Of a stretch of 64,000 nt of DNA, positions 1 to 64,000 are shown one piece after another (the stretch's first letter is position 1; each line of letters opens with the position of its first letter). The notes under the pieces are model-generated. The model had not been told where the DNA came from, did not search any database, and worked only from the letters and a program-made list of their open reading frames with translations. This DNA is from Sphaerobacter thermophilus DSM 20745 (GTDB lineage: Bacteria > Chloroflexota > Chloroflexia > Thermomicrobiales > Thermomicrobiaceae). Made by a program: the position numbers and the translations under genes. The DNA is taken from positions 930,001 to 994,000 of the forward strand of contig NC_013524.1 of the NCBI RefSeq assembly GCF_000024985.1, written 5' to 3'.

Positions 1-83
1 TCTAGCGGTCACGGGACGCGCCCGATCGTGAACGACGCCCTCGTTCTCGCACGGTTCAGGATGGGGACGCCCATTCGCCGTGC
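1..83. other. Window edge, no feature seen
   Basis: These bases lie downstream of the transporter gene on the minus strand. I see no gene, no clear hairpin and no T-tract in them; the neighbouring gene is outside the window. Confidence 0.5.
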
Positions 84-1244
84 CTAGTCGTACGCCGGCT
101 CGGGGGCACGCGTCGCGCCCTGTCCCCGGCCGGTCACGATAAGGTAGGTGCCGCGGATGAGCATCGGGAGAGCGAAGACGGCGATCATCGCGTAGCCCAT
201 CGCGGTGTACCCCTTGGCGATCAGGTCGATGATGCCGACCCGGGCCAGCACCAGTGCCAGCAGCAGGGCGACGACGGAGATGGCGCCGTTGGCCCGCCTG
301 CTCAGCGGCTTGCGTCCGAGATCCACCAGGTTCTGGTTCACCCGCGCCAGCAACGCGTAGATCACGCCGGTCGCCGTCTCGATCAGCGTCCAGCCGACGA
401 CGATGCCGAACACCACCAGCATCCACCCGCCGTAGCTGCTCAGCATCTCCAGCCACGGCACCGAGGCGTCGAAGATCGCGTCGTCAGGGTAGAAGCCCAT
501 GAGCGCAAAGTAGGTCAGGAACCAGGGGAACGTCATCAGGACGCCGCCGAAGAGCGCCGCCACGACCGAGTCGCGCATGCTCGTCTGCCGGCGCACGGTA
601 AAGAGCGCAGCGGGATAGACCACGAGGTTGTACCCCACGTAGATGATGCCGGTCCAGAGCACGATCCCCAGGCCGGCGTCGGGGTGGAGGGAGTGATCCC
701 CGCTGCTCAGTGTAGTTCCGATCTGGTCCCAGTTCCGCGAGATAACGAGGAAGGCGAACGTGATGTAGCCCAGGTAGAGGAGGGCGGTGCCCGCCGTCTT
801 GAAGCGTTCGATGAGTCCTTCGCCGTAGAAGTTAAGGATGCCGACGACGATGATGATCAGGACGACGCCGACCCAGTAGTTCAGGCCGAGCGTGCTGTTG
901 AGGATCTCGCCGGTCGCCGCCGCCATGATCGCGATGACGAGGATCGCGAGCAGGACGTAGACGATGTCGTACAAAGGGTAGAACGGCCCGATCACGTGCT
1001 TGAGCAGGCTGCGATAGTCGAAGGCCTGGAAGCGGCGTGCCACTTCAAAGGTCAGGAAGGCCATGCCGGCGAACCCGGCGAAGATTGCCAAACCGGCCAG
1101 CCAGCCCAGCGCCCCGTACTTGGCGCCGAACTCAACGATCTCGCGACCCGTCGCATACCCGCCACCGATCAGAACGGACTGCAGGATGACGCCGGGCAAG
1201 ATGTATCGGCCGAATCGACCTTCGAAGAATCCTCGCTCCTGCAC
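84..1244 (-). CDS. YkvI-family membrane transporter
   Basis: A 386-residue integral membrane protein with about ten hydrophobic segments. The glycine-rich N-terminal helix GGGYATGREIVEFGAKYG (residues 27-44) is typical of YkvI-like members of the amino-acid/sodium symporter fold, so it is probably a secondary transporter in the cytoplasmic membrane; the substrate cannot be told. The start is taken as the GTG at 1244 because an AAGGAGG ribosome site (complement of 1252-1258) sits seven bases upstream. A GTG 27 bases further up has no such site. The protein ends in a polar tail. The next gene is divergent, so it appears to be transcribed alone. Family call fairly sure; function inferred. Confidence 0.8.
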   Translation of the reverse strand: MQERGFFEGRFGRYILPGVILQSVLIGGGYATGREIVEFGAKYGALGWLAGLAIFAGFAGMAFLTFEVARRFQAFDYRSLLKHVIGPFYPLYDIVYVLLAILVIAIMAAATGEILNSTLGLNYWVGVVLIIIVVGILNFYGEGLIERFKTAGTALLYLGYITFAFLVISRNWDQIGTTLSSGDHSLHPDAGLGIVLWTGIIYVGYNLVVYPAALFTVRRQTSMRDSVVAALFGGVLMTFPWFLTYFALMGFYPDDAIFDASVPWLEMLSSYGGWMLVVFGIVVGWTLIETATGVIYALLARVNQNLVDLGRKPLSRRANGAISVVALLLALVLARVGIIDLIAKGYTAMGYAMIAVFALPMLIRGTYLIVTGRGQGATRAPEPAYD

Positions 1245-1449
1245 CGAGGAACCTCCTTGCCGCGCTGTCACCAGGGTCCGGGTGGAATTTCCTTAAATTT
1301 AGATGGCCTCATCTTAGTCGATGGTCCTGGCCTCGACAAGGTCTCCGGCACGAGGTCCGCAGACGGCTACGGCTCGGTTGTGCGCTGTACCGGTGTGGCA
1401 ATCGCTTGCGTATGATTGCTGCGCGAGTGCTTGGGTGAAGGGAGCGGCG

Positions 1450-3081
1450 GTGTCCCGCAATGTGGAGGCTGGGCCGGTGATCGAGCCGGTGCCATCTCCG
1501 CCGAATGCAATGCCCCGTGGACCACGGGTCCCGACGGGCCTGCTGGCGCTGGGCCTCGCGCTCTGGGCGCTGCTGATGGCTGCCTGGGTCTCGACCGCGG
1601 TATTCGACCGCCTGCCGCATGTCGAGGACGAGGTCGCCTTCCTCTTCCAGGCGCGCACGTTCGCTGCGGGACACGTGGTGGCACCCGCGCCGCCCGAGCC
1701 GTCCTCCTTCAGCATCCCCTTCGTCATCGTGCGTGATGGCATGTGGTTCGGGAAATACCCGCCCGGCTACCCACTGGTGCTGGCGCTGGGCGTGCTGATC
1801 GACCAGCCCTGGCTTTTCAACCCGATTGCCGGAGCGGTCGCGATCGTGCTGCTCTACCGGGCGGGGCGCACTCTCTACAGCCCGGGAACCGGGCTGCTGG
1901 CCGCGGCGCTGCTGGCGCTCTCCCCCTTCTTCCTGCTCCAGGCCGGGTCGTTCATGTCCCACGTCGCCGGGTTGATCTGGGCGCTGGCCCTGCTGCTGCT
2001 CTTCGCCCGGGCGCGATCCACCGGGGCGCTGCTGCCCGCCGTGGCGGCCGGTGCGGCCGTCGGGATGCTCTTCCTCTCTCGGCCGCTGACCGCCGTCGGG
2101 GTCGGGCTGCCGTTCGCGCTGCTGGCCGCGGTGGACTTCATCACCGGCGCCACCGGGCGGCGACGGGCGCTGGCGCTGGCTGCCGGGTTTCTCCCGTTCG
2201 TCGCGCTGCTGCTGGCCTACAACGCCTACACCACCGGGTCGCCCGTCCGCTTCGGCTACGAGCTCTGGTGGGAGTACGACCGCATCGGCTTTGGGCCGGA
2301 TATCGGGCCTCGCGGCCACGACCTTGCGCGCGGCATCCTGAACACGCGCTACAACCTCGACGCCCTGCGGCACCTGCTCTACGGCTGGCCGGAGCGGCTG
2401 ACGCTGCTCCCGGCCGGCATCGCGGTGGCGGTCGCCGCGTTGGCACTGCTCTGGCACGCCGCGCCGCTGCGCCGTTACGTCGCGCTCGTGCGACGATGGC
2501 CCCCGGCGCGGGGCAGCGCGCCCTGGGGCTGGGACCTGTTGCTCGCCGCGAGCGTAGTCTCGCTGGTCGTGGTGCATATCGCCTACTGGACGCCGGGGCA
2601 GATGTATGGCCCGCGCTACTACTTCGAGGCGACCGGCGCACTGGCGCTGCTGACCGCCCGTGGCCTGCTGCACCTTGCTGGCGCGCTCGCCTGGGCGCTG
2701 CGGCAGGCGCGGCTTCCGGCGCGATGGTCCCGCCCGCTCGCGGCAGGTGCCGTGCTCGTGCCGGTCGTGGTCCTCTCCGTCAGCGGGCTAGCCACAGACG
2801 GCGTCCGCGAGTTCCGCGCCTACCACGATTGGTACGACATCAACGGCGACGGGCTGCGGCGGGTGGAGGCGGCGCGGCTCGAACACGCACTCGTCTTCGT
2901 CGACGCGGGCTACTGGACGGCCTACGCTCCCTTCTTCGCCCAGAACAGCCCCGCGCTCGACGGGGATATCATCTACGCGCTCGACCGCGGTCCCGCCAGG
3001 AACCAGGCCCTGGCGGCCCACTTCCCGGATCGCGCCGTCTACCGCTATGCTGACGGCCAGGTGACAGCCGTAGGGCCGTGA
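1450..3081 (+). CDS. Membrane glycosyltransferase, PMT/ArnT-like (GT39-type fold)
   Basis: A 543-residue polytopic membrane protein. After a first membrane helix (about residues 24-46) comes an acidic VEDEV segment (about 58-62), where the PMT/ArnT superfamily carries its catalytic acidic residues, then KYPPGYP near residue 102 and many further membrane helices, ending with a polar domain of about 100 residues outside the membrane. These features fit a transferase that uses lipid-linked sugar; acceptor and sugar are unknown. The start is the GTG at 1450, preceded by AAGGGAG at a good distance; the in-frame ATG at 1321 would add 43 residues of unlikely sequence. No glycosylation genes are adjacent. 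Confidence 0.75.
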   Translation: MSRNVEAGPVIEPVPSPPNAMPRGPRVPTGLLALGLALWALLMAAWVSTAVFDRLPHVEDEVAFLFQARTFAAGHVVAPAPPEPSSFSIPFVIVRDGMWFGKYPPGYPLVLALGVLIDQPWLFNPIAGAVAIVLLYRAGRTLYSPGTGLLAAALLALSPFFLLQAGSFMSHVAGLIWALALLLLFARARSTGALLPAVAAGAAVGMLFLSRPLTAVGVGLPFALLAAVDFITGATGRRRALALAAGFLPFVALLLAYNAYTTGSPVRFGYELWWEYDRIGFGPDIGPRGHDLARGILNTRYNLDALRHLLYGWPERLTLLPAGIAVAVAALALLWHAAPLRRYVALVRRWPPARGSAPWGWDLLLAASVVSLVVVHIAYWTPGQMYGPRYYFEATGALALLTARGLLHLAGALAWALRQARLPARWSRPLAAGAVLVPVVVLSVSGLATDGVREFRAYHDWYDINGDGLRRVEAARLEHALVFVDAGYWTAYAPFFAQNSPALDGDIIYALDRGPARNQALAAHFPDRAVYRYADGQVTAVGP

Positions 3082-3087
3082 GGGTTA

Positions 3088-3225
3088 GTGCGTCATACGT
3101 CATACGTCATCCGTCACCCGTAGTGCGTACTGCGTAGTTCTCCCCTGGTGGGAGAGGGGCCGGGGGTGAGGGGGACGCATGACGCATCATATATGACGCA
3201 CTACGCCCTACGCACCAGCCCGTAT
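3088..3225. repeat. Composite intergenic inverted repeat, copy A
   Basis: Left arm made of tandem GTCATACGTCAT units (about 3090-3116), a core CTCCC-loop-GGGAG followed by GGGGCCGGGGGTGAGG (about 3150-3173), and a right arm of ATGACGCATGACG units (about 3174-3200), which is the reverse complement of the left arm. Related copies are at 16064-16200, 24603-24765, 30979-31165, 38876-39020 and 46008-46135. It fills the gap between the glycosyltransferase and the amidase and could fold into a long RNA hairpin. Confidence 0.8.
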
Positions 3226-3243
3226 TCACAGGGAGGGGTTCGC

Positions 3244-4668
3244 ATGAGCGACATCTGCTTCATGACGGCGACCGAGATGGCCGAGCGCATCCGGCGCCGC
3301 GACCTGTCGGCGCGCGAGGTGATGGAAGCACACCTCGCGCAGATCAAGCGGGTCAATCCGGTCGTCAATGCGATCGTTACCCAGGTGCCGGAGGACGAGG
3401 CGCTGGCTCTCGCCGACGCCGCCGACGCTGCGCTGGCGCGGGGCGAGGACGTCGGTCCACTCCACGGGCTGCCGATCGTCCACAAGGATCTGGAGGAAAC
3501 CAGGGGCCTGCGCACCACCTTCGGTTCCCCTATCTACCGCGACTACGTCCCCAACCACGACACGCTGCTGGTCGAACGGCTGAAGCGGGCCGGTGCGCTG
3601 ACCATCGGCAAGACCAATGTGCCCGAGTTTGGCGCCGGGTCGCAGACCTTCAACCCCATCTTCGGTCCGACCCGCAACCCCTACGACACCACCAAGACCT
3701 GCGGCGGGAGCAGTGGCGGCGCAGCCGTGGCCCTCGCCTGCGGCATGATCCCGATCGCCGACGGGAGCGACACCGGCGGATCGCTGCGCAACCCGGGCAA
3801 CTTCAACAACGTGGTCGGCTTCCGGCCGTCGGCGGGGCGAGTGCCGACCTGGCCGGCGGCGATGGGGTGGTCCATGCTCGGCGTCAAAGGACCGATGGCC
3901 CGCACCGTGGCCGACGTGGCACTGATGCTCTCCGCCATCGCCGGGCCGGACCCGCGCAGCCCCATCTCCCTGCCCGAGCCGGGCAGCTTCTTCGCGCGGC
4001 CACTGGAGCGCGACTTCCGCGGGGTGCGCATCGCCTGGTGCCCCGACCTGGGTGGCCTGCCGGTTGACCCGCGGGTGACCGCGGTGCTGGAGAGCCAACG
4101 GCAGACCTTCAGCGACCTGGGCTGCGTGGTCGAGGAGGCGACCCCCGACCTGTCGGATGCCGACGAAATCTTCCACGTGCTGCGGGCACTCAACTTCGCC
4201 GTCCGGCATGCCGAACACCTGGAGACACACCGGGACCTGATCAAGGACACGGTGATCTGGAACACCGAGGAAGGGCTGAAGCTGAGCGCCCTCGACGTGG
4301 GCCGGGCCGAGGTGAAGCGGACGGCGTTGTACCACCGGATGCGCGCCTTCTTCGAGAAGTACGAGTTCCTGATCTGCGTGGTGAACCAGGTGCCGCCGTT
4401 CGACGTCGAGCAGCCCTACCCGACCGAGATCAACGGCGTGCCGATGGAGAACTACATCGCCTGGATGAAGTCGGCCTACTACATCACCGTGACCGGCCAC
4501 CCGGCCATCTCTGTGCCGTGCGGCTTCACGCCTGAAGGTCTCCCGGTTGGGGTCCAGATCGTCGGGCGTTACCACGACGATTTCGGCGTGCTCCAGTTGG
4601 CCCACGCCTTCGAGCAGGCGACCCAAGTCTGGCGCCGCCGCCCGCCGCTACTGGAGGAGCTCGCCTGA
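3244..4668 (+). CDS. Amidase (amidase-signature family)
   Basis: A 474-residue cytoplasmic amidase that hydrolyses a carboxamide; the substrate is not predictable. The Ser-cisSer-Lys triad is complete: K81 in VHKDLEE, S156 in CGGSSGGAA and nucleophile S180 in DTGGSLRNP, with the 75- and 24-residue spacings known for this family. There is no signal peptide, unlike the second amidase at 46145-47800. The start ATG at 3244 follows GGGAGGGG; reading further upstream would translate the repeat element. Downstream lies a long repeat block, so it seems to be a single-gene unit. Not GatA by context, since no gatB or gatC is near. Confidence 0.9.
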   Translation: MSDICFMTATEMAERIRRRDLSAREVMEAHLAQIKRVNPVVNAIVTQVPEDEALALADAADAALARGEDVGPLHGLPIVHKDLEETRGLRTTFGSPIYRDYVPNHDTLLVERLKRAGALTIGKTNVPEFGAGSQTFNPIFGPTRNPYDTTKTCGGSSGGAAVALACGMIPIADGSDTGGSLRNPGNFNNVVGFRPSAGRVPTWPAAMGWSMLGVKGPMARTVADVALMLSAIAGPDPRSPISLPEPGSFFARPLERDFRGVRIAWCPDLGGLPVDPRVTAVLESQRQTFSDLGCVVEEATPDLSDADEIFHVLRALNFAVRHAEHLETHRDLIKDTVIWNTEEGLKLSALDVGRAEVKRTALYHRMRAFFEKYEFLICVVNQVPPFDVEQPYPTEINGVPMENYIAWMKSAYYITVTGHPAISVPCGFTPEGLPVGVQIVGRYHDDFGVLQLAHAFEQATQVWRRRPPLLEELA

Positions 4669-4719
4669 GGCCCTATTGGGCTTTCGCGGCTCCGTCCCAG
4701 AGTGCCTGGGACGGGTGGT

Positions 4720-5445
4720 GCGAGGGGCTGCACGCCGTGGTACGTGCCCGGGGCTCAAGCCCCGGGCTCACCACGAAAGCCGGCTAACGGAGTTTGACGA
4801 GTTCGTTGGATGTACGCGGTCGGCGCGTGCCCGGGGCTCAAGCCCCGGGCTGACAACGAAAGCCGGCTGAAGCCGGCTGGGGACGGGGCGGTCGGTATGT
4901 CGGGTTATTTCGTCAAAGACCATAAGCCGGCTGTGAAGTGCGGCGGCCTGAGCCGCCGCTTTGGTATCGCGCGGCGTCAGCCGCGCGCCGGGTGGGTGCC
5001 GCGCCGGGGTCGGGACACGGGATGGGTGGTGTGAAAGGTCCCGCACCGCGGCACGTGCCCGGGGCTAAAGCCGCCGGGCTGAATAGGGGTAAGCCCACTG
5101 AAGGGGCTGTGATGGCGACATCCAGGCGGAGCCGATCCGGCATCCGGCCGGTCCCCGCGTCCCCAGCCCCTTCAGTGGGCTTCGCTTTCTAGCCCGGGGG
5201 TTTACCCCCGGGCACGTGCCGAGCGGCGGGACCCAATGCCGGAATGTGAGTTCTGTCCCCTAGCCGGCTTCAGCCGGCTTCGCCTGGTCAGCCCGGCGGC
5301 GTTCGCCCCGGGCACGCGCCACGGTGTGGGATCCTTCACGCCACCCACCCCCGGGCACGGGCCGACCGCATACTCCCATATCATTCGTCAAACTCCATTA
5401 CGCTGGGCACGCGCCGAGCGGCGAACGCCTTGAGCCCCGCTGGGC
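4720..5445. repeat. Block of nested GC-rich palindromes (GCCCGGGGCT family)
   Basis: About 800 bases without a gene (4669-5472), packed with repeats. Units of GCCCGGGGCT-CA-AGCCCCGGGC occur near 4746-4770 and 4830-4854, and looser forms near 5056, 5190 and 5295. AGCCGGCT/GAAGCCGGCT units lie near 4780, 4862, 4923 and 5262. A perfect 19-base inverted repeat pairs 5091-5109 with 5162-5180. The phrase GGGATGGGTGGTGTG near 5022 recurs at 41838-41850, showing the same family elsewhere. Short reading frames in it are by-products of the repeats. Confidence 0.85.
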
Positions 5446-5472
5446 ACGTGCCGTCGTTTCACCTGCTGGCGC

Positions 5473-7860
5473 CTAGCGTCCGATACGGACGGCCGCTGCG
5501 TACTCGTAGAGGGTCTGCAGACCGCGGCTGGTGAAGTTGCGGCTGCGCGCGGCGTCGGCCAGCGCGGCGCGCAGGTCGGCCGCCTCCTCGGGGGTCGTGC
5601 GGTTGCACGGCAGCGTCGGCCCTTCCCCGCGGACCAGAACCTCGTTGATCGTCCGGGTGCCGGGAGTAGGCCGCTTCCCGGTCGCTGCGCAGACGGGGCC
5701 ATCGTAGATGCCCGGCGGGCGCGGGAACTCGGGCTGAATCGGCTGGCCGTCGGGCCCGGCCAGTGTCTCGGCGAAGCGTGGGTCGGTGTGGGCGGCGACC
5801 ATGAAGTCGTGCCAGATGGGGGCGGCGCTCTGCACCCCGTCGATCCCGCGGGTCGGATGGTTGTCCGTGTTCCCCGCCCAGACGCCAACCACGAGGTCGG
5901 TGGTGTAGCCCATCGTCCAGCCGTCGCGTGAGTCCTCGGTGGTGCCGGTCTTGGCGGCGACGGGCCGGCCCAGCTCCGGGATCGTCAGGGGGCTGTTGGG
6001 GCTGAAGACCATGCTGCGGGCGTTGTTGTCGGTCAGGATGCTGGTGATCTGGTAGGCGTGCTCGGCTTTGACGACCTGCTCGCCCTGGTCGTACGCACTG
6101 GCTCGGTTGTGGCGGTAGAGTTCGTTGTCCTGGCCATCCCGAACCTCCAGCAGTGGCATGAACGGCACGTAGCGCCCGTTGTTGGCCAGCGTGGCGAAGG
6201 CATTGGTGTGCTCCAGCAGCGTCACCTCGCCGCCACCGAGCGTCACCGCGAGGCCGTAGACACTTGGGCCACGCCAGAGCCCGGTCCGGATGCCCATCCG
6301 GTGGGCGAGGTCGATCATCGTCTGCACGCCGACGAAGTCGAGTGCCTGCACTGCAGGAGTGTTGAGCGAGTTCGAGAGCGCGGTGCGGACGGAGACCGCA
6401 CCGTAGCGCTGCCCGGTGTAGTTGACCGGCGCGTAGGCGTTGCCGGGCTGGCTGGGTAACGGCCAGCGCTTGTTGTAGTCGAAGATGATCGTCCCCGGGC
6501 TCCAGCCCTTCTCGAAGGCGGCTAGGTACGTGATCGGTTTGATCGAGGAGCCGGGCTGGCGCTCGCGCACCGCCACGTTGACCTGCCCGTCGATGGCGTC
6601 ATTGTAGTAGTCGGCGCTCCCGACCATGGCCACGATCTCCCCGCTCCAGGGGAGCATGGCCACCAGTGCCCCGTTGTTGACGTCCCAGGGCGCCAGGCGC
6701 GCGATGTGCTCGGCCACGATCTGCTGGGCACGCTCCTGCAGGCCGAGGTCGAGCGTCGTTCGCACGGTCAGTCCGCCCTGGTAGAGCATGGCGGCACCGA
6801 ATCGCTGCTCCAGGTAGGCGCGTATGAAGTTGACGAAGTGCGGCGCGTGGAAGACCTGGTGCGCGTTGGTGTCTACCTGGAGGTTGATCGGCTGGGCGTA
6901 GGCCTCCTCCGCCTCCTCCTCGGTGATCATCCCCTCTTTGACCATTTGGTCCAGCACGTAGCGCTGACGGGCCTTGGCCAGCTCGTAGTTCTGGACCGGG
7001 TCGTAGAGGCTGGGCGCCTGCGGCAGCCCGGCCAGCATCGCGGCCTCGGCCAGCGTCAGATCCCAGGGATGCTTGTTGAAGTAGGTCATGGAGGCAGCGT
7101 CGATGCCGTAGGCGCGGTTACCGTAGTAGACGTTGTTGAGATACATCTCCAGGATCTGCTCTTTGGTGTAGTGCTGGGTGAACCGGTAGGCGGTGACCGC
7201 CTCACGGACCTTGCGCATGTAGCTGCGCTCAAAGCCGATCTGCTCGGGGTAGATCAGGCGGACGAGTTGCTGGGTGATGGTTGAGGCGCCGGACGACGGT
7301 GCGCCCTGCAGGTTGAAGACGAAGCTGCGGGCGATAGCGGCGGGGTCGAAGCCGACATTGCTCCAGAAGGTAGCGTCCTCGGCGGCCACCGTGGCGTCAA
7401 AGATCCAGGCCCGGTGCGGCTTGTTGGGATCTTCCTGCTGCCGGGTGATGTGGTCCAGGATCTCCTGGTAGCCGACCGGTGTCCGCCAGCCGGTCTCCGG
7501 GTCGGACACCTCGTTGAGGAGGACCCAGTTGCGGTCGTAGATCTTGGTCGTGGCGAAGGGGAGGCCGTTGGCCTGCTCCACCGAGGGGAGGTTCTCCGTG
7601 ATGTTCGCCCAGCCGACGAAGCCCGCAGCCGCGGCGGCGCCGAGCGCGCCACCCAGGAACAGAAGCGTCGCCAGCGACAGGATGGCGAGTCCCTGGAGGA
7701 GGGGGCCGTAGGACGACGAGCGCTGTCGCTGCCGGAATCCCCGCAGGTAGTGGGGCGGGAGCGGGCGCGGGCCGCGGCGGCCGAGCTGGGCGTAGAGCAG
7801 GCTGCGACGGCGGCGGAGGGGCCGTTGGCTGATGTGCCGCCCGTGGCCGTTGCCGGTCAT
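5473..7860 (-). CDS. Class A penicillin-binding protein (transglycosylase-transpeptidase)
   Basis: A 795-residue bifunctional peptidoglycan synthase: an Arg-rich cytoplasmic tail, one membrane anchor, a GT51 transglycosylase domain and a penicillin-binding transpeptidase domain. GT51 is marked by EDATFW with the catalytic Glu, by GASTITQQLVRL, and by EMYLNNVYYGN. The transpeptidase has the active-site SIKP (in PGSSIKPITY), SNSLN as the SxN motif and KTGT. The usual His of the EDxxFxxH motif is replaced (EDATFWSNVG). The start is ATG 7860, with GGAAAGG eight bases upstream; upstream in-frame codons to 8109 lack a site. It is divergent from argG. Cell-wall role firm. Confidence 0.95.
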   Translation of the reverse strand: MTGNGHGRHISQRPLRRRRSLLYAQLGRRGPRPLPPHYLRGFRQRQRSSSYGPLLQGLAILSLATLLFLGGALGAAAAAGFVGWANITENLPSVEQANGLPFATTKIYDRNWVLLNEVSDPETGWRTPVGYQEILDHITRQQEDPNKPHRAWIFDATVAAEDATFWSNVGFDPAAIARSFVFNLQGAPSSGASTITQQLVRLIYPEQIGFERSYMRKVREAVTAYRFTQHYTKEQILEMYLNNVYYGNRAYGIDAASMTYFNKHPWDLTLAEAAMLAGLPQAPSLYDPVQNYELAKARQRYVLDQMVKEGMITEEEAEEAYAQPINLQVDTNAHQVFHAPHFVNFIRAYLEQRFGAAMLYQGGLTVRTTLDLGLQERAQQIVAEHIARLAPWDVNNGALVAMLPWSGEIVAMVGSADYYNDAIDGQVNVAVRERQPGSSIKPITYLAAFEKGWSPGTIIFDYNKRWPLPSQPGNAYAPVNYTGQRYGAVSVRTALSNSLNTPAVQALDFVGVQTMIDLAHRMGIRTGLWRGPSVYGLAVTLGGGEVTLLEHTNAFATLANNGRYVPFMPLLEVRDGQDNELYRHNRASAYDQGEQVVKAEHAYQITSILTDNNARSMVFSPNSPLTIPELGRPVAAKTGTTEDSRDGWTMGYTTDLVVGVWAGNTDNHPTRGIDGVQSAAPIWHDFMVAAHTDPRFAETLAGPDGQPIQPEFPRPPGIYDGPVCAATGKRPTPGTRTINEVLVRGEGPTLPCNRTTPEEAADLRAALADAARSRNFTSRGLQTLYEYAAAVRIGR

Positions 7861-8269
7861 GGTGGGTACCTTTCCAGGATGACGCTCGACCGGTGGGGCG
7901 GTAGGCCGGTCCTCGGCGATCCGATGGAGCCAGGCAGTGACGACGTGGCGGGCGGGAGTCCCGCACGGCGTGACCCTGCTCCTGCAGCAGCATCGGTGCC
8001 AACAGGCTGACCATTCGCTGTTCACTTCCCTTCTGAAAGCGAGATCAGGGGGCGCCGGTACCATTGGAACGCCTTGACGTCGCGGCCGGGGACTGCTAGG
8101 CTTCGGCACGCCGCTCGCGGCGTGGCTGGAGTTCGTTCCTCGGAGGTGCTGTCGCCCAATGCTCTACCGCATGCCCGGACGCGCCAGGTGCGCCGCGTAG
8201 AGAGCCATCCCGTTCGCGCGTTTGGGGCGCGCCGTGCGGCGCGCGTGTGTGTAGAGGAGCAGCACCGAC
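7861..8269. other. Divergent intergenic region, PBP / argG
   Basis: About 400 bases between two divergent genes. It carries the argG promoter (8074-8102) and a leader with a short strong hairpin (8107-8114 paired with 8117-8124). I see no gene in it and no recognisable T-box sequence in the leader. Confidence 0.6.
8074..8102 (+). promoter_or_regulatory. Sigma-70-type promoter for argG
   Basis: TTGACG at 8074-8079 and TAGGCT at 8097-8102 are 17 bases apart, and a TGC directly precedes the -10 box (extended -10). Transcription would begin near 8109, giving a leader of about 160 bases before argG. Confidence 0.65.
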
Positions 8270-9499
8270 ATGTCTACCCCTGAGGTCAATAAGGTCGTCC
8301 TTGCCTACTCCGGTGGCCTCGACACCTCCGTGATTCTCGCCTGGATCAAAGAGCACTACGGCTGCGAAGTCATCGCGTTCACCGCCGACGTCGGCCAGGG
8401 CGACTCCTTTGAGGGCCTTGAGGCCAAGGCGCTCGCCAGTGGCGCCTCGAAGCTGTATGTCAGAGATCTCAAGGAAGAGTTCCTTACTAAGTACGCCTTC
8501 CCCACCCTGCGGGCCGGCGCGGTCTACGAGCGGAAGTACCTGCTCGGCACCAGCTTCGCCCGGCCGTTGATTGCCTCCCACCAGGTGGAGATCGCGCGGC
8601 TGGAGGGGGCCGATGCGGTTGCCCACGGCTGCACCGGCAAGGGGAACGATCAGGTCCGCTTCGAGCTGACCTTCCAGGCGCTGGCGCCGGATCTGAAGGT
8701 GATCGCTCCCTGGCGGCAGTGGGATCTCGGCGGCCGCGAGGAATTGCTGGAATACGCGGTGGCGCGCGGCATCCCGGTGTCGCAGTCGAAGACCAACATC
8801 TACAGCCGGGACCAGAACCTCTGGCACCTCAGCCATGAAGGGGGCGAGCTGGAGGACCCCTGGCAGGAGCCGAACGAGGCGATGTACCAGATCACGGTCA
8901 GCCCGGAGGAGGCGCCGGACAAGCCGGTCGAGATCGTCATTGGCTTCGAGCAGGGCTACCCGGTCAGCCTGGACGGCACGCCGATGGGGCCGGTCGAGTT
9001 GGTGACGACGCTGAACAAGATCGGCGGCGAGCACGGCGTGGGCCGGATCGACCTGGTGGAGAACCGGCTCGTCGGCATGAAGAGCCACGGCGTCTACGAG
9101 CAACCTGGGGCAGCGATCCTCTCCACGGCCCACAAGGAGCTGGAGTCGATCACGCTCGACCGTGAGACGCTGCACTACAAGGATCTCGTGGCGCAGAAGT
9201 ACGCCGAGCTGGTCTACGACGGCCGCTGGTTCACGCCGCTGCGCGAGGCGCTGGATGCCTTCGTCGAGGTGACGCAGCAGCCGGTGACCGGCGAGGTGCG
9301 CCTGAAGCTGTACAAGGGGAATATCATCCCGACGGGTCGCAAGTCGCCCTACAGCCTGTACCACGAGGGCTTCGCCACCTTCGGGGCCGACGACGTGTAT
9401 AATCAGGCGGACGCCAAGGGGTTCATTAACCTCTTCGGCCTGCCGATGAAGGTTGCGGCGCTGGCCAAGCAGAAGCGCGAGGGTGCCGACGGCAAGTAG
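8270..9499 (+). CDS. argG: Argininosuccinate synthase
   Basis: A 409-residue cytoplasmic enzyme joining citrulline and aspartate with ATP to give argininosuccinate, the penultimate step of arginine synthesis. The N-terminal ATP pyrophosphatase loop AYSGGLDTS (residues 12-20) and the conserved [15 protein letters not shown] segment identify the family with full length. The start ATG 8270 follows GAGGAG. No argH or other arginine genes are next to it, so it seems to be a stand-alone unit with its own promoter and a strong intrinsic terminator just after the stop. Confidence 0.98.
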
Positions 9500-9543
9500 C
9501 CGGCACGCAGCCCTGTCTGATTCCTGAACACATCCGCTCAACC

Positions 9544-9567
9544 GGGGGTGCTCTGCACCCCCTTTTT
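9544..9567 (+). terminator. Intrinsic terminator after argG
   Basis: GGGGGTGC (9544-9551), loop TCT, GCACCCCC (9555-9562) and five T residues (9563-9567) form a textbook Rho-independent terminator. Confidence 0.95.
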
Positions 9568-9616
9568 CATGCCCGGAATCGGCCGGCGTCGTGCCGTGCG
9601 GACTTGCCTCGTTGGT

Positions 9617-9622
9617 TAGAAT
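9617..9622 (+). promoter_or_regulatory. Possible -10 box for a leaderless mutY transcript
   Basis: TAGAAT ends seven bases before the ATG at 9630, the distance expected between a -10 box and a start site. No Shine-Dalgarno sequence precedes the gene, and no good -35 box is seen. Suggestive only. Confidence 0.35.
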
Positions 9623-9629
9623 GGTGCCG

Positions 9630-10631
9630 ATGGACGCGACGACCACCGCGGCGACACCCGCCGCACAGCCGAGCGATGACGAGCAGTTGGCCGATCTCCA
9701 GCAGCGCCTGCTGGCCTGGTATCGTGCCCACCGGCGCGACCTCCCCTGGCGGCGGACGCGCGATCCGTACCGGGTGCTCGTCTCCGAGGTGATGCTGCAG
9801 CAGACGCAGGTCGAGCGCGTCATCCCCAAGTACCACGAATTCCTGGAGCGCTTCCCGACGATTGAGTCGCTGGCAGCCGCGCCGACGGCCGAGGTGATCC
9901 GCGTCTGGTCCGGGCTGGGCTACAACCGCCGGGCGGTGAATCTTCAGCGTGCGGCCCAGGCCGTGGTCGAGCGTCACGGCGGGGTGATGCCACGCGATGT
10001 GGACGAGCTGCTGGCGCTGCCGGGCATCGGGCGCTATACGGCCGGTGCGATCGCCTGCTTCGCCTACGAGCAGGACGTCGGTTTCGTGGACACCAACATC
10101 CGCCGGGTGCTGCACCGGCTCTTCTTCGGGCCGGAGGTGCCGACCCCACGCGCGACGGCGCGCGAGATCCAGGCGCTGGCCGACCGGGTGGTGCCCGCGG
10201 GCGAGGGGTACGACTGGAACCAGGGGCTGATGGAGTTCGGCGCGGTCCACTGCACCGCGCGCAAGCCGCTCTGTGTCGTCTGCCCCCTCCAGGCGCACTG
10301 TCGCGCCTACCCGGCAATCCAGACGGCGCTGGCGGAGGCGCCCGCGACCGCCCGCCGGGAGGAGCCGTTCACCGGGTCGTCGCGCTACTACCGGGGCCGG
10401 GTCATCGAGGCGCTGCGGGAGCTGCCGCCGGGCGAGGCGATCGACCTGGCAGCGCTCGGCCCTCGGGTGCGTGACGATTTCGGACCTGAGCACCTGGCCT
10501 GGTTGCGTGAGGTGGTAGCGGGGCTGGAGCGGGACGGGCTGGCCTGCGTCGCCGAGGAGCGGGCCGAGTACGACGCGTCCGACCCCGAGGCGGGTGACCC
10601 GGCGCGGGTGCGTGTGCGACTGCCGCACTAG
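9630..10631 (+). CDS. mutY: A/G-specific adenine glycosylase, short form
   Basis: A DNA repair glycosylase (333 residues from ATG 9630; ATG 9621 is also possible) that removes adenine mispaired with 8-oxoguanine. It shows the catalytic Glu E53 in SEVMLQQTQ, the helix-hairpin-helix LPGIGRYTAGAI, the catalytic Asp D154 in VDTNIRR, and a 4Fe-4S cluster at C208-x6-C215-x2-C218-x5-C224. The C-terminal NUDIX-like domain that reads 8-oxoG in longer MutY proteins is missing; about 100 residues that look like a small helical domain stand in its place, as in short actinobacterial forms. Encoded alone after the argG terminator. Confidence 0.92.
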   Translation: MDATTTAATPAAQPSDDEQLADLQQRLLAWYRAHRRDLPWRRTRDPYRVLVSEVMLQQTQVERVIPKYHEFLERFPTIESLAAAPTAEVIRVWSGLGYNRRAVNLQRAAQAVVERHGGVMPRDVDELLALPGIGRYTAGAIACFAYEQDVGFVDTNIRRVLHRLFFGPEVPTPRATAREIQALADRVVPAGEGYDWNQGLMEFGAVHCTARKPLCVVCPLQAHCRAYPAIQTALAEAPATARREEPFTGSSRYYRGRVIEALRELPPGEAIDLAALGPRVRDDFGPEHLAWLREVVAGLERDGLACVAEERAEYDASDPEAGDPARVRVRLPH

Positions 10632-10697
10632 CCGGCATTCGGCGCATCCGACGGCCGAGCTCCGCCGGAGCGCGACGGGCTGGAAGGAGCGCCGACC

Positions 10698-11714
10698 ATG
10701 CGGGAACCACCGGACAACCTCACCGAGGACGCCCTTCGCGCCTGCCTGCGCGACCGGTACGGCCTGTCCGTCGCTGACCTGACCTTCCTCCCGCTGGGGT
10801 ACGACTCATCGGCGTGGGTGTACCGCGCGCAGGCGACGGACGGCGCGACCTATTTCCTGAAAGTCCGCGTCAGCATCGAGAACGAGGCGGGCCTCGTGGT
10901 TCCTCGCTACCTGAGAGATCACGGGCTCGCGCATGTCGTCGCCCCGCTGCCGGCCACCGACGGGGCGCTCTGGACGGACGCGGGCGACTACGTGCTCATC
11001 CTGTACCCGTTCGTCGAGGGATCGGCTGCCTGGGGACGCGAGATGACGCCGCAGCAGTGGCGCGACTACGGCGCACTCATGCGACAGGTACACGACATCC
11101 CTGTCGCCCCCGACCTCGCGCGGGTGCTACGGCGCGATCGGTTCGTGCCCGATGGGGCCGCCGCGATCCGGCGCGTCGATGCCCACATCAGCACGCGCCA
11201 CTTCGACGACCCTGCCGAGCAGCGACTGGCGCGCTTCTGGCAGGAGCGGCGGGGGGTGATCCGGATCCTGCTGGAGCGAGCGGAGGATCTCGGCCGCCGC
11301 CTCGCGGCGATCGCACCGCCCCTGGTGCTGTGCCACGCGGACATCCACACGGCGAACGTGCTGCTGGACACCGATGGACGGGTGTGGTTCGTGGACTGGG
11401 ATGAAACGCTGCTGGCCCCGCGCGAGCGCGACCTGATGTTTGTGGTCGGGGGTATCAGCAGCACGCTGGTGAGTCCCCGCGAGGAGGCGTACTTCTTCGA
11501 GGGCTACGGGTCGATCAAGGTTGATCCCCTCGCCCTCGCCTACTACCGCTACTGCTGGGCGGTCGGGGACATCGGTGCCTTCGGCGAGCAGGTGTTCTTC
11601 CGGCCCGATCTGGGGCCGGACACCAGACGCGAGGGCGCAGAAATGCTCATGGGCCTGTTCGAAACGGGTGAAATCGTCGATATCGCGCTCGGGTCCGAGA
11701 TTCCGGCGGGGTAG
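10698..11714 (+). CDS. Aminoglycoside-phosphotransferase-fold kinase
   Basis: A 338-residue cytoplasmic protein of the APH/choline-kinase fold. The catalytic loop is CHADIHTANVLL with D215 and N220; the metal-binding Asp is D233 in FVDWDE. The N-terminal lobe has YFLKVR with the nucleotide-binding Lys. The closest named group by look is spectinomycin 9-phosphotransferase-like and related phosphotransferases, but drug resistance cannot be inferred, because many of these kinases act on small metabolites. The start ATG 10698 has GGAAGGAG upstream. It follows mutY by 66 bases and may share its transcript. Confidence 0.85.
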   Translation: MREPPDNLTEDALRACLRDRYGLSVADLTFLPLGYDSSAWVYRAQATDGATYFLKVRVSIENEAGLVVPRYLRDHGLAHVVAPLPATDGALWTDAGDYVLILYPFVEGSAAWGREMTPQQWRDYGALMRQVHDIPVAPDLARVLRRDRFVPDGAAAIRRVDAHISTRHFDDPAEQRLARFWQERRGVIRILLERAEDLGRRLAAIAPPLVLCHADIHTANVLLDTDGRVWFVDWDETLLAPRERDLMFVVGGISSTLVSPREEAYFFEGYGSIKVDPLALAYYRYCWAVGDIGAFGEQVFFRPDLGPDTRREGAEMLMGLFETGEIVDIALGSEIPAG

Positions 11715-11800
11715 CGTGAGGGGCGTAGCCTGTATCTTCGCGTATCGATGAGAGGCAAACCATGCGACCCCGTGCCACTGAAGGGTAACCCAGTATTGCG

Positions 11801-12184
11801 ATGATCCGGGATGAGGCACGGCGCCAGATCCTGAGCATGGCCGTTGATGATGCGTTCGGGCTTTGGGAACTGCGCTGGACGCTTGAGGCATGCTTCCCCG
11901 AAATACCGCGGCCGGCGCTGCTGAAGATTGTGCAGGAGGCGCTGTACGGGCTGGTCGCCGCGGGACTGGTGGCGGTGGAGATCGACGATCCCGCGGCGGG
12001 TTCCGTTCAGCAGACGGTCGATGAGGTAGCCAGGATCATCGCCGAGGAACGGTGGTGGGAGCCTCCTGCCGAACCTTCCGCGCCGAGGGTGGTGTTCTTT
12101 GCGACGCCTGCTGGGGAGCGCGCCTATCTTGGACGTGAGGCGACAGCATCCCCACGTGCTGCCTCCATTAGGGGTGGCGCCTAG
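11801..12184 (+). CDS. Small protein of unknown function
   Basis: A 127-residue protein I do not recognise. It is acidic and mostly helical by eye: the N-terminal half (MIRDEARRQILSMAVDDAFG) leads into a pattern resembling a winged helix, a two-strand FFATPAGERAYL segment follows at about 101-112, and the tail is Ala/Arg-rich. A ribosome site is poor (AAGGG 15 bases upstream). It lies 86 bases after the kinase gene on the same strand. A DNA-binding or housekeeping regulatory role is only a guess. Confidence 0.6.
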   Translation: MIRDEARRQILSMAVDDAFGLWELRWTLEACFPEIPRPALLKIVQEALYGLVAAGLVAVEIDDPAAGSVQQTVDEVARIIAEERWWEPPAEPSAPRVVFFATPAGERAYLGREATASPRAASIRGGA

Positions 12185-12259
12185 CGGCGGGACATTATCG
12201 GCAGGCTGGTGGTTCCTTGGCCGCGTCTCGCTGCTGGCTTCTCTTGGCAAAGGGCCTGG

Positions 12260-12295
12260 AAAAAATGACCGGCGCCGGGGTGTCTCCGGCGCCGG
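12260..12295 (-). terminator. Intrinsic terminator of the cupredoxin-like lipoprotein gene
   Basis: On the minus strand a perfect stem CCGGCGCCGG (12286-12295 paired with 12269-12278) is followed a few bases later by a run of six T residues (complement of 12260-12265). Confidence 0.9.
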
Positions 12296-12319
12296 CTTGA
12301 TGTTCGGTGGTGGTTATTC

Positions 12320-12775
12320 CTAGTGGCCCTCGCCGTGACCGAATGGGGCGTCTGCCTTGCCGGTGGCGATCCAGACATTCATCTCCAGCCCGCTCGCGCG
12401 GTCGTTGCCGACCGAGGAGTAGAACACGACGGGGCTGGGGGTGTGGCCCGCAATGGTCCAGGTGATGGTCTCGCCGGGCTGGATGTCGGGTGACTGATGA
12501 TGGATCCCGTTGTAGTTGACCGCCAGGTTGTGCACGCGGCTGCCGTTGTTGGTGATCTCGAAGGTGATCGGACCCATCGCGGCCGACAGGTTGTCAGGGG
12601 TGATGGCGTCGTCGGTGATGGTGATTGAGAAGGTGTTGCCGGGACCCGGCGTCACCCGCTCATCGGATGGCATCGTCTCCGGCCCACCAGCGCAGGCGGC
12701 CAGCGCGAGCGCGCTGAGCAACACCGCCACCACGAGCAGCACGCGTCGCGCTGCGGGGCGGCTCCCAATGACCAC
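12320..12775 (-). CDS. Cupredoxin-like lipoprotein, copper site apparently lost
   Basis: A 151-residue exported lipoprotein. A lipoprotein signal ends in ALAAC with C28 as the lipidated residue, followed by a polar linker and a beta-rich domain resembling plastocyanin/sulfocyanin (ITFEITNNGSRVHNLAV, then GETITWTI). In copper-binding relatives the C-terminal loop carries Cys, His and Met; here it reads FYSSVGNDRASGLEM, so Cys and the second His are replaced by Ser and Asp. The domain may not bind type 1 copper. The start is GTG 12775 with AAAGGAG seven bases upstream. It has its own terminator and is separated from miaA by a hairpin. Confidence 0.8.
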   Translation of the reverse strand: MVIGSRPAARRVLLVVAVLLSALALAACAGGPETMPSDERVTPGPGNTFSITITDDAITPDNLSAAMGPITFEITNNGSRVHNLAVNYNGIHHQSPDIQPGETITWTIAGHTPSPVVFYSSVGNDRASGLEMNVWIATGKADAPFGHGEGH

Positions 12776-12973
12776 GGAGCGACTCCTTTCCTCTCCAACC
12801 CGGACACCGGTCCTCACAAGGCCGCCGCCACGCCCGTGGGGCCTGGCGCGGCCTGGGGTGGGCGGCGTCAGCGGGCGCCCGTACGTCGCGCGGCACGGGT
12901 CAGCCCGCGGGACTTCGATTGTACGGGAGATCCGCGGGGGACGCCACAGGCGGAGCCGGCCTATCCGGGTAAT

Positions 12974-13008
12974 ATGGAAAGCGGGGCGATGGTCACCATC
13001 GCCCCGCT
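12974..13008 (-). terminator. Strong hairpin after miaA
   Basis: AAGCGGGGCGATGGT and ACCATCGCCCCGCTT form a near-perfect inverted repeat between miaA and the lipoprotein gene. There is no good T-tract, so it may be a weak terminator or an RNA end stabiliser. Confidence 0.55.
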
Positions 13009-13054
13009 TCCCTCCTCCTCACGTGCCCGGTGAGAGCTTCACTCTCACGACGCC

Positions 13055-14047
13055 TTAATCTACGTCCGCTGAGTTGAGATCGGTTTCATTTCCGGCGAGG
13101 AAGGTGCGCACGAGCGTCAGCAGCCGCTCGTACCAGCCGGGCTCCCGGGGGTCGAACCAGTGGACTCCCCGCATCCGGCGCAGCCAGGTGGTCTGGTGCC
13201 GGGCGTAGCGGTGGGTGTTGTAGCGGATCCGCTCGATCGCCTCCGGCAGCGTCGTCTCTCCCTGGAGATAGGCTACGATCTCGCCGTAGCCGATGGCGGA
13301 CATCGCCGGGGCATCGGGCGGCACGCCGGCTTCAAGCAGGCCCCGGACCTCGTCCACCAGCCCGGCGGCGATCTGCTCATCCACCCGCCGATCGATACGC
13401 CGGTACAACTCCTCGCGCGGCAGCGTAAGCCCGACGATGAGGACGCGGTATGGGGGCGGCGACTTCCCTTCCAGCTCGGTCATCGGCCGCCCGGTGTGGT
13501 GGTAGATCTCCAGCGCGCGGATGACGCGCCGCACGTTCGTCGCCGGGATGCGCGCCGCGGCGGCGGGATCGACCGCGGCGAGGCGCTGGTGCAGGTGCTC
13601 CGGCCCCCGTTCTCGCGCCACCTGCTCCATCTCTTCCCGGAAGGCAGGGTCGGGCGGCACCTCGGGGATGCGCCAACCCTCCAGCACGGCGTTGATATAC
13701 AGGGGTGTGCCCCCGGCCAGGATCGGCACGCGGCCTCTTGCGGTGATGTCGGCGATTGCCTGGTAGGCGTCGTGCTGATAGAGCGCCAGTGAGTAATCCT
13801 CGGTCGGGTCAACGACGTCGATCAGGTGGTGGGGCACACCGCGCATCTCAGCGACGGTCGGCTTGGCGGTGCCAATGTCCATGCCCCGGTAGAGGTAGCG
13901 CGAGTCGGCGGAGACGACCTCGCCGTCGATGTCGAGAGCCAGGCGGATCGCCGTCGCCGTCTTGCCGACGGCGGTCGGGCCGACGATGGCCACCAGCGGC
14001 GGCAGCGCCCGTGCTTGTCTCGTACTCGTGCGCGTTGCTACAATCAT
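13055..14047 (-). CDS. miaA: tRNA dimethylallyltransferase
   Basis: A 330-residue cytoplasmic enzyme that prenylates A37 of tRNAs reading U-starting codons. It has the P-loop GPTAVGKT (residues 23-30), the SADSRYLYRGMDIGTAKP segment with the catalytic Asp region, and the RYARHQTTWLRR helix near the C-terminus, all typical of MiaA. The start ATG 14047 follows GAGGG; the open frame continues further upstream but without a ribosome site and across the mltG start region. It is divergent from mltG with only 60 bases between the two starts, so the promoters must overlap. Confidence 0.95.
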   Translation of the reverse strand: MIVATRTSTRQARALPPLVAIVGPTAVGKTATAIRLALDIDGEVVSADSRYLYRGMDIGTAKPTVAEMRGVPHHLIDVVDPTEDYSLALYQHDAYQAIADITARGRVPILAGGTPLYINAVLEGWRIPEVPPDPAFREEMEQVARERGPEHLHQRLAAVDPAAAARIPATNVRRVIRALEIYHHTGRPMTELEGKSPPPYRVLIVGLTLPREELYRRIDRRVDEQIAAGLVDEVRGLLEAGVPPDAPAMSAIGYGEIVAYLQGETTLPEAIERIRYNTHRYARHQTTWLRRMRGVHWFDPREPGWYERLLTLVRTFLAGNETDLNSADVD

Positions 14048-14107
14048 GCAACCCTCGTTCGGTGCGCGCCCGTCGGCGGGCGGGACTGGCCAACGGAGGA
14101 GACCAGT

Positions 14108-15154
14108 TTGCTCAGGTTGATGATCCAGGCGCTGAAGATCGCTGCAGTACTGGTCCTCGCGGCTGCCATCGTCATTACCGCCCAGCGGGCCCTCTCGCAC
14201 TACATCAATGTCACCAGCGCCAGCGCCGCCAGCGAGCCGATCACCTTCGTCGTTCAAGAACAGGAGACGGTTGACAGCGTCGCCTCGCGCCTGAGCGAGG
14301 CCGGCCTCATCCGCTCGGCCACCTACTTCAAACTCAAGATGCGTCTCACCAATCAGGACTCCCAGCTCAAGGCCGGGCGCTTCGAGCTGCGCAAAGGCAT
14401 GTCGGTCAACGAGATCATCGAGGAGTTGACGACCTCACGGGACGTGGAGGTCGTGCAAGTCCGCTTCCAAGAAGGATGGCGCGCCGAGGAGTATGCCGAC
14501 AAGCTGCAGCAGGTCGGGTTGATCTCCACCCCCGAGCAGTTCCTGGACGCCATCGCGGGGGGTGACTGGGACTACGACTTCCTCCGGAGCCGCCCCGGCG
14601 GGGCGACGCTTGAAGGATACCTCTTCCCGGACACCTACCAGTTCCGGGCCGATGCCACGCCGGAGGACGTCATCAACACGTTGCTGCAGACGTTCGACAC
14701 GAAGGTGCCGGCCGACTTGCGTGCCCGGGCGGAGGAGCTCGGATACAACTTCCATCAGATCATGGTCATCGCCTCGATCATCGAGCGCGAAGCGGCCGTG
14801 CCGGAGGAGCGACCCCTGATCTCGTCCGTCTACCACAACCGGCTGCGGGTGGGGATGCCGCTCCAGGCTGACCCCACGATCCAGTACGCCTTGGGTGCAC
14901 CGGGCAACTGGTGGCCGACGGTGACGGACCCGAACAACGAAGCTCCCGAGAGCCCCTACAATACCTACACGCACCCGGACCTCCCGCCCGGGCCGATCTG
15001 CAACCCCAGCCTGGCATCGATTGAGGCGGCGCTGCAGCCGGCTGAAACCGACTACCTGTATTTCGTCGCCAAGGGGGACGGGAGCGGGGAGCATGCCTTC
15101 GCCACGACGCTGGAGGAGCACGAGGCGAACATCCAGCAGTACAGCCAGCAGTAG
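14108..15154 (+). CDS. mltG: Endolytic murein transglycosylase MltG (YceG-like)
   Basis: A 348-residue membrane-anchored enzyme that cuts nascent glycan strands and may end their growth. One N-terminal membrane helix is followed by a LysM-like region and the YceG domain. The catalytic Glu is E226 in IASIIERE, followed by SVYHNRL and QADPTIQYALG, which are hallmarks of the family. The start is TTG 14108, chosen because GGAGGAG ends six bases upstream; the ATG at 14120 is too far from it. aroE begins 85 bases later, so the two are probably co-transcribed, as seen in many genomes. Confidence 0.95.
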   Translation: MLRLMIQALKIAAVLVLAAAIVITAQRALSHYINVTSASAASEPITFVVQEQETVDSVASRLSEAGLIRSATYFKLKMRLTNQDSQLKAGRFELRKGMSVNEIIEELTTSRDVEVVQVRFQEGWRAEEYADKLQQVGLISTPEQFLDAIAGGDWDYDFLRSRPGGATLEGYLFPDTYQFRADATPEDVINTLLQTFDTKVPADLRARAEELGYNFHQIMVIASIIEREAAVPEERPLISSVYHNRLRVGMPLQADPTIQYALGAPGNWWPTVTDPNNEAPESPYNTYTHPDLPPGPICNPSLASIEAALQPAETDYLYFVAKGDGSGEHAFATTLEEHEANIQQYSQQ

Positions 15155-15238
15155 CGCCCCGGGCGCGGGGTGACCGATGCGGAGGCCCGCCCCGTGGCCC
15201 GTGGCTGTGCCTGGGCTGCGATCGGAGAGGAGTACGGG

Positions 15239-16066
15239 GTGACCCAGCGTGTCGGGTTGATCGGGTATCCGGTCGAGCATAGTCTCTCCCCCGCGATGCA
15301 GCAGGCGGCCTTCGACGCCCTCGGCATCGATGCACGCTACGAGCTCTGGCCGACGCCCGAGGAGGAGGTCGCCGAGCGGATCGACGGGTTGCGCCGTCCC
15401 GACTACCTGGGTGCCAATGTCACCCTCCCCCACAAGGGAGTCGCCTTCGACCTGGTCGATGAGATGACCGAGCGTGCGCGCATGGCGCGGGCGGTGAACA
15501 CGATCGTCAACCGGGGTGGGCGGCTCTTCGGCGACAACACCGACATCCCCGGATTCCTGGCGCCGCTACACCAGCGCGGGATCGACCTGACGCAGACGCG
15601 CGCGGTCGTGCTCGGTGCGGGCGGCGCGGCCCGCGGCGTAGTGATCGCCCTGCTGTCGGCAGGATGCCGCCAGATCTCGGTCGGCAACCGCACGCCGGAT
15701 CGCGCCCAGGCGATGGTCGCCATGCTCCACCCGCCCGTCCCGATCTGGTCGGGGCCGCTCGATGCCCTGGCCGAGTGGCTGGAGGGCGCCACGCTGCTGG
15801 TCAACGCCACCGCGGTCGGGTGGCACGGCGACGCCTTGCCGATCCCGGCGGCCATGCTGGAGCTGCTACCGAAGGACGCCCTGGTCTACGACCTGACCTA
15901 CCGTGACACGCCGCTCCTCCTGGAGGCCCGGCGCCTCGGCCTGGACACCCAGGACGGATTGGAGATGCTGGTCCAGCAGGGGGTCGAGTCCTTCCGGCTC
16001 TGGACCGGCAAGGAGCCACCCGTGGACCTCATGCGCGCCGCCGCCCTCGCGGGGCGTGATGCGTGA
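15239..16066 (+). CDS. aroE: Shikimate dehydrogenase
   Basis: A 275-residue cytoplasmic NADPH enzyme reducing 3-dehydroshikimate in the aromatic amino-acid pathway. The substrate site shows SLSPAMQ, NVTLPHK with catalytic K66, and D102 in DNTDIPGF; the cofactor site shows GAGGAARG and GNRTPDRA. The start is GTG 15239 with GGAGAGGAG six bases upstream; a GTG at 15170 would add 23 unlikely residues. It follows mltG in the same direction. A dispersed repeat element sits directly behind the stop. Confidence 0.95.
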   Translation: MTQRVGLIGYPVEHSLSPAMQQAAFDALGIDARYELWPTPEEEVAERIDGLRRPDYLGANVTLPHKGVAFDLVDEMTERARMARAVNTIVNRGGRLFGDNTDIPGFLAPLHQRGIDLTQTRAVVLGAGGAARGVVIALLSAGCRQISVGNRTPDRAQAMVAMLHPPVPIWSGPLDALAEWLEGATLLVNATAVGWHGDALPIPAAMLELLPKDALVYDLTYRDTPLLLEARRLGLDTQDGLEMLVQQGVESFRLWTGKEPPVDLMRAAALAGRDA

Positions 16067-16200
16067 TGCGTCATACGTCATGCGTCATACGTCACCTGTG
16101 TTGCGTGGTGCTCCCCTCTCCCCTGGTGGGCTCCGTCCGAGAGGGGCCGGGGGTGAGGGGGACGGTTGACGCATGACGCATGACGCATCACGTACGACAT
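16064..16200. repeat. Composite intergenic inverted repeat, copy B
   Basis: Tandem ATGCGTCATACGTC units (16066-16097) face their reverse complement, ATGACGCATGACGC units (16166-16198), around a CCCCTCTCCC...GAGAGGGGCCGGGGGTGAGG core. The left arm overlaps the aroE stop codon by a few bases. Confidence 0.85.
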
Positions 16201-16290
16201 CTCACTCCCCAACCGTGACTTTGCTCCCAGGTTGAATATCGCATGCTCCTGGTAGGCTGCTAGGAGGAAGCAGTCGACGGAGCGATGGCG

Positions 16291-17019
16291 ATGGATCTGG
16301 GAAGCGTTGCGGCGATCGTGCTGGTAGGAGGCGGACTGGGCGCGCTGGCCGGGGCGCTGGTCCATGCGGTTGCCGTGCGGCTGCCGGCCGACCTCGACCC
16401 GCTGGGCGCTCCGGTCTGTACCGCGTGTGGCGCGTTGTTCGGTGCGGGCGGGCTGGTGCCGTTCCGGCGTCCGGCGTGTCCCCGCTGTGGAGTTCCCGCT
16501 CACTGGGCGAAGGTTGCGACCGAAGTGGCCGCGGCGGCGATCGTGATCGCGGCGCTCCTGCTCCGGGGCCTGACGTACTGGGGCGTGTCGGGCGCGATCT
16601 TCAGCCTGCTGCTCCTGGTGATCCTGCGGATCGACTGGCAGCATCACCTGATCTACACCGCGACCATTGTGCCGGGCCTGGCGGTGGCCCTGGTGGCCGC
16701 GGCACTCCACTCGCCCGGGATGCTCCTCTCGGCGGGGGTCGCAGCCGTCGGGGCAGGGCTCTTCTTCGCGCTCCTGTTCGGGCTGGCAATACTCCTATAC
16801 CGGCAGCGCGCGCTTGGCTTCGGCGACATCCTGCTTGCGGTGCTGATCGGCGCCATGACCGGCGTCGGGCGGGTCGCCCCGGCGCTGTTCCTCGGCATGG
16901 TGCTGGCGGCGGCCGGCGGGTTGCTCCTGATGGCGCTCGGCCGCCGGGGCCGGCGCGACTACATCCCCTACGGCGCCTACCTCTGCGCGGGCACGATCGT
17001 GGTGCTACTCGTCCGCTGA
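16291..17019 (+). CDS. Prepilin peptidase (A24 family)
   Basis: A 242-residue polytopic membrane protease that would cleave, and in some members methylate, type IV prepilin-like leaders. The N-terminal cytoplasmic domain carries two CxxC pairs (CTAC and CPRC) as in bacterial PilD. The catalytic aspartates appear in RIDWQHH and in GFGDILL. The start is ATG 16291 (GGAG eight bases upstream); ATG 16285 lies too close to the same site. No pilin, ATPase or assembly gene is near, so its substrates are encoded elsewhere. The last 15 bases overlap the end of the convergent receiver gene. Confidence 0.88.
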   Translation: MDLGSVAAIVLVGGGLGALAGALVHAVAVRLPADLDPLGAPVCTACGALFGAGGLVPFRRPACPRCGVPAHWAKVATEVAAAAIVIAALLLRGLTYWGVSGAIFSLLLLVILRIDWQHHLIYTATIVPGLAVALVAAALHSPGMLLSAGVAAVGAGLFFALLFGLAILLYRQRALGFGDILLAVLIGAMTGVGRVAPALFLGMVLAAAGGLLLMALGRRGRRDYIPYGAYLCAGTIVVLLVR

Positions 17020-17433
17020 CGCGCTCGTGCCTCTCACCCGGGCCGCGTGGGACGGCCGCCCGGCGTCTGCGCGTGCCACCGCGTGGCGGATGGTCGCCAG
17101 CAGGTCATCCAGATCGAACGGCTTCTCGATCACCGCATCGGCGTGCAGCCCGCCGGGGTTGCCAGGGTGTGGCGTCGTCGTAGTGAGGATCACCGGCAGG
17201 CTCCGGGTCTCCGGACGGCCTCGGAGTTCATCGAGCAGGTGCCATCCGCTCGTGGCCTCCTCCAGCCACAGGCTGACGATCGCGGCAGCGGGCCGCGTCT
17301 GGCGGATGATCTCGGCAGCCCCTGCCCGCCGGGGCCAGCCGACCACGTCGTAACCCTCCTCGCGGAGGATCTCCTCCAGGAGGCACAGCAGGTCCTGGTC
17401 TCGTTCGATGACAGCAATGACTGGCCTCTGCAC
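17005..17433 (-). CDS. Atypical response-regulator receiver protein
   Basis: A 142-residue single receiver domain. The acidic pocket is ERDQD at residues 10-14, the Thr switch is in ILTTTTP (about 84-87) and the Lys is K104 in EKPFD. The phosphoacceptor Asp is absent: the segment reads AIVSLWLEE, placing S54 where Asp should be. It therefore probably cannot be phosphorylated in the usual way and may act as a binding partner. The start is GTG 17433, preceded by GAGAGGG; an ATG pair at 17502 lacks a site. It overlaps the prepilin peptidase gene tail-to-tail by 15 bases. Confidence 0.8.
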   Translation of the reverse strand: MQRPVIAVIERDQDLLCLLEEILREEGYDVVGWPRRAGAAEIIRQTRPAAAIVSLWLEEATSGWHLLDELRGRPETRSLPVILTTTTPHPGNPGGLHADAVIEKPFDLDDLLATIRHAVARADAGRPSHAARVRGTSASADE

Positions 17434-17636
17434 GGCTGCGCCCTCTCGATCCGTGCTGTCGGCTACTCCTGCCCAGTACAGGTGTACCCGGGGGCGCATC
17501 AAGGCGGCGCGTGACCGGACATAGAGCGGGATAACAGGACTGCGACAGATGCGCGATACGCCGTGTGTGAGGGGATATCGTCCTCTTTGCGCAATCTTCG
17601 CAGAATCGAGAGGCGCTGAGCGGCCTTGAACATCCT

Positions 17637-18653
17637 TTACCGCGGCTTGTGGGTGTCCGGTGGGGCGTCGTGGCGCGGAGGGATCGGCGGGAACAGTATG
17701 AGGCAGGCGTTGCGCCCCTCGGCGGTGTCGAGCGAGCAGCCCCGGAAGGCCGCGGGCAGGTGTTGCGGCGCCTCGGGTTGGAGCGTCACGTGGGCGATCC
17801 CGAACCGCTCGCGGAGGAGGGCCGACAGGTCGAGCAGGATCGCGTGCCAGTCCTGTTGCTCATCGACCTCGACGTGGGCGCTTAAGGAGACAAATCCCGA
17901 GGTGACCGTCCAGATGTGGAGATCGTGGACGTTCATGACGCCGTCGACGCCCATCATCGCCGCCCGCACCTCCTCGGCGTCGATGTGCCGCGGCGTGGTC
18001 TCGAGCAGCACGTCGAGCGAGTCGCGCAGCAGCCTAGCCGCGCTCCAGAGGATGAGCAGTCCGATGCCGGCTGAGAGGATCGGGTCGGCTAGGTACCAGC
18101 CGGTCGCCAGCATGATCAGCGCCGCGACGATGGCCCCGACCGAGCCGAGCAGGTCGCCGACCACATGGAGGAAGGCGCCACGGATGTTCAGGTTGTGCTC
18201 ATGCCCGCCACCTCGGCTGAGCACCCAGGCCGACGCGGCGTTGGCCACCAGCCCGGCGACCGCGACCACGAGCATCGGTCCGCTATCGACCGTGGGCGGC
18301 GCGGTGAAGCGGCGCGCCGCCTCCCAGAAGATGAGGAGCGCGATCACGATCAACCCCGCGCCATTGACGACGGCTGCGAGGACCTCCGTCCGGTAGAGCC
18401 CGAAGGAGTGCTGCGGCGTCGCCGGGCGCCCCGCGAGCCAGGCAGCGAAGAGGGCGAGCGCCAGTGCAGCCACGTCGGTCGCCATGTGCCCCGCGTCCGC
18501 CAGGAGCGCCAGGGAGTTGGTGACCAGACCGCCCACAACCTCGACCACGAGGAAGATGGCGCTGATCGCCAACGCGATCACCAGCGGGCGGCGGTGCACC
18601 CGCTCCCGCGGCCGATCGATGGCGGCGTGCTCGTCGATCGCGTGGTCGTGCAT
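17637..18653 (-). CDS. Cation diffusion facilitator (CzcD/ZitB-type metal exporter)
   Basis: A 338-residue membrane protein that exchanges divalent metal, most likely zinc, for protons. A His/Asp-rich N-terminus precedes six membrane helices; helix 2 carries H56 and D60 in DAGHMATD, and helix 5 carries HVVGD. The cytoplasmic C-terminal domain has HDLHIWTVTSG and HVEVDEQ, as in dimerising CDF tails. The protein ends in a Pro/His-rich tail. The start ATG 18653 follows AAGGGCCGAG. Transcribed alone; no metal regulator is adjacent. Confidence 0.92.
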   Translation of the reverse strand: MHDHAIDEHAAIDRPRERVHRRPLVIALAISAIFLVVEVVGGLVTNSLALLADAGHMATDVAALALALFAAWLAGRPATPQHSFGLYRTEVLAAVVNGAGLIVIALLIFWEAARRFTAPPTVDSGPMLVVAVAGLVANAASAWVLSRGGGHEHNLNIRGAFLHVVGDLLGSVGAIVAALIMLATGWYLADPILSAGIGLLILWSAARLLRDSLDVLLETTPRHIDAEEVRAAMMGVDGVMNVHDLHIWTVTSGFVSLSAHVEVDEQQDWHAILLDLSALLRERFGIAHVTLQPEAPQHLPAAFRGCSLDTAEGRNACLILFPPIPPRHDAPPDTHKPR

Positions 18654-18805
18654 CGCTCGGCCCTTCGGCTGGCAACTCCTGACCGGCGGGCGCTGCCGGC
18701 ATTATTCAGGGATGCTGCACTCACTGTGCCCCGGGGACGGAGGGATACCTCAGGGGCGCGTCCATTATGTCATGCCAGCCGCGGCCCATCAGGAAGACAG
18801 GAACG

Positions 18806-18835
18806 GGCCGCCCGGCAAGCGGGTGCCGGGCGGCC
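18806..18835 (-). terminator. GC-rich hairpin after the repeat-containing exported protein
   Basis: GGCCGCCCGGCA (18806-18817) and TGCCGGGCGGCC (18824-18835) form a perfect 12-base stem with a six-base loop, 30 bases past the stop of the minus-strand gene. The following strand is only moderately T-rich. Confidence 0.65.
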
Positions 18836-18865
18836 ACTGTGTGGAGGATCGGGATGGACGCGGGT

Positions 18866-20263
18866 CTAGCCGTCGAAGGTGTCGTCGTGGACGGACCAGG
18901 TGCCGCCGGGGTTCCAGTAGAGGTCGCCCGCAAACACCCAGATCTGGTCGAAATCCTCGATCCAGACCATCGTGCCGTAGTTGAAGCGCTGGTAGGCGCC
19001 GTGGCTTCCGCGCTCAGGCTCGACAGCCCACCCAAGGCGGTCGCGGACGCCCGGCACGTCACGCCAGACCTTGCCGAAGCCGCGCACGGGCTGATAGAGC
19101 CCCGCAGGTGGGGTCAGACGCGGGTCGGAGTCCGCCTGCCCTTCGTCCCAGGTGTCCGCGTAGCGGGCGAAGGTGCCGTCGTCGTAGAGGACGAGGATGG
19201 AGCGTTCCGGGTTGTAGACGTCATCGACGTCGACCCAGATCATCGTGCCGCGCTCGAAGCGTTGGTAAGCCGTGCGGATGCCCCGCTCTCCGGTCGTGTC
19301 ATCCGGGCAGCCGAGCGTGTCGCGAACCTCCCGGTTGCTGCTCCAGAGCGTGCCGAAGCCGCGCACGGGTACCGTCGGGCAGGACACCTGCCAGCTCCCG
19401 TAGCGCCAGTGCTGGTAGTGCAGCCCGACGTTGCCCATCTCCACCTTGAACGGGTCGGGGTTCGACGGCGTGTAGGTCAGGCAGCGGCGCTCGAAGCACT
19501 GGACGAGGACGTCGGTCTCCTGGCCGTTGAGCAGTGTCTTGGTCCAGTACGGCTCGGTGAGCGGGTAACCGGTGACGAAGACCCAGTCGGCCGGCGCCAC
19601 CAGCGGGGAGACGTGCCGGGTGAGGAAGTCGACGAAGACCTCGGGCAGGTTGTGGCCAACCGTCTCACCCTGCTCCCCGGTGTAGGTCACGTACGCGCCG
19701 TACCGCAGCCCGGCCGCGCGGCGGGACAGGTCGAACCCGGTGGTGCCGTCCCGGTCGACGGTGGCCGTGATGATCTCCCCGGTCCGATCGGGCGCGCTGC
19801 CCATCAGCCGGCCGAGGACCTGGTAGGTGGGTGTGTTCCAACTGAAGGGGTCACCGGCGACGGGAATGCTGGCCGGCAAGACCGTGGTGTAGATGTCAGG
19901 ATCCTGGCCGACCTGGATCCGGCCGGTCATCATCTCGTAGACGAGGCGCCCGTTGGTGATGTACCAGGGGTCAGACGGATCGCCCGACGGATCGTTGATC
20001 TCCATCCGGCTCTTGTCGAAGTAGGCGACGAGGCGCCGGTTCTCCTTGAGCGGCGCGTAGGTGTACGGCTCGGTCGTGACCCGGTTGGCCTGTGGCCCCC
20101 AGAGCCAGGACCGGTCCGTCTCGCCGGCTGCCACTGGCCCGTCGGTGCGCTCCCAGAGCGCGACCATGGCCGGGCCCAGCTCCGCCTCGGCCGCCCCTAC
20201 ACCCGCGACGGGTACCACCAGCGAGGTGACCAGGACCACCAGCGCCAGCAGCGCTCTTCGCAT
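18866..20263 (-). CDS. Exported protein with PVRGFG/FERGTM repeats
   Basis: A 465-residue secreted protein: a signal peptide (to about residue 24, GVGA|AEAE), a large N-terminal domain I do not recognise, then a CFERRCLTYTPSNPDPF segment with MGNVGLHYQHW, and two C-terminal repeats of about 75 residues. The repeats start with PVRGFGTLW (about 297) and PVRGFGKVW (about 391), and each continues with LG..., a QRF[E/N]xGTMxW strand and a short acidic segment. They recall LGFP-type cell-wall repeats but the match is loose. The same module is in the lipoprotein at 23196-24089. The start ATG 20263 has AAGGGGA upstream. A surface or wall-binding role is inferred. Confidence 0.8.
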   Translation of the reverse strand: MRRALLALVVLVTSLVVPVAGVGAAEAELGPAMVALWERTDGPVAAGETDRSWLWGPQANRVTTEPYTYAPLKENRRLVAYFDKSRMEINDPSGDPSDPWYITNGRLVYEMMTGRIQVGQDPDIYTTVLPASIPVAGDPFSWNTPTYQVLGRLMGSAPDRTGEIITATVDRDGTTGFDLSRRAAGLRYGAYVTYTGEQGETVGHNLPEVFVDFLTRHVSPLVAPADWVFVTGYPLTEPYWTKTLLNGQETDVLVQCFERRCLTYTPSNPDPFKVEMGNVGLHYQHWRYGSWQVSCPTVPVRGFGTLWSSNREVRDTLGCPDDTTGERGIRTAYQRFERGTMIWVDVDDVYNPERSILVLYDDGTFARYADTWDEGQADSDPRLTPPAGLYQPVRGFGKVWRDVPGVRDRLGWAVEPERGSHGAYQRFNYGTMVWIEDFDQIWVFAGDLYWNPGGTWSVHDDTFDG

Positions 20264-20436
20264 GGATATCCCCTTGCACTCCAGTCCGTCCCGGCGACCG
20301 GACGGCACACGCTCCGGCCGCGCCCGCGCACCGGACCGCCTGGTGCGCGCTGGCAAGCTCAGTGTCGGAAGACAAGGTTCGGCGAAGGTTCCCTGAGGAG
20401 ACGGGAACGCATGCCGGTTGGTGAGGGGCGGATCGG

Positions 20437-20460
20437 TAAGCAAATATGCTATGATGCTTA
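20437..20460 (+). promoter_or_regulatory. Promoter/operator of the toxin-antitoxin pair
   Basis: An inverted repeat TAAGCA (20437-20442) and TGCTTA (20455-20460) flanks and overlaps TATGCT/TATGAT, which look like -10 boxes, 28 bases before the antitoxin gene. This arrangement suits autoregulation by the AbrB-like antitoxin. A TTGGTG at 20418-20423 is a possible -35 box but at long spacing (21) to TATGCT. Confidence 0.5.
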
Positions 20461-20487
20461 GCAAACGGGGTGGCAAGGAGGAAAGAG

Positions 20488-20727
20488 ATGGCAACCCGAG
20501 TCAAGGTGAGTAGCAAGAATCAAATCGCTGTGCCTGCGGCGGTTCGCAAGCATTTGGGAATTCAGAGCGGCGACGAGTTGCTGGTCGAAATACGAGATGG
20601 CTATGTCATTCTCATACCTGAGCCGCGTGACTACAGCAAGCGCCTGCGGGGGCTGCATCGCGAGATCTGGCAGGATGTCGAGCCACAGGAGTACGTTCGG
20701 CGGGAGCGCGAGGCGTGGCAGGGCTAG
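20488..20727 (+). CDS. AbrB/SpoVT-fold antitoxin
   Basis: A 79-residue DNA-binding protein. The swapped-hairpin AbrB pattern is clear: VKVSSKNQIAVPAAVRKHLG (residues 5-24) then GDELLVEIRDGYVILIP, with a C-terminal tail rich in Arg and Glu that would bind the toxin. The start ATG 20488 has GGAGG seven bases upstream. It overlaps the PIN-domain toxin gene by 13 bases, so translation is coupled. It should neutralise the toxin and repress their shared promoter. Confidence 0.9.
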   Translation: MATRVKVSSKNQIAVPAAVRKHLGIQSGDELLVEIRDGYVILIPEPRDYSKRLRGLHREIWQDVEPQEYVRREREAWQG

Positions 20728-21167
20728 ATGCTGCGCTACAAGGCTATCGACGCATTGGAATAGATACGCCGATCTTCATCTACCATATCGAAGGTTCCAC
20801 ACGATACGCCGAGCTAGCCGCGACGTTACTCGACGGGGTGGCTGACGGCGTATTCGAAGGAATAACGTCAGTCCTGACCCTCATGGAACTGACCGTCAAG
20901 CCACTCCGCATGGGACGAGTGGAGGTCGCCGACGAGTACGACGTGCTCATCAGCAACTATCCACACCTTCATGTCGTCGCGATTGGCTATCGGGTGGCCC
21001 GCCTCGCAGCTCAGCTCCGCGCTCGCTTTCGCCTCCGTCCGGCCGATGCGCTCCAGATCGCCGCTGCCGTCGATCACGGCGCCGAAGCATTCGTCACCAA
21101 CGACCGAGATCTCCGTCGTGTCAGCGTGATTCCAGTTCTGCTCCTCGAGGACTTCATCCCCGGATAA
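20715..21167 (+). CDS. PIN-domain ribonuclease toxin (VapC-like)
   Basis: A 150-residue PIN-domain protein, probably a magnesium-dependent RNase toxin. The acidic site is complete: D17 (GIDTPIFIY), E58 (TLMELTVKP), D111 (RPADALQIA) and D130/D132 (TNDRDL). It starts at GTG 20715 inside the end of the antitoxin frame. The RNA target is unknown. The pair sits as a self-contained cassette between the exported repeat protein and the two-component system, with fewer G/C third positions than its neighbours, so acquisition by transfer is plausible. Confidence 0.88.
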   Translation: MAGLDAALQGYRRIGIDTPIFIYHIEGSTRYAELAATLLDGVADGVFEGITSVLTLMELTVKPLRMGRVEVADEYDVLISNYPHLHVVAIGYRVARLAAQLRARFRLRPADALQIAAAVDHGAEAFVTNDRDLRRVSVIPVLLLEDFIPG

Positions 21168-21291
21168 CGGTGGCTCGCCACCATTCCGGGAACCCACCGG
21201 GAACCCTCGTTCGTCATAATAGCGGAGATCAGACACGCTCTGCGTCGTCTGACACGCGTGAGATCTTGACGGGAAGGGATCTCGGGGTTAC

Positions 21292-21990
21292 GTGCGGATC
21301 CTCGTGGTTGATGATGACCCGCGCATCCGGGAGACACTGGCCGGACCGCTCGGGGCCGCGGGCTATGACGTCACGGCGGTGGGCGATGGCGCGGCGGCGC
21401 TGGCGGCTGTCGAGCGGGAGCGGCCGGACCTGATTATCCTCGACGTGGCGATGCCGGGCATGGACGGCTTCGCCGTCTGCCGCGAGTTGCGCGCCTACGA
21501 GGAGTTGAGCGGGCTGCCGCGCACGCCGGTGATCTTCCTGACGGTGCGGGATGACTTCGCCTCCGAAGAGACGGGGTTCCAGGCCGGGGCCGACGACTAC
21601 GTCGCCAAGCCCTTCTCCATCCCGGCGCTGCTGGCGCGGGTGCGCCTGCGATTGCCGAACGCGCCGGTGCGCGTCATCGACGACTACCTGCGTCTCGACC
21701 TGACGACGCGCGACGTGGCGGTGCGGCGGGATGGCGTCTGGCAGCCGGTACGGCTTCAGCCACTGGAGTACGCCCTGCTGGAGCGGCTTTACCTCAACGC
21801 CGGGATCTGGATCTCGCGCTCCGACCTGCTGGAGCAGGTCTTCGACCGGGACGACGAGGACACCAAGGCCGTCGAGAAATACATCCACTTCCTCCGGCAG
21901 AAGCTGGAGCCCGATCCCAAGGCACCGGTCTACATCCAGAGCATGCGCAGCGTCGGCTACCGGTTCAAGCCGCTTGACCGTGCAGTCTGA
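21292..21990 (+). CDS. OmpR/PhoB-type response regulator
   Basis: A 232-residue transcription regulator. The receiver domain has D7-D8 acidic residues, phosphoacceptor D51 (IILDVAMPGMDG), T84 and K106 (YVAKPFS); a winged-helix DNA-binding domain follows (about 125-228), ending with MRSVGYRFKP. The start is GTG 21292. The histidine kinase gene begins three bases after its stop, and the lipoprotein gene overlaps the kinase gene, so the three form one operon. Phosphorylated form presumably controls envelope or surface genes, perhaps the neighbouring repeat proteins. Confidence 0.95.
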   Translation: MRILVVDDDPRIRETLAGPLGAAGYDVTAVGDGAAALAAVERERPDLIILDVAMPGMDGFAVCRELRAYEELSGLPRTPVIFLTVRDDFASEETGFQAGADDYVAKPFSIPALLARVRLRLPNAPVRVIDDYLRLDLTTRDVAVRRDGVWQPVRLQPLEYALLERLYLNAGIWISRSDLLEQVFDRDDEDTKAVEKYIHFLRQKLEPDPKAPVYIQSMRSVGYRFKPLDRAV

Positions 21991-21993
21991 CGG

Positions 21994-23199
21994 ATGGGCG
22001 CAGTGGACTGGCTGACCCGCTCCTGGGAGGTGACCGTGCGGCTTGACCCGCTCTGGACGGTCATCCTCCTCATCGGAGCGATCGCGGTGGTGTGCGGGCC
22101 GCCGCTCGCGGTCAACGCGCTCTGGGTGCTGCGCCTGCGCCGCGCCCGGCAGGCGACAGCTGCCTTCCACCGACTGGTCGATGCACTCCCCTGCGGCGTC
22201 GTGCTCGCCCAGCCCGACGGCCGGGTGGTGCTGCTAAATGGGCAGGCGGCCGACCTCTGGCCGGGGCTGGCGCCCGGGGCGCTGCTACCGGACGCCATGG
22301 CGCGGCCGCCCGGCTCTGAGGGCACGGTGACGAGCCGCCTGGTCGATGCACCTGGCGGGAAGCGCCTGGCGGTGCGGATCCATCCGCTGGCGACACGCCG
22401 CGGCTGGGAGACGCTGGTGGTGCTCGAAGATGCGACGCGACGGCAGGAGGAGGCTGACTTCGTGACCGCGCTGATCCGGCAGGTTTCGCATGAGTTGAAG
22501 ACCCCGCTCTCGGTGATTCGGGGACATGCGTCGCGCTTCGCCGAGGCCGACGTGACCGACCCGGCCGAGGCGCGCCGCGCCTGGGCGGTGGTCGACGACG
22601 AGGCGACCCGGCTTACCGGGTTGATCGACCAGGCGATCCTCATGGCCCGGTTCGAGATGCCTAATCCGCCGATCGAGGCTCGGCCGCTGAACCTGCGCGC
22701 CGTCTGCGAGGAGGTGGTGCTCGACCTGGCGGAGCGGGCCGCGCGGGAGGGCAGTGAGGTTGACCTGGAGGCAGAGGACGGCGCGTACCACGTCCGGGGC
22801 GACCGGGGCGCGCTGCGGCAGATGCTGCTCAATCTGGTGGACAACGCACTGAAGTACGGCGGACCGGGCGTGCGGGTCGTTCTCGGGCTGCGACAAGATC
22901 CCGTCGCGGGCCGGGTGATCCTGACGGTGCGCGACTCCGGCCCCGGTATCGACGCGGTCGATCTGCCGCTCGTGTTCGAGCGCGGCTTCCGCGGTGGACA
23001 GGCGCGCGGCAGCCGGGTCGGGAGCGGGCTCGGGCTGGCGCTCGTGCGCTCGATCGTGACCTGGCACGGTGGAACCGTCGAGGCCGCGAGCGCGCCCGGT
23101 CAGGGGACAACCATCACCGTCCAGTTGCCCCGGCACGACGCCGGCGGCTCGACGGCCGCTCCGGGCGCGGCCGTTGCGGTGGGGGAGCGCGGGCAGTGA
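21994..23199 (+). CDS. Membrane sensor histidine kinase
   Basis: A 401-residue sensor kinase, partner of the preceding regulator. A single clear membrane helix (about residues 20-45) is followed by a PAS-like cytoplasmic domain (FHRLVDALPCGVVLAQPDG), the dimerisation helix with phospho-acceptor H166 (VSHELKTPLS), and an ATPase domain with N box LVDNALKY, G1 box DSGPGID and G2 box GSGLGLALVR. Almost no extracellular loop is present, so the signal is sensed in the membrane or the cytoplasm. Its stop overlaps the start of the lipoprotein gene by four bases (GTGA). Confidence 0.95.
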   Translation: MGAVDWLTRSWEVTVRLDPLWTVILLIGAIAVVCGPPLAVNALWVLRLRRARQATAAFHRLVDALPCGVVLAQPDGRVVLLNGQAADLWPGLAPGALLPDAMARPPGSEGTVTSRLVDAPGGKRLAVRIHPLATRRGWETLVVLEDATRRQEEADFVTALIRQVSHELKTPLSVIRGHASRFAEADVTDPAEARRAWAVVDDEATRLTGLIDQAILMARFEMPNPPIEARPLNLRAVCEEVVLDLAERAAREGSEVDLEAEDGAYHVRGDRGALRQMLLNLVDNALKYGGPGVRVVLGLRQDPVAGRVILTVRDSGPGIDAVDLPLVFERGFRGGQARGSRVGSGLGLALVRSIVTWHGGTVEAASAPGQGTTITVQLPRHDAGGSTAAPGAAVAVGERGQ

Positions 23200-24089
23200 C
23201 CCGGATCTGCAAGCTGCTGATTCTCCTCATGCTGCTCGGGTTTGCCTCCGCGTGCAGCGTGTCGGTCCGGCCAGTCGACGACGAGGCCACCCCGACCGCT
23301 ACGGCGGGCACATCCGGGCGGGTCGGTTCGGTGCGCTCGACACCGGTGGCATCCGTCACCGTGACGCCCCAGCCGTCCGGGGACACGCCGGTCGCGACGG
23401 AAGTGTCCGAGACGCCGACGCCGACCACGGCCGGTGAGGTGCCGACTCTGCCGCCGCCACCCACCGCCCGACCGATGCCGACCATGCCTCCGAATCCCGC
23501 TCCGTCTCCGAGCCCGACTCCGACGGCCAGGCCGGAGCCGACCGCGCCTCCGCCGGTGACCCCCACCCCTGCCGGTCCGCTCGTCTGCGCTGAGCTGCCG
23601 GTGCGCGGCTTCGGCCTGGTCTGGCACGACCAGCCTGCCGTCGCGCGGCAGATCGGCTGCCCCGTCGAGCGGGAGGTCGGCGTCGCGGCACGGGTGCAGC
23701 CGTACATGCATGGGCTCATGGTCTGGCTCGACATCCCCCATTGGGCGCCTGGAGTGGACAGTGTCCCCTGGGTCATCACGTTGGCGGGCAACCACGCCGC
23801 CCGGCACCGCGTGCCGGACGTCGGTCAGGACTGGAACCCGGAGGCGGCTGCGCCGACCGGTGCGTTCGCCTGGGTCTGGGAGAACGTCTACACCGACCGC
23901 GAGCGGCTGGGCGAGGCGACCGCTGCGTACTGGGCAACCGACGCGGCGCTCCAGCGCTTCGAGCGCGGCACGATGCTGTGGCTGCGCGAACCCGGCAGTG
24001 GCGTGCCGACGATCTACGTCATCGAGGCCGACCTGGCTGTGAGCGCCTACGGGGTGTTCCAGTCGTTCGTCGACCGGAGCTTCAGCTAG
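23196..24089 (+). CDS. Lipoprotein with PVRGFG/FERGTM repeat
   Basis: A 297-residue lipoprotein. The signal ends FASAC with lipidated C20. A long Pro/Thr-rich linker (about residues 30-130) would span the wall. The C-terminal domain starts with PVRGFGLVWHD (about 135) and later has LQRFERGTMLWLRE, the same module found twice in the exported protein at 18866-20263, though here split by an insert of about 60 residues. It is translationally coupled to the histidine kinase (GTGA overlap), which suggests a role in the same sensing or surface function. Binding partner unknown. Confidence 0.85.
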   Translation: MTRICKLLILLMLLGFASACSVSVRPVDDEATPTATAGTSGRVGSVRSTPVASVTVTPQPSGDTPVATEVSETPTPTTAGEVPTLPPPPTARPMPTMPPNPAPSPSPTPTARPEPTAPPPVTPTPAGPLVCAELPVRGFGLVWHDQPAVARQIGCPVEREVGVAARVQPYMHGLMVWLDIPHWAPGVDSVPWVITLAGNHAARHRVPDVGQDWNPEAAAPTGAFAWVWENVYTDRERLGEATAAYWATDAALQRFERGTMLWLREPGSGVPTIYVIEADLAVSAYGVFQSFVDRSFS

Positions 24090-24220
24090 TACTAGGCAAA
24101 ATGTCCTCATTCGCTTGACCGATGGGCCAGTGGTTTCCGGGACCAGTGGCACTGTGCGGCGCCGTGGTGGGGATCTATTCTCGAAGCGTGGCCGAGTGCC
24201 CGCGGAGAGGAGAGACGACA

Positions 24221-24484
24221 ATGCCCCAGACAGCGAGTCTTGTTCCGCGCTTCGGAGATCTCGACCTGGTCGGCACCGAGCACGCGATCGTCGCCAGCGT
24301 GGTCCATCAGCACTGGGGGCTGGTTGAGCCTGTGGCCAACTATGATCCGGAGACGGCCGAGTTGACGCTGCGACGGCTGCAGCACAACGAAGGGCGCGCC
24401 GGCGATCTTAAGGCGCTGGTCTTGCGGTACGTGCTGAGCCGACGCGCCGCGGGGCTGCCGGTCATCCCGCCCTCGCCAGCGTAG
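24221..24484 (+). CDS. Small protein of unknown function
   Basis: An 87-residue protein I do not recognise, with a strong ribosome site (GGAGAGGAGAG) before ATG 24221. It contains an acidic N-terminal half and a basic helix (LKALVLRYVLSRRAAGLP). No signal peptide or membrane helix. It lies 130 bases after the lipoprotein gene. Confidence 0.65.
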   Translation: MPQTASLVPRFGDLDLVGTEHAIVASVVHQHWGLVEPVANYDPETAELTLRRLQHNEGRAGDLKALVLRYVLSRRAAGLPVIPPSPA

Positions 24485-24602
24485 CGACGTCTCCCTGGGC
24501 GGGGCGGCTGCTCGCTCCCCGGCCGGTTTCATACGAACATCAGGTAACCTCCCAATCAACGGCGGCCCACGTGGCCGCCGTTGAATTTAGAGGTGGGCGC
24601 AC

Positions 24603-24765
24603 GGTACCCCTCACCCCCGACCCCTGTCCCAACCTCGGGGGAGGGGAGGATCTCGGGTGACACATGACGGATGACGCATGACGCATGAGACATGACATTC
24701 CCCCTCTCCCAACGTTGGGAGAGGGGGTCAGGGGGTGAGGGCCGTCCTCACGCACTACGCACCAC
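24603..24765. repeat. Composite intergenic inverted repeat, copy C
   Basis: Contains a perfect 28-base palindrome at 24700-24727 built from CCCCCTCTCCC and its complement around AACGTT, an upstream CCCTCACCCCCGACCCC segment, and tandem ATGACGCATGACGC units (about 24665-24695). It follows the end of the spoVR gene and could stop or stabilise that transcript. Confidence 0.85.
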
Positions 24766-24768
24766 ACC

Positions 24769-26163
24769 TCACGTGTGGATCTTGTGGCCCTCGCGCGCGT
24801 CGTAGGAGAGGATGAGGGGCTCGTCCTCGTCCTTGCGGGTCTCCAGCCAGATGCGGCGGTCCCAGAGACGGTAGATGTGCTCCATGGTCTTCTGGGCGTA
24901 GTGCAGGTCGAGCTTCTCGCCGTCCCAGACGTGTCGCAGGTAGAGCTCCGAGTTGCCGTTGTAGTCGCCGTCCTCGACCTGGATCACCGGGAAGCCGTGG
25001 TTGGTGAGCTGGGCGCAGAGTCGCTCGCGGACGGACTCCCACCTCTTGTCGACGATGACGAGTTCGTCCCCGACCCGCTGGTAGAGGTAGAGGTCGAGAT
25101 CCTCCACCAGCTCCTCAGTCAGGTAGTTGCGGATCAGGGAGACATCGCTCTCGACCTCCCGAACCTCGAAGAGCTTGGCGCGACCGTCCTCGCCGGCCTC
25201 GTTGGCGCGGCGCTCGATGTCCTCCAGGATGCGGTAGCCGAGGTGATAGGGGTTGATCCGCCGCGGGGAGGGCTGGAGGATCGCCGCGTGGAGCTGGGCG
25301 AACTCCAGATACTCGTCGGTGCTCAGATCCAGCTCGCGCATGATCTGGGCGTGCCAGTAGGAGGCCCAGCCCTCGTTGATGATCTTGGTCTGGAGCTGGG
25401 GGTAGAAGTAGAGCATCTCGGTGCGCACGATCGAGACGACATCCCGCTCCCAGTCGTCCAGGCGCGGCGAATGGGTGAGGATGAAGAGCAGGAGGTCGCG
25501 CACCGGCTGGGCGGGCCGCAGGCGGGACGAGTCCTCGTCGGAGGGCTCGGGTTCCGGCTCTCCTCGCTCGTCGAGGCGGAAGAGGTCGTCGTAGGTGCTG
25601 GCGGGCCTCCGCGGCGCCTCCGGTTTGGCCGGCTGGACGTCCTCAGGGGTGATGTAGGGATCGATGTGCTCCTGGATGGACAGGGCGGCGTCGAGCAGCC
25701 GTTCCACCTCATCGGTGCCGTGCTCGAACTCGTAGCGGCGGATGCGGTCGGCGTTCAGGCTGACGGTGTCGACCATGCGTCGCGATGTCTTGGCGAAGTG
25801 GGCGTTGTTGGCGAAGAAGTCGCTGTGGGCCAGCACATGCGCCGCCACCAGCTTGTTCTGGAGCACGGTGTTCGTCTCGAGCAGGAAGGCGTAGCAGGGA
25901 TTGGTGTTGATGACCAGCTCGTAGATCTTGCTGAGCCCGTAGTCGTACATCGTCTTCTGCATCTGGTACGCCTTACCGTGTGTCCAGTGCGAGAAGCGAC
26001 CGGGCATGCCGTAGGAGCCGATCTCGTACATGACGGCGGCGGGCACGATCTCGAAGTGGGTCGGGAAGGGGCGCAACCCGAGCTCCTGCGCGACCTCCCA
26101 GATCTGCTCGATCCCCTCCTGCAGTTCCTGCATGTAGCGCTGGGTGGGTCCTGTCTGATGCAT
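24769..26163 (-). CDS. SpoVR family protein
   Basis: A 464-residue cytoplasmic protein of the SpoVR/YcgB family, marked by [45 protein letters not shown], and [14 protein letters not shown]. In Bacillus SpoVR affects spore cortex; in enterobacteria YcgB is stress-induced. The molecular activity is unknown. A charged linker (about 185-235, [11 protein letters not shown]) divides conserved parts. It is the last gene of the prkA-yhbH-spoVR operon, 87 bases after the yhbH stop. Start ATG 26163 follows GAGAGG. Confidence 0.93.
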
Positions 26164-26250
26164 GGGCCTCTCGCTTCCTCAACCGCGCGTGCATCCAGGA
26201 GCGCCGGCGCGGCTCCGTCCGACGCCGGCGCTCCTGACCCGCGCGCCGCG

Positions 26251-27426
26251 CTACACCTCCTTGGCGGCGCGGCGCGCGGTGCCGGCTCCGACCTCGGGGC
26301 CGAAGAACCGGCGCAGGGCGGGGTAGACCTCGGACTTGTCGCCGATGGTCACCGTCACGAACTTTGGGCTGTCGAGCTGCTGGAACGTGTGCATCAGCGT
26401 GCTCTGGTAGGAGTACCGGCCCTGGCGGATCTCGCCGTAGCCGAACAGGTTGCACTGCTCCAGCAACTGGTCGGCCAACTGTCGGCAGAGCTCGTTGTCC
26501 GACGGCCAGTTGTCACCGTCGGAGAAGTGGAACGGGTAGATGTTCCAATTGGCCGGGTTGAACCGCTGCGCGATCAGATCGAGCGCGAGCTGGTAGGCGG
26601 AGCTGGCCTTGGTGCCGCCGCTCTCGCCGCGGGTGAAGAACTCTTCCTCGGTGACCTCCTTGGCCTCGGTGTGGTGGGCGATGAAGACGATCGCCACCTG
26701 GTCGTACTTGGTGCGGAGGAAGCGGACCATCCAGTAGTAGAAGGCGCGGCTGATGTACTTCTCGAAGGTGCCCATCGAGCCGGACACGTCCATCATGGCG
26801 ATGACGACGGCGTTCGACTCGCGGCGGATGTCCCGCTCCCAGGTCTTGAAGCGGAGGTCGTCGTTCTTCAGCCCGCCGAAGCGCGGGTCGCCTCGCTTGG
26901 CGTTCCGCTTGATGTTCTCGCGGATGGTGCGCTTCTTGTCGAGGTTGGCGTACGGTCCGCTCTTGCGGATGTCGGTGAAGCGGACGACCTCGGACTCGAG
27001 CTCCTGGAGCCGCTTCTCCTCCAGGTTGGGCAGGAAGAGGTCTTCAAAGACCATGTCCGCCAGCTCGTCCATCGTCAGCTCGGCCTCGTAGTAGTCGATG
27101 CCCGGCTGGTCGCCGGCCTTGGGGCCGCGGCCCGGCCCCTGTCCCTGGCCGATGCGCTCGAGCACGTCGCCGACCTGGGAGTTGCCGTCCCCCTCGCCCA
27201 CCTGCTGCTGGTCGTTGGGGTCGAAGCGGAATTTGTACTCCTCTAGGGTGCGGATCGGCACGCGCACGATCTTCTTGCCGTCGCTCGTGATGATCGACTG
27301 CTCGCTGACGATGTCGGCCAGGTTCTGGCGGATCGCCTCTTTGACCTTCTGCTTGTGGCGTGCCTGGTCGATCGCCCCCTTACGGTGGAGGGACCAGTCG
27401 TTCTGCGTCAGCGTCACCGTGAACAT
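26251..27426 (-). CDS. YhbH/YeaH family protein (DUF444, von Willebrand A-like)
   Basis: A 391-residue cytoplasmic protein of the DUF444 family. It contains a metal-ion-dependent adhesion-type motif DVSGSMG (from about residue 213), a preceding basic region, and FHFSDGDNW later, as in YeaH. These proteins accompany the PrkA kinase in most genomes and are probably its partner or substrate. Start ATG 27426; the prkA stop is 16 bases upstream, so translation is likely coupled. Confidence 0.93.
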
Positions 27427-27442
27427 CGTGGGACCCCCTCGG

Positions 27443-29380
27443 CTACCGGTTGAGCAGCGCGCCGACGTACTTCAGCAGCTCGTTGGCGCAGACCGGGCAA
27501 TAGCCCTGCTCCCGGATCAGCCGATCGACCACGTCGTTGATGCGGCGGAGCTGGTCGGCATCCGGAGTCTTGGTCGACGTGGTGATCTTGACCACGTCGC
27601 GCAGGTCGGCGAACAGCTTCTTCTCGATGGCCTCCTGCAGGCGCTCGTGCGACTTGTAGTCGAACGTCTGCCCGCGGCGGGCCAGCGACGAGATGCGGAT
27701 CAGGATCTCCTCACGGAACTGGCGCTTGCCGTTCTCCGTGATGCCGATCTGCTCCTCGATCGAGCGCATGAGCCGCTCGTCCGGCTCCATCTCCTCCTCC
27801 GTGACGGGGTCGATCACCTTGGTCTTGTTGCAGTAGGCCTCGACGTTGTCGAGGTAGTTGTTGAGGAGGGTGCGAGCCGATTCCTCGAAGGAGTAGACGA
27901 ATGCCTTCTGCACCTCGCGCTTGGCCACCTCGTCGTACTCGCGGCGGGCCTCAGCGATCAGGTTCAGCAGCCGTTCGTGCTCCTCACGGGAGATGCTCGT
28001 GTGCTGCTCCAGGCCGTCGCGCAGGCTGCGCAGGGCGTCGATCGCGTTGATGCAGGTGACACCGTCGCGCACCAGCGCCGCTGAGAGCCGGTTGATGACG
28101 TAGCGGGGCGAGATGCCCTCCATGCCCTCGCGGTCCGCTTCCTCTTGCAGCTCCCGCACATCCTTCTGGGTGAAGCCCTCGACCGCCTGGCCGTCATAGA
28201 GCTTGAGCTTCTTCATGAGGGTCATGCCGGCCTTCTTGCTCTCCTCCAGGCGGGAGAGAACGGCGAAGGTCGCGGCCGTCTCCAGTGTGCCGGGCGAGAT
28301 GTGGATGTCGCGGATGGCGCTCTGCTTGAGCAGCTTCTGGTAGATGCGGACCTCGTCGGTCACGCGCAGGTTGTACGGGACCTTGACCAGGATGATGCGG
28401 TCCTGCAGTGCCTCGCTCTTCTTGTTGCCGACGAAGGCCAGGTATTCATGCTCGTTGGTGTGGGAGATGACCACCTCGTCGGCGTAGATCATCGAGAAGC
28501 GGCCGGTCTTGATGTTCTGCTCCTGCGACAGCGTCAGGAGCACGTAGAGGAAGCGCTCGTCGGTCTTGAGCATCTCGACGAACTCGACCAGCCCGCGGTT
28601 CGCGATGTTGAGCTCCCCGTCGAAGCGGTAGGCGCGCGGGTCGGACTCGGTGCCGACCTCGCCGATGGTGGAGAGGTCGATGCCGCCGACCAGCTCCGAG
28701 ATGTCCTGGCTCTTGGGGTCCGACGGGGTGAAGGTACCGATGCCGATACGGTGCTTTTCGGAGAAAGCGACCCGCACCACCGGGACGTCCTCGTGGCGTC
28801 CGGAGAAGGGCTGGCCCGGCCGGCTCCACGGGTGGTTCTCGTTGCGCTCGGCGTTCTCCAGTTGGAAGCGGCACCAGGGGCAGAGCTCGCCCTCGATGTA
28901 GACACCGTAGTCGGTCATCAACTCGGTGCGGATCGACTCGGGCACGAGGTGCAGCGGCTCTTCGTGCATCGGGCAGCCCTTGATGGCGTACAGGGCGCCA
29001 CGGTCGTTCCGGGTGTAGCGCTCCAGCCCCCGCTTGAGCATGGTCACGATCGTCGACTTTCCGCCGCCGACCGGCCCCATGAGCAGGAGGATGCGCTTGC
29101 GCACCTCGAGCCGCTGGGCGGCTGACCGGAAGTACTCGACGATCTGCTGGAGCGACTTCTCGATGCCGAAGATCTCGTCGTGGAAGAAGGCGTAGTCGAT
29201 GGTGCCGTCATCCCGCTCGGTCACGCCCGCGTCCTGGATCATGTTGAAGATGCGAGCGTGCGCCAGTTGGGCGATGGTTGGGTTGGCAACCACCATGTCG
29301 AAGTAGTCGGCGAAGGTGCCCTCCCAACTGAGCTTCTGCTCTTCCGCGCGAAAGGATTCCAAGCGTTCGACCAGATTCAT
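27443..29380 (-). CDS. prkA: PrkA-type serine protein kinase / AAA ATPase
   Basis: A 645-residue cytoplasmic protein, first gene of the prkA-yhbH-spoVR operon. The AAA+ P-loop is GPVGGGKST (residues 102-110), and the C-terminal half is the PrkA-specific domain with YVINRLSAALV and the RLMRSIEEQIGI helix. A zinc-like CPxHE...CPWCRF cluster sits in the middle, and CPVCANELL is near the C-terminus. The family (YeaG in E. coli) links nutrient stress to physiology; some members also show protease activity. Start ATG 29380 follows GAGGT. The upstream minus strand has a GATAAT box close to the gene. Confidence 0.95.
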   Translation of the reverse strand: MNLVERLESFRAEEQKLSWEGTFADYFDMVVANPTIAQLAHARIFNMIQDAGVTERDDGTIDYAFFHDEIFGIEKSLQQIVEYFRSAAQRLEVRKRILLLMGPVGGGKSTIVTMLKRGLERYTRNDRGALYAIKGCPMHEEPLHLVPESIRTELMTDYGVYIEGELCPWCRFQLENAERNENHPWSRPGQPFSGRHEDVPVVRVAFSEKHRIGIGTFTPSDPKSQDISELVGGIDLSTIGEVGTESDPRAYRFDGELNIANRGLVEFVEMLKTDERFLYVLLTLSQEQNIKTGRFSMIYADEVVISHTNEHEYLAFVGNKKSEALQDRIILVKVPYNLRVTDEVRIYQKLLKQSAIRDIHISPGTLETAATFAVLSRLEESKKAGMTLMKKLKLYDGQAVEGFTQKDVRELQEEADREGMEGISPRYVINRLSAALVRDGVTCINAIDALRSLRDGLEQHTSISREEHERLLNLIAEARREYDEVAKREVQKAFVYSFEESARTLLNNYLDNVEAYCNKTKVIDPVTEEEMEPDERLMRSIEEQIGITENGKRQFREEILIRISSLARRGQTFDYKSHERLQEAIEKKLFADLRDVVKITTSTKTPDADQLRRINDVVDRLIREQGYCPVCANELLKYVGALLNR

Positions 29381-30177
29381 CGTCCGTACCTCAAATTATC
29401 CCGCCCGCGCAATAATCACGGGCCAAGCATGTCGGATGAGCGATTACGTGCGGGGCTTTCTCGGAAGAAGAGCGCCGGCCGGCCGCCGGCGGGGCCGGTG
29501 ACGCGAGCCGCCCGGGGGCGAGCGCCCACCCGGGCTCTCCGAGAGTGATCGTCGAATGTCCCAGGAAGTTGGCGGTAGGAGGTTCGTGAGGATCAGGCCG
29601 CGCCTGCGGTCGTCACCGCACGGACCACATCCGCTCGGTGTCGGTTTGCCTCCGCGAGACGGTTCCGCCGCGTGCCCCGCGGGCATCGTGTCGCGTCGTG
29701 GACCGGTGCCACGGGCGGATGCGTCGCCTGCGAGACCGTGTCTGACGGCGCGCCGGTGCGCTGGGTACGATCCGCGTCATTGCGGTAGCGGCTCAGCGTC
29801 GAGCCGTACAGGGGCGCATCCATTCGCGCCGGATACGAGGCCACGCTGCCATCTTCGGTCCCGGATTATGGCCTCTACACCCTCCGGGTAACGCATAAAG
29901 CGTGCCGCTTCTTGGTGCGCTGCCGTTGCGTCAGGGCCCAGGCCTGGGCTGTGTGCTGGATACTCGCGAAGCGGCTCGCTGTATGTTGAGTTAACGTCCG
30001 TACACTCCCGGTGGATTCATGTTAATTGTGACAGAGCGGGGTTGACGTTTTCAAGGCAGGAGCGCGCCGGGATTACGCGGCGAGCGCGTCGTCGCGTGGG
30101 CGCACCACAAGTGCTACAGTGGGCGCGCAGATGCGGGATTGAGCGACGAGCAGGGGTTGTGTGGAAGGGATAGCCGC
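29381..30177. other. Long intergenic region, no gene seen
   Basis: Almost 800 bases between divergent prkA and the deacetylase gene. It has GC hairpins (for example CCCGGG...CCCGGG near 29509-29540 and GGGCCCAGGCCTGGGC near 29935) and an AT-richer stretch near 29985-30050 with GTTAAC and TTGACG. A reading frame at 29586-29891 with a ribosome-like site codes only Arg/Pro-rich sequence and is not accepted. It must hold both promoters; an RNA gene is possible but not shown. Confidence 0.4.
30112..30120 (+). promoter_or_regulatory. Candidate extended -10 box for the deacetylase
   Basis: TGC directly followed by TACAGT gives an extended -10 element 57 bases before the ATG. No clear -35 box. Confidence 0.35.
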
Positions 30178-30978
30178 ATGGGACGCTGGAAGGGCGGCGC
30201 GCAGTGCGCCGTGATGCTCACCTTCGATGTCGATGCCGAGACGCTGTGGCTGGCGGGCGATGCGACGCGGCTCAACCAGCCTGGCATGCTGTCGCAGGGC
30301 ACGTACGGCGCGCGGGTGGCAGTGCCGCTGATCCTCGACCTCCTCGAGCGCGCGGGGATCCGCGCGACCTTCTTTGTGCCCGGTTGGACGGCGGAGACGC
30401 ACGCCGACGTGATCCGCGCCGTCCACGAGCGAGGCCATGAGATCGGCCATCACGGCTACCTGCACGAGCAGCCGACCGCGCTGGCGCCGGAGGAGGAGGC
30501 GGAGGTCCTGGTGCGCGGGATCAACGCCCTGCAAGCCATCAGCGGAGAGGCACCGGTGGGCTATCGCTCTCCGGCCTGGGAGTTCTCGGCCCACACGCTC
30601 GACCTCTTGCAGCGCCACGGGTTCCGCTACTCCTCGAACCTGATGAGCGACTTCGTTCCCTGGGTTCACCCGGGGACGGACATCGTGGAGCTTCCGGTCC
30701 AGTGGTTGCTCGACGACGCGCCGTTCTTCCTCTTCGGGAGCGGGCGGACCCAGCGACCGATCCAGCCCGCGGCGGTAGCCTACCAGGCCTGGACCGAGGA
30801 GTTTGAGGGGATCTACCGCCACGGCGGGCTGTTCAACCTGACGATGCACCCCCAGTTGATCGGCCGTCCGGGGCGGCTGCTGATGCTGGAGCGGCTGATC
30901 GAGTTCATCCGCGGCCACGAGGGCGTCTGGTTCGCCACCGGGCGCGAGGTCGCGGAGTTCTGGCAGCGGGAGGGATAG
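30178..30978 (+). CDS. Polysaccharide deacetylase (PgdA/PuuE-like)
   Basis: A 266-residue cytoplasmic metal-dependent deacetylase of the NodB fold. The first motif is TFDVD (D17, D19), the second HEIGHHGYLHE (H87 and H91), and a third YRSPAWEFS; MHPQLIGRPGR supplies the late His. The HEIGHHG form is typical of the cyclic-imidase/PuuE and Helicobacter PgdA branch rather than chitin deacetylases, and there is no signal peptide, so the substrate is more likely a small amide or ureide than wall polymer. Start ATG 30178 has GGAAGGGA upstream. Confidence 0.88.
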   Translation: MGRWKGGAQCAVMLTFDVDAETLWLAGDATRLNQPGMLSQGTYGARVAVPLILDLLERAGIRATFFVPGWTAETHADVIRAVHERGHEIGHHGYLHEQPTALAPEEEAEVLVRGINALQAISGEAPVGYRSPAWEFSAHTLDLLQRHGFRYSSNLMSDFVPWVHPGTDIVELPVQWLLDDAPFFLFGSGRTQRPIQPAAVAYQAWTEEFEGIYRHGGLFNLTMHPQLIGRPGRLLMLERLIEFIRGHEGVWFATGREVAEFWQREG

Positions 30979-31165
30979 GCCCTCACCCCCTGACCCCCTC
31001 TCCCAACCTTGGGAGAGGGGGAACGCGATGCCTCATGTGTGTGCCGGTTCCGTAACGACTGCTGGCTATCCCGGTCGGCTCCCCTCTCCCAACTTTGGGA
31101 GAGGGGCCGGGGATGAGGGCCGTCCCCCCTCTCCCACGAGGGGAGAGGGGGCGAGGGGGTGAGGG
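30979..31165. repeat. CCCTCTCCC/GGGAGAGGG repeats, copy D
   Basis: Three consecutive hairpins made only of the core part of the composite repeat: 30994-31021 (CCCCCTCTCCCAA with its complement), a second near 31081-31106, and a third near 31124-31150, joined by GGGGTGAGG segments. They lie between the convergent deacetylase and XRE regulator genes and may end both transcripts. The GTCATRCGTCAT arms are missing here. Confidence 0.85.
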
Positions 31166-31174
31166 GCCAGCCCG

Positions 31175-32278
31175 TCACCCCAAACGCGACTTGAGCCAGG
31201 CGATGACAGCCTCGGAGTCCTTCCGCTCGGGCGGGATCGCGTCCCAGAGGGACTCGAAGTAGTCACGGACGCGGGTTACGACCTCGGGGCTAGTGAAGCG
31301 CAAAGCGACCCGGTTACTGCTGGCTTCCTGTGGATCACTGTCGGCCAGCGGGTAGATCAGGGCGCCATCGGTCCCCTTAACGAAGAAACCGAGCGGCGGC
31401 ATCTCGTCCACGAGGCCGATCCGGAAGCGCGGGTTGCTCTGGAGCAGATCGATCGTGGCCTGGACATGCGCGCGCACGGTCTTGGGGGAGAAGGCGAAGC
31501 GCATGCCCCACTCACCGGTCGTCAGGTAGCGTTCGAGGCTGGCCAGCGGATAGATCGTGCGAGACTCGTGCTCCTGGAGCGTCGCGAAGATGGCCGACTG
31601 GGTCGATGAGGCCCACCATCGCAGGAGCCGGGGATCGGGGAACTCGACGCCGTAAAGGAGGCGGAAAACCCTGAAGTGATCCAGTCCTGGCGCTCCGGTG
31701 ACGGTCGAGAGCCGGTGGGCGACGCAGATCCGATCGCCCGGGAGCTCCTCGAACTGGGTCCAGGTGCGAGCGAATTCGAGCGGAGTCAGGCCAACCTCGT
31801 CGATGGTGCTCAGAACCTCCGGGGCGGCCTCGGGCAGGCCGCGCATGGCGAGAGCCGCCTCGGCGGCACGCTGGCGCGATGCCACCTGCTCCTGTGGCTC
31901 GGTCAGCCGACGCAGCGCATCGAGCAGCGCGCCCCGCGCCTCGAGGCCGAGCCGGCCGAACTCGGCCCAGGTGTCCTCCGGGACGCCGACCCGGCGCAGG
32001 TAGCTGCTCAGGTCCCGATCAAGCTCCGTCGCCGTGCTCTCGAACGAAGTGAAATAGTTGATCTCGACCTCAAGCGCCTTCGCAAGGCGTGCGAGCGTGA
32101 GGTACGAGGGGACGTTCTGTCCCTGTTCCAGGCGCCAAACCTGGGAGCGCGAGACACCTGACTCGGCCGCCAACTGGGCCAGCGTCCAGCCGCGCCGCTC
32201 ACGCAAGGCGCGCAGTGCCGGGCCGATCTGCTGGCGTGAACGCCGCAGGACGGCACCGCTCTGCTCCGCCGTGTTCAT
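31175..32278 (-). CDS. XRE-family transcription regulator
   Basis: A 367-residue DNA-binding protein. The N-terminal helix-turn-helix (about residues 16-66) reads LRALRERRGWTLAQLAAES and SRSQVWRLEQGQNVP, a clear XRE domain. The remaining 300 residues are a mostly helical domain, unlike small phage repressors, with aromatic-rich WWASSTQSAIF; I do not recognise a ligand-binding family. Start ATG 32278. The intergenic inverted repeat at 32400-32425 upstream could be its own operator. The regulated genes are unknown. Confidence 0.85.
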   Translation of the reverse strand: MNTAEQSGAVLRRSRQQIGPALRALRERRGWTLAQLAAESGVSRSQVWRLEQGQNVPSYLTLARLAKALEVEINYFTSFESTATELDRDLSSYLRRVGVPEDTWAEFGRLGLEARGALLDALRRLTEPQEQVASRQRAAEAALAMRGLPEAAPEVLSTIDEVGLTPLEFARTWTQFEELPGDRICVAHRLSTVTGAPGLDHFRVFRLLYGVEFPDPRLLRWWASSTQSAIFATLQEHESRTIYPLASLERYLTTGEWGMRFAFSPKTVRAHVQATIDLLQSNPRFRIGLVDEMPPLGFFVKGTDGALIYPLADSDPQEASSNRVALRFTSPEVVTRVRDYFESLWDAIPPERKDSEAVIAWLKSRLG

Positions 32279-32399
32279 GGCATCTCCCCCTCATGGCAGG
32301 GCGCGGCGCCGCTCCGCCCGTTGACCGGCGGTGCACCACCAGCAGTTCGCGCCAGCCGCACCCCGTATTGACTTCACCGCCCAAACCGAGCCCTGACGC

Positions 32400-32425
32400 C
32401 GTTATGCTGGGCATTACGTATAACG
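32400..32425. promoter_or_regulatory. Inverted repeat upstream of the XRE regulator
   Basis: CGTTAT (32400-32405) and ATAACG (32420-32425) are separated by 14 bases that include TTACGTA. The site is AT-rich against a GC-rich background and stands 121 bases before the regulator start, so it is a candidate operator. Confidence 0.45.
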
Positions 32426-32563
32426 AATAGCCCTTTGAGGGGATGCGTGTCTAGCAAAAATGGGCTAATTCGGGGGTGCCTCAGCATCCGTGACCAGTGG
32501 CCGGGACGGTCCGTCTGGCCGTCTCTGGTGAGTACCAACGGCTCAGGCGGCAGATACGTCCGG

Positions 32564-32592
32564 TTGTGGTTTCGATCCGCGGGTGCGATACT
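32564..32592 (+). promoter_or_regulatory. Promoter with a near-leaderless start for the DUF2851 gene
   Basis: TTGTGG (32564-32569), 17-base spacer, GATACT (32587-32592) with TGC directly before it. The predicted start of transcription, near 32599, is only two or three bases before ATG 32602, and no ribosome site is present. Confidence 0.6.
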
Positions 32593-32601
32593 GCAGCTAC
32601 C

Positions 32602-33918
32602 ATGACACAAGTTGGAGAGTTGGTCCTGGCTCGGGTCTGGCATGCGCAGTGGCTGGCCGATCGGCTCCGCACGACCGACGGCCGGCCACTGCGCGTGGTC
32701 TATCGCGGCGTCTGGACGCACGGCGCCGGCCCGGACTTCACCGGCGCCCTGCTCGACCTGGACGGCACCCTGGTGCGCGGGGACGTCGAGGTGCACGTCC
32801 GCGCTGCGGGATGGTACGAGCACGGCCACCATCGCGACCCGGCGTACAACGGCGTCGTGCTCCACGCCGTGCTCGACCCCGACCCGGGCCGCCCGGCGCG
32901 CCGGCAGGACGGGGTGGTGGTGGCGACGCTCGCGCTGCGGCCGTACCTGCTCGGTCCCATCGAGCAGTTCAACCCGGGGCCGGCGTTGCGCCCACTGGGG
33001 GCGATCGGCTTCGCGCACTGCGCGCCGGCGGTGGCGGCGACCCGGCCCGATGCCCTGGTACGGGTCTGGGAGGCCGCGGGGGACGAACGGCTGGCCGGGA
33101 AGGTGGCGAGCATTTCCCAGGCGCTGAGCACGGCCCCGCCCGCTCAGGTCCTCTACGCGCGTCTGCTCGACGCCCTCGGCTACAGCCGGAACCGGGAGGG
33201 GATGGGTGCGGTCGCCGCGCGCCTGCCCTACGACCATCTGGAGGCCCGCCTGGTGGGGCGGTCACCCCGTGAGCGCTGGGAACGCGCGGCCGGGCTGCTG
33301 CTCGGCGTGGGTGGGTTTCTACCCCTCTCCCCGCGTGAGGCTGCCCTGGCCGACATCGATCCGGCCACGGCCGTGGCCATCGAGCGCCAGTGGCAGCGGC
33401 TCGGCGGGCCGTGGCACGACGCGCGCCTGCCGCCGACCGTCTGGACGCTGGCCCGGCAGCGGCCCGCGGCGCACCCGCTGCGGCGGCTGTTGGCGCTGGC
33501 GGTGCTCCTGGCGCGGCTGGATGCCGGGCTGGTGGGGGATCTCACGGACATGTGCCTCGATCCCGACCCACACCGGGCGCTGCGCCGCTGGCTGACCGAC
33601 ACCAACCCCTACCTCGGCGCGAGCCATGCCCACGAGATCATCGTCAACGTAGTTGTGCCGTTCTTGTTGGCCTATGGGGATCAGACGGGAGACGACCGCC
33701 TGTCTGCAGCGGCGGCCGACCTGTGGGACCGGCTGCCGGCCGGGGCCGGCAACGCGCTGGTGCGGAAGACGGTCGAACAGATCTGCGGGCCGCATCGGGT
33801 GCCGGTCCGCAGTGCCAGGGCCGAGCAGGGGCTCCTGCACCTTCAACGCACTGGTTGCGCCCCGATGCGCTGCTACGAGTGCCCCGTGGCGCACCTCGCC
33901 CTGGCCGAAGAGGGCTGA
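32602..33918 (+). CDS. DUF2851 family protein
   Basis: A 438-residue cytoplasmic protein of the DUF2851 family, recognised by YRGVWTHGAGPDFTGALLD, GDVEVHVRAAGWYEHGHH and RDPAYNGVVLH near the N-terminus. The C-terminus has a small Cys cluster, CAPMRCYEC (C-x4-C-x2-C), probably metal-binding. The N-terminal core with its conserved His, Asp and Glu recalls nuclease-like folds, but no function is established. The start ATG 32602 matches a leaderless promoter. The 3' end overlaps the tail of the convergent regulator gene by 46 bases. Confidence 0.88.
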   Translation: MTQVGELVLARVWHAQWLADRLRTTDGRPLRVVYRGVWTHGAGPDFTGALLDLDGTLVRGDVEVHVRAAGWYEHGHHRDPAYNGVVLHAVLDPDPGRPARRQDGVVVATLALRPYLLGPIEQFNPGPALRPLGAIGFAHCAPAVAATRPDALVRVWEAAGDERLAGKVASISQALSTAPPAQVLYARLLDALGYSRNREGMGAVAARLPYDHLEARLVGRSPRERWERAAGLLLGVGGFLPLSPREAALADIDPATAVAIERQWQRLGGPWHDARLPPTVWTLARQRPAAHPLRRLLALAVLLARLDAGLVGDLTDMCLDPDPHRALRRWLTDTNPYLGASHAHEIIVNVVVPFLLAYGDQTGDDRLSAAAADLWDRLPAGAGNALVRKTVEQICGPHRVPVRSARAEQGLLHLQRTGCAPMRCYECPVAHLALAEEG

Positions 33919-34805
33919 GCGACAGCCCGCGTGGCACCAGTACTCGCGCACTGACGGAGTGGGGCCTTGTGTCTGGGGGCTCTGGTTGCGCTGAGTGACT
34001 GGAGAACGGAGCGCCGGACGCCACGTCCGGCACGGGCTGGCGCCCGGCCTAGCGTCCGGCAGCAGCGGTGCGGGCAGGTTCCTCGTGATTGGGGGGGCGC
34101 GGAGCTGGACTTCTCCGGTGGGCAGAAGACGTAGCCCACCCCGCGGACTGTCCGCACGTAGATCGGCGACGACGGCTCGGGCTCGATCTTCTCGCGCAGC
34201 CTGCGGATGTAGACATCCACTCGATTGGACTCGTGCAGGAAATCGACGCCCCAGGTGCGCTCAATGAGCCGCTTGCGGCTGACCGGAGTGCCGCTGCTCT
34301 GCATCAAGTGCGCCAGGATCTGCATCTCGGTCGGCGTCAAGCGCACCGGCTCCCGATCGCCGACCTGGAACGTCAGGTCGCTCATCGAAAGCGTGGCATC
34401 CCCGACGCGGAGCTCTGTGCTGGCCTGCTGCCGGGCTTGGTGCTGTGCGCGACGGACCACAGCGCCGATGCGGGCAACGAGTTCGCCGGGATCGAAAGGC
34501 CGCTGCACAAAGTCGTCGGCGCCCCGGGCGAAAGCGCGCACCTTGTCCTGCGTCGTGCCGCCCTGCGTGACGAAGATGATCGGGCCGGTGTAGCCACGCT
34601 CGCGCAGCGTCTGGCAGAGGGCGATCCCGTCCATCTCGGGCAGGGCGAGATCGAGCAGCACGAGGTCTGTCTCGGCACTGAAAACCGCCCGGAGGGCGGC
34701 TGGGACGGAGTTCGCATGGATAATCTCTCGATGCCCGGCCTCGGCGAGCACGAAGGTCAGGAATTTGGCGTTCATGGCGTCCGCATCGACGATGACGATG
34801 CGCAT
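33873..34805 (-). CDS. OmpR-type regulator, atypical receiver and long C-terminal tail
   Basis: A 310-residue regulator. The receiver has D7/D9, phosphoacceptor D52 (LVLLDLALPEMDG) and T80, but the invariant Lys is Arg (R102 in VQRPFD). A normal winged helix follows and ends with RTVRGVGYVF at about residue 227. Then comes a 78-residue Arg/Ala/Ser-rich tail with no family resemblance, which reads through the intergenic space into the end of the DUF2851 gene; it looks like the result of a lost stop codon. Start ATG 34805 follows GGAGGGAG. No kinase gene is adjacent (orphan regulator). Confidence 0.85.
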   Translation of the reverse strand: MRIVIVDADAMNAKFLTFVLAEAGHREIIHANSVPAALRAVFSAETDLVLLDLALPEMDGIALCQTLRERGYTGPIIFVTQGGTTQDKVRAFARGADDFVQRPFDPGELVARIGAVVRRAQHQARQQASTELRVGDATLSMSDLTFQVGDREPVRLTPTEMQILAHLMQSSGTPVSRKRLIERTWGVDFLHESNRVDVYIRRLREKIEPEPSSPIYVRTVRGVGYVFCPPEKSSSAPPQSRGTCPHRCCRTLGRAPARAGRGVRRSVLQSLSATRAPRHKAPLRQCASTGATRAVAQPSSARARCATGHS

Positions 34806-35348
34806 GCGTGTCTCCCTCCCCCGGCCAGGGGTCCCGCCTGGTGCCCATCGCCTGGCGTGTGTTTGTGCCGCGTCCGTGATCCCGTCGGCCGCGGCGGTGG
34901 CGCTGCGTGCCTCCCCGGATGACGCTACCCTCGAAGGTTGCGTCGCGCGGAAGCGGTGCTCGTGCTGTGGGCGCCTCGGCGCGCTGTTGGTTGGTTTCGG
35001 GAGCGTCGCTCCGTTGCAAAATGTCTCGCGGTAGCGGCGCGCCCGTACACGTAGCCGCTATGCTCCGAACCGTTTCTCTTGTCACCATTACGTGACGAAA
35101 CACTGTGGCAAGATCTATGCCCGCTTTGTATTGCGCAGCGTCGCGACGCTCATTTGCGCGTCGCGCCACAGCCGCGCGATGTGCCGATGCGGTGCTCTCC
35201 ATGTCAGTCCGCCCGCTCGTCCAGCACCCGATGCGGATGTGAAAAGCGTGCTGCAACGGACCGGGATTGTGGGGTGTGCGGGATGAAGCATGGTGTTGAG
35301 GTACCGCGGACGGTGCGGGGCGCCGCCCGGCGGCGCCCCGCGGATCGG
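34806..35348. other. Intergenic region, no gene seen
   Basis: About 540 bases. It contains GTCAC-N6-GTGAC (near 35080-35098), which might be a regulator site, and close to the DJ-1 gene end a strong hairpin CGGGGCGCCGCC/GGCGGCGCCCCG (35316-35340) that could end that minus-strand transcript. No credible reading frame on either strand. Confidence 0.45.
35316..35340 (-). terminator. Hairpin after the DJ-1/PfpI gene
   Basis: Perfect 12-base GC stem with a one-base loop directly after the stop codon; no T-tract follows, so termination would be Rho-dependent or partial. Confidence 0.5.
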
Positions 35349-36020
35349 CTAGCCCTCGGGTGAGGGGCGCTCGGTGTTGGGGGTGGCCGATGCCGGAGAC
35401 CAGCTCGGCGCGTCGCTGGCCGGGAACGACTCTTCCGACGCCTGCTCCACGGCATCGGCGAGCGCCCGGTCGTGGTCGCCCTCCCGAAACTCCTCGATCA
35501 TCTTCCGGATGAAGGCCGGGAGGTCATTCGGGTTGCGGCTGGTGACGATACCCTGGTCGACGACGACCTCCTGGTCTACCCACTTCCCGCCGGCGTTGCG
35601 GATGTCCGTCTGCAGCGAGGGGTAGCTCGTCAGGGTACGGCCTTCGACGACGTCGGCCTCGACCAGCATCCACGGCCCGTGGCAGATCGATGCTACCGGC
35701 TTGCCCGAGCGAACCATCTGCCGGACGAACTGCACCGCCTTCTCGTTCATGCGCAGTGTGTCCGGGTTCATTACCCCGCCGGGCAGGAGCAGTGCCTGGA
35801 AGTCGTTGGGGTTGGCGTGGTCGATGGTGAGGTCGACGTCGAACTCCTCGCCCCAGTGGTCAAAGTCCCACGCCTTCACCTTGCCACTCTTGAGCGCCAC
35901 GATCTTGACCTCGGCGCCGGCTTCCTGCAGCGCCTTCATCGGCTCGGTCAGCTCAACCTGCTCGACCCCGTCGGTCAAGAGCGCGGCCACCCTCTGTCCC
36001 TTGAGTTCCTGCTGCGCCAT
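35349..36020 (-). CDS. DJ-1/PfpI family protein
   Basis: A 223-residue cytoplasmic protein of the DJ-1/PfpI superfamily (intracellular protease, deglycase or chaperone activities are known in the family). The nucleophile elbow is SICHGPWML with C113 and H114, and the lead-in LLLPGGVMNPDTLR is typical of the YhbO/PfpI branch. A Ser/Pro-rich tail of about 40 residues follows the domain. Start ATG 36020 has AAGGAGA upstream; the open frame upstream has no ribosome site. It is divergent from the aminotransferase gene, 187 bases away. Confidence 0.92.
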   Translation of the reverse strand: MAQQELKGQRVAALLTDGVEQVELTEPMKALQEAGAEVKIVALKSGKVKAWDFDHWGEEFDVDLTIDHANPNDFQALLLPGGVMNPDTLRMNEKAVQFVRQMVRSGKPVASICHGPWMLVEADVVEGRTLTSYPSLQTDIRNAGGKWVDQEVVVDQGIVTSRNPNDLPAFIRKMIEEFREGDHDRALADAVEQASEESFPASDAPSWSPASATPNTERPSPEG

Positions 36021-36152
36021 GGACGTCTCCTTCCCTGGTACGTTCTTCTCGATGCGCTCCGCCATGGGCAGCGCGCCCCTCACCATGCAGACCCCGTGCC
36101 ATCCGGCGACAGCCCCGGCGCCAGCCGAGACGTCTGCTTCCGGCGGGTGGGC

Positions 36153-36158
36153 TATACT
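36153..36158 (+). promoter_or_regulatory. Candidate -10 box for the aminotransferase gene
   Basis: TATACT, 50 bases before ATG 36208, stands out in GC-rich sequence; no good -35 box is seen. Confidence 0.4.
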
Positions 36159-36207
36159 GGGGCGGTGGGAGCCAGAGGTCCGGACCGAATTGACGAGGGG
36201 GGAGCAG

Positions 36208-37425
36208 ATGACGGATACGTGGTCGCAAAGGTGGTCTCGGCGCGGGAAACTCGCCGCGAGCGGGTCGGCGCCGTCGCGGGTGGCGCCACCGGGGATGATC
36301 TCGTTTGTGTACGGTGATCCCGATGTCCCGAGCTTGCCGCTCGAGGAGATGGCCCAGGCCGCGGAGTATCTGGCGGAGAACAACCGGCGCGACGCGCTCG
36401 CGTACCAGAACGCGATCCAGGGCGACGAGTTGAACGAGTCATTGGCTCAGAAGCTCGCCCGTGACCAGGGCATCCACGTCAGCCCTGAGCAGATCTTCGT
36501 CAGCCACGGGGCGAGCGCGGGTCTCTCCCTCCTGTGCGACATGGTGCTCGATCCGGGCGATGTGGTCCTGGCCGACGCGCCCGCCTGGATGGGGGCCACC
36601 AACATGTTCCGGCTGGCAGGCGCGGAGGTCATTGGCGTGCCGCTGGATGACGACGGCATCGACCCGGCCCGGGTTGAGGCGGTGCTGGACGATCTGGCGC
36701 GCCAGGGGCGCAAGCCGAAGTTTCTCTACACCATCCCGACCTTCCAGAATCCGGAAGGGGTGGAGCTGAGCCTGGAGCGCCGCCACGCGCTGGCCAAGCT
36801 GGCCGACGAGCGCGACCTGCTGATCGTCGAGGATGACGCGTACGTCGACCTGCGCTTCAGCGGCGAGCCGAAGCCGACGCTCTTCAGCCTGTCCCAGCGC
36901 GGCAACGTCCTCTTCTCCGGGACGCTGTCCAAGACCATCGCGGCCGGGCTGCGGCTCGGCTACCTGGTTGGTCCGGCTGACGTGATGGCAACGATGGCGC
37001 GCGGCGCGGTGGACACCCTTCGCAACACCTACACGGCGGCGCTGGCCGACTGGTATCTGCGCTCGGGCAAGCTGGAGGCGCACATCATCGAGCTGCGCCA
37101 GATCTACCGCGAGAAGTGCGAGCGGATGCTGGCCGCGCTCGAGCGGGAGATGCCGGAGGGCACGTCCTGGACGCGGCCCAACGGTGGCTTCTTCATCTGG
37201 CTCACGCTACCCGAGGGCGTGGACGCGGTCGACATGCTGCCGGCGGCGCGCGAGGCGGGTGTGGACTACATCCCGGGCACGGCCTTCTATAGCGACGGGA
37301 GCGGCCGCGGCAACCTGCGCCTCTCCTACAGCGGCGTCACGCTGGAGCAGATCGACGAGGGCATCGCGCGCCTGGCGAAGGTGACACGCGCAGCGCTCGC
37401 GAAGGCCGGGGCGCCCGCCGACTAA
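36208..37425 (+). CDS. PLP-dependent aminotransferase (2-aminoadipate/MocR-like class I)
   Basis: A 405-residue cytoplasmic fold-type I aminotransferase. The PLP-binding Lys is K242 in SGTLSKTIAAGLRLGY; TIPTFQNPEG and VEDDAYVDLRF are typical of the 2-aminoadipate transaminase (LysN) / Thermococcus aromatic aminotransferase group, and NLRLSYSGV supplies the carboxylate-binding Arg. No helix-turn-helix is fused to it, so it is an enzyme rather than a MocR regulator. The substrate is not determined by context. Start ATG 36208 follows GGGGGGAG. Confidence 0.92.
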   Translation: MTDTWSQRWSRRGKLAASGSAPSRVAPPGMISFVYGDPDVPSLPLEEMAQAAEYLAENNRRDALAYQNAIQGDELNESLAQKLARDQGIHVSPEQIFVSHGASAGLSLLCDMVLDPGDVVLADAPAWMGATNMFRLAGAEVIGVPLDDDGIDPARVEAVLDDLARQGRKPKFLYTIPTFQNPEGVELSLERRHALAKLADERDLLIVEDDAYVDLRFSGEPKPTLFSLSQRGNVLFSGTLSKTIAAGLRLGYLVGPADVMATMARGAVDTLRNTYTAALADWYLRSGKLEAHIIELRQIYREKCERMLAALEREMPEGTSWTRPNGGFFIWLTLPEGVDAVDMLPAAREAGVDYIPGTAFYSDGSGRGNLRLSYSGVTLEQIDEGIARLAKVTRAALAKAGAPAD

Positions 37426-37624
37426 CCCGGGCGATCACGGCAGCCGGCGGGGCCGTTTCGATGGCATCGCCACGGTGATGGGTCGGGGCGGGGCGATGCC
37501 CCGCCCGTCTGGCCACCGGCCGAAGACGGTTCACACCGGGTGGCACTGGCCCTGCAAGGCGCCGTCAGACGGGTACTGAGCGGGCGACAATGGCGCGAGG
37601 CCCGGGCGGGACGGAGCACACGGA

Positions 37625-38875
37625 GTGACGTTCAGGATCATCGGTCAGCCGGCCGAGCCCGCCATGTTCGATCTCCCCTGGACGGTGCCGCTGGCCGAAT
37701 GGCCGCGGGACCGGCTGGTGCAGGTCGTACGCGGCATTTCGCGCCACGTCGTCCGGTTCATCTACGAGGGCGGGATCCTCTACGCGCTGAAGGAACTACC
37801 GGTCGAGGCAGCACAGCGTGAGTACCGGTTGCTCCGCCAGCTCGCCGCGCGCGACCTGCGCGTGGTCGAAGCGGTCGGTGTGGTGACCGATCGGACGCAC
37901 CGGGACACCGGTGAGCCGCTCGGGGCCATCCTCATCACCCGGCACCTGGAGTACTCCCTCCCCTACCGGACGCTCTTTACCAGCCCCGGGATCTCGGACC
38001 TGCGCGGGAGCCTGTTGCAGGCGCTCGCCGAGCTGCTGGTCCAGCTCCACCTGGCGGGCTTCTTCTGGGGCGACTGCTCCCTGTCCAACACTCTCTTCCG
38101 CCGCGACGCCGGCACCCTGGCCGCCTACCTGGTCGACGCCGAGACGAGCGAGATCCACCCGACGATCTCCGACCGGATGCGGGAGTACGACCTGGAGATC
38201 GCCCAGGAGAACATCGCGGGCGAGTTGCTCGACCTGGAAGGGGCGTTTGGCCCGCTGCCCGGGATCGACCCGTTCGAGACGGCACGCGCGCTGCACGACA
38301 CGTACAACAGCCTCTGGTCGGAGCTAATGCGGGAGGAGATCTTCCGGCCCGGCGAGCGCTACCGGTTGGAGGCGCGCCTGCGTCGCATCAACGAACTGGG
38401 TTTCGATGTCAAGGAACTCGAGCTGGTCACCACTCACGGCGGCACCAAGTTGCGCCTGCAAACCCACCTCGTAGAGCCGGGGCACCACCGGCGGCGCCTG
38501 ATGATGCTCACGGGGCTCGACGTGCAGGAGAATCAGGCCCGCCGCCTGCTCAACGACATCATGAGCTACCGCGCGCGGCTGGAACAGATGACCGGGCGCC
38601 CGGTGCCCGAAGCGGCGGCGGCCTACCGCTGGCTGGACGAGGTCTTTAAGCCGACGGTGGAGGCGATCCCGCCCGACCTGCGTACCAAGCTGGAGCCGGC
38701 CGAGTTGTTCCATCAGATCCTGGAGCACCGCTGGTTCCTGTCCGAGTCCGCCAAGCGGGACGTCGGGATGGAGCGCGCCGTGCGGTCGTACGTCGAGAAC
38801 GTGCTCCGCTTCGTGCCCGATGAGCGGACGGTGCTGAGCACACCCGAACTCGACCCGAGCGCGGTCGAAGGATGA
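37625..38875 (+). CDS. DUF4032 protein with a kinase-like fold
   Basis: A 416-residue cytoplasmic protein. The N-terminal half resembles lipopolysaccharide-kinase/RIO-like folds: YALKELP with the nucleotide-binding Lys, HLAGFFWGDCSLSNTLF with catalytic-loop D150 and N155, and VDAETSE in place of the metal-binding motif. The C-terminal part fits DUF4032 (VTTHGGTKLRLQTHLVEPG). It is probably a kinase-fold protein of unknown substrate. Start GTG 37625 is the first in-frame start after the gap. The next gene is a GT9 glycosyltransferase, suggesting envelope work, but a repeat element lies between. Confidence 0.82.
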   Translation: MTFRIIGQPAEPAMFDLPWTVPLAEWPRDRLVQVVRGISRHVVRFIYEGGILYALKELPVEAAQREYRLLRQLAARDLRVVEAVGVVTDRTHRDTGEPLGAILITRHLEYSLPYRTLFTSPGISDLRGSLLQALAELLVQLHLAGFFWGDCSLSNTLFRRDAGTLAAYLVDAETSEIHPTISDRMREYDLEIAQENIAGELLDLEGAFGPLPGIDPFETARALHDTYNSLWSELMREEIFRPGERYRLEARLRRINELGFDVKELELVTTHGGTKLRLQTHLVEPGHHRRRLMMLTGLDVQENQARRLLNDIMSYRARLEQMTGRPVPEAAAAYRWLDEVFKPTVEAIPPDLRTKLEPAELFHQILEHRWFLSESAKRDVGMERAVRSYVENVLRFVPDERTVLSTPELDPSAVEG

Positions 38876-39020
38876 GACGTATTGCCTGTTGCGTACTGCG
38901 TATTCCGTATTTTTCTTCTCAGGTCTTGGCTTCTCCCAGACGGATCTGGCGGGACACCGAGCACGCAACACGCAACACGCAACACGGAACGCGCAGTACG
39001 CAATACGGCGTACGCACTAC
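38876..39020. repeat. TTGCGTACTGCGTA / TACGCAACACGCAA repeats, copy E
   Basis: The left part carries TGTTGCGTACTGCGTATTCCG (about 38886-38908, written here in pieces of one family unit) and the right part CACGCAACACGCAACACGC and AGTACGCAATACGG (about 38960-39018), its inverted form. This is a third module of the composite repeat family; shorter versions stand at the right end of copies A and F. Confidence 0.75.
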
Positions 39021-39037
39021 TCCCAGAGGGCTAGCTG

Positions 39038-40165
39038 ATGTCCGCGGCGCTTCGGCACCGCCAGTATCCGTTTCGCGGGGGCCGTGCCCGGCCGCCCCGC
39101 ATCCTGATCGCCCGGCCTGATCATCTGGGCGACGTGCTCCTGACCCTGCCGGCCGCGAGCATGATCCGCCGTGCCATCCCGGGGGCGCATGTCGCCTTCC
39201 TCGTCCGTCCGGATGCAGCGGCGGTCCCGCGCCACTGCCCGGATGTGAGCGAGACACTGACTGCCCCGTACCCCTCACCCTCGGCCGACTTCGACCGCGA
39301 GGCGTGGCAGGGGCCGGCCGCGGTGGTTGCCCGCGTTGTGGCACGTGGGCGGTTCGACGTGGCCATCCTGGCCCGACCGGCCGACTCGTGGTCCGGCGCG
39401 ATCCTGGTCGCAGCCGGGGTTCCCCACCGTATCGGGTATGCCGATCCCGCCACACTCCCCTACCTCACCGAGGCGGTCCCGCGCGTGGCTGGCCGGCACG
39501 CGGCGGAGGAGGCGGTTGCCCTGGCGATGCGGGCGCTGGCTGTGCTGGGTGTCCGGCAACCGACCGACCCAGCGCCGGTTGTGCCCCCTCGCTGGCGGGT
39601 GACGCCGAGCGACATCGCCGAGGCGGATCAGGCGCTGGCGCGTGTGGCCGAAGTCACCGGTGACGCGCCCATCGTCCTCCATCCCGGCGCCGGGTGGCGG
39701 CTGAAGCTCTGGCCGGCGGAACGCTGGGGTGCGCTGGCAGCGGCGATCCATGCCCGCTTCGGCGTGGCGCCACTGGTGACGGCGGGGCCTCAGGAGACCC
39801 TGCTGGCGGCCCGCGTCGTGGAGTGCGCAGGAGGGGCAGCGGTGCCGCTCCCGGCGCCGGTCTCGCTCGGCGGGCTGGCCGCGCTCTACCAGCGTGCCCG
39901 CGTTGTGGTCGCCACCGATAGCGGACCCCTCCACCTGGCGGCGGCGGTCGGCGCCCCGGTGGTCGGGCTCTACGGCCCGGCCGACCCTGCCGTCTCCGGG
40001 CCGCTGGCTCCGGCTTTTCGGGCACGGGTTGTGCGCGTTTCGCTGCCGTGCAGTCCTTGCGGGCTGGTGATCGACCCACCCTGCGGCGCGATCGAGCATC
40101 CCGCTTGCGTCACCGGCGTCGATGTCGGGTCGATGCTTGCCGCCGTGGCGGCCGTGCTCGGATAG
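39038..40165 (+). CDS. Glycosyltransferase family 9 (heptosyltransferase-like)
   Basis: A 375-residue cytoplasmic GT-B transferase of family 9. The N-terminal acceptor lobe has RILIARPDHLGDVLLTLPA, the catalytic Asp being in DHLGD; the donor lobe has LHPGAGWRLKLWPAERW and TDSGPLHLAAAVGAPVVGLYG. In Gram-negatives the family adds heptose to LPS; in Chloroflexota it probably builds another surface glycan. The CSPCGLVIDPPCG segment near the C-terminus has closely spaced cysteines. Start ATG 39038. Confidence 0.92.
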   Translation: MSAALRHRQYPFRGGRARPPRILIARPDHLGDVLLTLPAASMIRRAIPGAHVAFLVRPDAAAVPRHCPDVSETLTAPYPSPSADFDREAWQGPAAVVARVVARGRFDVAILARPADSWSGAILVAAGVPHRIGYADPATLPYLTEAVPRVAGRHAAEEAVALAMRALAVLGVRQPTDPAPVVPPRWRVTPSDIAEADQALARVAEVTGDAPIVLHPGAGWRLKLWPAERWGALAAAIHARFGVAPLVTAGPQETLLAARVVECAGGAAVPLPAPVSLGGLAALYQRARVVVATDSGPLHLAAAVGAPVVGLYGPADPAVSGPLAPAFRARVVRVSLPCSPCGLVIDPPCGAIEHPACVTGVDVGSMLAAVAAVLG

Positions 40166-40284
40166 CAGGGAAGCGAGTTCCTGTCCCGGTGCCCCGTACG
40201 TTCTGGGGAGACACAACGCGTGTGGTGGGCACAGAGTCACGGCGTGCAGCGTGGCAAGAGTGGCACTGCCGCAGCGGAACGTGA

Positions 40285-40290
40285 TATGGT
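40285..40290 (+). promoter_or_regulatory. Candidate extended -10 box before the PAP2 gene
   Basis: TGA directly followed by TATGGT. It lies 148 bases before ATG 40438; a hairpin CGCCGGGCG/CGCCCGGCG follows at about 40301-40323. Confidence 0.3.
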
Positions 40291-40437
40291 GCACAGGACG
40301 CGCCGGGCGTACCCGCCCGGCGAAGACAGGCCACAACCCGCCGGGGTTCTCACGTCCGAGTCACACGCTGCCTCGTCTCCTGACGGCACCGGCTTTGCTC
40401 GTGTACCGGGAGCCCTTGCGTGGGCCGGAGGAGGTGC

Positions 40438-41826
40438 ATGCAGCACCCGCTAAGCTGGGCGTACATGACCACGCCCGCGGACCAGGCAGACGTCTGGGGT
40501 CCGTTCGCAATTGCTTATCTGGTGCTCTTCTCGCTTGGCTTCATTGGGTCGCTTGGTGTCGTCACCAACGCCGAAGCCCGGTTCGGACGCCCAATCCGGG
40601 TGAGCGACACCGTACGCCGCGCTTGCAGGGTCCTCCTACCCATCTTCGCAATCGGACTTCTCTTCTTCCTCTTCCGCGTCTTGCGTGTTTCTGCCTATAA
40701 CCTCTCAATCCGACTCTGGCTCTACCTCAGCCTCGCGGCGGTCGTGGCGGTGGTGGCCTACTTTGCCTCCGCGTCGGTGCGAGCCAAAGTTCCGATCGGC
40801 CGGTTGTGGTCCCGTGGCACCGCGGACGGCATCGACCAGCACGCTCAGCGTGTCTACGCGCGCTTCGCCGTCGTGCTCTTTGCCAGCTACATGGCGGTGG
40901 CGGTGGCGCTGTACGTCTGGCGCGGCATCTTCTTCCACCCGGACCGCTGGGCGGTGCTGCTCTTCGTCACCGCGCTCCTGCTGGGTCAGTGGAAAGCGTT
41001 CCTCCGCGACTGGATCCCGGTCGTGTTCCTCATCTTCGGCTTCGAGTTCATGCGGGGCATGGCCTACGAGTTCATCCAGGAGCAGAACCGGACCGTCCAC
41101 CTCGCGGAGCTCATCGCCGCGGACAAGGCCTTGTTCGGCGGTCACATTCCGGCCCTCTGGGTCCAGCAGCGGTTCTACGTGGAGGGCACGATCCACTGGT
41201 ATGACGTGATGGCGGCGGTGGTGTATGCCCTGCACTTCGTCTTCCCGCTCCTCTTCGCCTTCCTGGTCTGGATCGGCTCCAAGGAGCACTTCTGCCACTT
41301 CACGCTCGCCTTCCTCCTGATGACCTATTCGGGGTTCGTGATCTACCTGCTCTACCCCGCCGCGCCGCCCTGGCTGGCCAACGAGTGGGGGGCGATCGAG
41401 GGGTTGGTGTTCCCCTTCAACCAGGTCTGGAACGCGCTCATCCCGCAGCCGCTCGACAACTTCGACGCGATCCAGATCTGGAACGGGGTGAGCGGCAACC
41501 CGGTGGCCGCCATGCCGTCGTTGCATGCAGCCTATCCCTGGATGACGATGCTCTTCGCGATCAAGTTCTTCCGGAAGTGGGGGCTGCTCTTCATTCCGTA
41601 CAACATGGCCCTGTGGTTCAGCGTGCTCTACCTGGGTCACCACTGGGTCATCGACGTGCTCGCGGGCATCGCCCTGGCAACCCTGTCGTATGTGTTGATG
41701 GAGCTTGCCTGGCCGAAGATCCGGCGCCTCGCGACGCGCGCGACGCGCTCCCGCACCCCGGCGCGGGTCGAGGCCGTAGCCCCGCCGGTCCGCCTCGTCG
41801 AGCCCCGCCAGCGCGAGGAGTGGTAG
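40438..41826 (+). CDS. PAP2-family membrane phosphatase / inositolphosphotransferase-like
   Basis: A 462-residue polytopic membrane protein. Its C-terminal half holds the PAP2 signature: AAMPSLHAAYPWMT (Ser-Leu-His) and LGHHWVIDVLAG (catalytic His with Asp). An upstream Lys/Arg motif of classical PAP2 is weak, as in the PAP2-like group related to inositol phosphorylceramide synthases and Aur1, where a phospho-head group is transferred to a lipid. The N-terminal half has about four extra membrane helices. Start ATG 40438 follows GGAGGAGG closely. With the upstream GT9 gene it suggests glycolipid or phospholipid head-group synthesis. Confidence 0.85.
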   Translation: MQHPLSWAYMTTPADQADVWGPFAIAYLVLFSLGFIGSLGVVTNAEARFGRPIRVSDTVRRACRVLLPIFAIGLLFFLFRVLRVSAYNLSIRLWLYLSLAAVVAVVAYFASASVRAKVPIGRLWSRGTADGIDQHAQRVYARFAVVLFASYMAVAVALYVWRGIFFHPDRWAVLLFVTALLLGQWKAFLRDWIPVVFLIFGFEFMRGMAYEFIQEQNRTVHLAELIAADKALFGGHIPALWVQQRFYVEGTIHWYDVMAAVVYALHFVFPLLFAFLVWIGSKEHFCHFTLAFLLMTYSGFVIYLLYPAAPPWLANEWGAIEGLVFPFNQVWNALIPQPLDNFDAIQIWNGVSGNPVAAMPSLHAAYPWMTMLFAIKFFRKWGLLFIPYNMALWFSVLYLGHHWVIDVLAGIALATLSYVLMELAWPKIRRLATRATRSRTPARVEAVAPPVRLVEPRQREEW

Positions 41827-42067
41827 GCCGGTGGCCGGGATGGGTGGTGTACGAGTCTCGGTACCGTGGCCTGTGCCCGGGGTTCACCCCCGGGCTCATA
41901 CCACGACACGGAGACCCTCACACCACCCATCCTGGGCCCCTGCCGGGCGCGTTCATCCGTCAAAGCCGCATACCCACGCCAAGATGGAGGCTGGCCGCCA
42001 CGGCCGCGGCTACCGAGGTTGGGCCGGGCGAGTGCGCCGGCGACGCCCATGCTTATGGTGCGTAGGA
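41827..42067. repeat. GCCCGGGG palindrome element, second locus
   Basis: GGATGGGTGGTGT (41838-41850) pairs with ACACCACCCATCC (41920-41932), and inside it GCCCGGGGTTCACCCCCGGGC forms an inner palindrome. It is the family of the block at 4720-5445. The convergent PAP2 and glycosylase genes end here, so the hairpin may terminate both. Confidence 0.85.
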
Positions 42068-42652
42068 TCAGCCGATCTCGGCGCCGATCTCGGCGAGGAA
42101 GTCGGCCAGGCGGTCGTACCAGGCGATCTGGTCGGCGAGGGTGAAGTGGGCGTTGGCCGGGCTGGGGTTAGGCACGACATAGAGGCGGGTTGGGCCAAGT
42201 GAGTGCGGCTGGGGACCGAGATTGCGCGGAACCTCGGTCAGCCCGAGGGCATCGCGGACGAACGCGCGGTAGCCCGTGAACCCGTGGAAGCAAGCGACGC
42301 GGGGCTGGTAATGCTCCAGGCGCTGGCGCAGTTTGGGTGCCCAGATGCGGTAATCGGCGCGGCTGAGTTCGGCTGCTCGGGCGCTGGGACGCTTCACCAG
42401 GTCGGTGAACCCGATGCCGAACGCGAGCAGCCGTGCGTCGTCGGTGGGTTCAAGCCGGTCGCGACCGAGCGCGGCGCGGATCGGCTCGCTTAGGCGGGAT
42501 TGCGAGAGGGCGGGCCAGAAGCGGTTAGTGCGGCGGGCGAAATAGTGACCCTGCGCGGCAGAGTAGGTACTGGGGTTGATGCCGATGAACACCAACGGCA
42601 TCTTTGGTGCGAGGTAGTCAGGCAGGACCGCGAAGTCGCTGTCTGTGTCCAT
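42068..42652 (-). CDS. mug: G/U mismatch-specific DNA glycosylase (Mug/TDG family)
   Basis: A 194-residue DNA repair enzyme removing uracil or thymine opposite guanine. The active-site motif is VFIGINPSTYSAAQGHYFA with Asn, and the DNA-wedge motif is VPNPSPANAHF; TNRFWPAL and GFTDLVKRPS are also typical. It is slightly longer than E. coli Mug. Start ATG 42652 (GGAGGGGAG upstream). An earlier in-frame ATG is possible but lacks a site. Transcribed alone and divergent from the copper operon. Confidence 0.93.
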   Translation of the reverse strand: MDTDSDFAVLPDYLAPKMPLVFIGINPSTYSAAQGHYFARRTNRFWPALSQSRLSEPIRAALGRDRLEPTDDARLLAFGIGFTDLVKRPSARAAELSRADYRIWAPKLRQRLEHYQPRVACFHGFTGYRAFVRDALGLTEVPRNLGPQPHSLGPTRLYVVPNPSPANAHFTLADQIAWYDRLADFLAEIGAEIG

Positions 42653-43064
42653 CCGCTCCCCTCCGGTGCTCATCCACCATGCTGGAGGCAGTATAGCCCG
42701 TGCCGGTCGGATGGCCGGCCATCCACCGCGCGAGCCGCGGCGTAGCACCGTAGAGGGCGCGGTCGGGACCGCATGGCGTGCGCGACGGCCTTCACCCCCG
42801 CGGCCTGGCCTCCGGTTGGCAGGCCGGGCGCTCGTGGCGCTTTTTTGCCTCTTCCAGGCGGCGGACGGGCTATCGCGTTTCCTGGCCATGCCGCGTACGC
42901 TAGTCTCGTCGCTGCCGCTGGACGGAGGGTTGCCTGTTGGCGGCAACCGAGCACCTGGACGCGCCGCTCTGGGCGCGGCCCTCCGGGTGAGGGTGGTAAA
43001 CCGTCAAGCTGATGGCGGCAAGACAGCGCGTCGCGGAAGCGGGGGTTTGGGAGAAAGGGGCGTC
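42653..43064. other. Intergenic region, mug / copper operon
   Basis: About 410 bases between divergent genes. It has a hairpin CGGCCTG/CAGGCCG (about 42801-42826) with a T6 run at 42841-42846, which could be a plus-strand terminator or part of an attenuating leader for the copper genes. No gene and no known riboswitch seen. Confidence 0.45.
42801..42846 (+). terminator. Possible terminator/attenuator upstream of the copper genes
   Basis: Stem CGGCCTG...CAGGCCG followed after 14 bases by TTTTTT. It has no gene before it on this strand, so it would act on a leader transcript. Weak evidence. Confidence 0.3.
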
Positions 43065-43724
43065 ATGATCAAGCAAACCGTGGTTGCCGCTGTCATCGGG
43101 GTCACGATGCTGCTGTTGGTGAGCGGCGTAGCGAGTGCCCATGTGACCGTGTGGCCGCGGGAGGCAAACGCGGGCTCGTTCGAGAAGTACACCGTGCGGG
43201 TGCCGACCGAGAAGGACATCCCCACGGTGCAGGTGGAGTTGATCTTCCCTGAGGGCCTGCGGGTGAGCAGCTTCCAGCCGAAGCCGGGCTGGACCTATGA
43301 GGTCCAGCGGGATGCGGCCGGCAACATCACCGGCGTGATCTGGTCGGGTGGCTCGATTGGACCGGGCGAATTCGACGAGTTCGCCTTCGTTGCCGCCAAC
43401 CCGGAGGAGCCCGGAGAACTTGTCTTCGTTGCGCATCAGACCTACGCCGACGGGAGCGTCGTCTCCTGGGAAGGCCCTCCCGGCTCCGAATACCCGGCCT
43501 CGGTGACGACGATCGTGGCGGGTGCCGCTGACATGAGCGGCCACGCGGACACGGTGCCGGTGGATGAGAGTGCCGGCGTGGACGATAGCGGCGCGACAAC
43601 CGCCTCCGACTCCGGGAGTGGCCCGCTCGGCGACGCTGGTACCTTCTGGCTCGCGGTCGCAGCCCTGGGGGTGGGAGTCGTCGGTGTTGTCCTCTCTGTC
43701 ACACGGCTCCGGCGATCCGCATGA
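43065..43724 (+). CDS. ycnI: YcnI-like copper protein (DUF1775)
   Basis: A 219-residue exported protein with a C-terminal membrane helix. The signal peptide ends VASA with H26 as the first mature residue, followed by VTVWPREANAG. In the YcnI family the N-terminal His and a nearby Trp and Glu form a copper site (monohistidine brace), and all are present here. A DUF1775 beta-domain follows, then a Ser/Gly/Asp-rich linker and a membrane anchor with RLRRSA tail. Start ATG 43065 has AAAGGGG upstream. The CopC-CopD fusion begins ten bases downstream, so the two are one operon for copper binding and uptake. Confidence 0.9.
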   Translation: MIKQTVVAAVIGVTMLLLVSGVASAHVTVWPREANAGSFEKYTVRVPTEKDIPTVQVELIFPEGLRVSSFQPKPGWTYEVQRDAAGNITGVIWSGGSIGPGEFDEFAFVAANPEEPGELVFVAHQTYADGSVVSWEGPPGSEYPASVTTIVAGAADMSGHADTVPVDESAGVDDSGATTASDSGSGPLGDAGTFWLAVAALGVGVVGVVLSVTRLRRSA

Positions 43725-43734
43725 GCGGCGACCG

Positions 43735-46005
43735 GTGAGCGAGCGCAACGAGAGAAGGCACCGCGCCGGATGGGTCGTGGGCGCGGTGCTGCTCGGGCTG
43801 CTCCTCTGCCTGTTCACGGTTCCCGGCACGCAGGCCCACGCGGTGCTGGTCCGGGCCGACCCGGCGCCCGGCTCGGTGGTCGGCTCGGCGCCCGGGATGG
43901 TGCGCATCTGGCTCTCCGAGCCGGTCCAGGCCCCGCCCGACGCCGTGGTTGTCACCGGCCCGGACGGGGCGCGGGTGGATGGCGGAGACGCGCGGGTCGC
44001 AGCGGACGATGCGACCCAACTGCAGGTAACCCTAACGGCGAACACCCCCGGCACCTACGAGGTCCGCTGGCGGGCCATCTCGGCCGACACGCACCCGGTG
44101 GGCGGGTCGTTCCAGTTCAGCGTCGGCGCGCCTTCCGGGGGTGTGGCCCCGGCCGGAGCGACCACGACCGTGGATACCAGCGGCAGGGCCTGGGCCGCGG
44201 TTGCGCGCTGGCTGCACCTGTTCGGCGTCGTCGTGGCGTTGGGGCCACTGGTGTTCAGGGTCGTCGTGCTCGGCCGGCTGCGCGACTCGGAGATCGATCT
44301 TCGGCTGTGGCGGGTCAGCCGGATCGGGGCCGGCATCGTGATCGTCGCCGCGCCGCTTCTGCTCCTGGCGCAGGCGGTCGGCGTCGGCGGGTCGCTCTCC
44401 GCGGGGCTGAGCGGCGAGGTGCTCCGCAGCCTGGTCCTGAGCAGCTACGGGGCGCGCTGGGCCGGACGCCTGGTCCTGGCCGTGCTGCTACTGATGCTCG
44501 CCTGGTCGGCCGTGCGGCGCGGGCGTTCGAAGCGGCTTGCTCGCTCCTGGGCGATCACGGCACTCGTGCTGGGTGCGGTGCTCCTGCTGCTGACCAGTCT
44601 GAACGGGCACGCGGCGGCCACGGAGCCGGTCTGGCTCTCGGTGCTGGCCGACTGGGTCCACCTGGGTGCCACGGTCGCCTGGTTCGGCGGGCTGGCAGCG
44701 GTCGTCGCCGCGGTGCGCCCGGCACTGGCCGCGCGGGCGGACGCGCAGCGGCTCGCGGTACTGGCGTGGGCCATGCCGCGCTTCTCGACGTTGGCCCTGG
44801 TCAGTGTGGAGCTGCTGATCCTCACCGGGCTCTACGCCACCTGGGCTCACGTGCCGAACCCGGCGGCGCTGGTTGACACCGGCTACGGCGTTGCGCTGCT
44901 GGTGAAGCTCGGGCTGATCGCCGTGACCCTCGGCTTCGCCGCCGTCAACCTGCTGGTGCTGCGGCCCCGGCTCCGCGCTGCGGCCGTGAGTAACCCACAC
45001 CCGCCCAAGGGAGCCGATGCGGTCGCGCGGGATCTCACCCGGACAATCGGCGCCGAGGCGCTGCTCGGCGTGGCGATCCTGGCCGTTGTCGGGGTGCTGA
45101 CCGCGCTCCCGCCCTCCCGTCAGGCGGCTGCACTCACCGCGGGTGGGACCACGCCCGACGCGGCCGCGCCGCAGGCATTCTCGCAGCCCGCCGTGACGCT
45201 GGCGCAGAACGCGGGCTCCACCCTCGTCACCCTCGCGATTGACCCGGCCATGCCGGGCGCCAATCAAGCCGTGGTCAGCCTCATGGATTCCTCCGGCAAC
45301 GCCGTCACCGACGCGCGGGTTCGGCTCCGCGCCCGCCCGAGCGACGGGGACGGGGCAAGCTCGGTGACGCAGATGGAGGCCGAGAACGGGCGCTACCGGG
45401 GCACCGTCATCCTCACCCCGCCCGGTGCCTGGCACCTGGAGGTGCTCGTCACCCTGCCGGGTCAGCCGGAGGCGGCGGCTCCCTTCGACCTGACGGTGCC
45501 GGTGCCGGACGCCGGTGCGATCCTGAGCCTGGCCGACCAGGCGATGAACGGCCTGCGCTCGCTGCGCGAGCATAACGAACTGGGCAACGGTGGAGCGACC
45601 GTCGTCACCGAGTTCCGCTATGCCGCGCCGGACCGCATGCACAGCATCGTGCAGACGCCAACCGTCCACCGGGAGACGATCGCGATCGGGGATCGGCGCT
45701 TCGACCGGGAGGGCACCGGCCCGTGGCAGGAGAGCGCCTGGCCGGCCCGGGGCGGGTACCGCTGGCCCGCCTACGACTTCGCCACGGACGCGACGGAGGT
45801 GACCGTCCTCGGACGGGAAGAGATCGACGGGGTCGACTGCTTCGTGGTCGCGTTCCTCGATCCCGCGTCCGCCGCTCGCTTCCGCCTCTGGATCGGAACG
45901 ACCGACTACCTGATCCGCCAGCAGGTCATGATGGCGCCCGGCCACTACATGACGAGCGTCTTCAGCGACTTCAACGCGCCGGTGACGATCGAGGAGCCAG
46001 AATAG
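43735..46005 (+). CDS. CopC-CopD-YtkA-LolA-like fusion, copper transport
   Basis: A 756-residue membrane protein with four parts. A signal peptide ends GTQA, so H35 (HAVLVRADPAPG) begins a CopC domain with the second copper site D118-T-H120 (DTHPVGGSFQF). About residues 145-430 are a CopD-type set of some eight membrane helices with WLHLFG and DWVHLGATVAWF His residues. Residues about 485-590 resemble a YtkA-like domain (DPAMPGANQAVV). Residues about 598-756 resemble a LolA/outer-membrane-lipoprotein-carrier-type domain (FRYAAPDRMHSIVQ, EIDGVDCFVVAF). CopC and CopD pass copper to the cytoplasm; the role of the two extra domains is unknown. Start GTG 43735 has a weak site, consistent with coupling to ycnI. 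Confidence 0.88.
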   Translation: MSERNERRHRAGWVVGAVLLGLLLCLFTVPGTQAHAVLVRADPAPGSVVGSAPGMVRIWLSEPVQAPPDAVVVTGPDGARVDGGDARVAADDATQLQVTLTANTPGTYEVRWRAISADTHPVGGSFQFSVGAPSGGVAPAGATTTVDTSGRAWAAVARWLHLFGVVVALGPLVFRVVVLGRLRDSEIDLRLWRVSRIGAGIVIVAAPLLLLAQAVGVGGSLSAGLSGEVLRSLVLSSYGARWAGRLVLAVLLLMLAWSAVRRGRSKRLARSWAITALVLGAVLLLLTSLNGHAAATEPVWLSVLADWVHLGATVAWFGGLAAVVAAVRPALAARADAQRLAVLAWAMPRFSTLALVSVELLILTGLYATWAHVPNPAALVDTGYGVALLVKLGLIAVTLGFAAVNLLVLRPRLRAAAVSNPHPPKGADAVARDLTRTIGAEALLGVAILAVVGVLTALPPSRQAAALTAGGTTPDAAAPQAFSQPAVTLAQNAGSTLVTLAIDPAMPGANQAVVSLMDSSGNAVTDARVRLRARPSDGDGASSVTQMEAENGRYRGTVILTPPGAWHLEVLVTLPGQPEAAAPFDLTVPVPDAGAILSLADQAMNGLRSLREHNELGNGGATVVTEFRYAAPDRMHSIVQTPTVHRETIAIGDRRFDREGTGPWQESAWPARGGYRWPAYDFATDATEVTVLGREEIDGVDCFVVAFLDPASAARFRLWIGTTDYLIRQQVMMAPGHYMTSVFSDFNAPVTIEEPE

Positions 46006-46007
46006 TC

Positions 46008-46135
46008 ATGCGTCATGCGTCATACGTCACCCGTGGTGCGCCCCTCTCCCACCAGGGGGGAGGGGCCGGGGGTGAGAGGGACGCATGACGTATGACGAAC
46101 CACGAACCACGCAACACGCAATACGCAGTACGCTC
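46008..46135. repeat. Composite intergenic inverted repeat, copy F
   Basis: ATGCGTCATGCGTCATACG units (46009-46030), core CCCCTCTCCCACC...GGGGAGGGGCCGGGGGTGAG, then ATGACGTATGACG (about 46084-46097) and ACGCAACACGCAATACGC (about 46109-46130). It sits between the convergent copper fusion and amidase genes. Confidence 0.85.
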
Positions 46136-46144
46136 CACCCTCCC

Positions 46145-47800
46145 CTACTCCGCCAGCGTCGGGAGGAACTGCGGCGGGCGGCGCACCTTGGTGGCCTGCT
46201 CGAAGGCGTAGGCCAGCCGGATCAGCGTCGGTTCGCTCCAAGCTGTCCCCATGAAGGTGATATTGACCGGTAGGCCGAACGCGAAGCCCATCGGCACGCT
46301 GATGAGCGGGTAGCCCGCGATCGCGGCCGGGGAAGAGCTGGCGCCCAGGAAGTGATCGCCGTTCACCAGGTCGGTGGTCCAGGCCGGGCTGCCGGTCGGG
46401 GCCACGATGGCGTCGAGCTGATGCGCCTGGAGCACGGCGTCGATCCCCTCCGTGCGGCCCAGCCGGTGGTTCGTCTCCAGCGCCTCGATGTACTCCGGGT
46501 CGGTCAGCTCACCCTTCTCCTGCGCCATCAGGAAGAGTTCCTGGCCGAACCATCGCAGCTCCTGCTCGGCGTTCTCCTCGTTGAAAGCGATCAGGTCGGC
46601 GAGCGTGCGGATATCCGGGTCGTTGCGGGCGGCCAGATAGGCGTTGAGATCGTGCTTGAAGTCGTAGAGCAGCACGGTCAACTCGGTCGGCCCGGTGGTG
46701 ATCTCGTTGATGGTCGGGATGTCGGCCGGATCGATGATGGTCGCCCCGGCATCGCGCATGGCCTGGATCGCCTGCTCGAAGAGCCGGTCGGTCTCCTCGC
46801 TGTAGCCGGTGACACTCTGCCGGGCCACGCCGATGCGCGCTCCCTGAAGCCCGTTCGGGTCGAGGAACTGCGTGTAATCGGTGTAGGCGCGCCCCTCACT
46901 CGGGGCGGTGGCCGGGTCTTCGGGGTCGACGCCGACCATGGCTCCCAGGATCGCGGCGGCGTCGGCGACCACGCGGGCGTGTGGGCCGGGCGTGTCCTGA
47001 TTGTGGGAGATCGGGATGATCCCGCTGCGGCTGAGGAGGCCGACCGTCGGCTTGATCCCGACCACGCCATTGGCCGTCGCCGGGCAGACGATCGAGCCGT
47101 CCGTCTCGGTGCCGATCGACCCGGCGGTGAGGTTCGCGGCGGTCGCGGCGCCGGAGCCGGAGGACGACCCGCACGGGTTGCGATCGAGAATGTACGGGTT
47201 CTTGCACTGCCCGCCCCGACCGCTCCACCCGCTGGAGGAACGGGTTGAGCGGAAGTTGGCCCACTCGCTCATGTTGGTCTTGCCCAGGATCACCGCCCCG
47301 GCATCGCGCAGGCGCTGGACGATGAACGCATCGCGGGCCGGCGTCGAGTTCATCAGCGCCAGCGACCCGGCGGTCGTGCGCATCCGATCGGCGGTGTCGA
47401 TGTTGTCCTTGAGCAAGATCGGGATGCCGTGGAGCGGGCTCCGCGCGCCGCTGGTCCGGCGTTCCTCATCCAGCGCCTGCGCGATGTCGAGTGCGTCGGG
47501 GTTGATCTCCAGGATCGAGTTGAGCCGTGGGCCGTCCTGGTCGATTGCCTCGATACGCTCGATGTAGGCATTGACCAGCTCTACGGCGGTGAACTCCCCC
47601 TCCTCCATCGCCGCCTGCAGCTCGGCGATGGTGACCTCCTCCAGGTTCGCCAGATCCACATCCCCTCCCGTGCGTCGTTGCAGAGCGGCGGGCGGCACCG
47701 CCTGCGCCCAGCGTGCGAGTGTGGGCGCCATGGTAGCAAACATCACCAGCCCGATGAAGCTGCGCCGATTCATCGTCGCACGAACTGCTCGACGCGGCAT
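46145..47800 (-). CDS. Exported amidase (amidase-signature family, Tat-like signal)
   Basis: A 551-residue amidase. The N-terminus MNRRSFIGLV with a hydrophobic stretch resembles a twin-arginine signal, so the folded enzyme may be exported. The triad segments are present: Lys in LLKDNIDT, Ser in CGSSSGSGAA and nucleophile Ser in GTETDGSIVCPA. It is about 80 residues longer than the cytoplasmic amidase at 3244-4668 and only distantly similar. Start ATG 47800 (AAAGGGGC upstream). Substrate unknown; glutamine/peptide amides are possible given the family. Confidence 0.92.
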   Translation of the reverse strand: MPRRAVRATMNRRSFIGLVMFATMAPTLARWAQAVPPAALQRRTGGDVDLANLEEVTIAELQAAMEEGEFTAVELVNAYIERIEAIDQDGPRLNSILEINPDALDIAQALDEERRTSGARSPLHGIPILLKDNIDTADRMRTTAGSLALMNSTPARDAFIVQRLRDAGAVILGKTNMSEWANFRSTRSSSGWSGRGGQCKNPYILDRNPCGSSSGSGAATAANLTAGSIGTETDGSIVCPATANGVVGIKPTVGLLSRSGIIPISHNQDTPGPHARVVADAAAILGAMVGVDPEDPATAPSEGRAYTDYTQFLDPNGLQGARIGVARQSVTGYSEETDRLFEQAIQAMRDAGATIIDPADIPTINEITTGPTELTVLLYDFKHDLNAYLAARNDPDIRTLADLIAFNEENAEQELRWFGQELFLMAQEKGELTDPEYIEALETNHRLGRTEGIDAVLQAHQLDAIVAPTGSPAWTTDLVNGDHFLGASSSPAAIAGYPLISVPMGFAFGLPVNITFMGTAWSEPTLIRLAYAFEQATKVRRPPQFLPTLAE

Positions 47801-47916
47801 GGGATGCCCCTTTCGCCTGCGCGTATCGGGTTGCAAGACGCCTGGATTTATGTTAACCGAGATCGGCGCGGATCGCCATTCTGGTGACGAGGCTCCAACT
47901 GCGGGGGTGGTGCGGG

Positions 47917-48321
47917 TCAGCGAACGCCTGGCTGGCCCAGCACGCGCCACAGGATGCCGAGGCCGGCGACGGCAAAGACGATCGCCATAACCAGCCCCGT
48001 CGGGTCGAACGGCCCGCCTCCGAGGACGACGCCGATGCCGAGGGTTCCGGCGGCCACGAGCGCCACGCCGAGCAGCACGGCGATGGCCCTCATCCAGCGT
48101 GACCGCGGCGGCCGGCGGATGACCTCACCGAGCAGACGGCCCTCCATGCGCGCGGCGTTGATCGGGTCGTAGGGGGAGCGGAGATATTCCTCCACGAAGG
48201 GATCGGTCCCGACGATGGCCTGCGACTCCTCCCGCTCGTCTGGGTCCAGGAACAGAGCGTCGTCGTCTTGGGCTGGGTCGTCCCCGGGCGGGCGGCGCAC
48301 TGGGTGCTGGTGGTCGCTCAT
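47917..48321 (-). CDS. Small membrane protein of unknown function
   Basis: A 134-residue protein I cannot name. The N-terminal half is acidic and cytoplasmic (DDDALFLDPDEREE, FVEEYLRSPYDP); the C-terminal half has two membrane helices separated by GGGPFDPTG. Start ATG 48321 with GGAG upstream. Confidence 0.75.
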   Translation of the reverse strand: MSDHQHPVRRPPGDDPAQDDDALFLDPDEREESQAIVGTDPFVEEYLRSPYDPINAARMEGRLLGEVIRRPPRSRWMRAIAVLLGVALVAAGTLGIGVVLGGGPFDPTGLVMAIVFAVAGLGILWRVLGQPGVR

Positions 48322-48429
48322 TGCCATCTCCATTGCTGCGGGACTGCCACCGGCAGGATATCACAGCGTCGGAACGGGAGGCGTGGTCCTGGAGCGCCGG
48401 AATCGTGCCGGCTCCAATCCGCGCGGGCG

Positions 48430-48500
48430 CGACCCTCCCCCCTGCCCCTCCCAACCCTTCGGCTTCGCTCAGGGCAGGCTCTTGGGAGAGGAGAGCTTAC
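48430..48500. repeat. Hybrid repeat (CTCCCAA hairpin with CCTTCGG...TCAGG insert)
   Basis: CTCCCAA (48446-48452) and TTGGGAG (48480-48486), the core of the composite repeat, enclose CCCTTCGGCTTCGCTCAGGG, a sequence of the TGTCATCCTTCGG family seen at 55933-56017. One repeat seems to have been placed inside the other. Confidence 0.6.
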
Positions 48501-48543
48501 GTGCAGGGGACGGGCAAGACGCCCGCGCTCCTGGTCAGCACCT

Positions 48544-49185
48544 TCAGCGGCGTCGTCGGCGAGGGGCGGATCGCCGCCCCGGCGCGCGGTTTGATCGCCG
48601 GGCAGGGCGGCGGCCGCTGCGGCGCGCTTCCGCGCGGGAGCGCTCCAGCGCCGCGATCGCCTCGGGCACGCGCGTGGTCAGGGCCTCGTCGGAGAGGTCG
48701 TCCCCGACGTTCGCCAGCAGCCAGCGGGTGATCTCCCCGACACTGCGAGGGTCGAGCGGTCCCTGGTTGGCCGCGACTTCGAGCGCCACGCGGAGGATTA
48801 GCGCGTCGCTCCCCTCCCCCGCTGCGGCGCGTGCGCGGCCGACGAAGGCCCGCTGGGCCTCCGGGTCGCTCCTCTTCCCGTGCACGGCGAGCTGCGCACC
48901 GAGCAACCGCCAGAGGTCGGCGTGTCGACGCTGCCGCTGGCTCCGCTCGCCGCGCGAGGCGGCTGCGACCCGCGCCACCCGTTCCGGCGTCGGCGTGCCT
49001 CCGGACGTCTCGATCGCCTCAACGGCGGCGGCGACCTCGCGCGGTGACACCCGCCACCCGGCAGTGCGCCGCACCGCGTCCAGGAAGGCGCGGGACGACG
49101 GGTCGGCGTCCTCTGCCGCGGGCGACTGATCGGGCGGCACGGGTTGGCCGGATTCGGGCCGGTCCTGCTCGGGCTCCTGGCTCAC
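48544..49185 (-). CDS. Unknown helical protein with basic tail
   Basis: A 213-residue protein without a recognised family. The N-terminus is acidic and Pro-rich, the centre is Ala-rich and probably helical (about residues 35-165), and the last 45 residues are Arg-rich (RRSGRRPARRSNR), suggesting nucleic-acid binding or a disordered tail. Start GTG 49185 with GAGAGGAG upstream. The strong codon bias and ribosome site support a real gene. Confidence 0.6.
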   Translation of the reverse strand: MSQEPEQDRPESGQPVPPDQSPAAEDADPSSRAFLDAVRRTAGWRVSPREVAAAVEAIETSGGTPTPERVARVAAASRGERSQRQRRHADLWRLLGAQLAVHGKRSDPEAQRAFVGRARAAAGEGSDALILRVALEVAANQGPLDPRSVGEITRWLLANVGDDLSDEALTTRVPEAIAALERSRAEARRSGRRPARRSNRAPGRRSAPRRRRR

Positions 49186-49732
49186 TGATGCTCCTCTCGC
49201 ACGTCTCCGGTGCTCCACCGCCGCGGGCCTCTGCCCGCGAACACGCGCACGGATCATACCCTGTGCCGTGGACTGATAGATGGTCACCACCTCGCGTCAT
49301 CCCGATCGGAGCGATGTCCTCCGGGCTCGGCTTTCGAAGGTAGTTAGAGATGTGCCCCGCCGCGTTGGGAGAGAATGATTCGTTTCCTGTCAGTCTCCGA
49401 TCCAGTGCTTCTCGGCTCGGTGTGCCGTTTCACGCTGGCGGAGTCCCAAGGGATGGACAGAAACTGAGCGAAACTCCCCTTCGCAAGCCGTTGACGACAT
49501 TCGGACGACTGGTTTATGATGCAGCCACCAGCTTGCGAAATGCGCGTTGTGGGCGCCGTGCTGGCCGCTCCGGGTGAGTGTGCCGGCCCGAGCGAGACGC
49601 GGAACCCTGATCATTCGAGCCGATATCTCGCACTTCCCACCGAACGACATTGCCGCCGTTTCGCTTCGGTCCGTGCTCGCATGACGCAGAGCTATGCCTT
49701 GGGGTGTGGTTCAGACCTCGGAGAACAGCGAG
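49186..49732. other. Intergenic region upstream of the polyamine ABC operon
   Basis: About 550 bases, noticeably less GC-rich than the surroundings. Holds the promoter at 49491-49520 and a leader of roughly 205 bases. No credible gene. Confidence 0.5.
49491..49520 (+). promoter_or_regulatory. Sigma-70-type promoter of the polyamine ABC operon
   Basis: TTGACG (49491-49496), 18-base spacer, TATGAT (49515-49520): five of six and five of six matches to the usual boxes. Transcription would begin near 49527. Confidence 0.75.
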
Positions 49733-50875
49733 ATGGTCGTGACGGGAAGTGGTTCTCCGTCTACGGAGACTGCGCAGGCCGGCTTGGCCGGAGCTCGACT
49801 TCAACTGATTGACCTGACTAAGACCTATGGAGATGTCGTTGCGGCAGATCGAGTCACCCTGGATATCGCTCCGGGCGAGTTCATCACGCTGCTCGGTCCA
49901 AGCGGCTCCGGCAAGACGACGACGCTCATGATGATTGCCGGCTTCGTCACGCCGACCAGTGGCCAGATCCTCGTGAACGGTGACGACATCGCCTTCCGTG
50001 CGCCCCATAAGCGCAACATCGGAATGGTTTTCCAGAACTATGCCCTGTTCCCACACATGACGGTAGCCGAGAACATTGCCTTCCCGCTCAAGATGCGCAA
50101 GTGGTCACGGAATCGCATCCAGGAAGCGGTGGACGAGGTTCTCCGCCTAGTCCGTCTTTCGGGTTACGGTGAGCGCTACCCGCGTCAGCTGTCGGGTGGC
50201 CAGCAGCAGCGCGTCGCGTTGGCCCGCGCGCTGGTGTTTCGCCCCCCAGTCCTCCTGATGGATGAACCGCTTGGTGCGCTCGACAAGAAGCTGCGCGAAG
50301 AGATGCAGCTCGAGATCAAGCACATTCAGGAAGCAACCAATATCACCACGGTCTACGTGACCCACGACCAAGAGGAAGCGCTCACGATGTCCGACCGCAT
50401 CGCGGTCATGCGCGATGGGCGAATTGAGCAGGTTGGGAGTCCGCGGGACTTGTACGAGCGCCCTGCCAGCGCCTTCGTCGCCGGCTTCCTTGGCGATTCG
50501 AACTTCCTGGAGGGGCGTGTGGATACAGTTGATGGCGCATCCGTACTCATCACCCGTGAGGGGTTCCGTGTGCGGCTCCCTTCCGGCGCGGAGCTGCAGC
50601 CCGGCGAGCAGATCGGCGTTGCGTTGCGGCCTGAGCGCATTCGAGTCGGTACGCCGGACGGGAAAGACACCGTTCTCCAGGGGATCCTCGACGAAGTGAT
50701 CTACGTGGGTGACTCAAGCAAGCTTCGCGTCCGAGTCGCGGACGGATGCTACTTGGTGGCCAAGGAGCAGAACCAGGATGGCACCAGGCACTGGCGCCGT
50801 GGCGAGTCGGTGCACTTGGCTTGGAACTCCACGGATGTCGTCATCGTGAGTCGCAACAGCCAGCAGGTGAGCTAA
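49733..50875 (+). CDS. potA: ABC transporter ATPase, spermidine/putrescine type
   Basis: A 380-residue importer ATPase. Walker [11 protein letters not shown] begins at G55; Q-loop [12 protein letters not shown], signature [15 protein letters not shown], Walker [12 protein letters not shown] and the switch His in VTHDQEEA are all present, followed by a TOBE domain ([13 protein letters not shown]). The start is ATG 49733 (GGAG nine bases upstream), with Ser/Thr/Gly-rich residues before the domain. First gene of a four-gene operon; the binding protein and permease types point to polyamines, but the family also imports other small cations, so potA is by context. Confidence 0.9.
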
Positions 50876-51003
50876 GCCGACGTCACTTGGCCAACGGTTC
50901 ATCGGAGAAGGGGAGCCTACCGGAGGATTGCCTGTCACCCTCCGGAAGGTCGAGGTGATTGGGGTTCGAGCGACGTTCGAGTGTGGAGCAAGGAGGAGGG
51001 ACT

Positions 51004-52221
51004 ATGGGGCTGAGTGATGAGGAACGCGCGTTACGCCTGATGAAGCTCCTCGATATGCGGAGTCAGATGCGTCGCCGGCAGTTCCTACGCTACATGATGG
51101 CCGCCACTGCAAGTGCGGTGGTTCTCGGCGCCTGTGGCGATGGCAGTGGCAGCGCGTCGTCGAACGGCGGGAGCGGTGACACCGCCTCCAGTGGATCCTC
51201 CGATGCGTCCGACGAGGTCCTGGTTAAGGAAGTCGCCGGTTACGACAACCCAGAGAAGTGGAAAGGGCGCAAGATCGTCGTCACCTCCTGGGGAGGTGCC
51301 TATCAAGATGCCCAGCGGAAGGCGATCTTCGAGCCGTTTATGCGGTTGACCGGCTGTGAGATTGCCGAAGACACCTCTGACAGCGGCAAGCTGAGGGCCC
51401 AGGTGGAAAGCGGCAACGTCGAGTGGGATGTCTATGACGCCGGCACGGAGGGGGTCCTGAACTACGGCAACCACGGACTGCTCGAGGAGATTGACTACGA
51501 CATTGTCGATACGACGGATCTCTACGAAGACCTCCTCATGCCGTGGGGTGTCGGAGCCATCTACTATTCGACGGTGTTAGCCTACCGAACTGACAAGTAC
51601 TCTGGTGACAATATCCCCCAAGGGTGGGCCGATTTCTGGGACACGGAAAAGTTCCCTGGTGCCCGGTCGCTCTACAACGATCCGACGACCACGCTGGAGT
51701 TTGCGCTCCTCGCTGACGGCGTCGATCCCGACCAACTCTACCCCCTGGACATGGACCGGGCTTTCAAGTCACTCGACCGCATCAAAGAGGCGGTGACCGT
51801 CTGGTGGGATGCTGGGGCTCAACCGGCGCAGCTCCTGACGGACGGGGAAGTTGACATGGCGTCTGCCTGGAATGGCCGGATCGACACGGTTCAGCAGCAG
51901 GGCGCCAAGGTCGCTATCCAGTGGAATCAGGGACTGCTGACGGCTGATTCCTGGGTGGTTCCCAAGGGATCCAAGAACAAGGATGTGGCGATGGATTTCA
52001 TCAACTTCGCCACACGTCCGGAGACCACGGCCGCGCTGGCACGCCTTATCCCCTACGGCCCGGTGAACAAGAAGGCGTTTGACTATCTCGACGAAGAGCT
52101 GGCCAGGCGGCTTCCGAGCGAACCGGAACTCAAGCAGTCTCAGATCGTCACCAACTTCGAGTGGTGGGAGAAGAATCTGGACGAGGCGACCGAGCGATTC
52201 CAGAGCTGGATACTCGAATAG
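51004..52221 (+). CDS. potD: Polyamine-type ABC substrate-binding lipoprotein
   Basis: A 405-residue exported binding protein. The N-terminus has RRRQFLRYMM (twin-arginine-like) and a lipobox VLGAC, then a Ser/Gly linker and a PotD/spermidine-type domain with IVVTSWGGAYQDAQRKAI, WGVGAIYYSTVLAYR, and SWVVPKGSKNKDVAMDFINF. The ligand-site acidic residues in YDAGTEG and WWDAGAQ are compatible with polyamine. Start ATG 51004 follows AAGGAGGAGGG, a very strong site. It lies 128 bases after potA. A hairpin follows its stop. Confidence 0.9.
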   Translation: MGLSDEERALRLMKLLDMRSQMRRRQFLRYMMAATASAVVLGACGDGSGSASSNGGSGDTASSGSSDASDEVLVKEVAGYDNPEKWKGRKIVVTSWGGAYQDAQRKAIFEPFMRLTGCEIAEDTSDSGKLRAQVESGNVEWDVYDAGTEGVLNYGNHGLLEEIDYDIVDTTDLYEDLLMPWGVGAIYYSTVLAYRTDKYSGDNIPQGWADFWDTEKFPGARSLYNDPTTTLEFALLADGVDPDQLYPLDMDRAFKSLDRIKEAVTVWWDAGAQPAQLLTDGEVDMASAWNGRIDTVQQQGAKVAIQWNQGLLTADSWVVPKGSKNKDVAMDFINFATRPETTAALARLIPYGPVNKKAFDYLDEELARRLPSEPELKQSQIVTNFEWWEKNLDEATERFQSWILE

Positions 52222-52262
52222 CCTTCGTCTCGCCCAGTCTACGTCCCGGCGAGAGCCCTCTT

Positions 52263-52287
52263 CCGGATCGCCCAAGCTGCGATCCGG
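52263..52287 (+). terminator. Hairpin between binding-protein and permease genes
   Basis: CCGGATCGC (52263-52271) and GCGATCCGG (52279-52287) form a perfect nine-base stem with a seven-base loop, 41 bases after the potD stop. There is no T-run, so it more likely stabilises the upstream message or causes partial termination, giving more binding protein than permease. Confidence 0.6.
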
Positions 52288-52380
52288 TTGGCCTGATGGC
52301 AGTGGGGCAGCGTTGAGCTCGAGGCGGGGAGGGGCGAGGCAAGACGGTGTCCTGGTGAGCTGGCAGAGAGGATCCGTGAC

Positions 52381-53295
52381 GTGAAACTGGCGGAGCGCGA
52401 GAGCATGGCAATGCCAACGGCGTCGGCCCTTGGGGATCGGCGCTTTGCGATCCAGCGCTGGCGCGTCCAGTTCGGCTACTTTCTGCTGCTCCTGCCGACC
52501 CTGATCGCCCTCCTCGCCCTCTTCGTCTATCCGATAGGCCGTCTGCTGGTCACGAGCTTCTTCGACCCGGATTTCACGTTGGAGCACTACCAACGCATCT
52601 TTTCGGTGCCGGTGTATCTGCGCGTGATGCAGACGACTCTTAGCATCGCCGCCCTCGTCACGGTCATCTGCCTGCTTTTGGCCTATCCGCTCGCCTATTT
52701 CCTGTCGACGCTGAGCGCCCGTGCGTCTCGCATCCTTATCATCTTCGTCCTGGTTCCGTTCTGGACCAGCATCCTCGTTCGGACGTACGCCTGGATGGTC
52801 CTGTTGCAGAAGCAAGGCGTTCTCAACCGCTGGTTGCTTGAGCTCGGTGTGATCCAGGAGCCACTCGCGCTCATGTACAACCGCGTGGGGGTTACCGTTG
52901 GGATGGTGCACGTCCTCCTCCCGTTCATGGTCCTCCCCCTCTTCGCGGTCATGCGCGGGATTGACCGCAGTCTGCTGCGCGCCGCTCAGAACCTCGGCGC
53001 CAGCCCGGTGCAGACATTCCTGCGAGTCTTCCTGCCGCTCAGTCTGCCTGGAGTTGGCGCTGGGGTCCTGTTGGTGTTTGTCCTGAGCCTGGGCTTTTAC
53101 ATCACACCCGCTCTCATGGGAGGTCGCAAAGACCTCATGATCGCTCAGCTCATCGAGCAGCAGATCCGAACGCAGCTCAACTGGCCCTTCGCCTCTGCGC
53201 TTGCACTGGTGCTCCTCGTGGTGACCATCGTGATCATGACCATCTATAACCGGCTCCTGGGCCTCGACAAGATGTTTGGGGGAGACGTTTCGTGA
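52381..53295 (+). CDS. potB: ABC transporter permease, PotB type
   Basis: A 304-residue membrane permease with six helices. The N-terminal helix follows QFGYFLLLLPT, and the EAA-type loop is RAAQNLGASPVQTFLRVFLP, which contacts the ATPase. It is the first of two permeases that pair to make the channel. Start GTG 52381 (GAGAGGA upstream). Its stop overlaps the start of potC by four bases (GTGA), so they are coupled. Confidence 0.93.
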   Translation: MKLAERESMAMPTASALGDRRFAIQRWRVQFGYFLLLLPTLIALLALFVYPIGRLLVTSFFDPDFTLEHYQRIFSVPVYLRVMQTTLSIAALVTVICLLLAYPLAYFLSTLSARASRILIIFVLVPFWTSILVRTYAWMVLLQKQGVLNRWLLELGVIQEPLALMYNRVGVTVGMVHVLLPFMVLPLFAVMRGIDRSLLRAAQNLGASPVQTFLRVFLPLSLPGVGAGVLLVFVLSLGFYITPALMGGRKDLMIAQLIEQQIRTQLNWPFASALALVLLVVTIVIMTIYNRLLGLDKMFGGDVS

Positions 53296-54143
53296 GCCTC
53301 GACGCGGACGCATTGAGGACCATCTCATCCAGCGGTGCGCAGTCGCACCGGCCACAACGGCGGGTCGATTGGTTCAAGATCGCGCTGACGGTCTTCAGCG
53401 CTGCTGTTCTGCTCTTTCTGGTCGCGCCGGTGCTTATCGTGATCCCCATGTCTTTCAGCGCCGCCCAGTACCTCACCTTCCCTCCCCCCGGGCTGTCGCT
53501 CCAGTGGTATGAGAACTTCTTCTCCCGCCAGGACTGGACGACGTCGGCACTGCGAAGCCTCCAGGTAGCGGTGGTCGTCATGGTTCTCGCAACGGTCCTG
53601 GGGGTAGCTGCGTCGCTGGCGTTGGTGAGGGGATCATTCCGTGGAAAGGAATTGATCAACTCGATTGTTGTCGCACCGATGGTCGTCCCCGGTATTATCG
53701 TGGCCATCGGGGTGTACCAGATTTTCGTTTCCATGCACCTCGTCCAGAGCTTCGTTGGCCTTGTCGTCGCCCACACGATTCTGGCAGTTCCTTATGTCAT
53801 CGTGAATGTCAGCGCGACGCTCCGCGGGTTCGACGTGCGACTGGAGCATGCTGCGGCGAACCTCGGAGCTAACCGGTTACTTGTCCTTCGCTACGTGACC
53901 TTGCCTCTGATCGCTCCGGGTATCTTCGCGGGTGCACTCTTCGCCTTCATCATCTCGTTTGACGAGTTGATCGTGGCGCTCTTCATCGCTGGTACGACCA
54001 GTCGTACACTGCCGATGCGGATGTTTGAAGGTCTCCGGAGTGAGATCGACCCGACCATCGCCGCGGTCTCGTCGATGCTCATCGTCTTCTCCATTGTGGT
54101 GCTGCTCTCGTCCGAACTGCTGCGGCGACGTTCTCGCGGGTGA
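53292..54143 (+). CDS. potC: ABC transporter permease, PotC type
   Basis: A 283-residue permease with six helices. The EAA loop HAAANLGANRLLVLRYVTLP matches PotC, and FDELIVALFIAG is near the C-terminal part, a usual feature of this permease. It pairs with the PotB-like protein. Last gene of the transport operon; a hairpin-rich gap of about 320 bases separates it from the amine oxidase. Confidence 0.93.
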   Translation: MSLDADALRTISSSGAQSHRPQRRVDWFKIALTVFSAAVLLFLVAPVLIVIPMSFSAAQYLTFPPPGLSLQWYENFFSRQDWTTSALRSLQVAVVVMVLATVLGVAASLALVRGSFRGKELINSIVVAPMVVPGIIVAIGVYQIFVSMHLVQSFVGLVVAHTILAVPYVIVNVSATLRGFDVRLEHAAANLGANRLLVLRYVTLPLIAPGIFAGALFAFIISFDELIVALFIAGTTSRTLPMRMFEGLRSEIDPTIAAVSSMLIVFSIVVLLSSELLRRRSRG

Positions 54144-54469
54144 CGGCGTCGTGACCGGCGCGTCTCCATGGGTCGCGGCGAGCGTCTTTACGAGAGTGAT
54201 GGTGGTGGTGGTGCAGCCAAGCCAGGCGTTGTGGCCGTTCGCAATGACTCATTTGGGCGGGACGGGTGGAGCTGCGAACACACGAGGCGATGAACGGTGC
54301 TTGAGGGGCGAGGGATCGCGGATTCCTCATGAAGCGTCCGCGGGAACTGGACGATAGGGGCCCGGACTTGCCGGCCCCTGAGGGGCGCACATACGCCTAC
54401 TCTAACGCGCTGAGTCGAGTGTAGGGTGCCGGTGGTGGCGAAAGCCATCCGCTTGGGGGAGAGAGCCTG
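54144..54469. other. Intergenic region, polyamine operon / oxidase
   Basis: About 325 bases. Has a hairpin GGGGCC...GGCCCC (about 54357-54379), which may be a weak terminator, and weak -35/-10-like sequences (TTGCCG near 54368). No gene seen. Confidence 0.4.
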
Positions 54470-55870
54470 GTGAAGAACTACGCGAGCTACAGCTTCTGGC
54501 TGGAGACGTGTGGCGACGATCTGACGCCGCGGGCGCCGCTCGACGGCTCGATCGACGTCGACGTGGCGATCCTGGGTGCCGGCTACACCGGCCTCTGGAC
54601 TGCCTACTACCTGCTCCGGCGTCAGCCGTCGCTGCGTGTCGCGGTCGTCGAGGCCGAGATCGCAGGCTTCGGTGCCTCCGGCCGGAATGGCGGGTGGTGC
54701 AGCGCGGGCTTCCCGGTGACCGCCGGGGAGCTGGCCCGGCGCTATGGCCCGGAGCGAACGCGGGCGCTCCTGGCGGCGATGCGGGAGTCGGTCGACGAGG
54801 TCGGCCGGGTGGCGGAGGCCGAGGGCCTCGATATCGATTATGTCAAGGGTGGCACGCTGCGGGTGGCGCGGGGCCCGCACCAGGAGCCGATGCTAGACCA
54901 AGCGTTGGCGACGTACGAGCGGCTGGGTATCGCCGACCACTACACCCGCCTCGACGCGGCGCAGGTAGCCGAGCGGGTGCGGATCACCGATGTGCGGGGT
55001 GCGCTCTACTCCCCCGACTGCGCCGTGATCCATCCCGGCAAGCTGGTGCGCGGGCTGGCGCGGGTGGTCGAGCGGCTGGGCGGGACGATCTACGAGCAGA
55101 CGCGGGTGACCGCCTTCGAGCCGCGTCAGGCGGGTGTGCCCGGCAGCCGGCCGCGGCTGATCACGGAGCGCGGCGATGTGCGCGCCGAGGTGGTGGTTCT
55201 GTGCGGGGAGGCCTACCTCTCACGGCTGCCCGGGCTGCGCCGCCAGTTGATCCCGGTCTATTCCCTGATCGTGCTGACCGAGCCGCTGAGCGATGCGCAA
55301 TGGGCTGAGATCGGCTGGGAGAACCGCGAGACGATCGGCTCGCACCGCTTCAGTGTCGACTACCTCTCTCGGACGCGCGACGGGCGGATCGTCTTCGGCG
55401 GGCGCGGGGCGCCGTACCACTTCGGCTCGCGCATCGAGGATTCCTACGACCGCCACGAGCCGACGCACCAGATGCTGCGGCGGATGACGCTAGAGTGGTT
55501 CCCGATGCTGCGCGGGATCCGCTTTACCCACCACTGGGGCGGGCCGCTCGGCATGCCGCGTGACTGGATGCCGACGATGTCCTACGACCGCGCAACCGGC
55601 ATCGCCACGGCCCGGGGGTACACCGGCCAGGGGGTGGCAACCTCCAACCTCTCCGGGCGGGTGCTGGCGGACCTGATCTGCGACACCCCGTCACCGCTGC
55701 GAGTGCTGCCGGTCATCGGGCACCGCTCGCCTGACTGGGAGCCGGAGCCGTTGCGCTGGCTCGGTGTGCGCTACGTGCAGCGAGGCTTCGCCCGCCTGGA
55801 CGAGCAGGCCGAGCGCACCGGCCGTCCGCCGAGTGGCCGCTCTCTGGTCGAGCGATTGGGGCGGCACTGA
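54470..55870 (+). CDS. FAD-dependent amine/amino-acid oxidoreductase (PuuB/DadA-like)
   Basis: A 466-residue flavoprotein of the glycine-oxidase fold. The dinucleotide motif is GAGYTGLWTAYYL at about residues 36-48; FGASGRNGGWCSAGFP is the typical second motif of gamma-glutamylputrescine oxidase and related enzymes, and GYTGQGVATSNLSGRVLADL is the C-terminal FAD signature. It would oxidise a primary or secondary amine. Location right after a polyamine importer suggests polyamine breakdown. Start GTG 54470 with GGGGAGAGAG upstream. Confidence 0.9.
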   Translation: MKNYASYSFWLETCGDDLTPRAPLDGSIDVDVAILGAGYTGLWTAYYLLRRQPSLRVAVVEAEIAGFGASGRNGGWCSAGFPVTAGELARRYGPERTRALLAAMRESVDEVGRVAEAEGLDIDYVKGGTLRVARGPHQEPMLDQALATYERLGIADHYTRLDAAQVAERVRITDVRGALYSPDCAVIHPGKLVRGLARVVERLGGTIYEQTRVTAFEPRQAGVPGSRPRLITERGDVRAEVVVLCGEAYLSRLPGLRRQLIPVYSLIVLTEPLSDAQWAEIGWENRETIGSHRFSVDYLSRTRDGRIVFGGRGAPYHFGSRIEDSYDRHEPTHQMLRRMTLEWFPMLRGIRFTHHWGGPLGMPRDWMPTMSYDRATGIATARGYTGQGVATSNLSGRVLADLICDTPSPLRVLPVIGHRSPDWEPEPLRWLGVRYVQRGFARLDEQAERTGRPPSGRSLVERLGRH

Positions 55871-55932
55871 GCGGGATGGGCGACCCGTGCACGGAGTTGG
55901 CTAGTACCCATTGCGGGTAACGCCTCGCTATT

Positions 55933-56017
55933 CCTGTCATCCTTCGGCGGAGCCGAAGGATCTCTGATAGGGACGCAGCCGCAGCGCGAGATCCTTCGCT
56001 TCGCTCAGGATGACAGG
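55933..56017. repeat. TGTCATCCTTCGG inverted repeat
   Basis: CCTGTCATCCT (55933-55943) and AGGATGACAGG (56007-56017) pair; inside are CCTTCGGCGGAGCCGAAGG and GATCCTTCGCTTCGCTCAGG. This motif is widespread in environmental bacterial genomes. It lies 62 bases after the oxidase stop and just before the convergent CoA-transferase stop. Confidence 0.85.
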
Positions 56018-56032
56018 GTCTCAAGGCAGGTA

Positions 56033-57223
56033 TTACACCACGCCCTCGGCGCGGAGCTGGGCGATTTGCTCGTCCGAGTAGCCCAGGCGCTCGCGGAGGA
56101 CGAGGTCGGTGTGCTCGCCCAGCAGCGGCGGGTGTGAGCGCACCGTCGCGGGCGTCTCGGAGAAGATGTAGGGCGGCCCGGCCATCCGCAGCGTGCCAAT
56201 CGTCGGGTGGGGCACCTCGACCACCATCTTCCGGTGCTGAATCTGCGGGTGGGCGAAGACCCGATCGACCGTGTTGATCGGCCCGCAGGGGATGCCGGCG
56301 GCGGAGAGTTCTTCCAGCCAGTCGTCGGCGTCGCGCGTGGCGAACGCCTCCTGCAGGATGGGGATGAGTTCGTCGCGGTTGGCGACACGGGCCGGGTTGG
56401 TGGCGAAGCGCTCGTCGGTCGCCAGATGCTCCAGTCCGAGGATGCGGCAGAGGATCTGGAACTGCCGGTCGTTCCCGACGCCGACGGTCATCCAGCGGTC
56501 GCGAGCCTTGAAGGTCTGGTAGGGCACCAGGTTGGCGTGGGCGTTGCCGTAGCGCTTCGGCAGCTCGCCGGTGACGAGATAGGCGCTGCCGACGTTAGCC
56601 AGCCAGGCAACGGCGGAGGCGAGGAGCGCCATGTCGATCTTCTGGCCCTTGCCGGTCTGGTCGCGGACGCGGAGGGCGGCGAGGATGGCGTTGCAGGCGA
56701 ACATACCGGTGGTGATGTCGACGATGGCGATGCCGACCTTCATCGGCTCGCCGTCGGGCTCGCCGGTGACGCTCATGATGCCGCCCTCACCCTGGGCGAT
56801 GACGTCGTACCCGGCGCGGTCGGCGTAGGGGCCGTCCTGGCCGTAGCCGGTGATCGAGCACCAGACCAGGCCCGGGTTGAGGGCGCTTAGTGCCTCGTAG
56901 CCCAGCCCCATGCGGTCGAGCGCGCCGACCTTGAAGTTCTCGACGACGACGTCGCTCTGCCGCGCCAGCTCGCGGATGATCTCCTTGCCGCGCTCGTCCT
57001 TGAGGTTGACGGTGATGCCCTTCTTGTTGCGGTTGCAGGCCATGTAGTAGGCACTCTCGCCGCCGACCCACGGCGGACCCCAGTGGCGGGTGTCGTCGCC
57101 CCTGCCCGGCTGCTCGACCTTGATCACCTCGGCTCCCAGGTCGCCCAGCATCATCGTGCAGTACGGCCCGGCGAGTACGCGCGACAGGTCCAGCACGCGG
57201 ATACCATCGAGCGGATGGCGCAT
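56033..57223 (-). CDS. CaiB/BaiF family CoA-transferase
   Basis: A 396-residue class III CoA-transferase, moving CoA between organic acids. The N-terminal LDLSRVLAGPYCTMMLGDLGA segment, RNKKGITVNLK, and GYDVIAQGEGG (probably holding the catalytic Asp) identify it. The substrate acids are unknown: formyl-CoA/oxalate, succinyl/malate or carnitine pairs are all possible. Start ATG 57223. It is separated from the peptide operon by a perfect hairpin, so it may have its own transcript. Confidence 0.92.
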   Translation of the reverse strand: MRHPLDGIRVLDLSRVLAGPYCTMMLGDLGAEVIKVEQPGRGDDTRHWGPPWVGGESAYYMACNRNKKGITVNLKDERGKEIIRELARQSDVVVENFKVGALDRMGLGYEALSALNPGLVWCSITGYGQDGPYADRAGYDVIAQGEGGIMSVTGEPDGEPMKVGIAIVDITTGMFACNAILAALRVRDQTGKGQKIDMALLASAVAWLANVGSAYLVTGELPKRYGNAHANLVPYQTFKARDRWMTVGVGNDRQFQILCRILGLEHLATDERFATNPARVANRDELIPILQEAFATRDADDWLEELSAAGIPCGPINTVDRVFAHPQIQHRKMVVEVPHPTIGTLRMAGPPYIFSETPATVRSHPPLLGEHTDLVLRERLGYSDEQIAQLRAEGVV

Positions 57224-57318
57224 CTCCTCAAACCCTTTCCCCCAGGGCCCCGATTTGCGGTCTCTCGGGCGTAGCCTACCACACCCCGCCGGAGTGCGGG
57301 CGATGGCCCAGCGCCTGA

Positions 57319-57338
57319 CTCGCCCCGCGCGGGGCGAG
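57319..57338 (-). terminator. Palindromic hairpin after the M55 peptidase gene
   Basis: CTCGCCCCGCGCGGGGCGAG is a perfect palindrome 19 bases downstream of the M55 stop; it has no T-tract. Confidence 0.55.
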
Positions 57339-57356
57339 CCAGGGGCGGAATGGGCG

Positions 57357-58214
57357 CTAGACGGCGAAGCGGGTCATCATGGCGTTCAGCACGGCGCGCC
57401 AGATGGTAACCAACTGCACGCCATCCTCCGCGGTGAAGACGAAGCCGCGCTCGCCGTTCCGGGCGACGCCCGGGACGATGGTCGCGAGGTCCGCCTGCAC
57501 CTGATGGTCGACATCGACCTCCACGCGGCACGGCCACCCCGGGTTGTACGGCTTGAGTTCCGGGATGCGCCGGACGGCCTCCGCGGCCCCTTCGCGGATC
57601 AGGTCGCGGGCCTTCGCGGGGTGCAGGTGAATGGCGGAGTTCGTGCCGATCCCGCGCTTCACGATGACGCCGACCACGCGCTCCCCGAGGAGCTCCTGGG
57701 TCTGACGCACGGTGTGGTCATCGCCGGTGACCATGATGACCGGGACGCCGAAGTGACCGGCGACGGCGGCGTTGATGCCGTACTCCCCGACCGAGACGCC
57801 GTTCAGGCGGACATCCCGGATGAAGCCTACGTAGGTGTGCGCGAGGACCCCGTTGGGGGTGCCGGCCTTGGCGTGGTAGCCGGTGTAGATGAGCCCGGCC
57901 ACACCCGGCTCATCGACGCCCTGGGCCATGCTCAACGGCTTGTGCGCGCCGCTGATGAGGAGCGCCTCGCGGTGTAGCTCCTCCGGCAGCAGGTTGCGCA
58001 TGCCGTCGTGCGATTCGTTGACGATGACCTGCTCGGCCCCGGCTTCCAGCGCGCCCTCGATGGCGGCGTTGACCTCCCGCGTCATGGTGAGGCGCGCCCA
58101 GCCATACTCCGCGGCGCTCGACCCGGCCGGGTTCGCCTGGTCGGGCGGCCGGACGTGGATGCCCTCCACCACCCCGGTCGTGCCTTCCATGTCCGCGGAG
58201 ATCACGATCTTCAT
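57357..58214 (-). CDS. dppA: M55 family D-aminopeptidase (DppA)
   Basis: A 285-residue cytoplasmic zinc peptidase that removes D-amino acids, preferably D-Ala, from short peptides. The two-zinc site is complete: D8 and E10 (SADMEGTTG), H69 (ESHDG), H114 (TGYHAKAG), E144 (VGEYGIN); H126 fits the proposed active-site His. Start ATG 58214. The gene lies 34 bases after the permease gene, in an operon with dipeptide ABC genes, as in Bacillus dppABCDE. This suggests uptake and use of peptidoglycan-derived or other D-peptides. Confidence 0.92.
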   Translation of the reverse strand: MKIVISADMEGTTGVVEGIHVRPPDQANPAGSSAAEYGWARLTMTREVNAAIEGALEAGAEQVIVNESHDGMRNLLPEELHREALLISGAHKPLSMAQGVDEPGVAGLIYTGYHAKAGTPNGVLAHTYVGFIRDVRLNGVSVGEYGINAAVAGHFGVPVIMVTGDDHTVRQTQELLGERVVGVIVKRGIGTNSAIHLHPAKARDLIREGAAEAVRRIPELKPYNPGWPCRVEVDVDHQVQADLATIVPGVARNGERGFVFTAEDGVQLVTIWRAVLNAMMTRFAV

Positions 58215-58248
58215 GACCTGTTATCCCTTCTGCGAGCACTCCCCTCCC

Positions 58249-59124
58249 CTACCGCGCTGGGCGCAGGAGATCCGCGAGCCCATCGCCGAGGAGGCTGAAC
58301 CCTGTACCGACTACGAGGATGGCAAGCCCGGGGATCGTGGTGAGCTGCCAGGACCGCAGGAAGAAGTCGCGCCCCTCGGCGATCATCAGCCCCCACTCCG
58401 GGTTGGGCGGCTGGGTCCCCAGGCCGAGGAACGAGAGCGAGGCGGCCACCAGGATGTTGAGCACCATGTCGGCCATCGCGAAGACCACGACGGGCGTGAT
58501 GACGTTGGGCACGATGTGCCGGAGGATGATGGCCCGGTCTGTCAGCCCCACGACGCGCGCCGCCTCGACGTACTCCAGACGCTTGACGACCAGGATCTCG
58601 CCGCGCACGATCCGGGCGTAGGCGATCCACCCGACGAGCCAGATGGCGACGAAGATGTTGTTCTGGCTGGGGCCGAGCATGGCGACGATCGCGATCACCA
58701 GCACCAGGAAGGGGAAGGCGATGGCGATGTCGACGATGCGCATGATGATGGTGTCCCACCACTTCCCGTAGAAGCCTGCGATCGCGCCCAGGATGCTGCC
58801 GACGACGACGGTGACGGAGGTGGCGAGGAAGGCGATCATCAGGTCGACCCGCCCGCCGTAGAGGATGCGGGTGAGAATGTCGCGCCCGAAGTTGTCCGTC
58901 CCCAGGGGATGGCGCAGGCTGGGGCCGGCGAAGGTCTCGGTGAGCACCGGTTCCGTCGGGTCATAGGGCGAGAGCATCGGGCCCACGATGATCGCGACCA
59001 GCACGACCCCGAGGATAGCCGCTCCCGCGATCAGGGATGGGCTGATCCGACGACGGGACCGCGGCGCCAGTTGCTCCGCCGCGCCGAGCCCGGCGCGGCC
59101 GACGACGTTCGTGGATGCGTTCAC
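58249..59124 (-). CDS. dppC: Peptide ABC permease, DppC type
   Basis: A 291-residue permease. The N-terminal helix is followed by the characteristic DNFGRDILTRILYGGR (periplasmic loop to EAA region), then VEAARVVGLTDRAIILRHIVPN, the ATPase-contact loop. Start GTG 59124 (GGGGAGGGG upstream). It is 16 bases after dppB. No ATPase gene for this system is in the window; one would have to come from elsewhere. Confidence 0.93.
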   Translation of the reverse strand: MNASTNVVGRAGLGAAEQLAPRSRRRISPSLIAGAAILGVVLVAIIVGPMLSPYDPTEPVLTETFAGPSLRHPLGTDNFGRDILTRILYGGRVDLMIAFLATSVTVVVGSILGAIAGFYGKWWDTIIMRIVDIAIAFPFLVLVIAIVAMLGPSQNNIFVAIWLVGWIAYARIVRGEILVVKRLEYVEAARVVGLTDRAIILRHIVPNVITPVVVFAMADMVLNILVAASLSFLGLGTQPPNPEWGLMIAEGRDFFLRSWQLTTIPGLAILVVGTGFSLLGDGLADLLRPAR

Positions 59125-59140
59125 ATCCCCTCCCCCCTGC

Positions 59141-60076
59141 TTAGTCCAGGCTCACGCGCGGATCGAGCGCCGCGTAGACGAGATCGGTGATGAGATTCAC
59201 CAGGATGACCAGGACGGCGTAGACCAGGGTGATCCCCTGCACGACCGGGTAGTCGCGCCCGAAGATCGAGGTCAGCAGCAGTTGCCCCAAGCCCGGCAGT
59301 GCGAAGACCTGCTCGATGATCACGGTGCCCCCCATCAGGTAGCCGAGGTTGAGCCCGAGGATGGTCACCGTGGACATGGCCGAGTTGCGGAGCACGTGCC
59401 AGAAGAAGACCGCGCGGCTCGACAGCCCCTTGGCCCGGGCCGTCCGGACGTGATCTGCCGTCAGCGTGTCGATCAGGCTGCTGCGGAGGTTCCGTACCAG
59501 CACGGCCGAGATCGACAGTGCAATCGTCAGGGCCGGCAGGAAGAGGTGGCGGAGGTGGTCGAAGAACCCGTCACCGAAGCCTCCCGCCGGGAAGATGCGG
59601 TACCGGACGGTGAGGAGCAGCAGCAGGTTGATCCCGACCCAGAACGACGGCATGGCGAGTCCGACGAGCAAGAAGCCCCGCACGACCTGATCGGCCAGCC
59701 GGTCGCGGTGCAGGGCGGCCAGCGTCGCCAGCGGCACGGTGATGATGACGGCCAGCATGATGGTGCTGGTGGCAAGCATCAGCGTCGTCGGCAGGTGGTC
59801 GAGGATGAGGTCGAGCACGGGCTCGCGGTAGAAGATCGAGTCGCCCAGGCTGCCCGTGGCGAGGTTGCGCAGGAAGAACATGTACTGAACGAGGAGCGGC
59901 TCGTCGAGGCCGAGATTCCTCCGCAGTTGCGCCACATTCTCGGGCGTGGCGCGGGTCCCGAGCATGATCGCCGCCGGGTCGCCGGGCACCAGGTGGATCA
60001 TGAAGAAGATGACCGCCGTGAGTCCGAAGACGACCGGGACCATCTGGATCAGACGGCGGAGTACGAATCTACTCAT
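59141..60076 (-). CDS. dppB: Peptide ABC permease, DppB type
   Basis: A 311-residue permease beginning MSRFVLRRLIQMVPVVFGLT, the usual DppB helix, with VIFFMIHLVPGDPA and the ATPase-contact region DHVRTARAKGLSSRAVFFWHVLRN. It forms the membrane channel with DppC. Start ATG 60076. A strong hairpin separates it from the binding-protein gene upstream. Confidence 0.93.
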   Translation of the reverse strand: MSRFVLRRLIQMVPVVFGLTAVIFFMIHLVPGDPAAIMLGTRATPENVAQLRRNLGLDEPLLVQYMFFLRNLATGSLGDSIFYREPVLDLILDHLPTTLMLATSTIMLAVIITVPLATLAALHRDRLADQVVRGFLLVGLAMPSFWVGINLLLLLTVRYRIFPAGGFGDGFFDHLRHLFLPALTIALSISAVLVRNLRSSLIDTLTADHVRTARAKGLSSRAVFFWHVLRNSAMSTVTILGLNLGYLMGGTVIIEQVFALPGLGQLLLTSIFGRDYPVVQGITLVYAVLVILVNLITDLVYAALDPRVSLD

Positions 60077-60138
60077 GCGGCGGAGCTCCCGTCTTGTCCC
60101 CCGATCGGTGGTGGTCCGGTGGGCCGGTGAGGGCCGCG

Positions 60139-60164
60139 GGGCGGCGCGCTATGGCGCGCCGCCC
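60139..60164 (-). terminator. Hairpin between peptide binding protein and permease genes
   Basis: GGGCGGCGCGC (60139-60149) and GCGCGCCGCCC (60154-60164) form an 11-base perfect stem with a four-base loop in the 111-base gap between the two genes. As in the polyamine operon, it probably protects the binding-protein message or limits readthrough. Confidence 0.65.
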
Positions 60165-60187
60165 GCACGGGCCCACTGGGTCGGACC

Positions 60188-61864
60188 TCACTCCGACCGC
60201 CACACGTCCCACAGGCGGTAGTTCCCCGTCGGCAGGATACGGAAGCCGTGGATGTACTTCTGCACCGCGGTGCGTCCGGTCGGGTAGTAGAGCAGGATGA
60301 CCGGCGCGTCCTCGGTGGTGAGTTCCTGGATCCGGTGGTACATCTCCTCGCGACGGGCCGGGTCGGTCTCCGCGGCTGCCTCGCGGGCGAGGCGATCGAC
60401 CTCCTCGTTCTTGTACCCGGTCCAGACCGCCTTGGTGCCGCCGTCGCTCACCATGCCGAACGTGACCAGCTCGTCGGGGTCGATGATGTCGGTGGTGTAG
60501 TAGGACTTGGACCAGTCGTAGTTGAGCGCCCGGATGTCGTCGGTCGCGCTCCCCGGCTCGACCAGCCGGATGTTGATCGTGCCGCCGATCTCGGCGAGCT
60601 GTGACTGCACGAGCTGCGCGACCTGCTGCGCCACGGGGTCGCCGGAGGAGATGATCAACTCGGCGGTGAACCCGTCGGGGGCGCTGGAACTAGCCATCAG
60701 CTCCTTGGCCTTTTCCAAGTTGTAGGGATACCCCTCGACGTGGTCGGCGTGGTAGAGCATCTTCGGCAGCATCGTGTTGGCCATCTCGCCGTAGCCGAAG
60801 AGGACGGACTGGATGATGGCCTCCTTGTCGATGGCGTAGTTGATCGCCTGCCGCACCAACTTGTCGTCGAACGGCTTGCGCGTGTGGTTCATGCCGATGT
60901 AGTCGAACCGCGCGGCGCCGTCGGTCAGGATGGTGTAGTTCGGGTTCGCCTCGAGCGCCTCAAGCTGGCTGAACGGGACGTCGGTGGCGATGTCGAGCTC
61001 GCCCGCCTGGAACTTGAGCATGCGGGTGTTGGCGTCGGTCAGGACGAGGAACTCCAGCTCATCGAGGTAGGGCCGCTCCGGATCCCAGTAGTTCTCCCAC
61101 TTCTTCAGCTTGATGCTGGTGTTCTTCTCCCAGGAGACGAACTGGAAGGGTCCAGACCCCACCGGGGAGTCGAAGAGGGCCGGTCCCCGCTCCTCGTGCA
61201 GCTTCTTCGGGATGATGGAGGAGGAGAACAGCGCCACGTCGGCCAGGAACGGCGCCCAGGTGTGGCTCATCTTGACCGTGACGGTCCGCTCGTCCGTGGC
61301 CTCGACGGTGTCCACCCCCTGGTAGATCCAGCCCCACTGGGAGTCCTCCTCCTGCACCGCGCGCAGCAGGGAGTAGACCGCGTCTTCGGCCGTGACCGGC
61401 GAGCCGTCGTGGAATGTCGCCTCGCGGAGGTTGAAGGTGTAGGTGAGGCCGTCGTCGCTGACCTCCCACGTCTCGGCCAGACCCGGCTCGACCGACTGGC
61501 CGTCGGGCGCGTTGCGGACGAGCTGGTCGTAGATGAGGACCATCGTCCAGATCGACATGTTGTCCGTGGGGATGATCGGGTCGAAGCTGGTGACATCCCG
61601 GTCGGCGAGGCTCATCGTCAGCTTGCCGCCGTACTTCGGCTCGCCCTCGCTCCCGCTGTCACCGGAGGTGCCGGGGGTGCCGGATGTGCCCTGCGTGGCG
61701 TCGGCCGACGAGCCGCCGTCGCCACTGCCGCCCTCGCTGTCCCCGCCACCACACGCGGCCAGCAGCGGCATCGCGGCGACGGTGGCGCCGAGCCCCAGCC
61801 CGGCCGCGAGCAACTGCCGTCGTGTGGTTCGTTTGCCTTCCATGTCCAGGCCCATGTCACTCAT
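60188..61864 (-). CDS. Peptide ABC substrate-binding lipoprotein (DppA/OppA-type SBP)
   Basis: A 558-residue exported binding protein. The signal is twin-arginine-like (TTRRQLLAAGLGLGATVAAM) with lipobox PLLAAC, followed by a Gly/Ser/Thr linker and a family 5 extracellular domain (TFHDGSPVTAEDAVYSLLR, LEFLVLTDANTRMLKFQAGE, HTRKPFDDKLVRQAINYAID). It should bind di- or oligopeptides outside the cell. ATGs at 61864 and 61855 both fit GGAGAGAGGAG; I keep the first. First gene of the transporter part of the operon. Confidence 0.92.
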   Translation of the reverse strand: MSDMGLDMEGKRTTRRQLLAAGLGLGATVAAMPLLAACGGGDSEGGSGDGGSSADATQGTSGTPGTSGDSGSEGEPKYGGKLTMSLADRDVTSFDPIIPTDNMSIWTMVLIYDQLVRNAPDGQSVEPGLAETWEVSDDGLTYTFNLREATFHDGSPVTAEDAVYSLLRAVQEEDSQWGWIYQGVDTVEATDERTVTVKMSHTWAPFLADVALFSSSIIPKKLHEERGPALFDSPVGSGPFQFVSWEKNTSIKLKKWENYWDPERPYLDELEFLVLTDANTRMLKFQAGELDIATDVPFSQLEALEANPNYTILTDGAARFDYIGMNHTRKPFDDKLVRQAINYAIDKEAIIQSVLFGYGEMANTMLPKMLYHADHVEGYPYNLEKAKELMASSSAPDGFTAELIISSGDPVAQQVAQLVQSQLAEIGGTINIRLVEPGSATDDIRALNYDWSKSYYTTDIIDPDELVTFGMVSDGGTKAVWTGYKNEEVDRLAREAAAETDPARREEMYHRIQELTTEDAPVILLYYPTGRTAVQKYIHGFRILPTGNYRLWDVWRSE

Positions 61865-61904
61865 CTCCTCTCTCCGTGCGCCGTCGGTTCGGCGCTACCT
61901 GACC

Positions 61905-61960
61905 GGCGCACCGCGCCGGTGCGCCATCCATCGCTGCCCGGGCCAGCATGACCCGGGCAG
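61905..61960 (-). terminator. Two hairpins between the hydrolase and binding-protein genes
   Basis: Stems GGCGCACCG/CGGTGCGCC (61905-61913, 61917-61925) and CTGCCCGGG/CCCGGGCAG (61934-61942, 61952-61960) lie in the 200-base gap after the hydrolase stop. They may end the hydrolase transcript. Confidence 0.5.
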
Positions 61961-62064
61961 TGCCTGGTTTCAGCACGAGGCCTGCCTGATCGCAGGGGCG
62001 GAGGCGGCGGTGGTTCCACCCCTCTGCCACCGGGCACGTCGGCCTGCACGCTCGTCGTTTCGCT

Positions 62065-63792
62065 CTACCCTGCGTCCCCGCCTGACCCGACCGACCCGCG
62101 TGCGATGGGCAGGTGGATCCGCGACGGGTACGCTGGCGAGTGGTGCACGGTGTTGTTCGCAATACGAGGATTCGTCGCCCACTTGATCGGCCCGAACCGG
62201 TTCATGTTCCGGGCGAACCAGGGGAAGTCGCTGCTGGTGATCGACACTCGGATGCGGTGGCCGGGGAGGAAGCAGTGGTGCGTGGGCCACAGCTCGACGG
62301 TGAAGCGGGTGGGCTCGCCCGGCGTGAGCGGCGTCGGCGACTCCAGCGAATCGCGGTACGAGGCGCGCAGGCAGCCCTGGGTCACCTTGATGGAGCGTCC
62401 ATCCGGGTGGACGTCGGTGATCTTTACGTGCCAGTCGGTGTCGTCACAGTCGCTGGAGGCGAAGAGTTCCAGCCGCGGCCAGCCGGAGATGACCACTGGC
62501 TCCGTCAGGACCTCGCTGGTGTAGACGATGACGTCGTCCCGCGCTTCGACCGCGGTCTGATCGAGCGGCACCTCCTCCATCGGGTAGCGACGGACGTCCA
62601 TCTGCGTCGGTGCCGGGTCTAGCGGGTCGTACCGGTAGGTCCGGTCCGGGTCGGCATCGGCGGGCGGGTCGGCCGTGAGGGAGCCTTCCGCGCCGTCGAA
62701 GCGGAGGTAAAGAGCCTCCTCGCGCTCGGCGAGCGGCCAGTGGTCCGCCTCAACCCAGACGTTGGTGCCGGGCTCGAACAGGCGGACGGGTGCCGTATCG
62801 AGGATGCCGTTGTCGATGCCCTTGAGCCAGTAGTCGAACCACTGGAGGTGCAACTGGTCCATGTCCAGCGCTGCGTCCGGGCCGAAGTCGATGTCGAGGT
62901 AGCGGGAGTTGGGATAGCGCGAACCGAGGTGGCTCCAGGGACCGACCACGAGGCGCTGGGTGTCGCGCGCGGGCGAGTAGCGCACCATATGTTCGTAGTG
63001 GTGGAAGGCGCCGAGGAGGTCTTCCAGGTCGTACCATCCGGTCACGTGGAGACACGGGACGTCGATGCTGGCATAGCGATCGTCGAAGCGGATGGCCTTC
63101 CAGAAGTCGTCGAGGGTGTCGTGGTCCATCATGTCGCGCCAGGTCTGGCCGGTGGGGTTGATGAATTCCCCGATTGCTTCCAGTGGCAGGCGCCGCAGCA
63201 CTTCATCCCAGTCCGTGTGCGCGAGGCTGTACGACTCATTGATGCGCCGGCGCACCATGTGGACCCACCACCCGAAGTAGAGCTGGAAGACGCCGGAGGT
63301 GTAGGGGATCTCCTGCTGCCACCGCCCCGCGGCCGAGGTCGACACCATGCAGGTCAGATGCGGCGGGCGCTCAGACGCGGCCGCCCACTGGGTCCAGCCC
63401 ATGTAGCTCAGGCCGGTGGTGCCGACCTTGCCGGTGCACCAGTCCTGCGCCGCGACCCACTCGATAATGTCGTAGCCGTCCCGCGGGTCGTTGACGAAGG
63501 CACGCCACTCGCCCTCCGACTTGCCGCGACCCCGGACGTCCACGACGACGAACGCGTACCCGTGCTGTTGGTAGAACCGGCCTTCCACCGGGAAGAAGGT
63601 CGGGTTGCTCTTGTCGTATGGCGTGATCTGGACGATGGCCGGAGCCGGGAGAGCAGATGCGTCCGGCAGATAAATGTCGGCCGCCAGTTCCACACCATCC
63701 CGCATCGGGATACCGACCTCAAAGACCGTCCCGGTATCCCCGGCGGCCGCGAGCCGTGCCTCGAACCGCTGGCGCGGTGTCATCTCGGACAT
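62065..63792 (-). CDS. CocE/NonD-type hydrolase (X-Pro dipeptidyl-peptidase S15 family)
   Basis: A 575-residue alpha/beta-hydrolase with a C-terminal beta-sandwich, as in X-Pro dipeptidyl peptidases, cocaine esterase and alpha-amino-acid ester hydrolases. Nucleophile S129 is in GLSYMGW; the acid Asp is in VTGWYDLE and the His in VVGPWSHLG; Y59 of TPYDKS fits the oxyanion position. No signal peptide is seen, so it acts in the cytoplasm. Start ATG 63792; the upstream minus-strand promoter fits. Located before the peptide ABC genes, it may split imported peptides, but esterase or beta-lactam hydrolase activity is also possible. Confidence 0.9.
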   Translation of the reverse strand: MSEMTPRQRFEARLAAAGDTGTVFEVGIPMRDGVELAADIYLPDASALPAPAIVQITPYDKSNPTFFPVEGRFYQQHGYAFVVVDVRGRGKSEGEWRAFVNDPRDGYDIIEWVAAQDWCTGKVGTTGLSYMGWTQWAAASERPPHLTCMVSTSAAGRWQQEIPYTSGVFQLYFGWWVHMVRRRINESYSLAHTDWDEVLRRLPLEAIGEFINPTGQTWRDMMDHDTLDDFWKAIRFDDRYASIDVPCLHVTGWYDLEDLLGAFHHYEHMVRYSPARDTQRLVVGPWSHLGSRYPNSRYLDIDFGPDAALDMDQLHLQWFDYWLKGIDNGILDTAPVRLFEPGTNVWVEADHWPLAEREEALYLRFDGAEGSLTADPPADADPDRTYRYDPLDPAPTQMDVRRYPMEEVPLDQTAVEARDDVIVYTSEVLTEPVVISGWPRLELFASSDCDDTDWHVKITDVHPDGRSIKVTQGCLRASYRDSLESPTPLTPGEPTRFTVELWPTHHCFLPGHRIRVSITSSDFPWFARNMNRFGPIKWATNPRIANNTVHHSPAYPSRIHLPIARGSVGSGGDAG

Positions 63793-63838
63793 GCTGCCCC
63801 CACACCCATCACCCGATGTCCCATTCCAAACCCGGCGC

Positions 63839-63868
63839 ACTATATCAGATGATGCCGGAGATGTCCAA
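63839..63868 (-). promoter_or_regulatory. Sigma-70-type promoter for the CocE/S15 hydrolase
   Basis: On the minus strand TTGGAC (complement of 63863-63868), an 18-base spacer and TATAGT (complement of 63839-63844) give a plausible promoter about 45 bases before the ATG. Confidence 0.65.
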
Positions 63869-63954
63869 GCACTTCGTGTCACGCAGCCGATTATGGTCGC
63901 GATCGACCCTATGAAGGTAACGGACGCGCAAGGTACCGGGTGTTGCTGTACTCC

Positions 63955-63998
63955 GCAGGAATCGGCGGCCTGACATCCCCTTGGCCGCCGATTCCTGC
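63955..63998. repeat. Perfect 16-base inverted repeat at the window end
   Basis: GCAGGAATCGGCGGCC (63955-63970) and GGCCGCCGATTCCTGC (63983-63998) enclose a 12-base loop. No T-run is visible inside the window. It could be a terminator for a gene beyond the right edge, or a repeat element. Confidence 0.75.
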
Positions 63999-64000
63999 GC

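Follow-up and report, generated by a model that had tools for sequence, protein, structure and literature searches.

Receivers of the Response_reg family (PF00072) whose phosphoacceptor aspartate has been replaced are described as ALRs or pseudo-receivers (PsRs). They have been estimated at about 4-6% of receivers, as against an earlier estimate of about 13%, and one direct analysis found about 6% of bacterial receivers to be of this type (PMC12632262). Serine is the third commonest replacement of the aspartate in ALRs, accounting for 15% of the substitutions, and the acidic triad-2 position is given as acidic in only 29% (Maule 2015, PMC4395418). The second acidic position (DD2), a direct metal ligand of receivers, is put at about 80% non-acidic in PsRs (Bourret 2025, PMC12632262). 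How pseudo-receivers work in bacteria is poorly understood; the mechanisms described include protein binding (FrzS), dimerisation, ligand binding and modification of serine or threonine (PMC12632262). The FrzS receiver of Myxococcus xanthus (2gkg, 2i6f) lacks the aspartate and has an intact fold, with Ala at the site (PMC4395418) and a switch residue, Tyr102 (PMC1974792). RitR has Glu9-Lys10 as its acidic pair (PMC4395418).

The window analysed here, a stretch of 64,000 bases (930001-994000) on the second contig of the two-contig genome of Sphaerobacter thermophilus (3,993,764 bases; G000), encodes a protein that may be compared with these. Its features are collected in Table 1. The predicted protein matched Response_reg at residues 6-116 with 38.2 bits (cut-off 30.2; E 1.8e-9) and covered the profile in full (positions 1-111 of 111), while no second Pfam family was found in it at E values up to 10. 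With a receiver domain alone and no output domain in its 142 amino acids, it is by Pfam a single-domain response regulator. An AlphaFold2 model built from a 5-row alignment (pLDDT 86.4, pTM 0.79) showed the (beta-alpha)5 receiver fold, as a prediction rather than a solved structure. In a structural comparison with VIA-align the 50 receiver-containing entries listed had Z scores of 18.8-21.2; the best among those listed was 9dvt_R (Z 21.2, rmsd 1.5 over 121 residues), and FrzS (2i6f_A) was also present (Z 19.4, rmsd 1.9 over 119 residues). The reading frame has no internal stop, a coding-like base composition (GC1/2/3 of 0.76/0.51/0.83) and a conserved C-terminal block, and the gene is therefore not plainly dead.

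Table 1. Features of the pseudo-receiver locus (positions in the window)
Feature	Position	Strand	Basis
Prepilin peptidase (A24), convergent neighbour	16285..17019	+	PF01478, 40.4 bits
Single-domain receiver, aspartate-less pseudo-receiver	17005..17433	-	142 aa, GTG start; Pfam, predicted fold
Lys104 of KPFDLDDLL, pocket Lys, conserved	17122..17124	-	Alignments
Thr85, pocket Ser/Thr position, conserved	17179..17181	-	Alignments
Ser54, codon AGC, phosphoacceptor column; GAC (Asp) in the orthologue of G113	17272..17274	-	Alignments
Glu10-Arg11, acidic (DD) pair, second member now Arg	17401..17406	-	Alignments
Upstream intergenic stretch, cation-efflux gene to receiver, 203 nt	17434..17636	-	Sequence

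An in-frame ATG at position 17499 would lengthen the receiver by 22 residues (stretch 17434-17499). In G112, another genome of the genus, what little of this stretch can be read is kept with few amino-acid changes, and for this reason the real start could lie upstream of the annotated one.

The preliminary description of this locus had recognised a stand-alone pseudo-receiver with serine at position 54, the phosphoacceptor site, and all other receiver residues in place. The serine was borne out: Ser54 occupies the phosphoacceptor column of the multiple alignment, and a pairwise alignment with the syntenic orthologue, free of gaps around the site, places it there too. Thr85 and Lys104 are indeed retained, but the motif ERDQD, which had been read as the acidic pair, provides E10-R11 to the pocket and leaves D12 outside it, so that the second, metal-binding acidic position is occupied by Arg. 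Among the five pocket residues that define a true receiver (DD1, DD2, D, T and K), DD2 is thus Arg11 and D is Ser54. Together with the single Pfam family, these two residues support the description as a stand-alone pseudo-receiver. The loop after the site, said to have an altered ProxxDG motif, is altered in the query (LWLEEATSGW), but in part this is a trait of its clade, since the rows of the clade share a loop one residue longer than that of ordinary receivers. The T+1 position is Thr86 (Ala in 23 of 28 clade relatives), and the Tyr/Phe switch is absent because the K-3 position is Val101. A sequencing error behind Ser54 is unlikely: the Asp and Ser codons differ at two bases (GAC to AGC), so that one miscalled base cannot explain it, and a second pocket residue is altered as well.

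With its PF00072 match and Ser54 opposite the Asp of an orthologue, the protein resembles the described ALRs and pseudo-receivers in receiver fold, replaced aspartate and retained lysine, and it shares with RitR a Glu at DD1 followed by a basic residue at DD2. It resembles FrzS in being Asp-less with an intact fold, but has Ser54 where FrzS has Ala, and Val101 in place of the switch Tyr. It differs from the ALR class in being without an output domain and in that its serine is not conserved even within the genus. The protein fits the described ALR class and adds no new kind.

A single syntenic orthologue was found. It belongs to G113, whose genome is of the same genus, and its neighbours there are again the prepilin peptidase (80% identical) and aroE (85%). 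The end of the contig cuts its N-terminus, and the acidic pair lies outside the readable part. This copy reads AIVDLWLPRPDDGW, with Asp at the phosphoacceptor site, and in its stretch AIVDLWLPRPDDGWTLLDELR this Asp is followed by a Pro at D+4. A wider comparison started from 83 rows, from which three copies of the query locus itself (L001, L050, L051) were removed; a further 14 (12 receivers of the query's own genome, L019 and L020) stood outside the count. The 66 other receivers that remained came from the query's own genome, its family and its class, together with one relative from a database. At the phosphoacceptor 64 of them had Asp, two had Asn and none had Ser. The preliminary description had proposed aligning orthologues to see whether the serine is conserved, naming Asp in most close orthologues as the opposite outcome. 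It is this opposite outcome that the alignment gave: the lone syntenic orthologue found has Asp, and a conserved Ser-type family is not supported.

The locus cannot be read in G112 (aroE 95% identical), where it falls between contigs: C209 starts just beyond the end of aroE, and C271 stops 173 bases past the cation-efflux match, before the start of the receiver. A protein search of G112 for the receiver gave no match better than 1.3e-9. A scan of genome contigs with the single query protein returned three distant relatives.

In a tree of 67 rows, which drew a warning of few columns for the number of rows, the query grouped with the G113 protein as its sister (support 100/98). Within a clade of 29 rows (95/89), this pair was sister to the 27-row clade that holds the members with Asn at DD1. 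Besides the query, the 29-row clade has 26 members with Asp and two with Asn at the phosphoacceptor. The two, L032 and L036, come from other families, and because they carry Asn there, loss of the Asp seems to have occurred more than once in the clade. Within the query's own genome there are 39 Response_reg matches, of which 38 were aligned, one match below the cut-off being left out; the phosphoacceptor is Asp in 35 of the 38, Glu in two closely similar ones and Ser in the query. The two with Glu, L013 (G000:C2:785112-785441) and L133 (G000:C1:1578642-1578971), have Pro at DD2, and where the pocket Lys would be they carry another Glu. At the DNA level they share 98.9% identity along 558 bases that take in the latter portion of the domain and continue past it, with one copy on each replicon. 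To judge from their sequences, they are a duplicated pseudo-receiver.

Many of the query's nearest relatives are receivers spread through the phylum in which the phosphoacceptor Asp is intact and DD1 is Asn. In the 28-member clade DD1 was Asn in 17 of the 27 readable members, and all five canonical pocket residues were found in 6 of the 28 as against 35 of the 38 other rows; one of the 28, L021, is cut and so could not be among the 6. The C-terminal tail extended 20 residues or fewer past the aligned domain in 19 of 20 clade members checked. When 400 genomes of the phylum were searched with a 21-row alignment, 216 had a hit with an E value of 1e-20 or below, a number that will include ordinary receivers. 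Ten candidates were scored per genome, and the 30 loci taken further (L145-L174) are the best-scoring ones rather than a random sample; L145 and L147 coincide with loci already represented in the query alignment. These best 30 had DD1 Asn in 30/30, DD2 Asp in 29/30, the phosphoacceptor Asp in 30/30 and both Ser/Thr and Lys in 30/30; at the switch position none had Tyr or Phe, and one had Trp. By the strict five-residue definition the Asn-DD1 receivers would themselves count as pseudo-receivers, of a kind that keeps the Asp. The query is like them in its related position in the tree, the one-residue longer beta3-alpha3 loop, mostly followed by GW, the KPF motif and the short C-terminal tail. 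They keep Asp at the phosphoacceptor and Asn at DD1, whereas the query has Glu10, Arg11 and Ser54. A literature search gave no title on an Asn-DD1 receiver family among the matches listed. A broader reading, which we put forward tentatively and consider doubtful, is that there is a phylum-wide family of single-domain Asn-DD1 receivers, keeping Asp, Thr/Ser and Lys and having no Tyr/Phe switch, from which some relatives (the query with Ser, two others with Asn) later lost the Asp and would act independently of phosphorylation.

The receiver has changed faster than the genes around it. Between G000 and G113, over 100 aligned codons, its dN was 0.476 and its dS 0.578; the peptidase had a dN of 0.121 and a dS of 0.585, aroE 0.099 and 0.645, and the cation-efflux gene 0.168 and 0.537. 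The amino-acid change of the receiver is thus 2.4 to 4.8 times that of its three neighbours, and because the synonymous divergence is similar, the excess lies in amino-acid changes. In the 84-codon core of the receiver, where dN was 0.400, omega came to 0.76; its bootstrap interval (0.43-1.38) is compatible with moderate constraint and with none. Omega of the adjacent peptidase was 0.21 (0.14-0.29), its highest 84-codon window reaching 0.30. Residues 104-116 of the receiver had an omega of 0.28, over 13 codons only, and KPFDLDDLLA is the same in both copies. It might be thought that the faster change belongs to the lineage with Ser, but the summed relative-rate counts of the two lineages were 318 and 315 (with related outgroups, and not as a formal test), and an acceleration specific to the Ser lineage was dropped. 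Because these counts are nearly equal, the fast change or weak constraint extends beyond the lineage in which the Asp was lost. The receiver is less constrained than its neighbours and may be heading for loss.

The preliminary description had also pointed to the overlap of the receiver with a lone prepilin peptidase. Both parts of this hold: the genes overlap tail to tail by 15 nt (17005-17019), and no other protein of the genome matches PF01478 at an E value of 0.001 or lower. A tie between the two proteins is another matter. As the genes are convergent, they do not form an operon, and as the overlap is absent in G113, where a 31-nt gap takes its place, no partnership is implied. A receiver was present in the examined flanks of only 2 of the family's 17 peptidase loci, both of this genus, with the flanks of two of the 17 (L051, L066) well shortened by contig ends. 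No recognised two-component gene directly adjoins the receiver.

Upstream, the cation-efflux gene was considered as a conserved neighbour and rejected, since in G113 it sits inside another contig on which no receiver was detected. A protein search of that contig found no receiver at E 1e-5, and in a blastn comparison of window positions 16000-19000 with 6.5 kb around the G113 cation-efflux gene the receiver region was unmatched, a search that a diverged copy could escape. Consensus scans for a sigma-70-like promoter and for a terminator at the receiver locus gave nothing. A perfect inverted repeat, GTACA-CC-TGTAC, lies at 17476-17487, 43-54 bases upstream of the receiver start, and presumably resembles operators of the CopY/BlaI type; the repeat recurs at the corresponding position in G112, and the query genome has no second such site. 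G000 has a single occurrence of the sequence GTACANNTGTAC, G112 has three, one of them at the matching position, and G113 has none. Because the same sequence read backwards, as a control, is likewise found once in G000, GTACANNTGTAC is no evidence of a regulon, and with a single genomic site and an equally frequent control we rejected it as a conserved operator.

The explanation that we favour, with a probability of roughly 0.6, is that this is an aspartate-less pseudo-receiver which lost its Asp in one lineage under weak constraint and which, if it works at all, works by binding that does not depend on phosphorylation. In the lineage of one species the phosphoacceptor Asp would have given way to Ser and the Pro of the next loop would have been lost; the second acidic residue would have become Arg11 at a time that cannot be dated. 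By established receiver chemistry phosphotransfer is very unlikely, because both the Asp and the second acidic residue are missing, and a histidine kinase would be unable to phosphorylate a protein without Asp54 and the metal ligand. If functional, it would be a small binding protein acting independently of phosphorylation through parts common to both copies, namely helix 3 (GW.LLDELR), beta-4 (LPVILTTT) and KPFDLDDLLA, and its activity would be governed by the amount of protein made.

The main rival, which we regard as unlikely, is that the gene is simply decaying: its partner or kinase has gone and a functionless protein is drifting. The core dN/dS of 0.76 with an interval spanning 1 would agree with this, as would the lack of a recognised two-component gene directly alongside and the combination of Ser54, Arg11 and the missing loop Pro, which looks like erosion of the pocket. 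Against it, the frame is intact, the receiver fold is well predicted, the gene is kept at the same place in both genomes, and KPFDLDDLLA is identical in the two copies within a segment (104-116) of omega 0.28. That segment and the intact frame speak against total decay. Loss of the Asp might instead mark a receiver re-tooled for a new input, either a Ser/Thr kinase acting on Ser54 or on T84-T87, T61 or S62, or a ligand held in the pocket. Serine and threonine residues do cluster at the pocket, and other pseudo-receivers are described with Ser/Thr phosphorylation or ligand binding (PMC12632262), but the orthologue has no Ser54 and none of the 66 other rows has Ser there, and we consider this improbable.

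It is more improbable still that Ser54 is benign and that the receiver is phosphorylated at a different acidic residue. Thr85 and Lys104 are retained, and D12, E58 and E59 are near the pocket in sequence; yet the second acidic residue is Arg11, and the gap-free alignment sets Ser squarely opposite the Asp of the orthologue. Least credible of all is what the preliminary description implied, namely that a pseudo-receiver with a conserved Ser acts together with the prepilin peptidase in pilus biogenesis. The order aroE-peptidase-receiver is common to the query genome and G113, and a pseudo-receiver, FrzS, works in type IV pilus motility (PMC12632262). On the other side stand the Asp of the orthologue, the convergent genes with a gap in place of the overlap in G113, and the rarity of a receiver at the peptidase loci of the family. 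We therefore retain the aspartate-less pseudo-receiver under weak constraint.

Taken alone, the protein is an ordinary Asp-less receiver, weakly constrained. Its value lies in the pair: a copy with Asp and a copy with Ser at the same locus in the same genus offer a clean comparison of the effect of losing the Asp. If the broader reading of a phylum-wide Asn-DD1 family were true, the two copies would be a natural before-and-after pair for the switch to phosphorylation-independent work.

Follow-up and report, generated by a model that had tools for sequence, protein, structure and literature searches.

The window, i.e., the whole 64,000-nt stretch of DNA that was analysed, carries a ycnI-like gene followed by a gene for a fusion protein with the domain order CopC, CopD, YtkA-like domain and a C-terminal domain, here called the tail. 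The features are as follows (coordinates in the window).

43065..43724, + strand: ycnI-like gene (DUF1775, YcnI copper-binding protein family; Pfam PF07987, E 3.7e-24)
43735..46005, + strand: whole fusion gene CopC-CopD-YtkA-tail, GTG start, 756 aa
43735..43836, + strand: residues 1-34, predicted signal sequence (from the sequence and the N-terminal His of CopC domains)
43837..44124, + strand: CopC domain, residues 35-130, ligands H35/D118/H120 (Pfam, PDB match, ligand conservation)
44176..45114, + strand: CopD membrane part, residues ~148-460, with the Pfam core 346-455 at 44770-45099 (Pfam)
45226..45444, + strand: YtkA-like domain, residues 498-570 (Pfam, column counts)
45505..46002, + strand: LppX/LprG-like (LolA-superfamily) tail, residues ~591-756 (profile comparison, model, fold search)
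45928..45951, + strand: MMAPGHYM, M-x4-H-x-M motif (M732, H737, M739), candidate copper site on a predicted beta-hairpin

The frame at 43735-46005 (+) is uninterrupted for 756 codons from its GTG, a start backed by an ATG at the equivalent position in the relative L001. The ycnI-like gene lies 10 bp upstream, probably in one operon with the fusion gene, and such a neighbour is also present in two other Sphaerobacter genomes (L001 and L002). The first three parts score above the curated Pfam cut-offs, i.e., CopC at residues 35-130 (E 2.5e-23), CopD at 346-455 (E 5e-22) and YtkA at 498-570 (E 1.9e-7), and the CopC part matches the CopC domain of YcnJ in the PDB (9c14, E 5e-11). The four-part architecture proposed in the first-pass annotation is thus borne out by Pfam for three parts and by profile and fold comparison for the tail. 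The CopC ligands H35, D118 and H120, which had been described as intact, are invariant in an alignment of 26 fused relatives, and H35 is probably the first residue of the mature protein. The CopD residues H292 and H309 are present in 26/26 fusions, and either may be the counterpart of H295 of YcnJ, the conserved CopD histidine required for function. Column counts over the 26 fusions found no conserved His, Met or Cys, i.e., no copper ligands, in the YtkA-like part.

The first three parts of the Sphaerobacter fusion match in order the CopC-CopD-YtkA arrangement of YcnJ from the ycnKJI operon of Bacillus subtilis, a proposed copper importer whose CopC domain binds Cu(II) and which exchanges Cu(II) with YcnI (PMC12362106, PMC13344008). 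Both proteins have a CopC domain with the conserved His, Asp and His, and both genes adjoin ycnI. Given CopC, CopD and YtkA in this order by Pfam and the His/Asp/His ligands for Cu(II), the parsimonious reading is that the fusion would be a copper importer of the YcnJ type. With three of its four parts accounted for by the YcnJ architecture, the tail alone calls for an explanation; YcnJ is described with three domains only, without an LppX/LolA-like domain bearing M-x4-H-x-M. The earlier statement that two soluble domains are added here holds for the tail but overstates the novelty by one, because YtkA already belongs to the published architecture. In B. subtilis, Qox support by YcnJ does not depend on its YtkA part (PMC13344008), so C-terminal parts may be dispensable, a point that tells against a copper role of the tail.

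The tail had first been assigned to the LolA type. The proposed profile search of the C-terminal region gave YtkA above the cut-off, whereas beyond residue ~591 the tail reached no Pfam or NCBIfam cut-off, those of the LolA families included. Pfam found no match to LppX_LprAFG (PF07161) in the tail of the window or in any of the 32 tails collected, and weak matches to LolA_like (PF17131) in 3/32. Curated membership in LolA is unsupported, as PF03548 had no match in the whole genome or in the 32 tails. The tail was also rejected as a DUF2092 protein or SCO4651 lipoprotein, since both matches were below the cut-off (19.4 bits for DUF2092 in Pfam, cut-off 21.2). When the tail profile was run against PDB sequences, only weak matches came up, including LprF (E 0.61).

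Comparison of profiles was more informative. The profile of the 32 tails (A4) and a profile of 13 Chloroflexota LppX_LprAFG proteins (A5) were aligned by hhalign over 158 columns with Prob 98.0 and E 2.9e-13, while control comparisons of the tail profile with CopC, CopD and YtkA profiles all stayed at <1%; A4 also picks up genuine LppX_LprAFG genes directly in genomes (e.g., G132:C335, E 1e-8). A model of the tail of modest confidence was built from six sequences (mean pLDDT 69), that of the full-length fusion being too poor for use (pLDDT 55). The predicted fold consists of an N-terminal helix and a curved antiparallel beta-sheet, as in the LppX/LolA superfamily, and it matches LprG (Z 14.9 over 170 residues; Foldseek E 3.4e-7), LprF (Z 14.1) and LppX (Z 13.3) more closely than LolA (Z about 8 to 10, best ~9.6), which speaks against the possibility, raised at the outset, that residues 598-756 have no LolA-like fold. 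By profile comparison and modelled fold, the tail is a member of the LppX/LprG branch of the LolA superfamily, so the name LolA-like is correct at the superfamily level but misses the closer kinship; LolA and LolA_like (PF03548, PF17131) have the superfamily fold in common with the tail at lower similarity. The LppX_LprAFG lipoproteins LprG, LprF and LppX, of the mycobacterial lipid-carrier kind, are homologous across the whole tail but differ from it in being standalone proteins, LprG and LppX acting on lipids, and the tail scores under the Pfam cut-off of their family.

Among solved structures, those nearest to the model are of LppX and of LprG bound to glycolipid or triacylglyceride. LprG has been shown experimentally to bind and transfer lipids (PMC4709180), so a hydrophobic ligand would be expected from the fold alone, and the tail could be a true carrier like LprG or LppX tethered to the importer. 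The most conserved columns of the tail form a soft-metal ligand set instead of hydrophobic cavity residues, and distant relatives outside copper proteins lack the Met/His/Met set, so we regard a lipid carrier, the main alternative to a copper domain, as unlikely. On this reading, Met/His/Met would serve the cavity mouth, and the tail would bind lipid from the membrane or else a hydrophobic ligand of copper, such as a quinone or a copper chelate.

RseB and MucB were also among the fold matches. Like their LolA-fold domain, the tail could be a structural or docking module that binds neither metal nor lipid and places the importer by a partner, e.g., an oxidase assembly factor, which would fit with the function of YtkA-type domains in cytochrome oxidase assembly (PMC13344008). 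We consider this quite improbable, as it does not account for M732, H737 and M739 being invariant in copper proteins in particular.

The main clue to the function of the tail, absent from the first-pass annotation, is the M-x4-H-x-M motif. All of the first seven tails compared (7/7) end in a hairpin carrying it, and it was present in 30/32 tails in copper architectures vs 2/12 other matches (Fisher p 1.6e-6, a value that is only a guide because the surveyed sequences are related). Of the two motif-bearing matches in the latter group, one is a short open frame that follows a stop and the other a fragment at a contig edge. None of the nine weak relatives found with the A4 profile has the motif (0/9, including the standalone lipoprotein of the same genome), and the Chloroflexota LppX_LprAFG members compared lack it too, unlike the tail. 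Among the strong tails, i.e., those scoring >100 bits with A4, the fused tails L061 and L075 are the sole exceptions; judged from sequence, the motif is lost in these two. By relative entropy, H737 ranks first, M739 third and M732 fourth among the tail columns. Outside CopC and CopD, the only His, Met or Cys columns conserved at at least 75% in the 26 fusions are these three and M604, located in the first helix of the tail. A tight turn in the model separates the strand that carries M732 from the following one, which carries H737 and M739, an arrangement in which the three side chains could meet. Met-rich sites generally favour Cu(I), and the PCuAC chaperones have a Met/His ligand set including HxM on a fold unlike that of the tail. 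The HxM element also occurs in the proposed Cu(I) motif CxxxM-HxM of OprC, whose fold differs from that of the tail (PMC7558416). Two roles had been suggested earlier for the tail, binding of a hydrophobic molecule and service as a scaffold that delivers copper. With the Met/His/Met motif as a hallmark of tails in copper proteins, the evidence is in favour of the copper role.

Strong tails were found in 28 of the 400 Chloroflexota genomes surveyed, from 14 families, and in 13/21 genomes of the window's own family, while CopD is present in 271/400; the tail is therefore a minority feature. Their lowest score is separated from the weak relatives by a gap (122.7 vs 64.4 bits), a split that is not independent of the motif since A4 was built from tails mostly carrying it. 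The support for the motif that is independent of the profile is its link with copper architecture and context. Among the loci examined, 26 proteins have CopC, CopD and the tail in one frame, which bears out the conservation among Chloroflexota fusions that the first-pass annotation had proposed to survey. The YtkA-like region lies between in 25/26 of them (L061 is without it), and both CopC and CopD were confirmed by Pfam in 20/20 long proteins scanned. Beyond Chloroflexota, the survey used exact short patterns only. The tail was not found on known plasmids.

A second four-part copy lies on the second replicon of the same genome (C2:651589-653727; L049:3482-5743, +), adjoined in convergent orientation by a gene for a P-type metal ATPase with an N-terminal metal-binding motif (L049:5861-8206, -). 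The two copies resemble each other most in the tail (39% over 174 residues). The suspicion that the tail might be an annotation or sequencing artefact was rejected, since it occurs in frame in the 26 fusions and in the second copy, across many independent genomes. Pairwise distances of the tail follow those of CopCD (Mantel r 0.76, and 0.84 when the window's family is left out) at similar median identities of 30% and 28%, respectively, which indicates that the tail is kept and inherited with the importer. The same genome also encodes a standalone lipoprotein with a related LppX-type domain without the Met/His/Met motif (G000:C1:2672441-2672965; L010, L071).

The tail and the copper context go together even where the fusion is broken, as shown by split forms near copper genes. 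Two relatives of one genus, L054 and L055, have YtkA and the tail in a separate gene near the CopC-CopD gene, and in L064 such a gene directly follows that of a multicopper oxidase. In L052 (8284-10701, +), a PepSY_TM gene is followed by an open frame for the tail with MMATGHYM and then by a YtkA gene, so that the fusion seems to have been split here, and in L072 a cupredoxin gene lies upstream. A small unassigned gene is situated between the YtkA-tail and CopC-CopD genes in L054:320-4168 (-) and L055:4163-8251 (+).

Chloroflexota also have CopC-CopD fusions that end in other modules (cytochrome c, beta-propeller or metallo-beta-lactamase). They have the core in common with our fusion, mostly with the YtkA-like region as well, and differ in their extra module, which bears no relation to the tail. 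In five of these long proteins (L105, L109, L110, L111 and L006), the YtkA-like region is followed by cytochrome c; L105 has a metallo-beta-lactamase domain in addition, and L109 a WD40-like propeller (PD40). In L107:1681-4800 (-) and L112:1112-4276 (-), CopC-CopD carries a C-terminal beta-propeller of the Vgb_lyase or YNCE type. The C-terminus of CopC-CopD fusions looks like a slot for varied modules. With cytochrome c in the position after the YtkA-like region in some of these proteins, the tail could replace it in electron transfer or Cu(II) reduction, e.g., through a His/Met-ligated cofactor. Such a role is highly improbable in our view, as the tail has no CxxCH, its fold is not a known haem fold and evidence of a cofactor is missing.

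We propose that the protein is a YcnJ-type importer with an LppX/LolA-fold periplasmic tail, probably binding Cu(I), for receiving or delivering copper, and we hold this to be somewhat likelier than its opposite. As far as copper binding by the tail, the oxidation state, the direction of transfer and the client are concerned, we infer the following course. CopC would bind Cu(II) outside the membrane, probably swapping it with YcnI encoded by the upstream gene, and would pass copper to the CopD membrane domain, while the YtkA-like domain may be a spacer or assembly module. M732, H737 and M739 on one predicted beta-hairpin would make up a Met2His site that most likely takes Cu(I). The tail would hold copper there and hand it on; its partner could be CopD/CopC, as donor or recipient, or an extracytoplasmic copper enzyme such as cytochrome oxidase. 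On evolution, we give about even chances to the hypothesis that a lipid-carrier fold of the LppX/LprG kind became a Cu(I) metallochaperone via the M-x4-H-x-M hairpin and serves as a copper-delivering or copper-receiving arm on YcnJ-type importers across Chloroflexota. In the literature searched, which lay largely outside the subscription journals, there was no relevant report of LolA paired with CopD and none of LppX/LprG paired with CopC, and the tail is probably an undescribed kind of copper-binding domain.

In bacteria, the route of copper between the importer, the membrane and extracytoplasmic enzymes is an open question, and even in B. subtilis the copper path after YcnJ has been called unclear (PMC13344008). 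A domain with conserved Met, His and Met that is built into the importer offers a direct and testable candidate for the hand-over of copper. Should the tail prove to bind copper, a superfamily known to carry lipids and lipoproteins would gain a role in the handling of metals.
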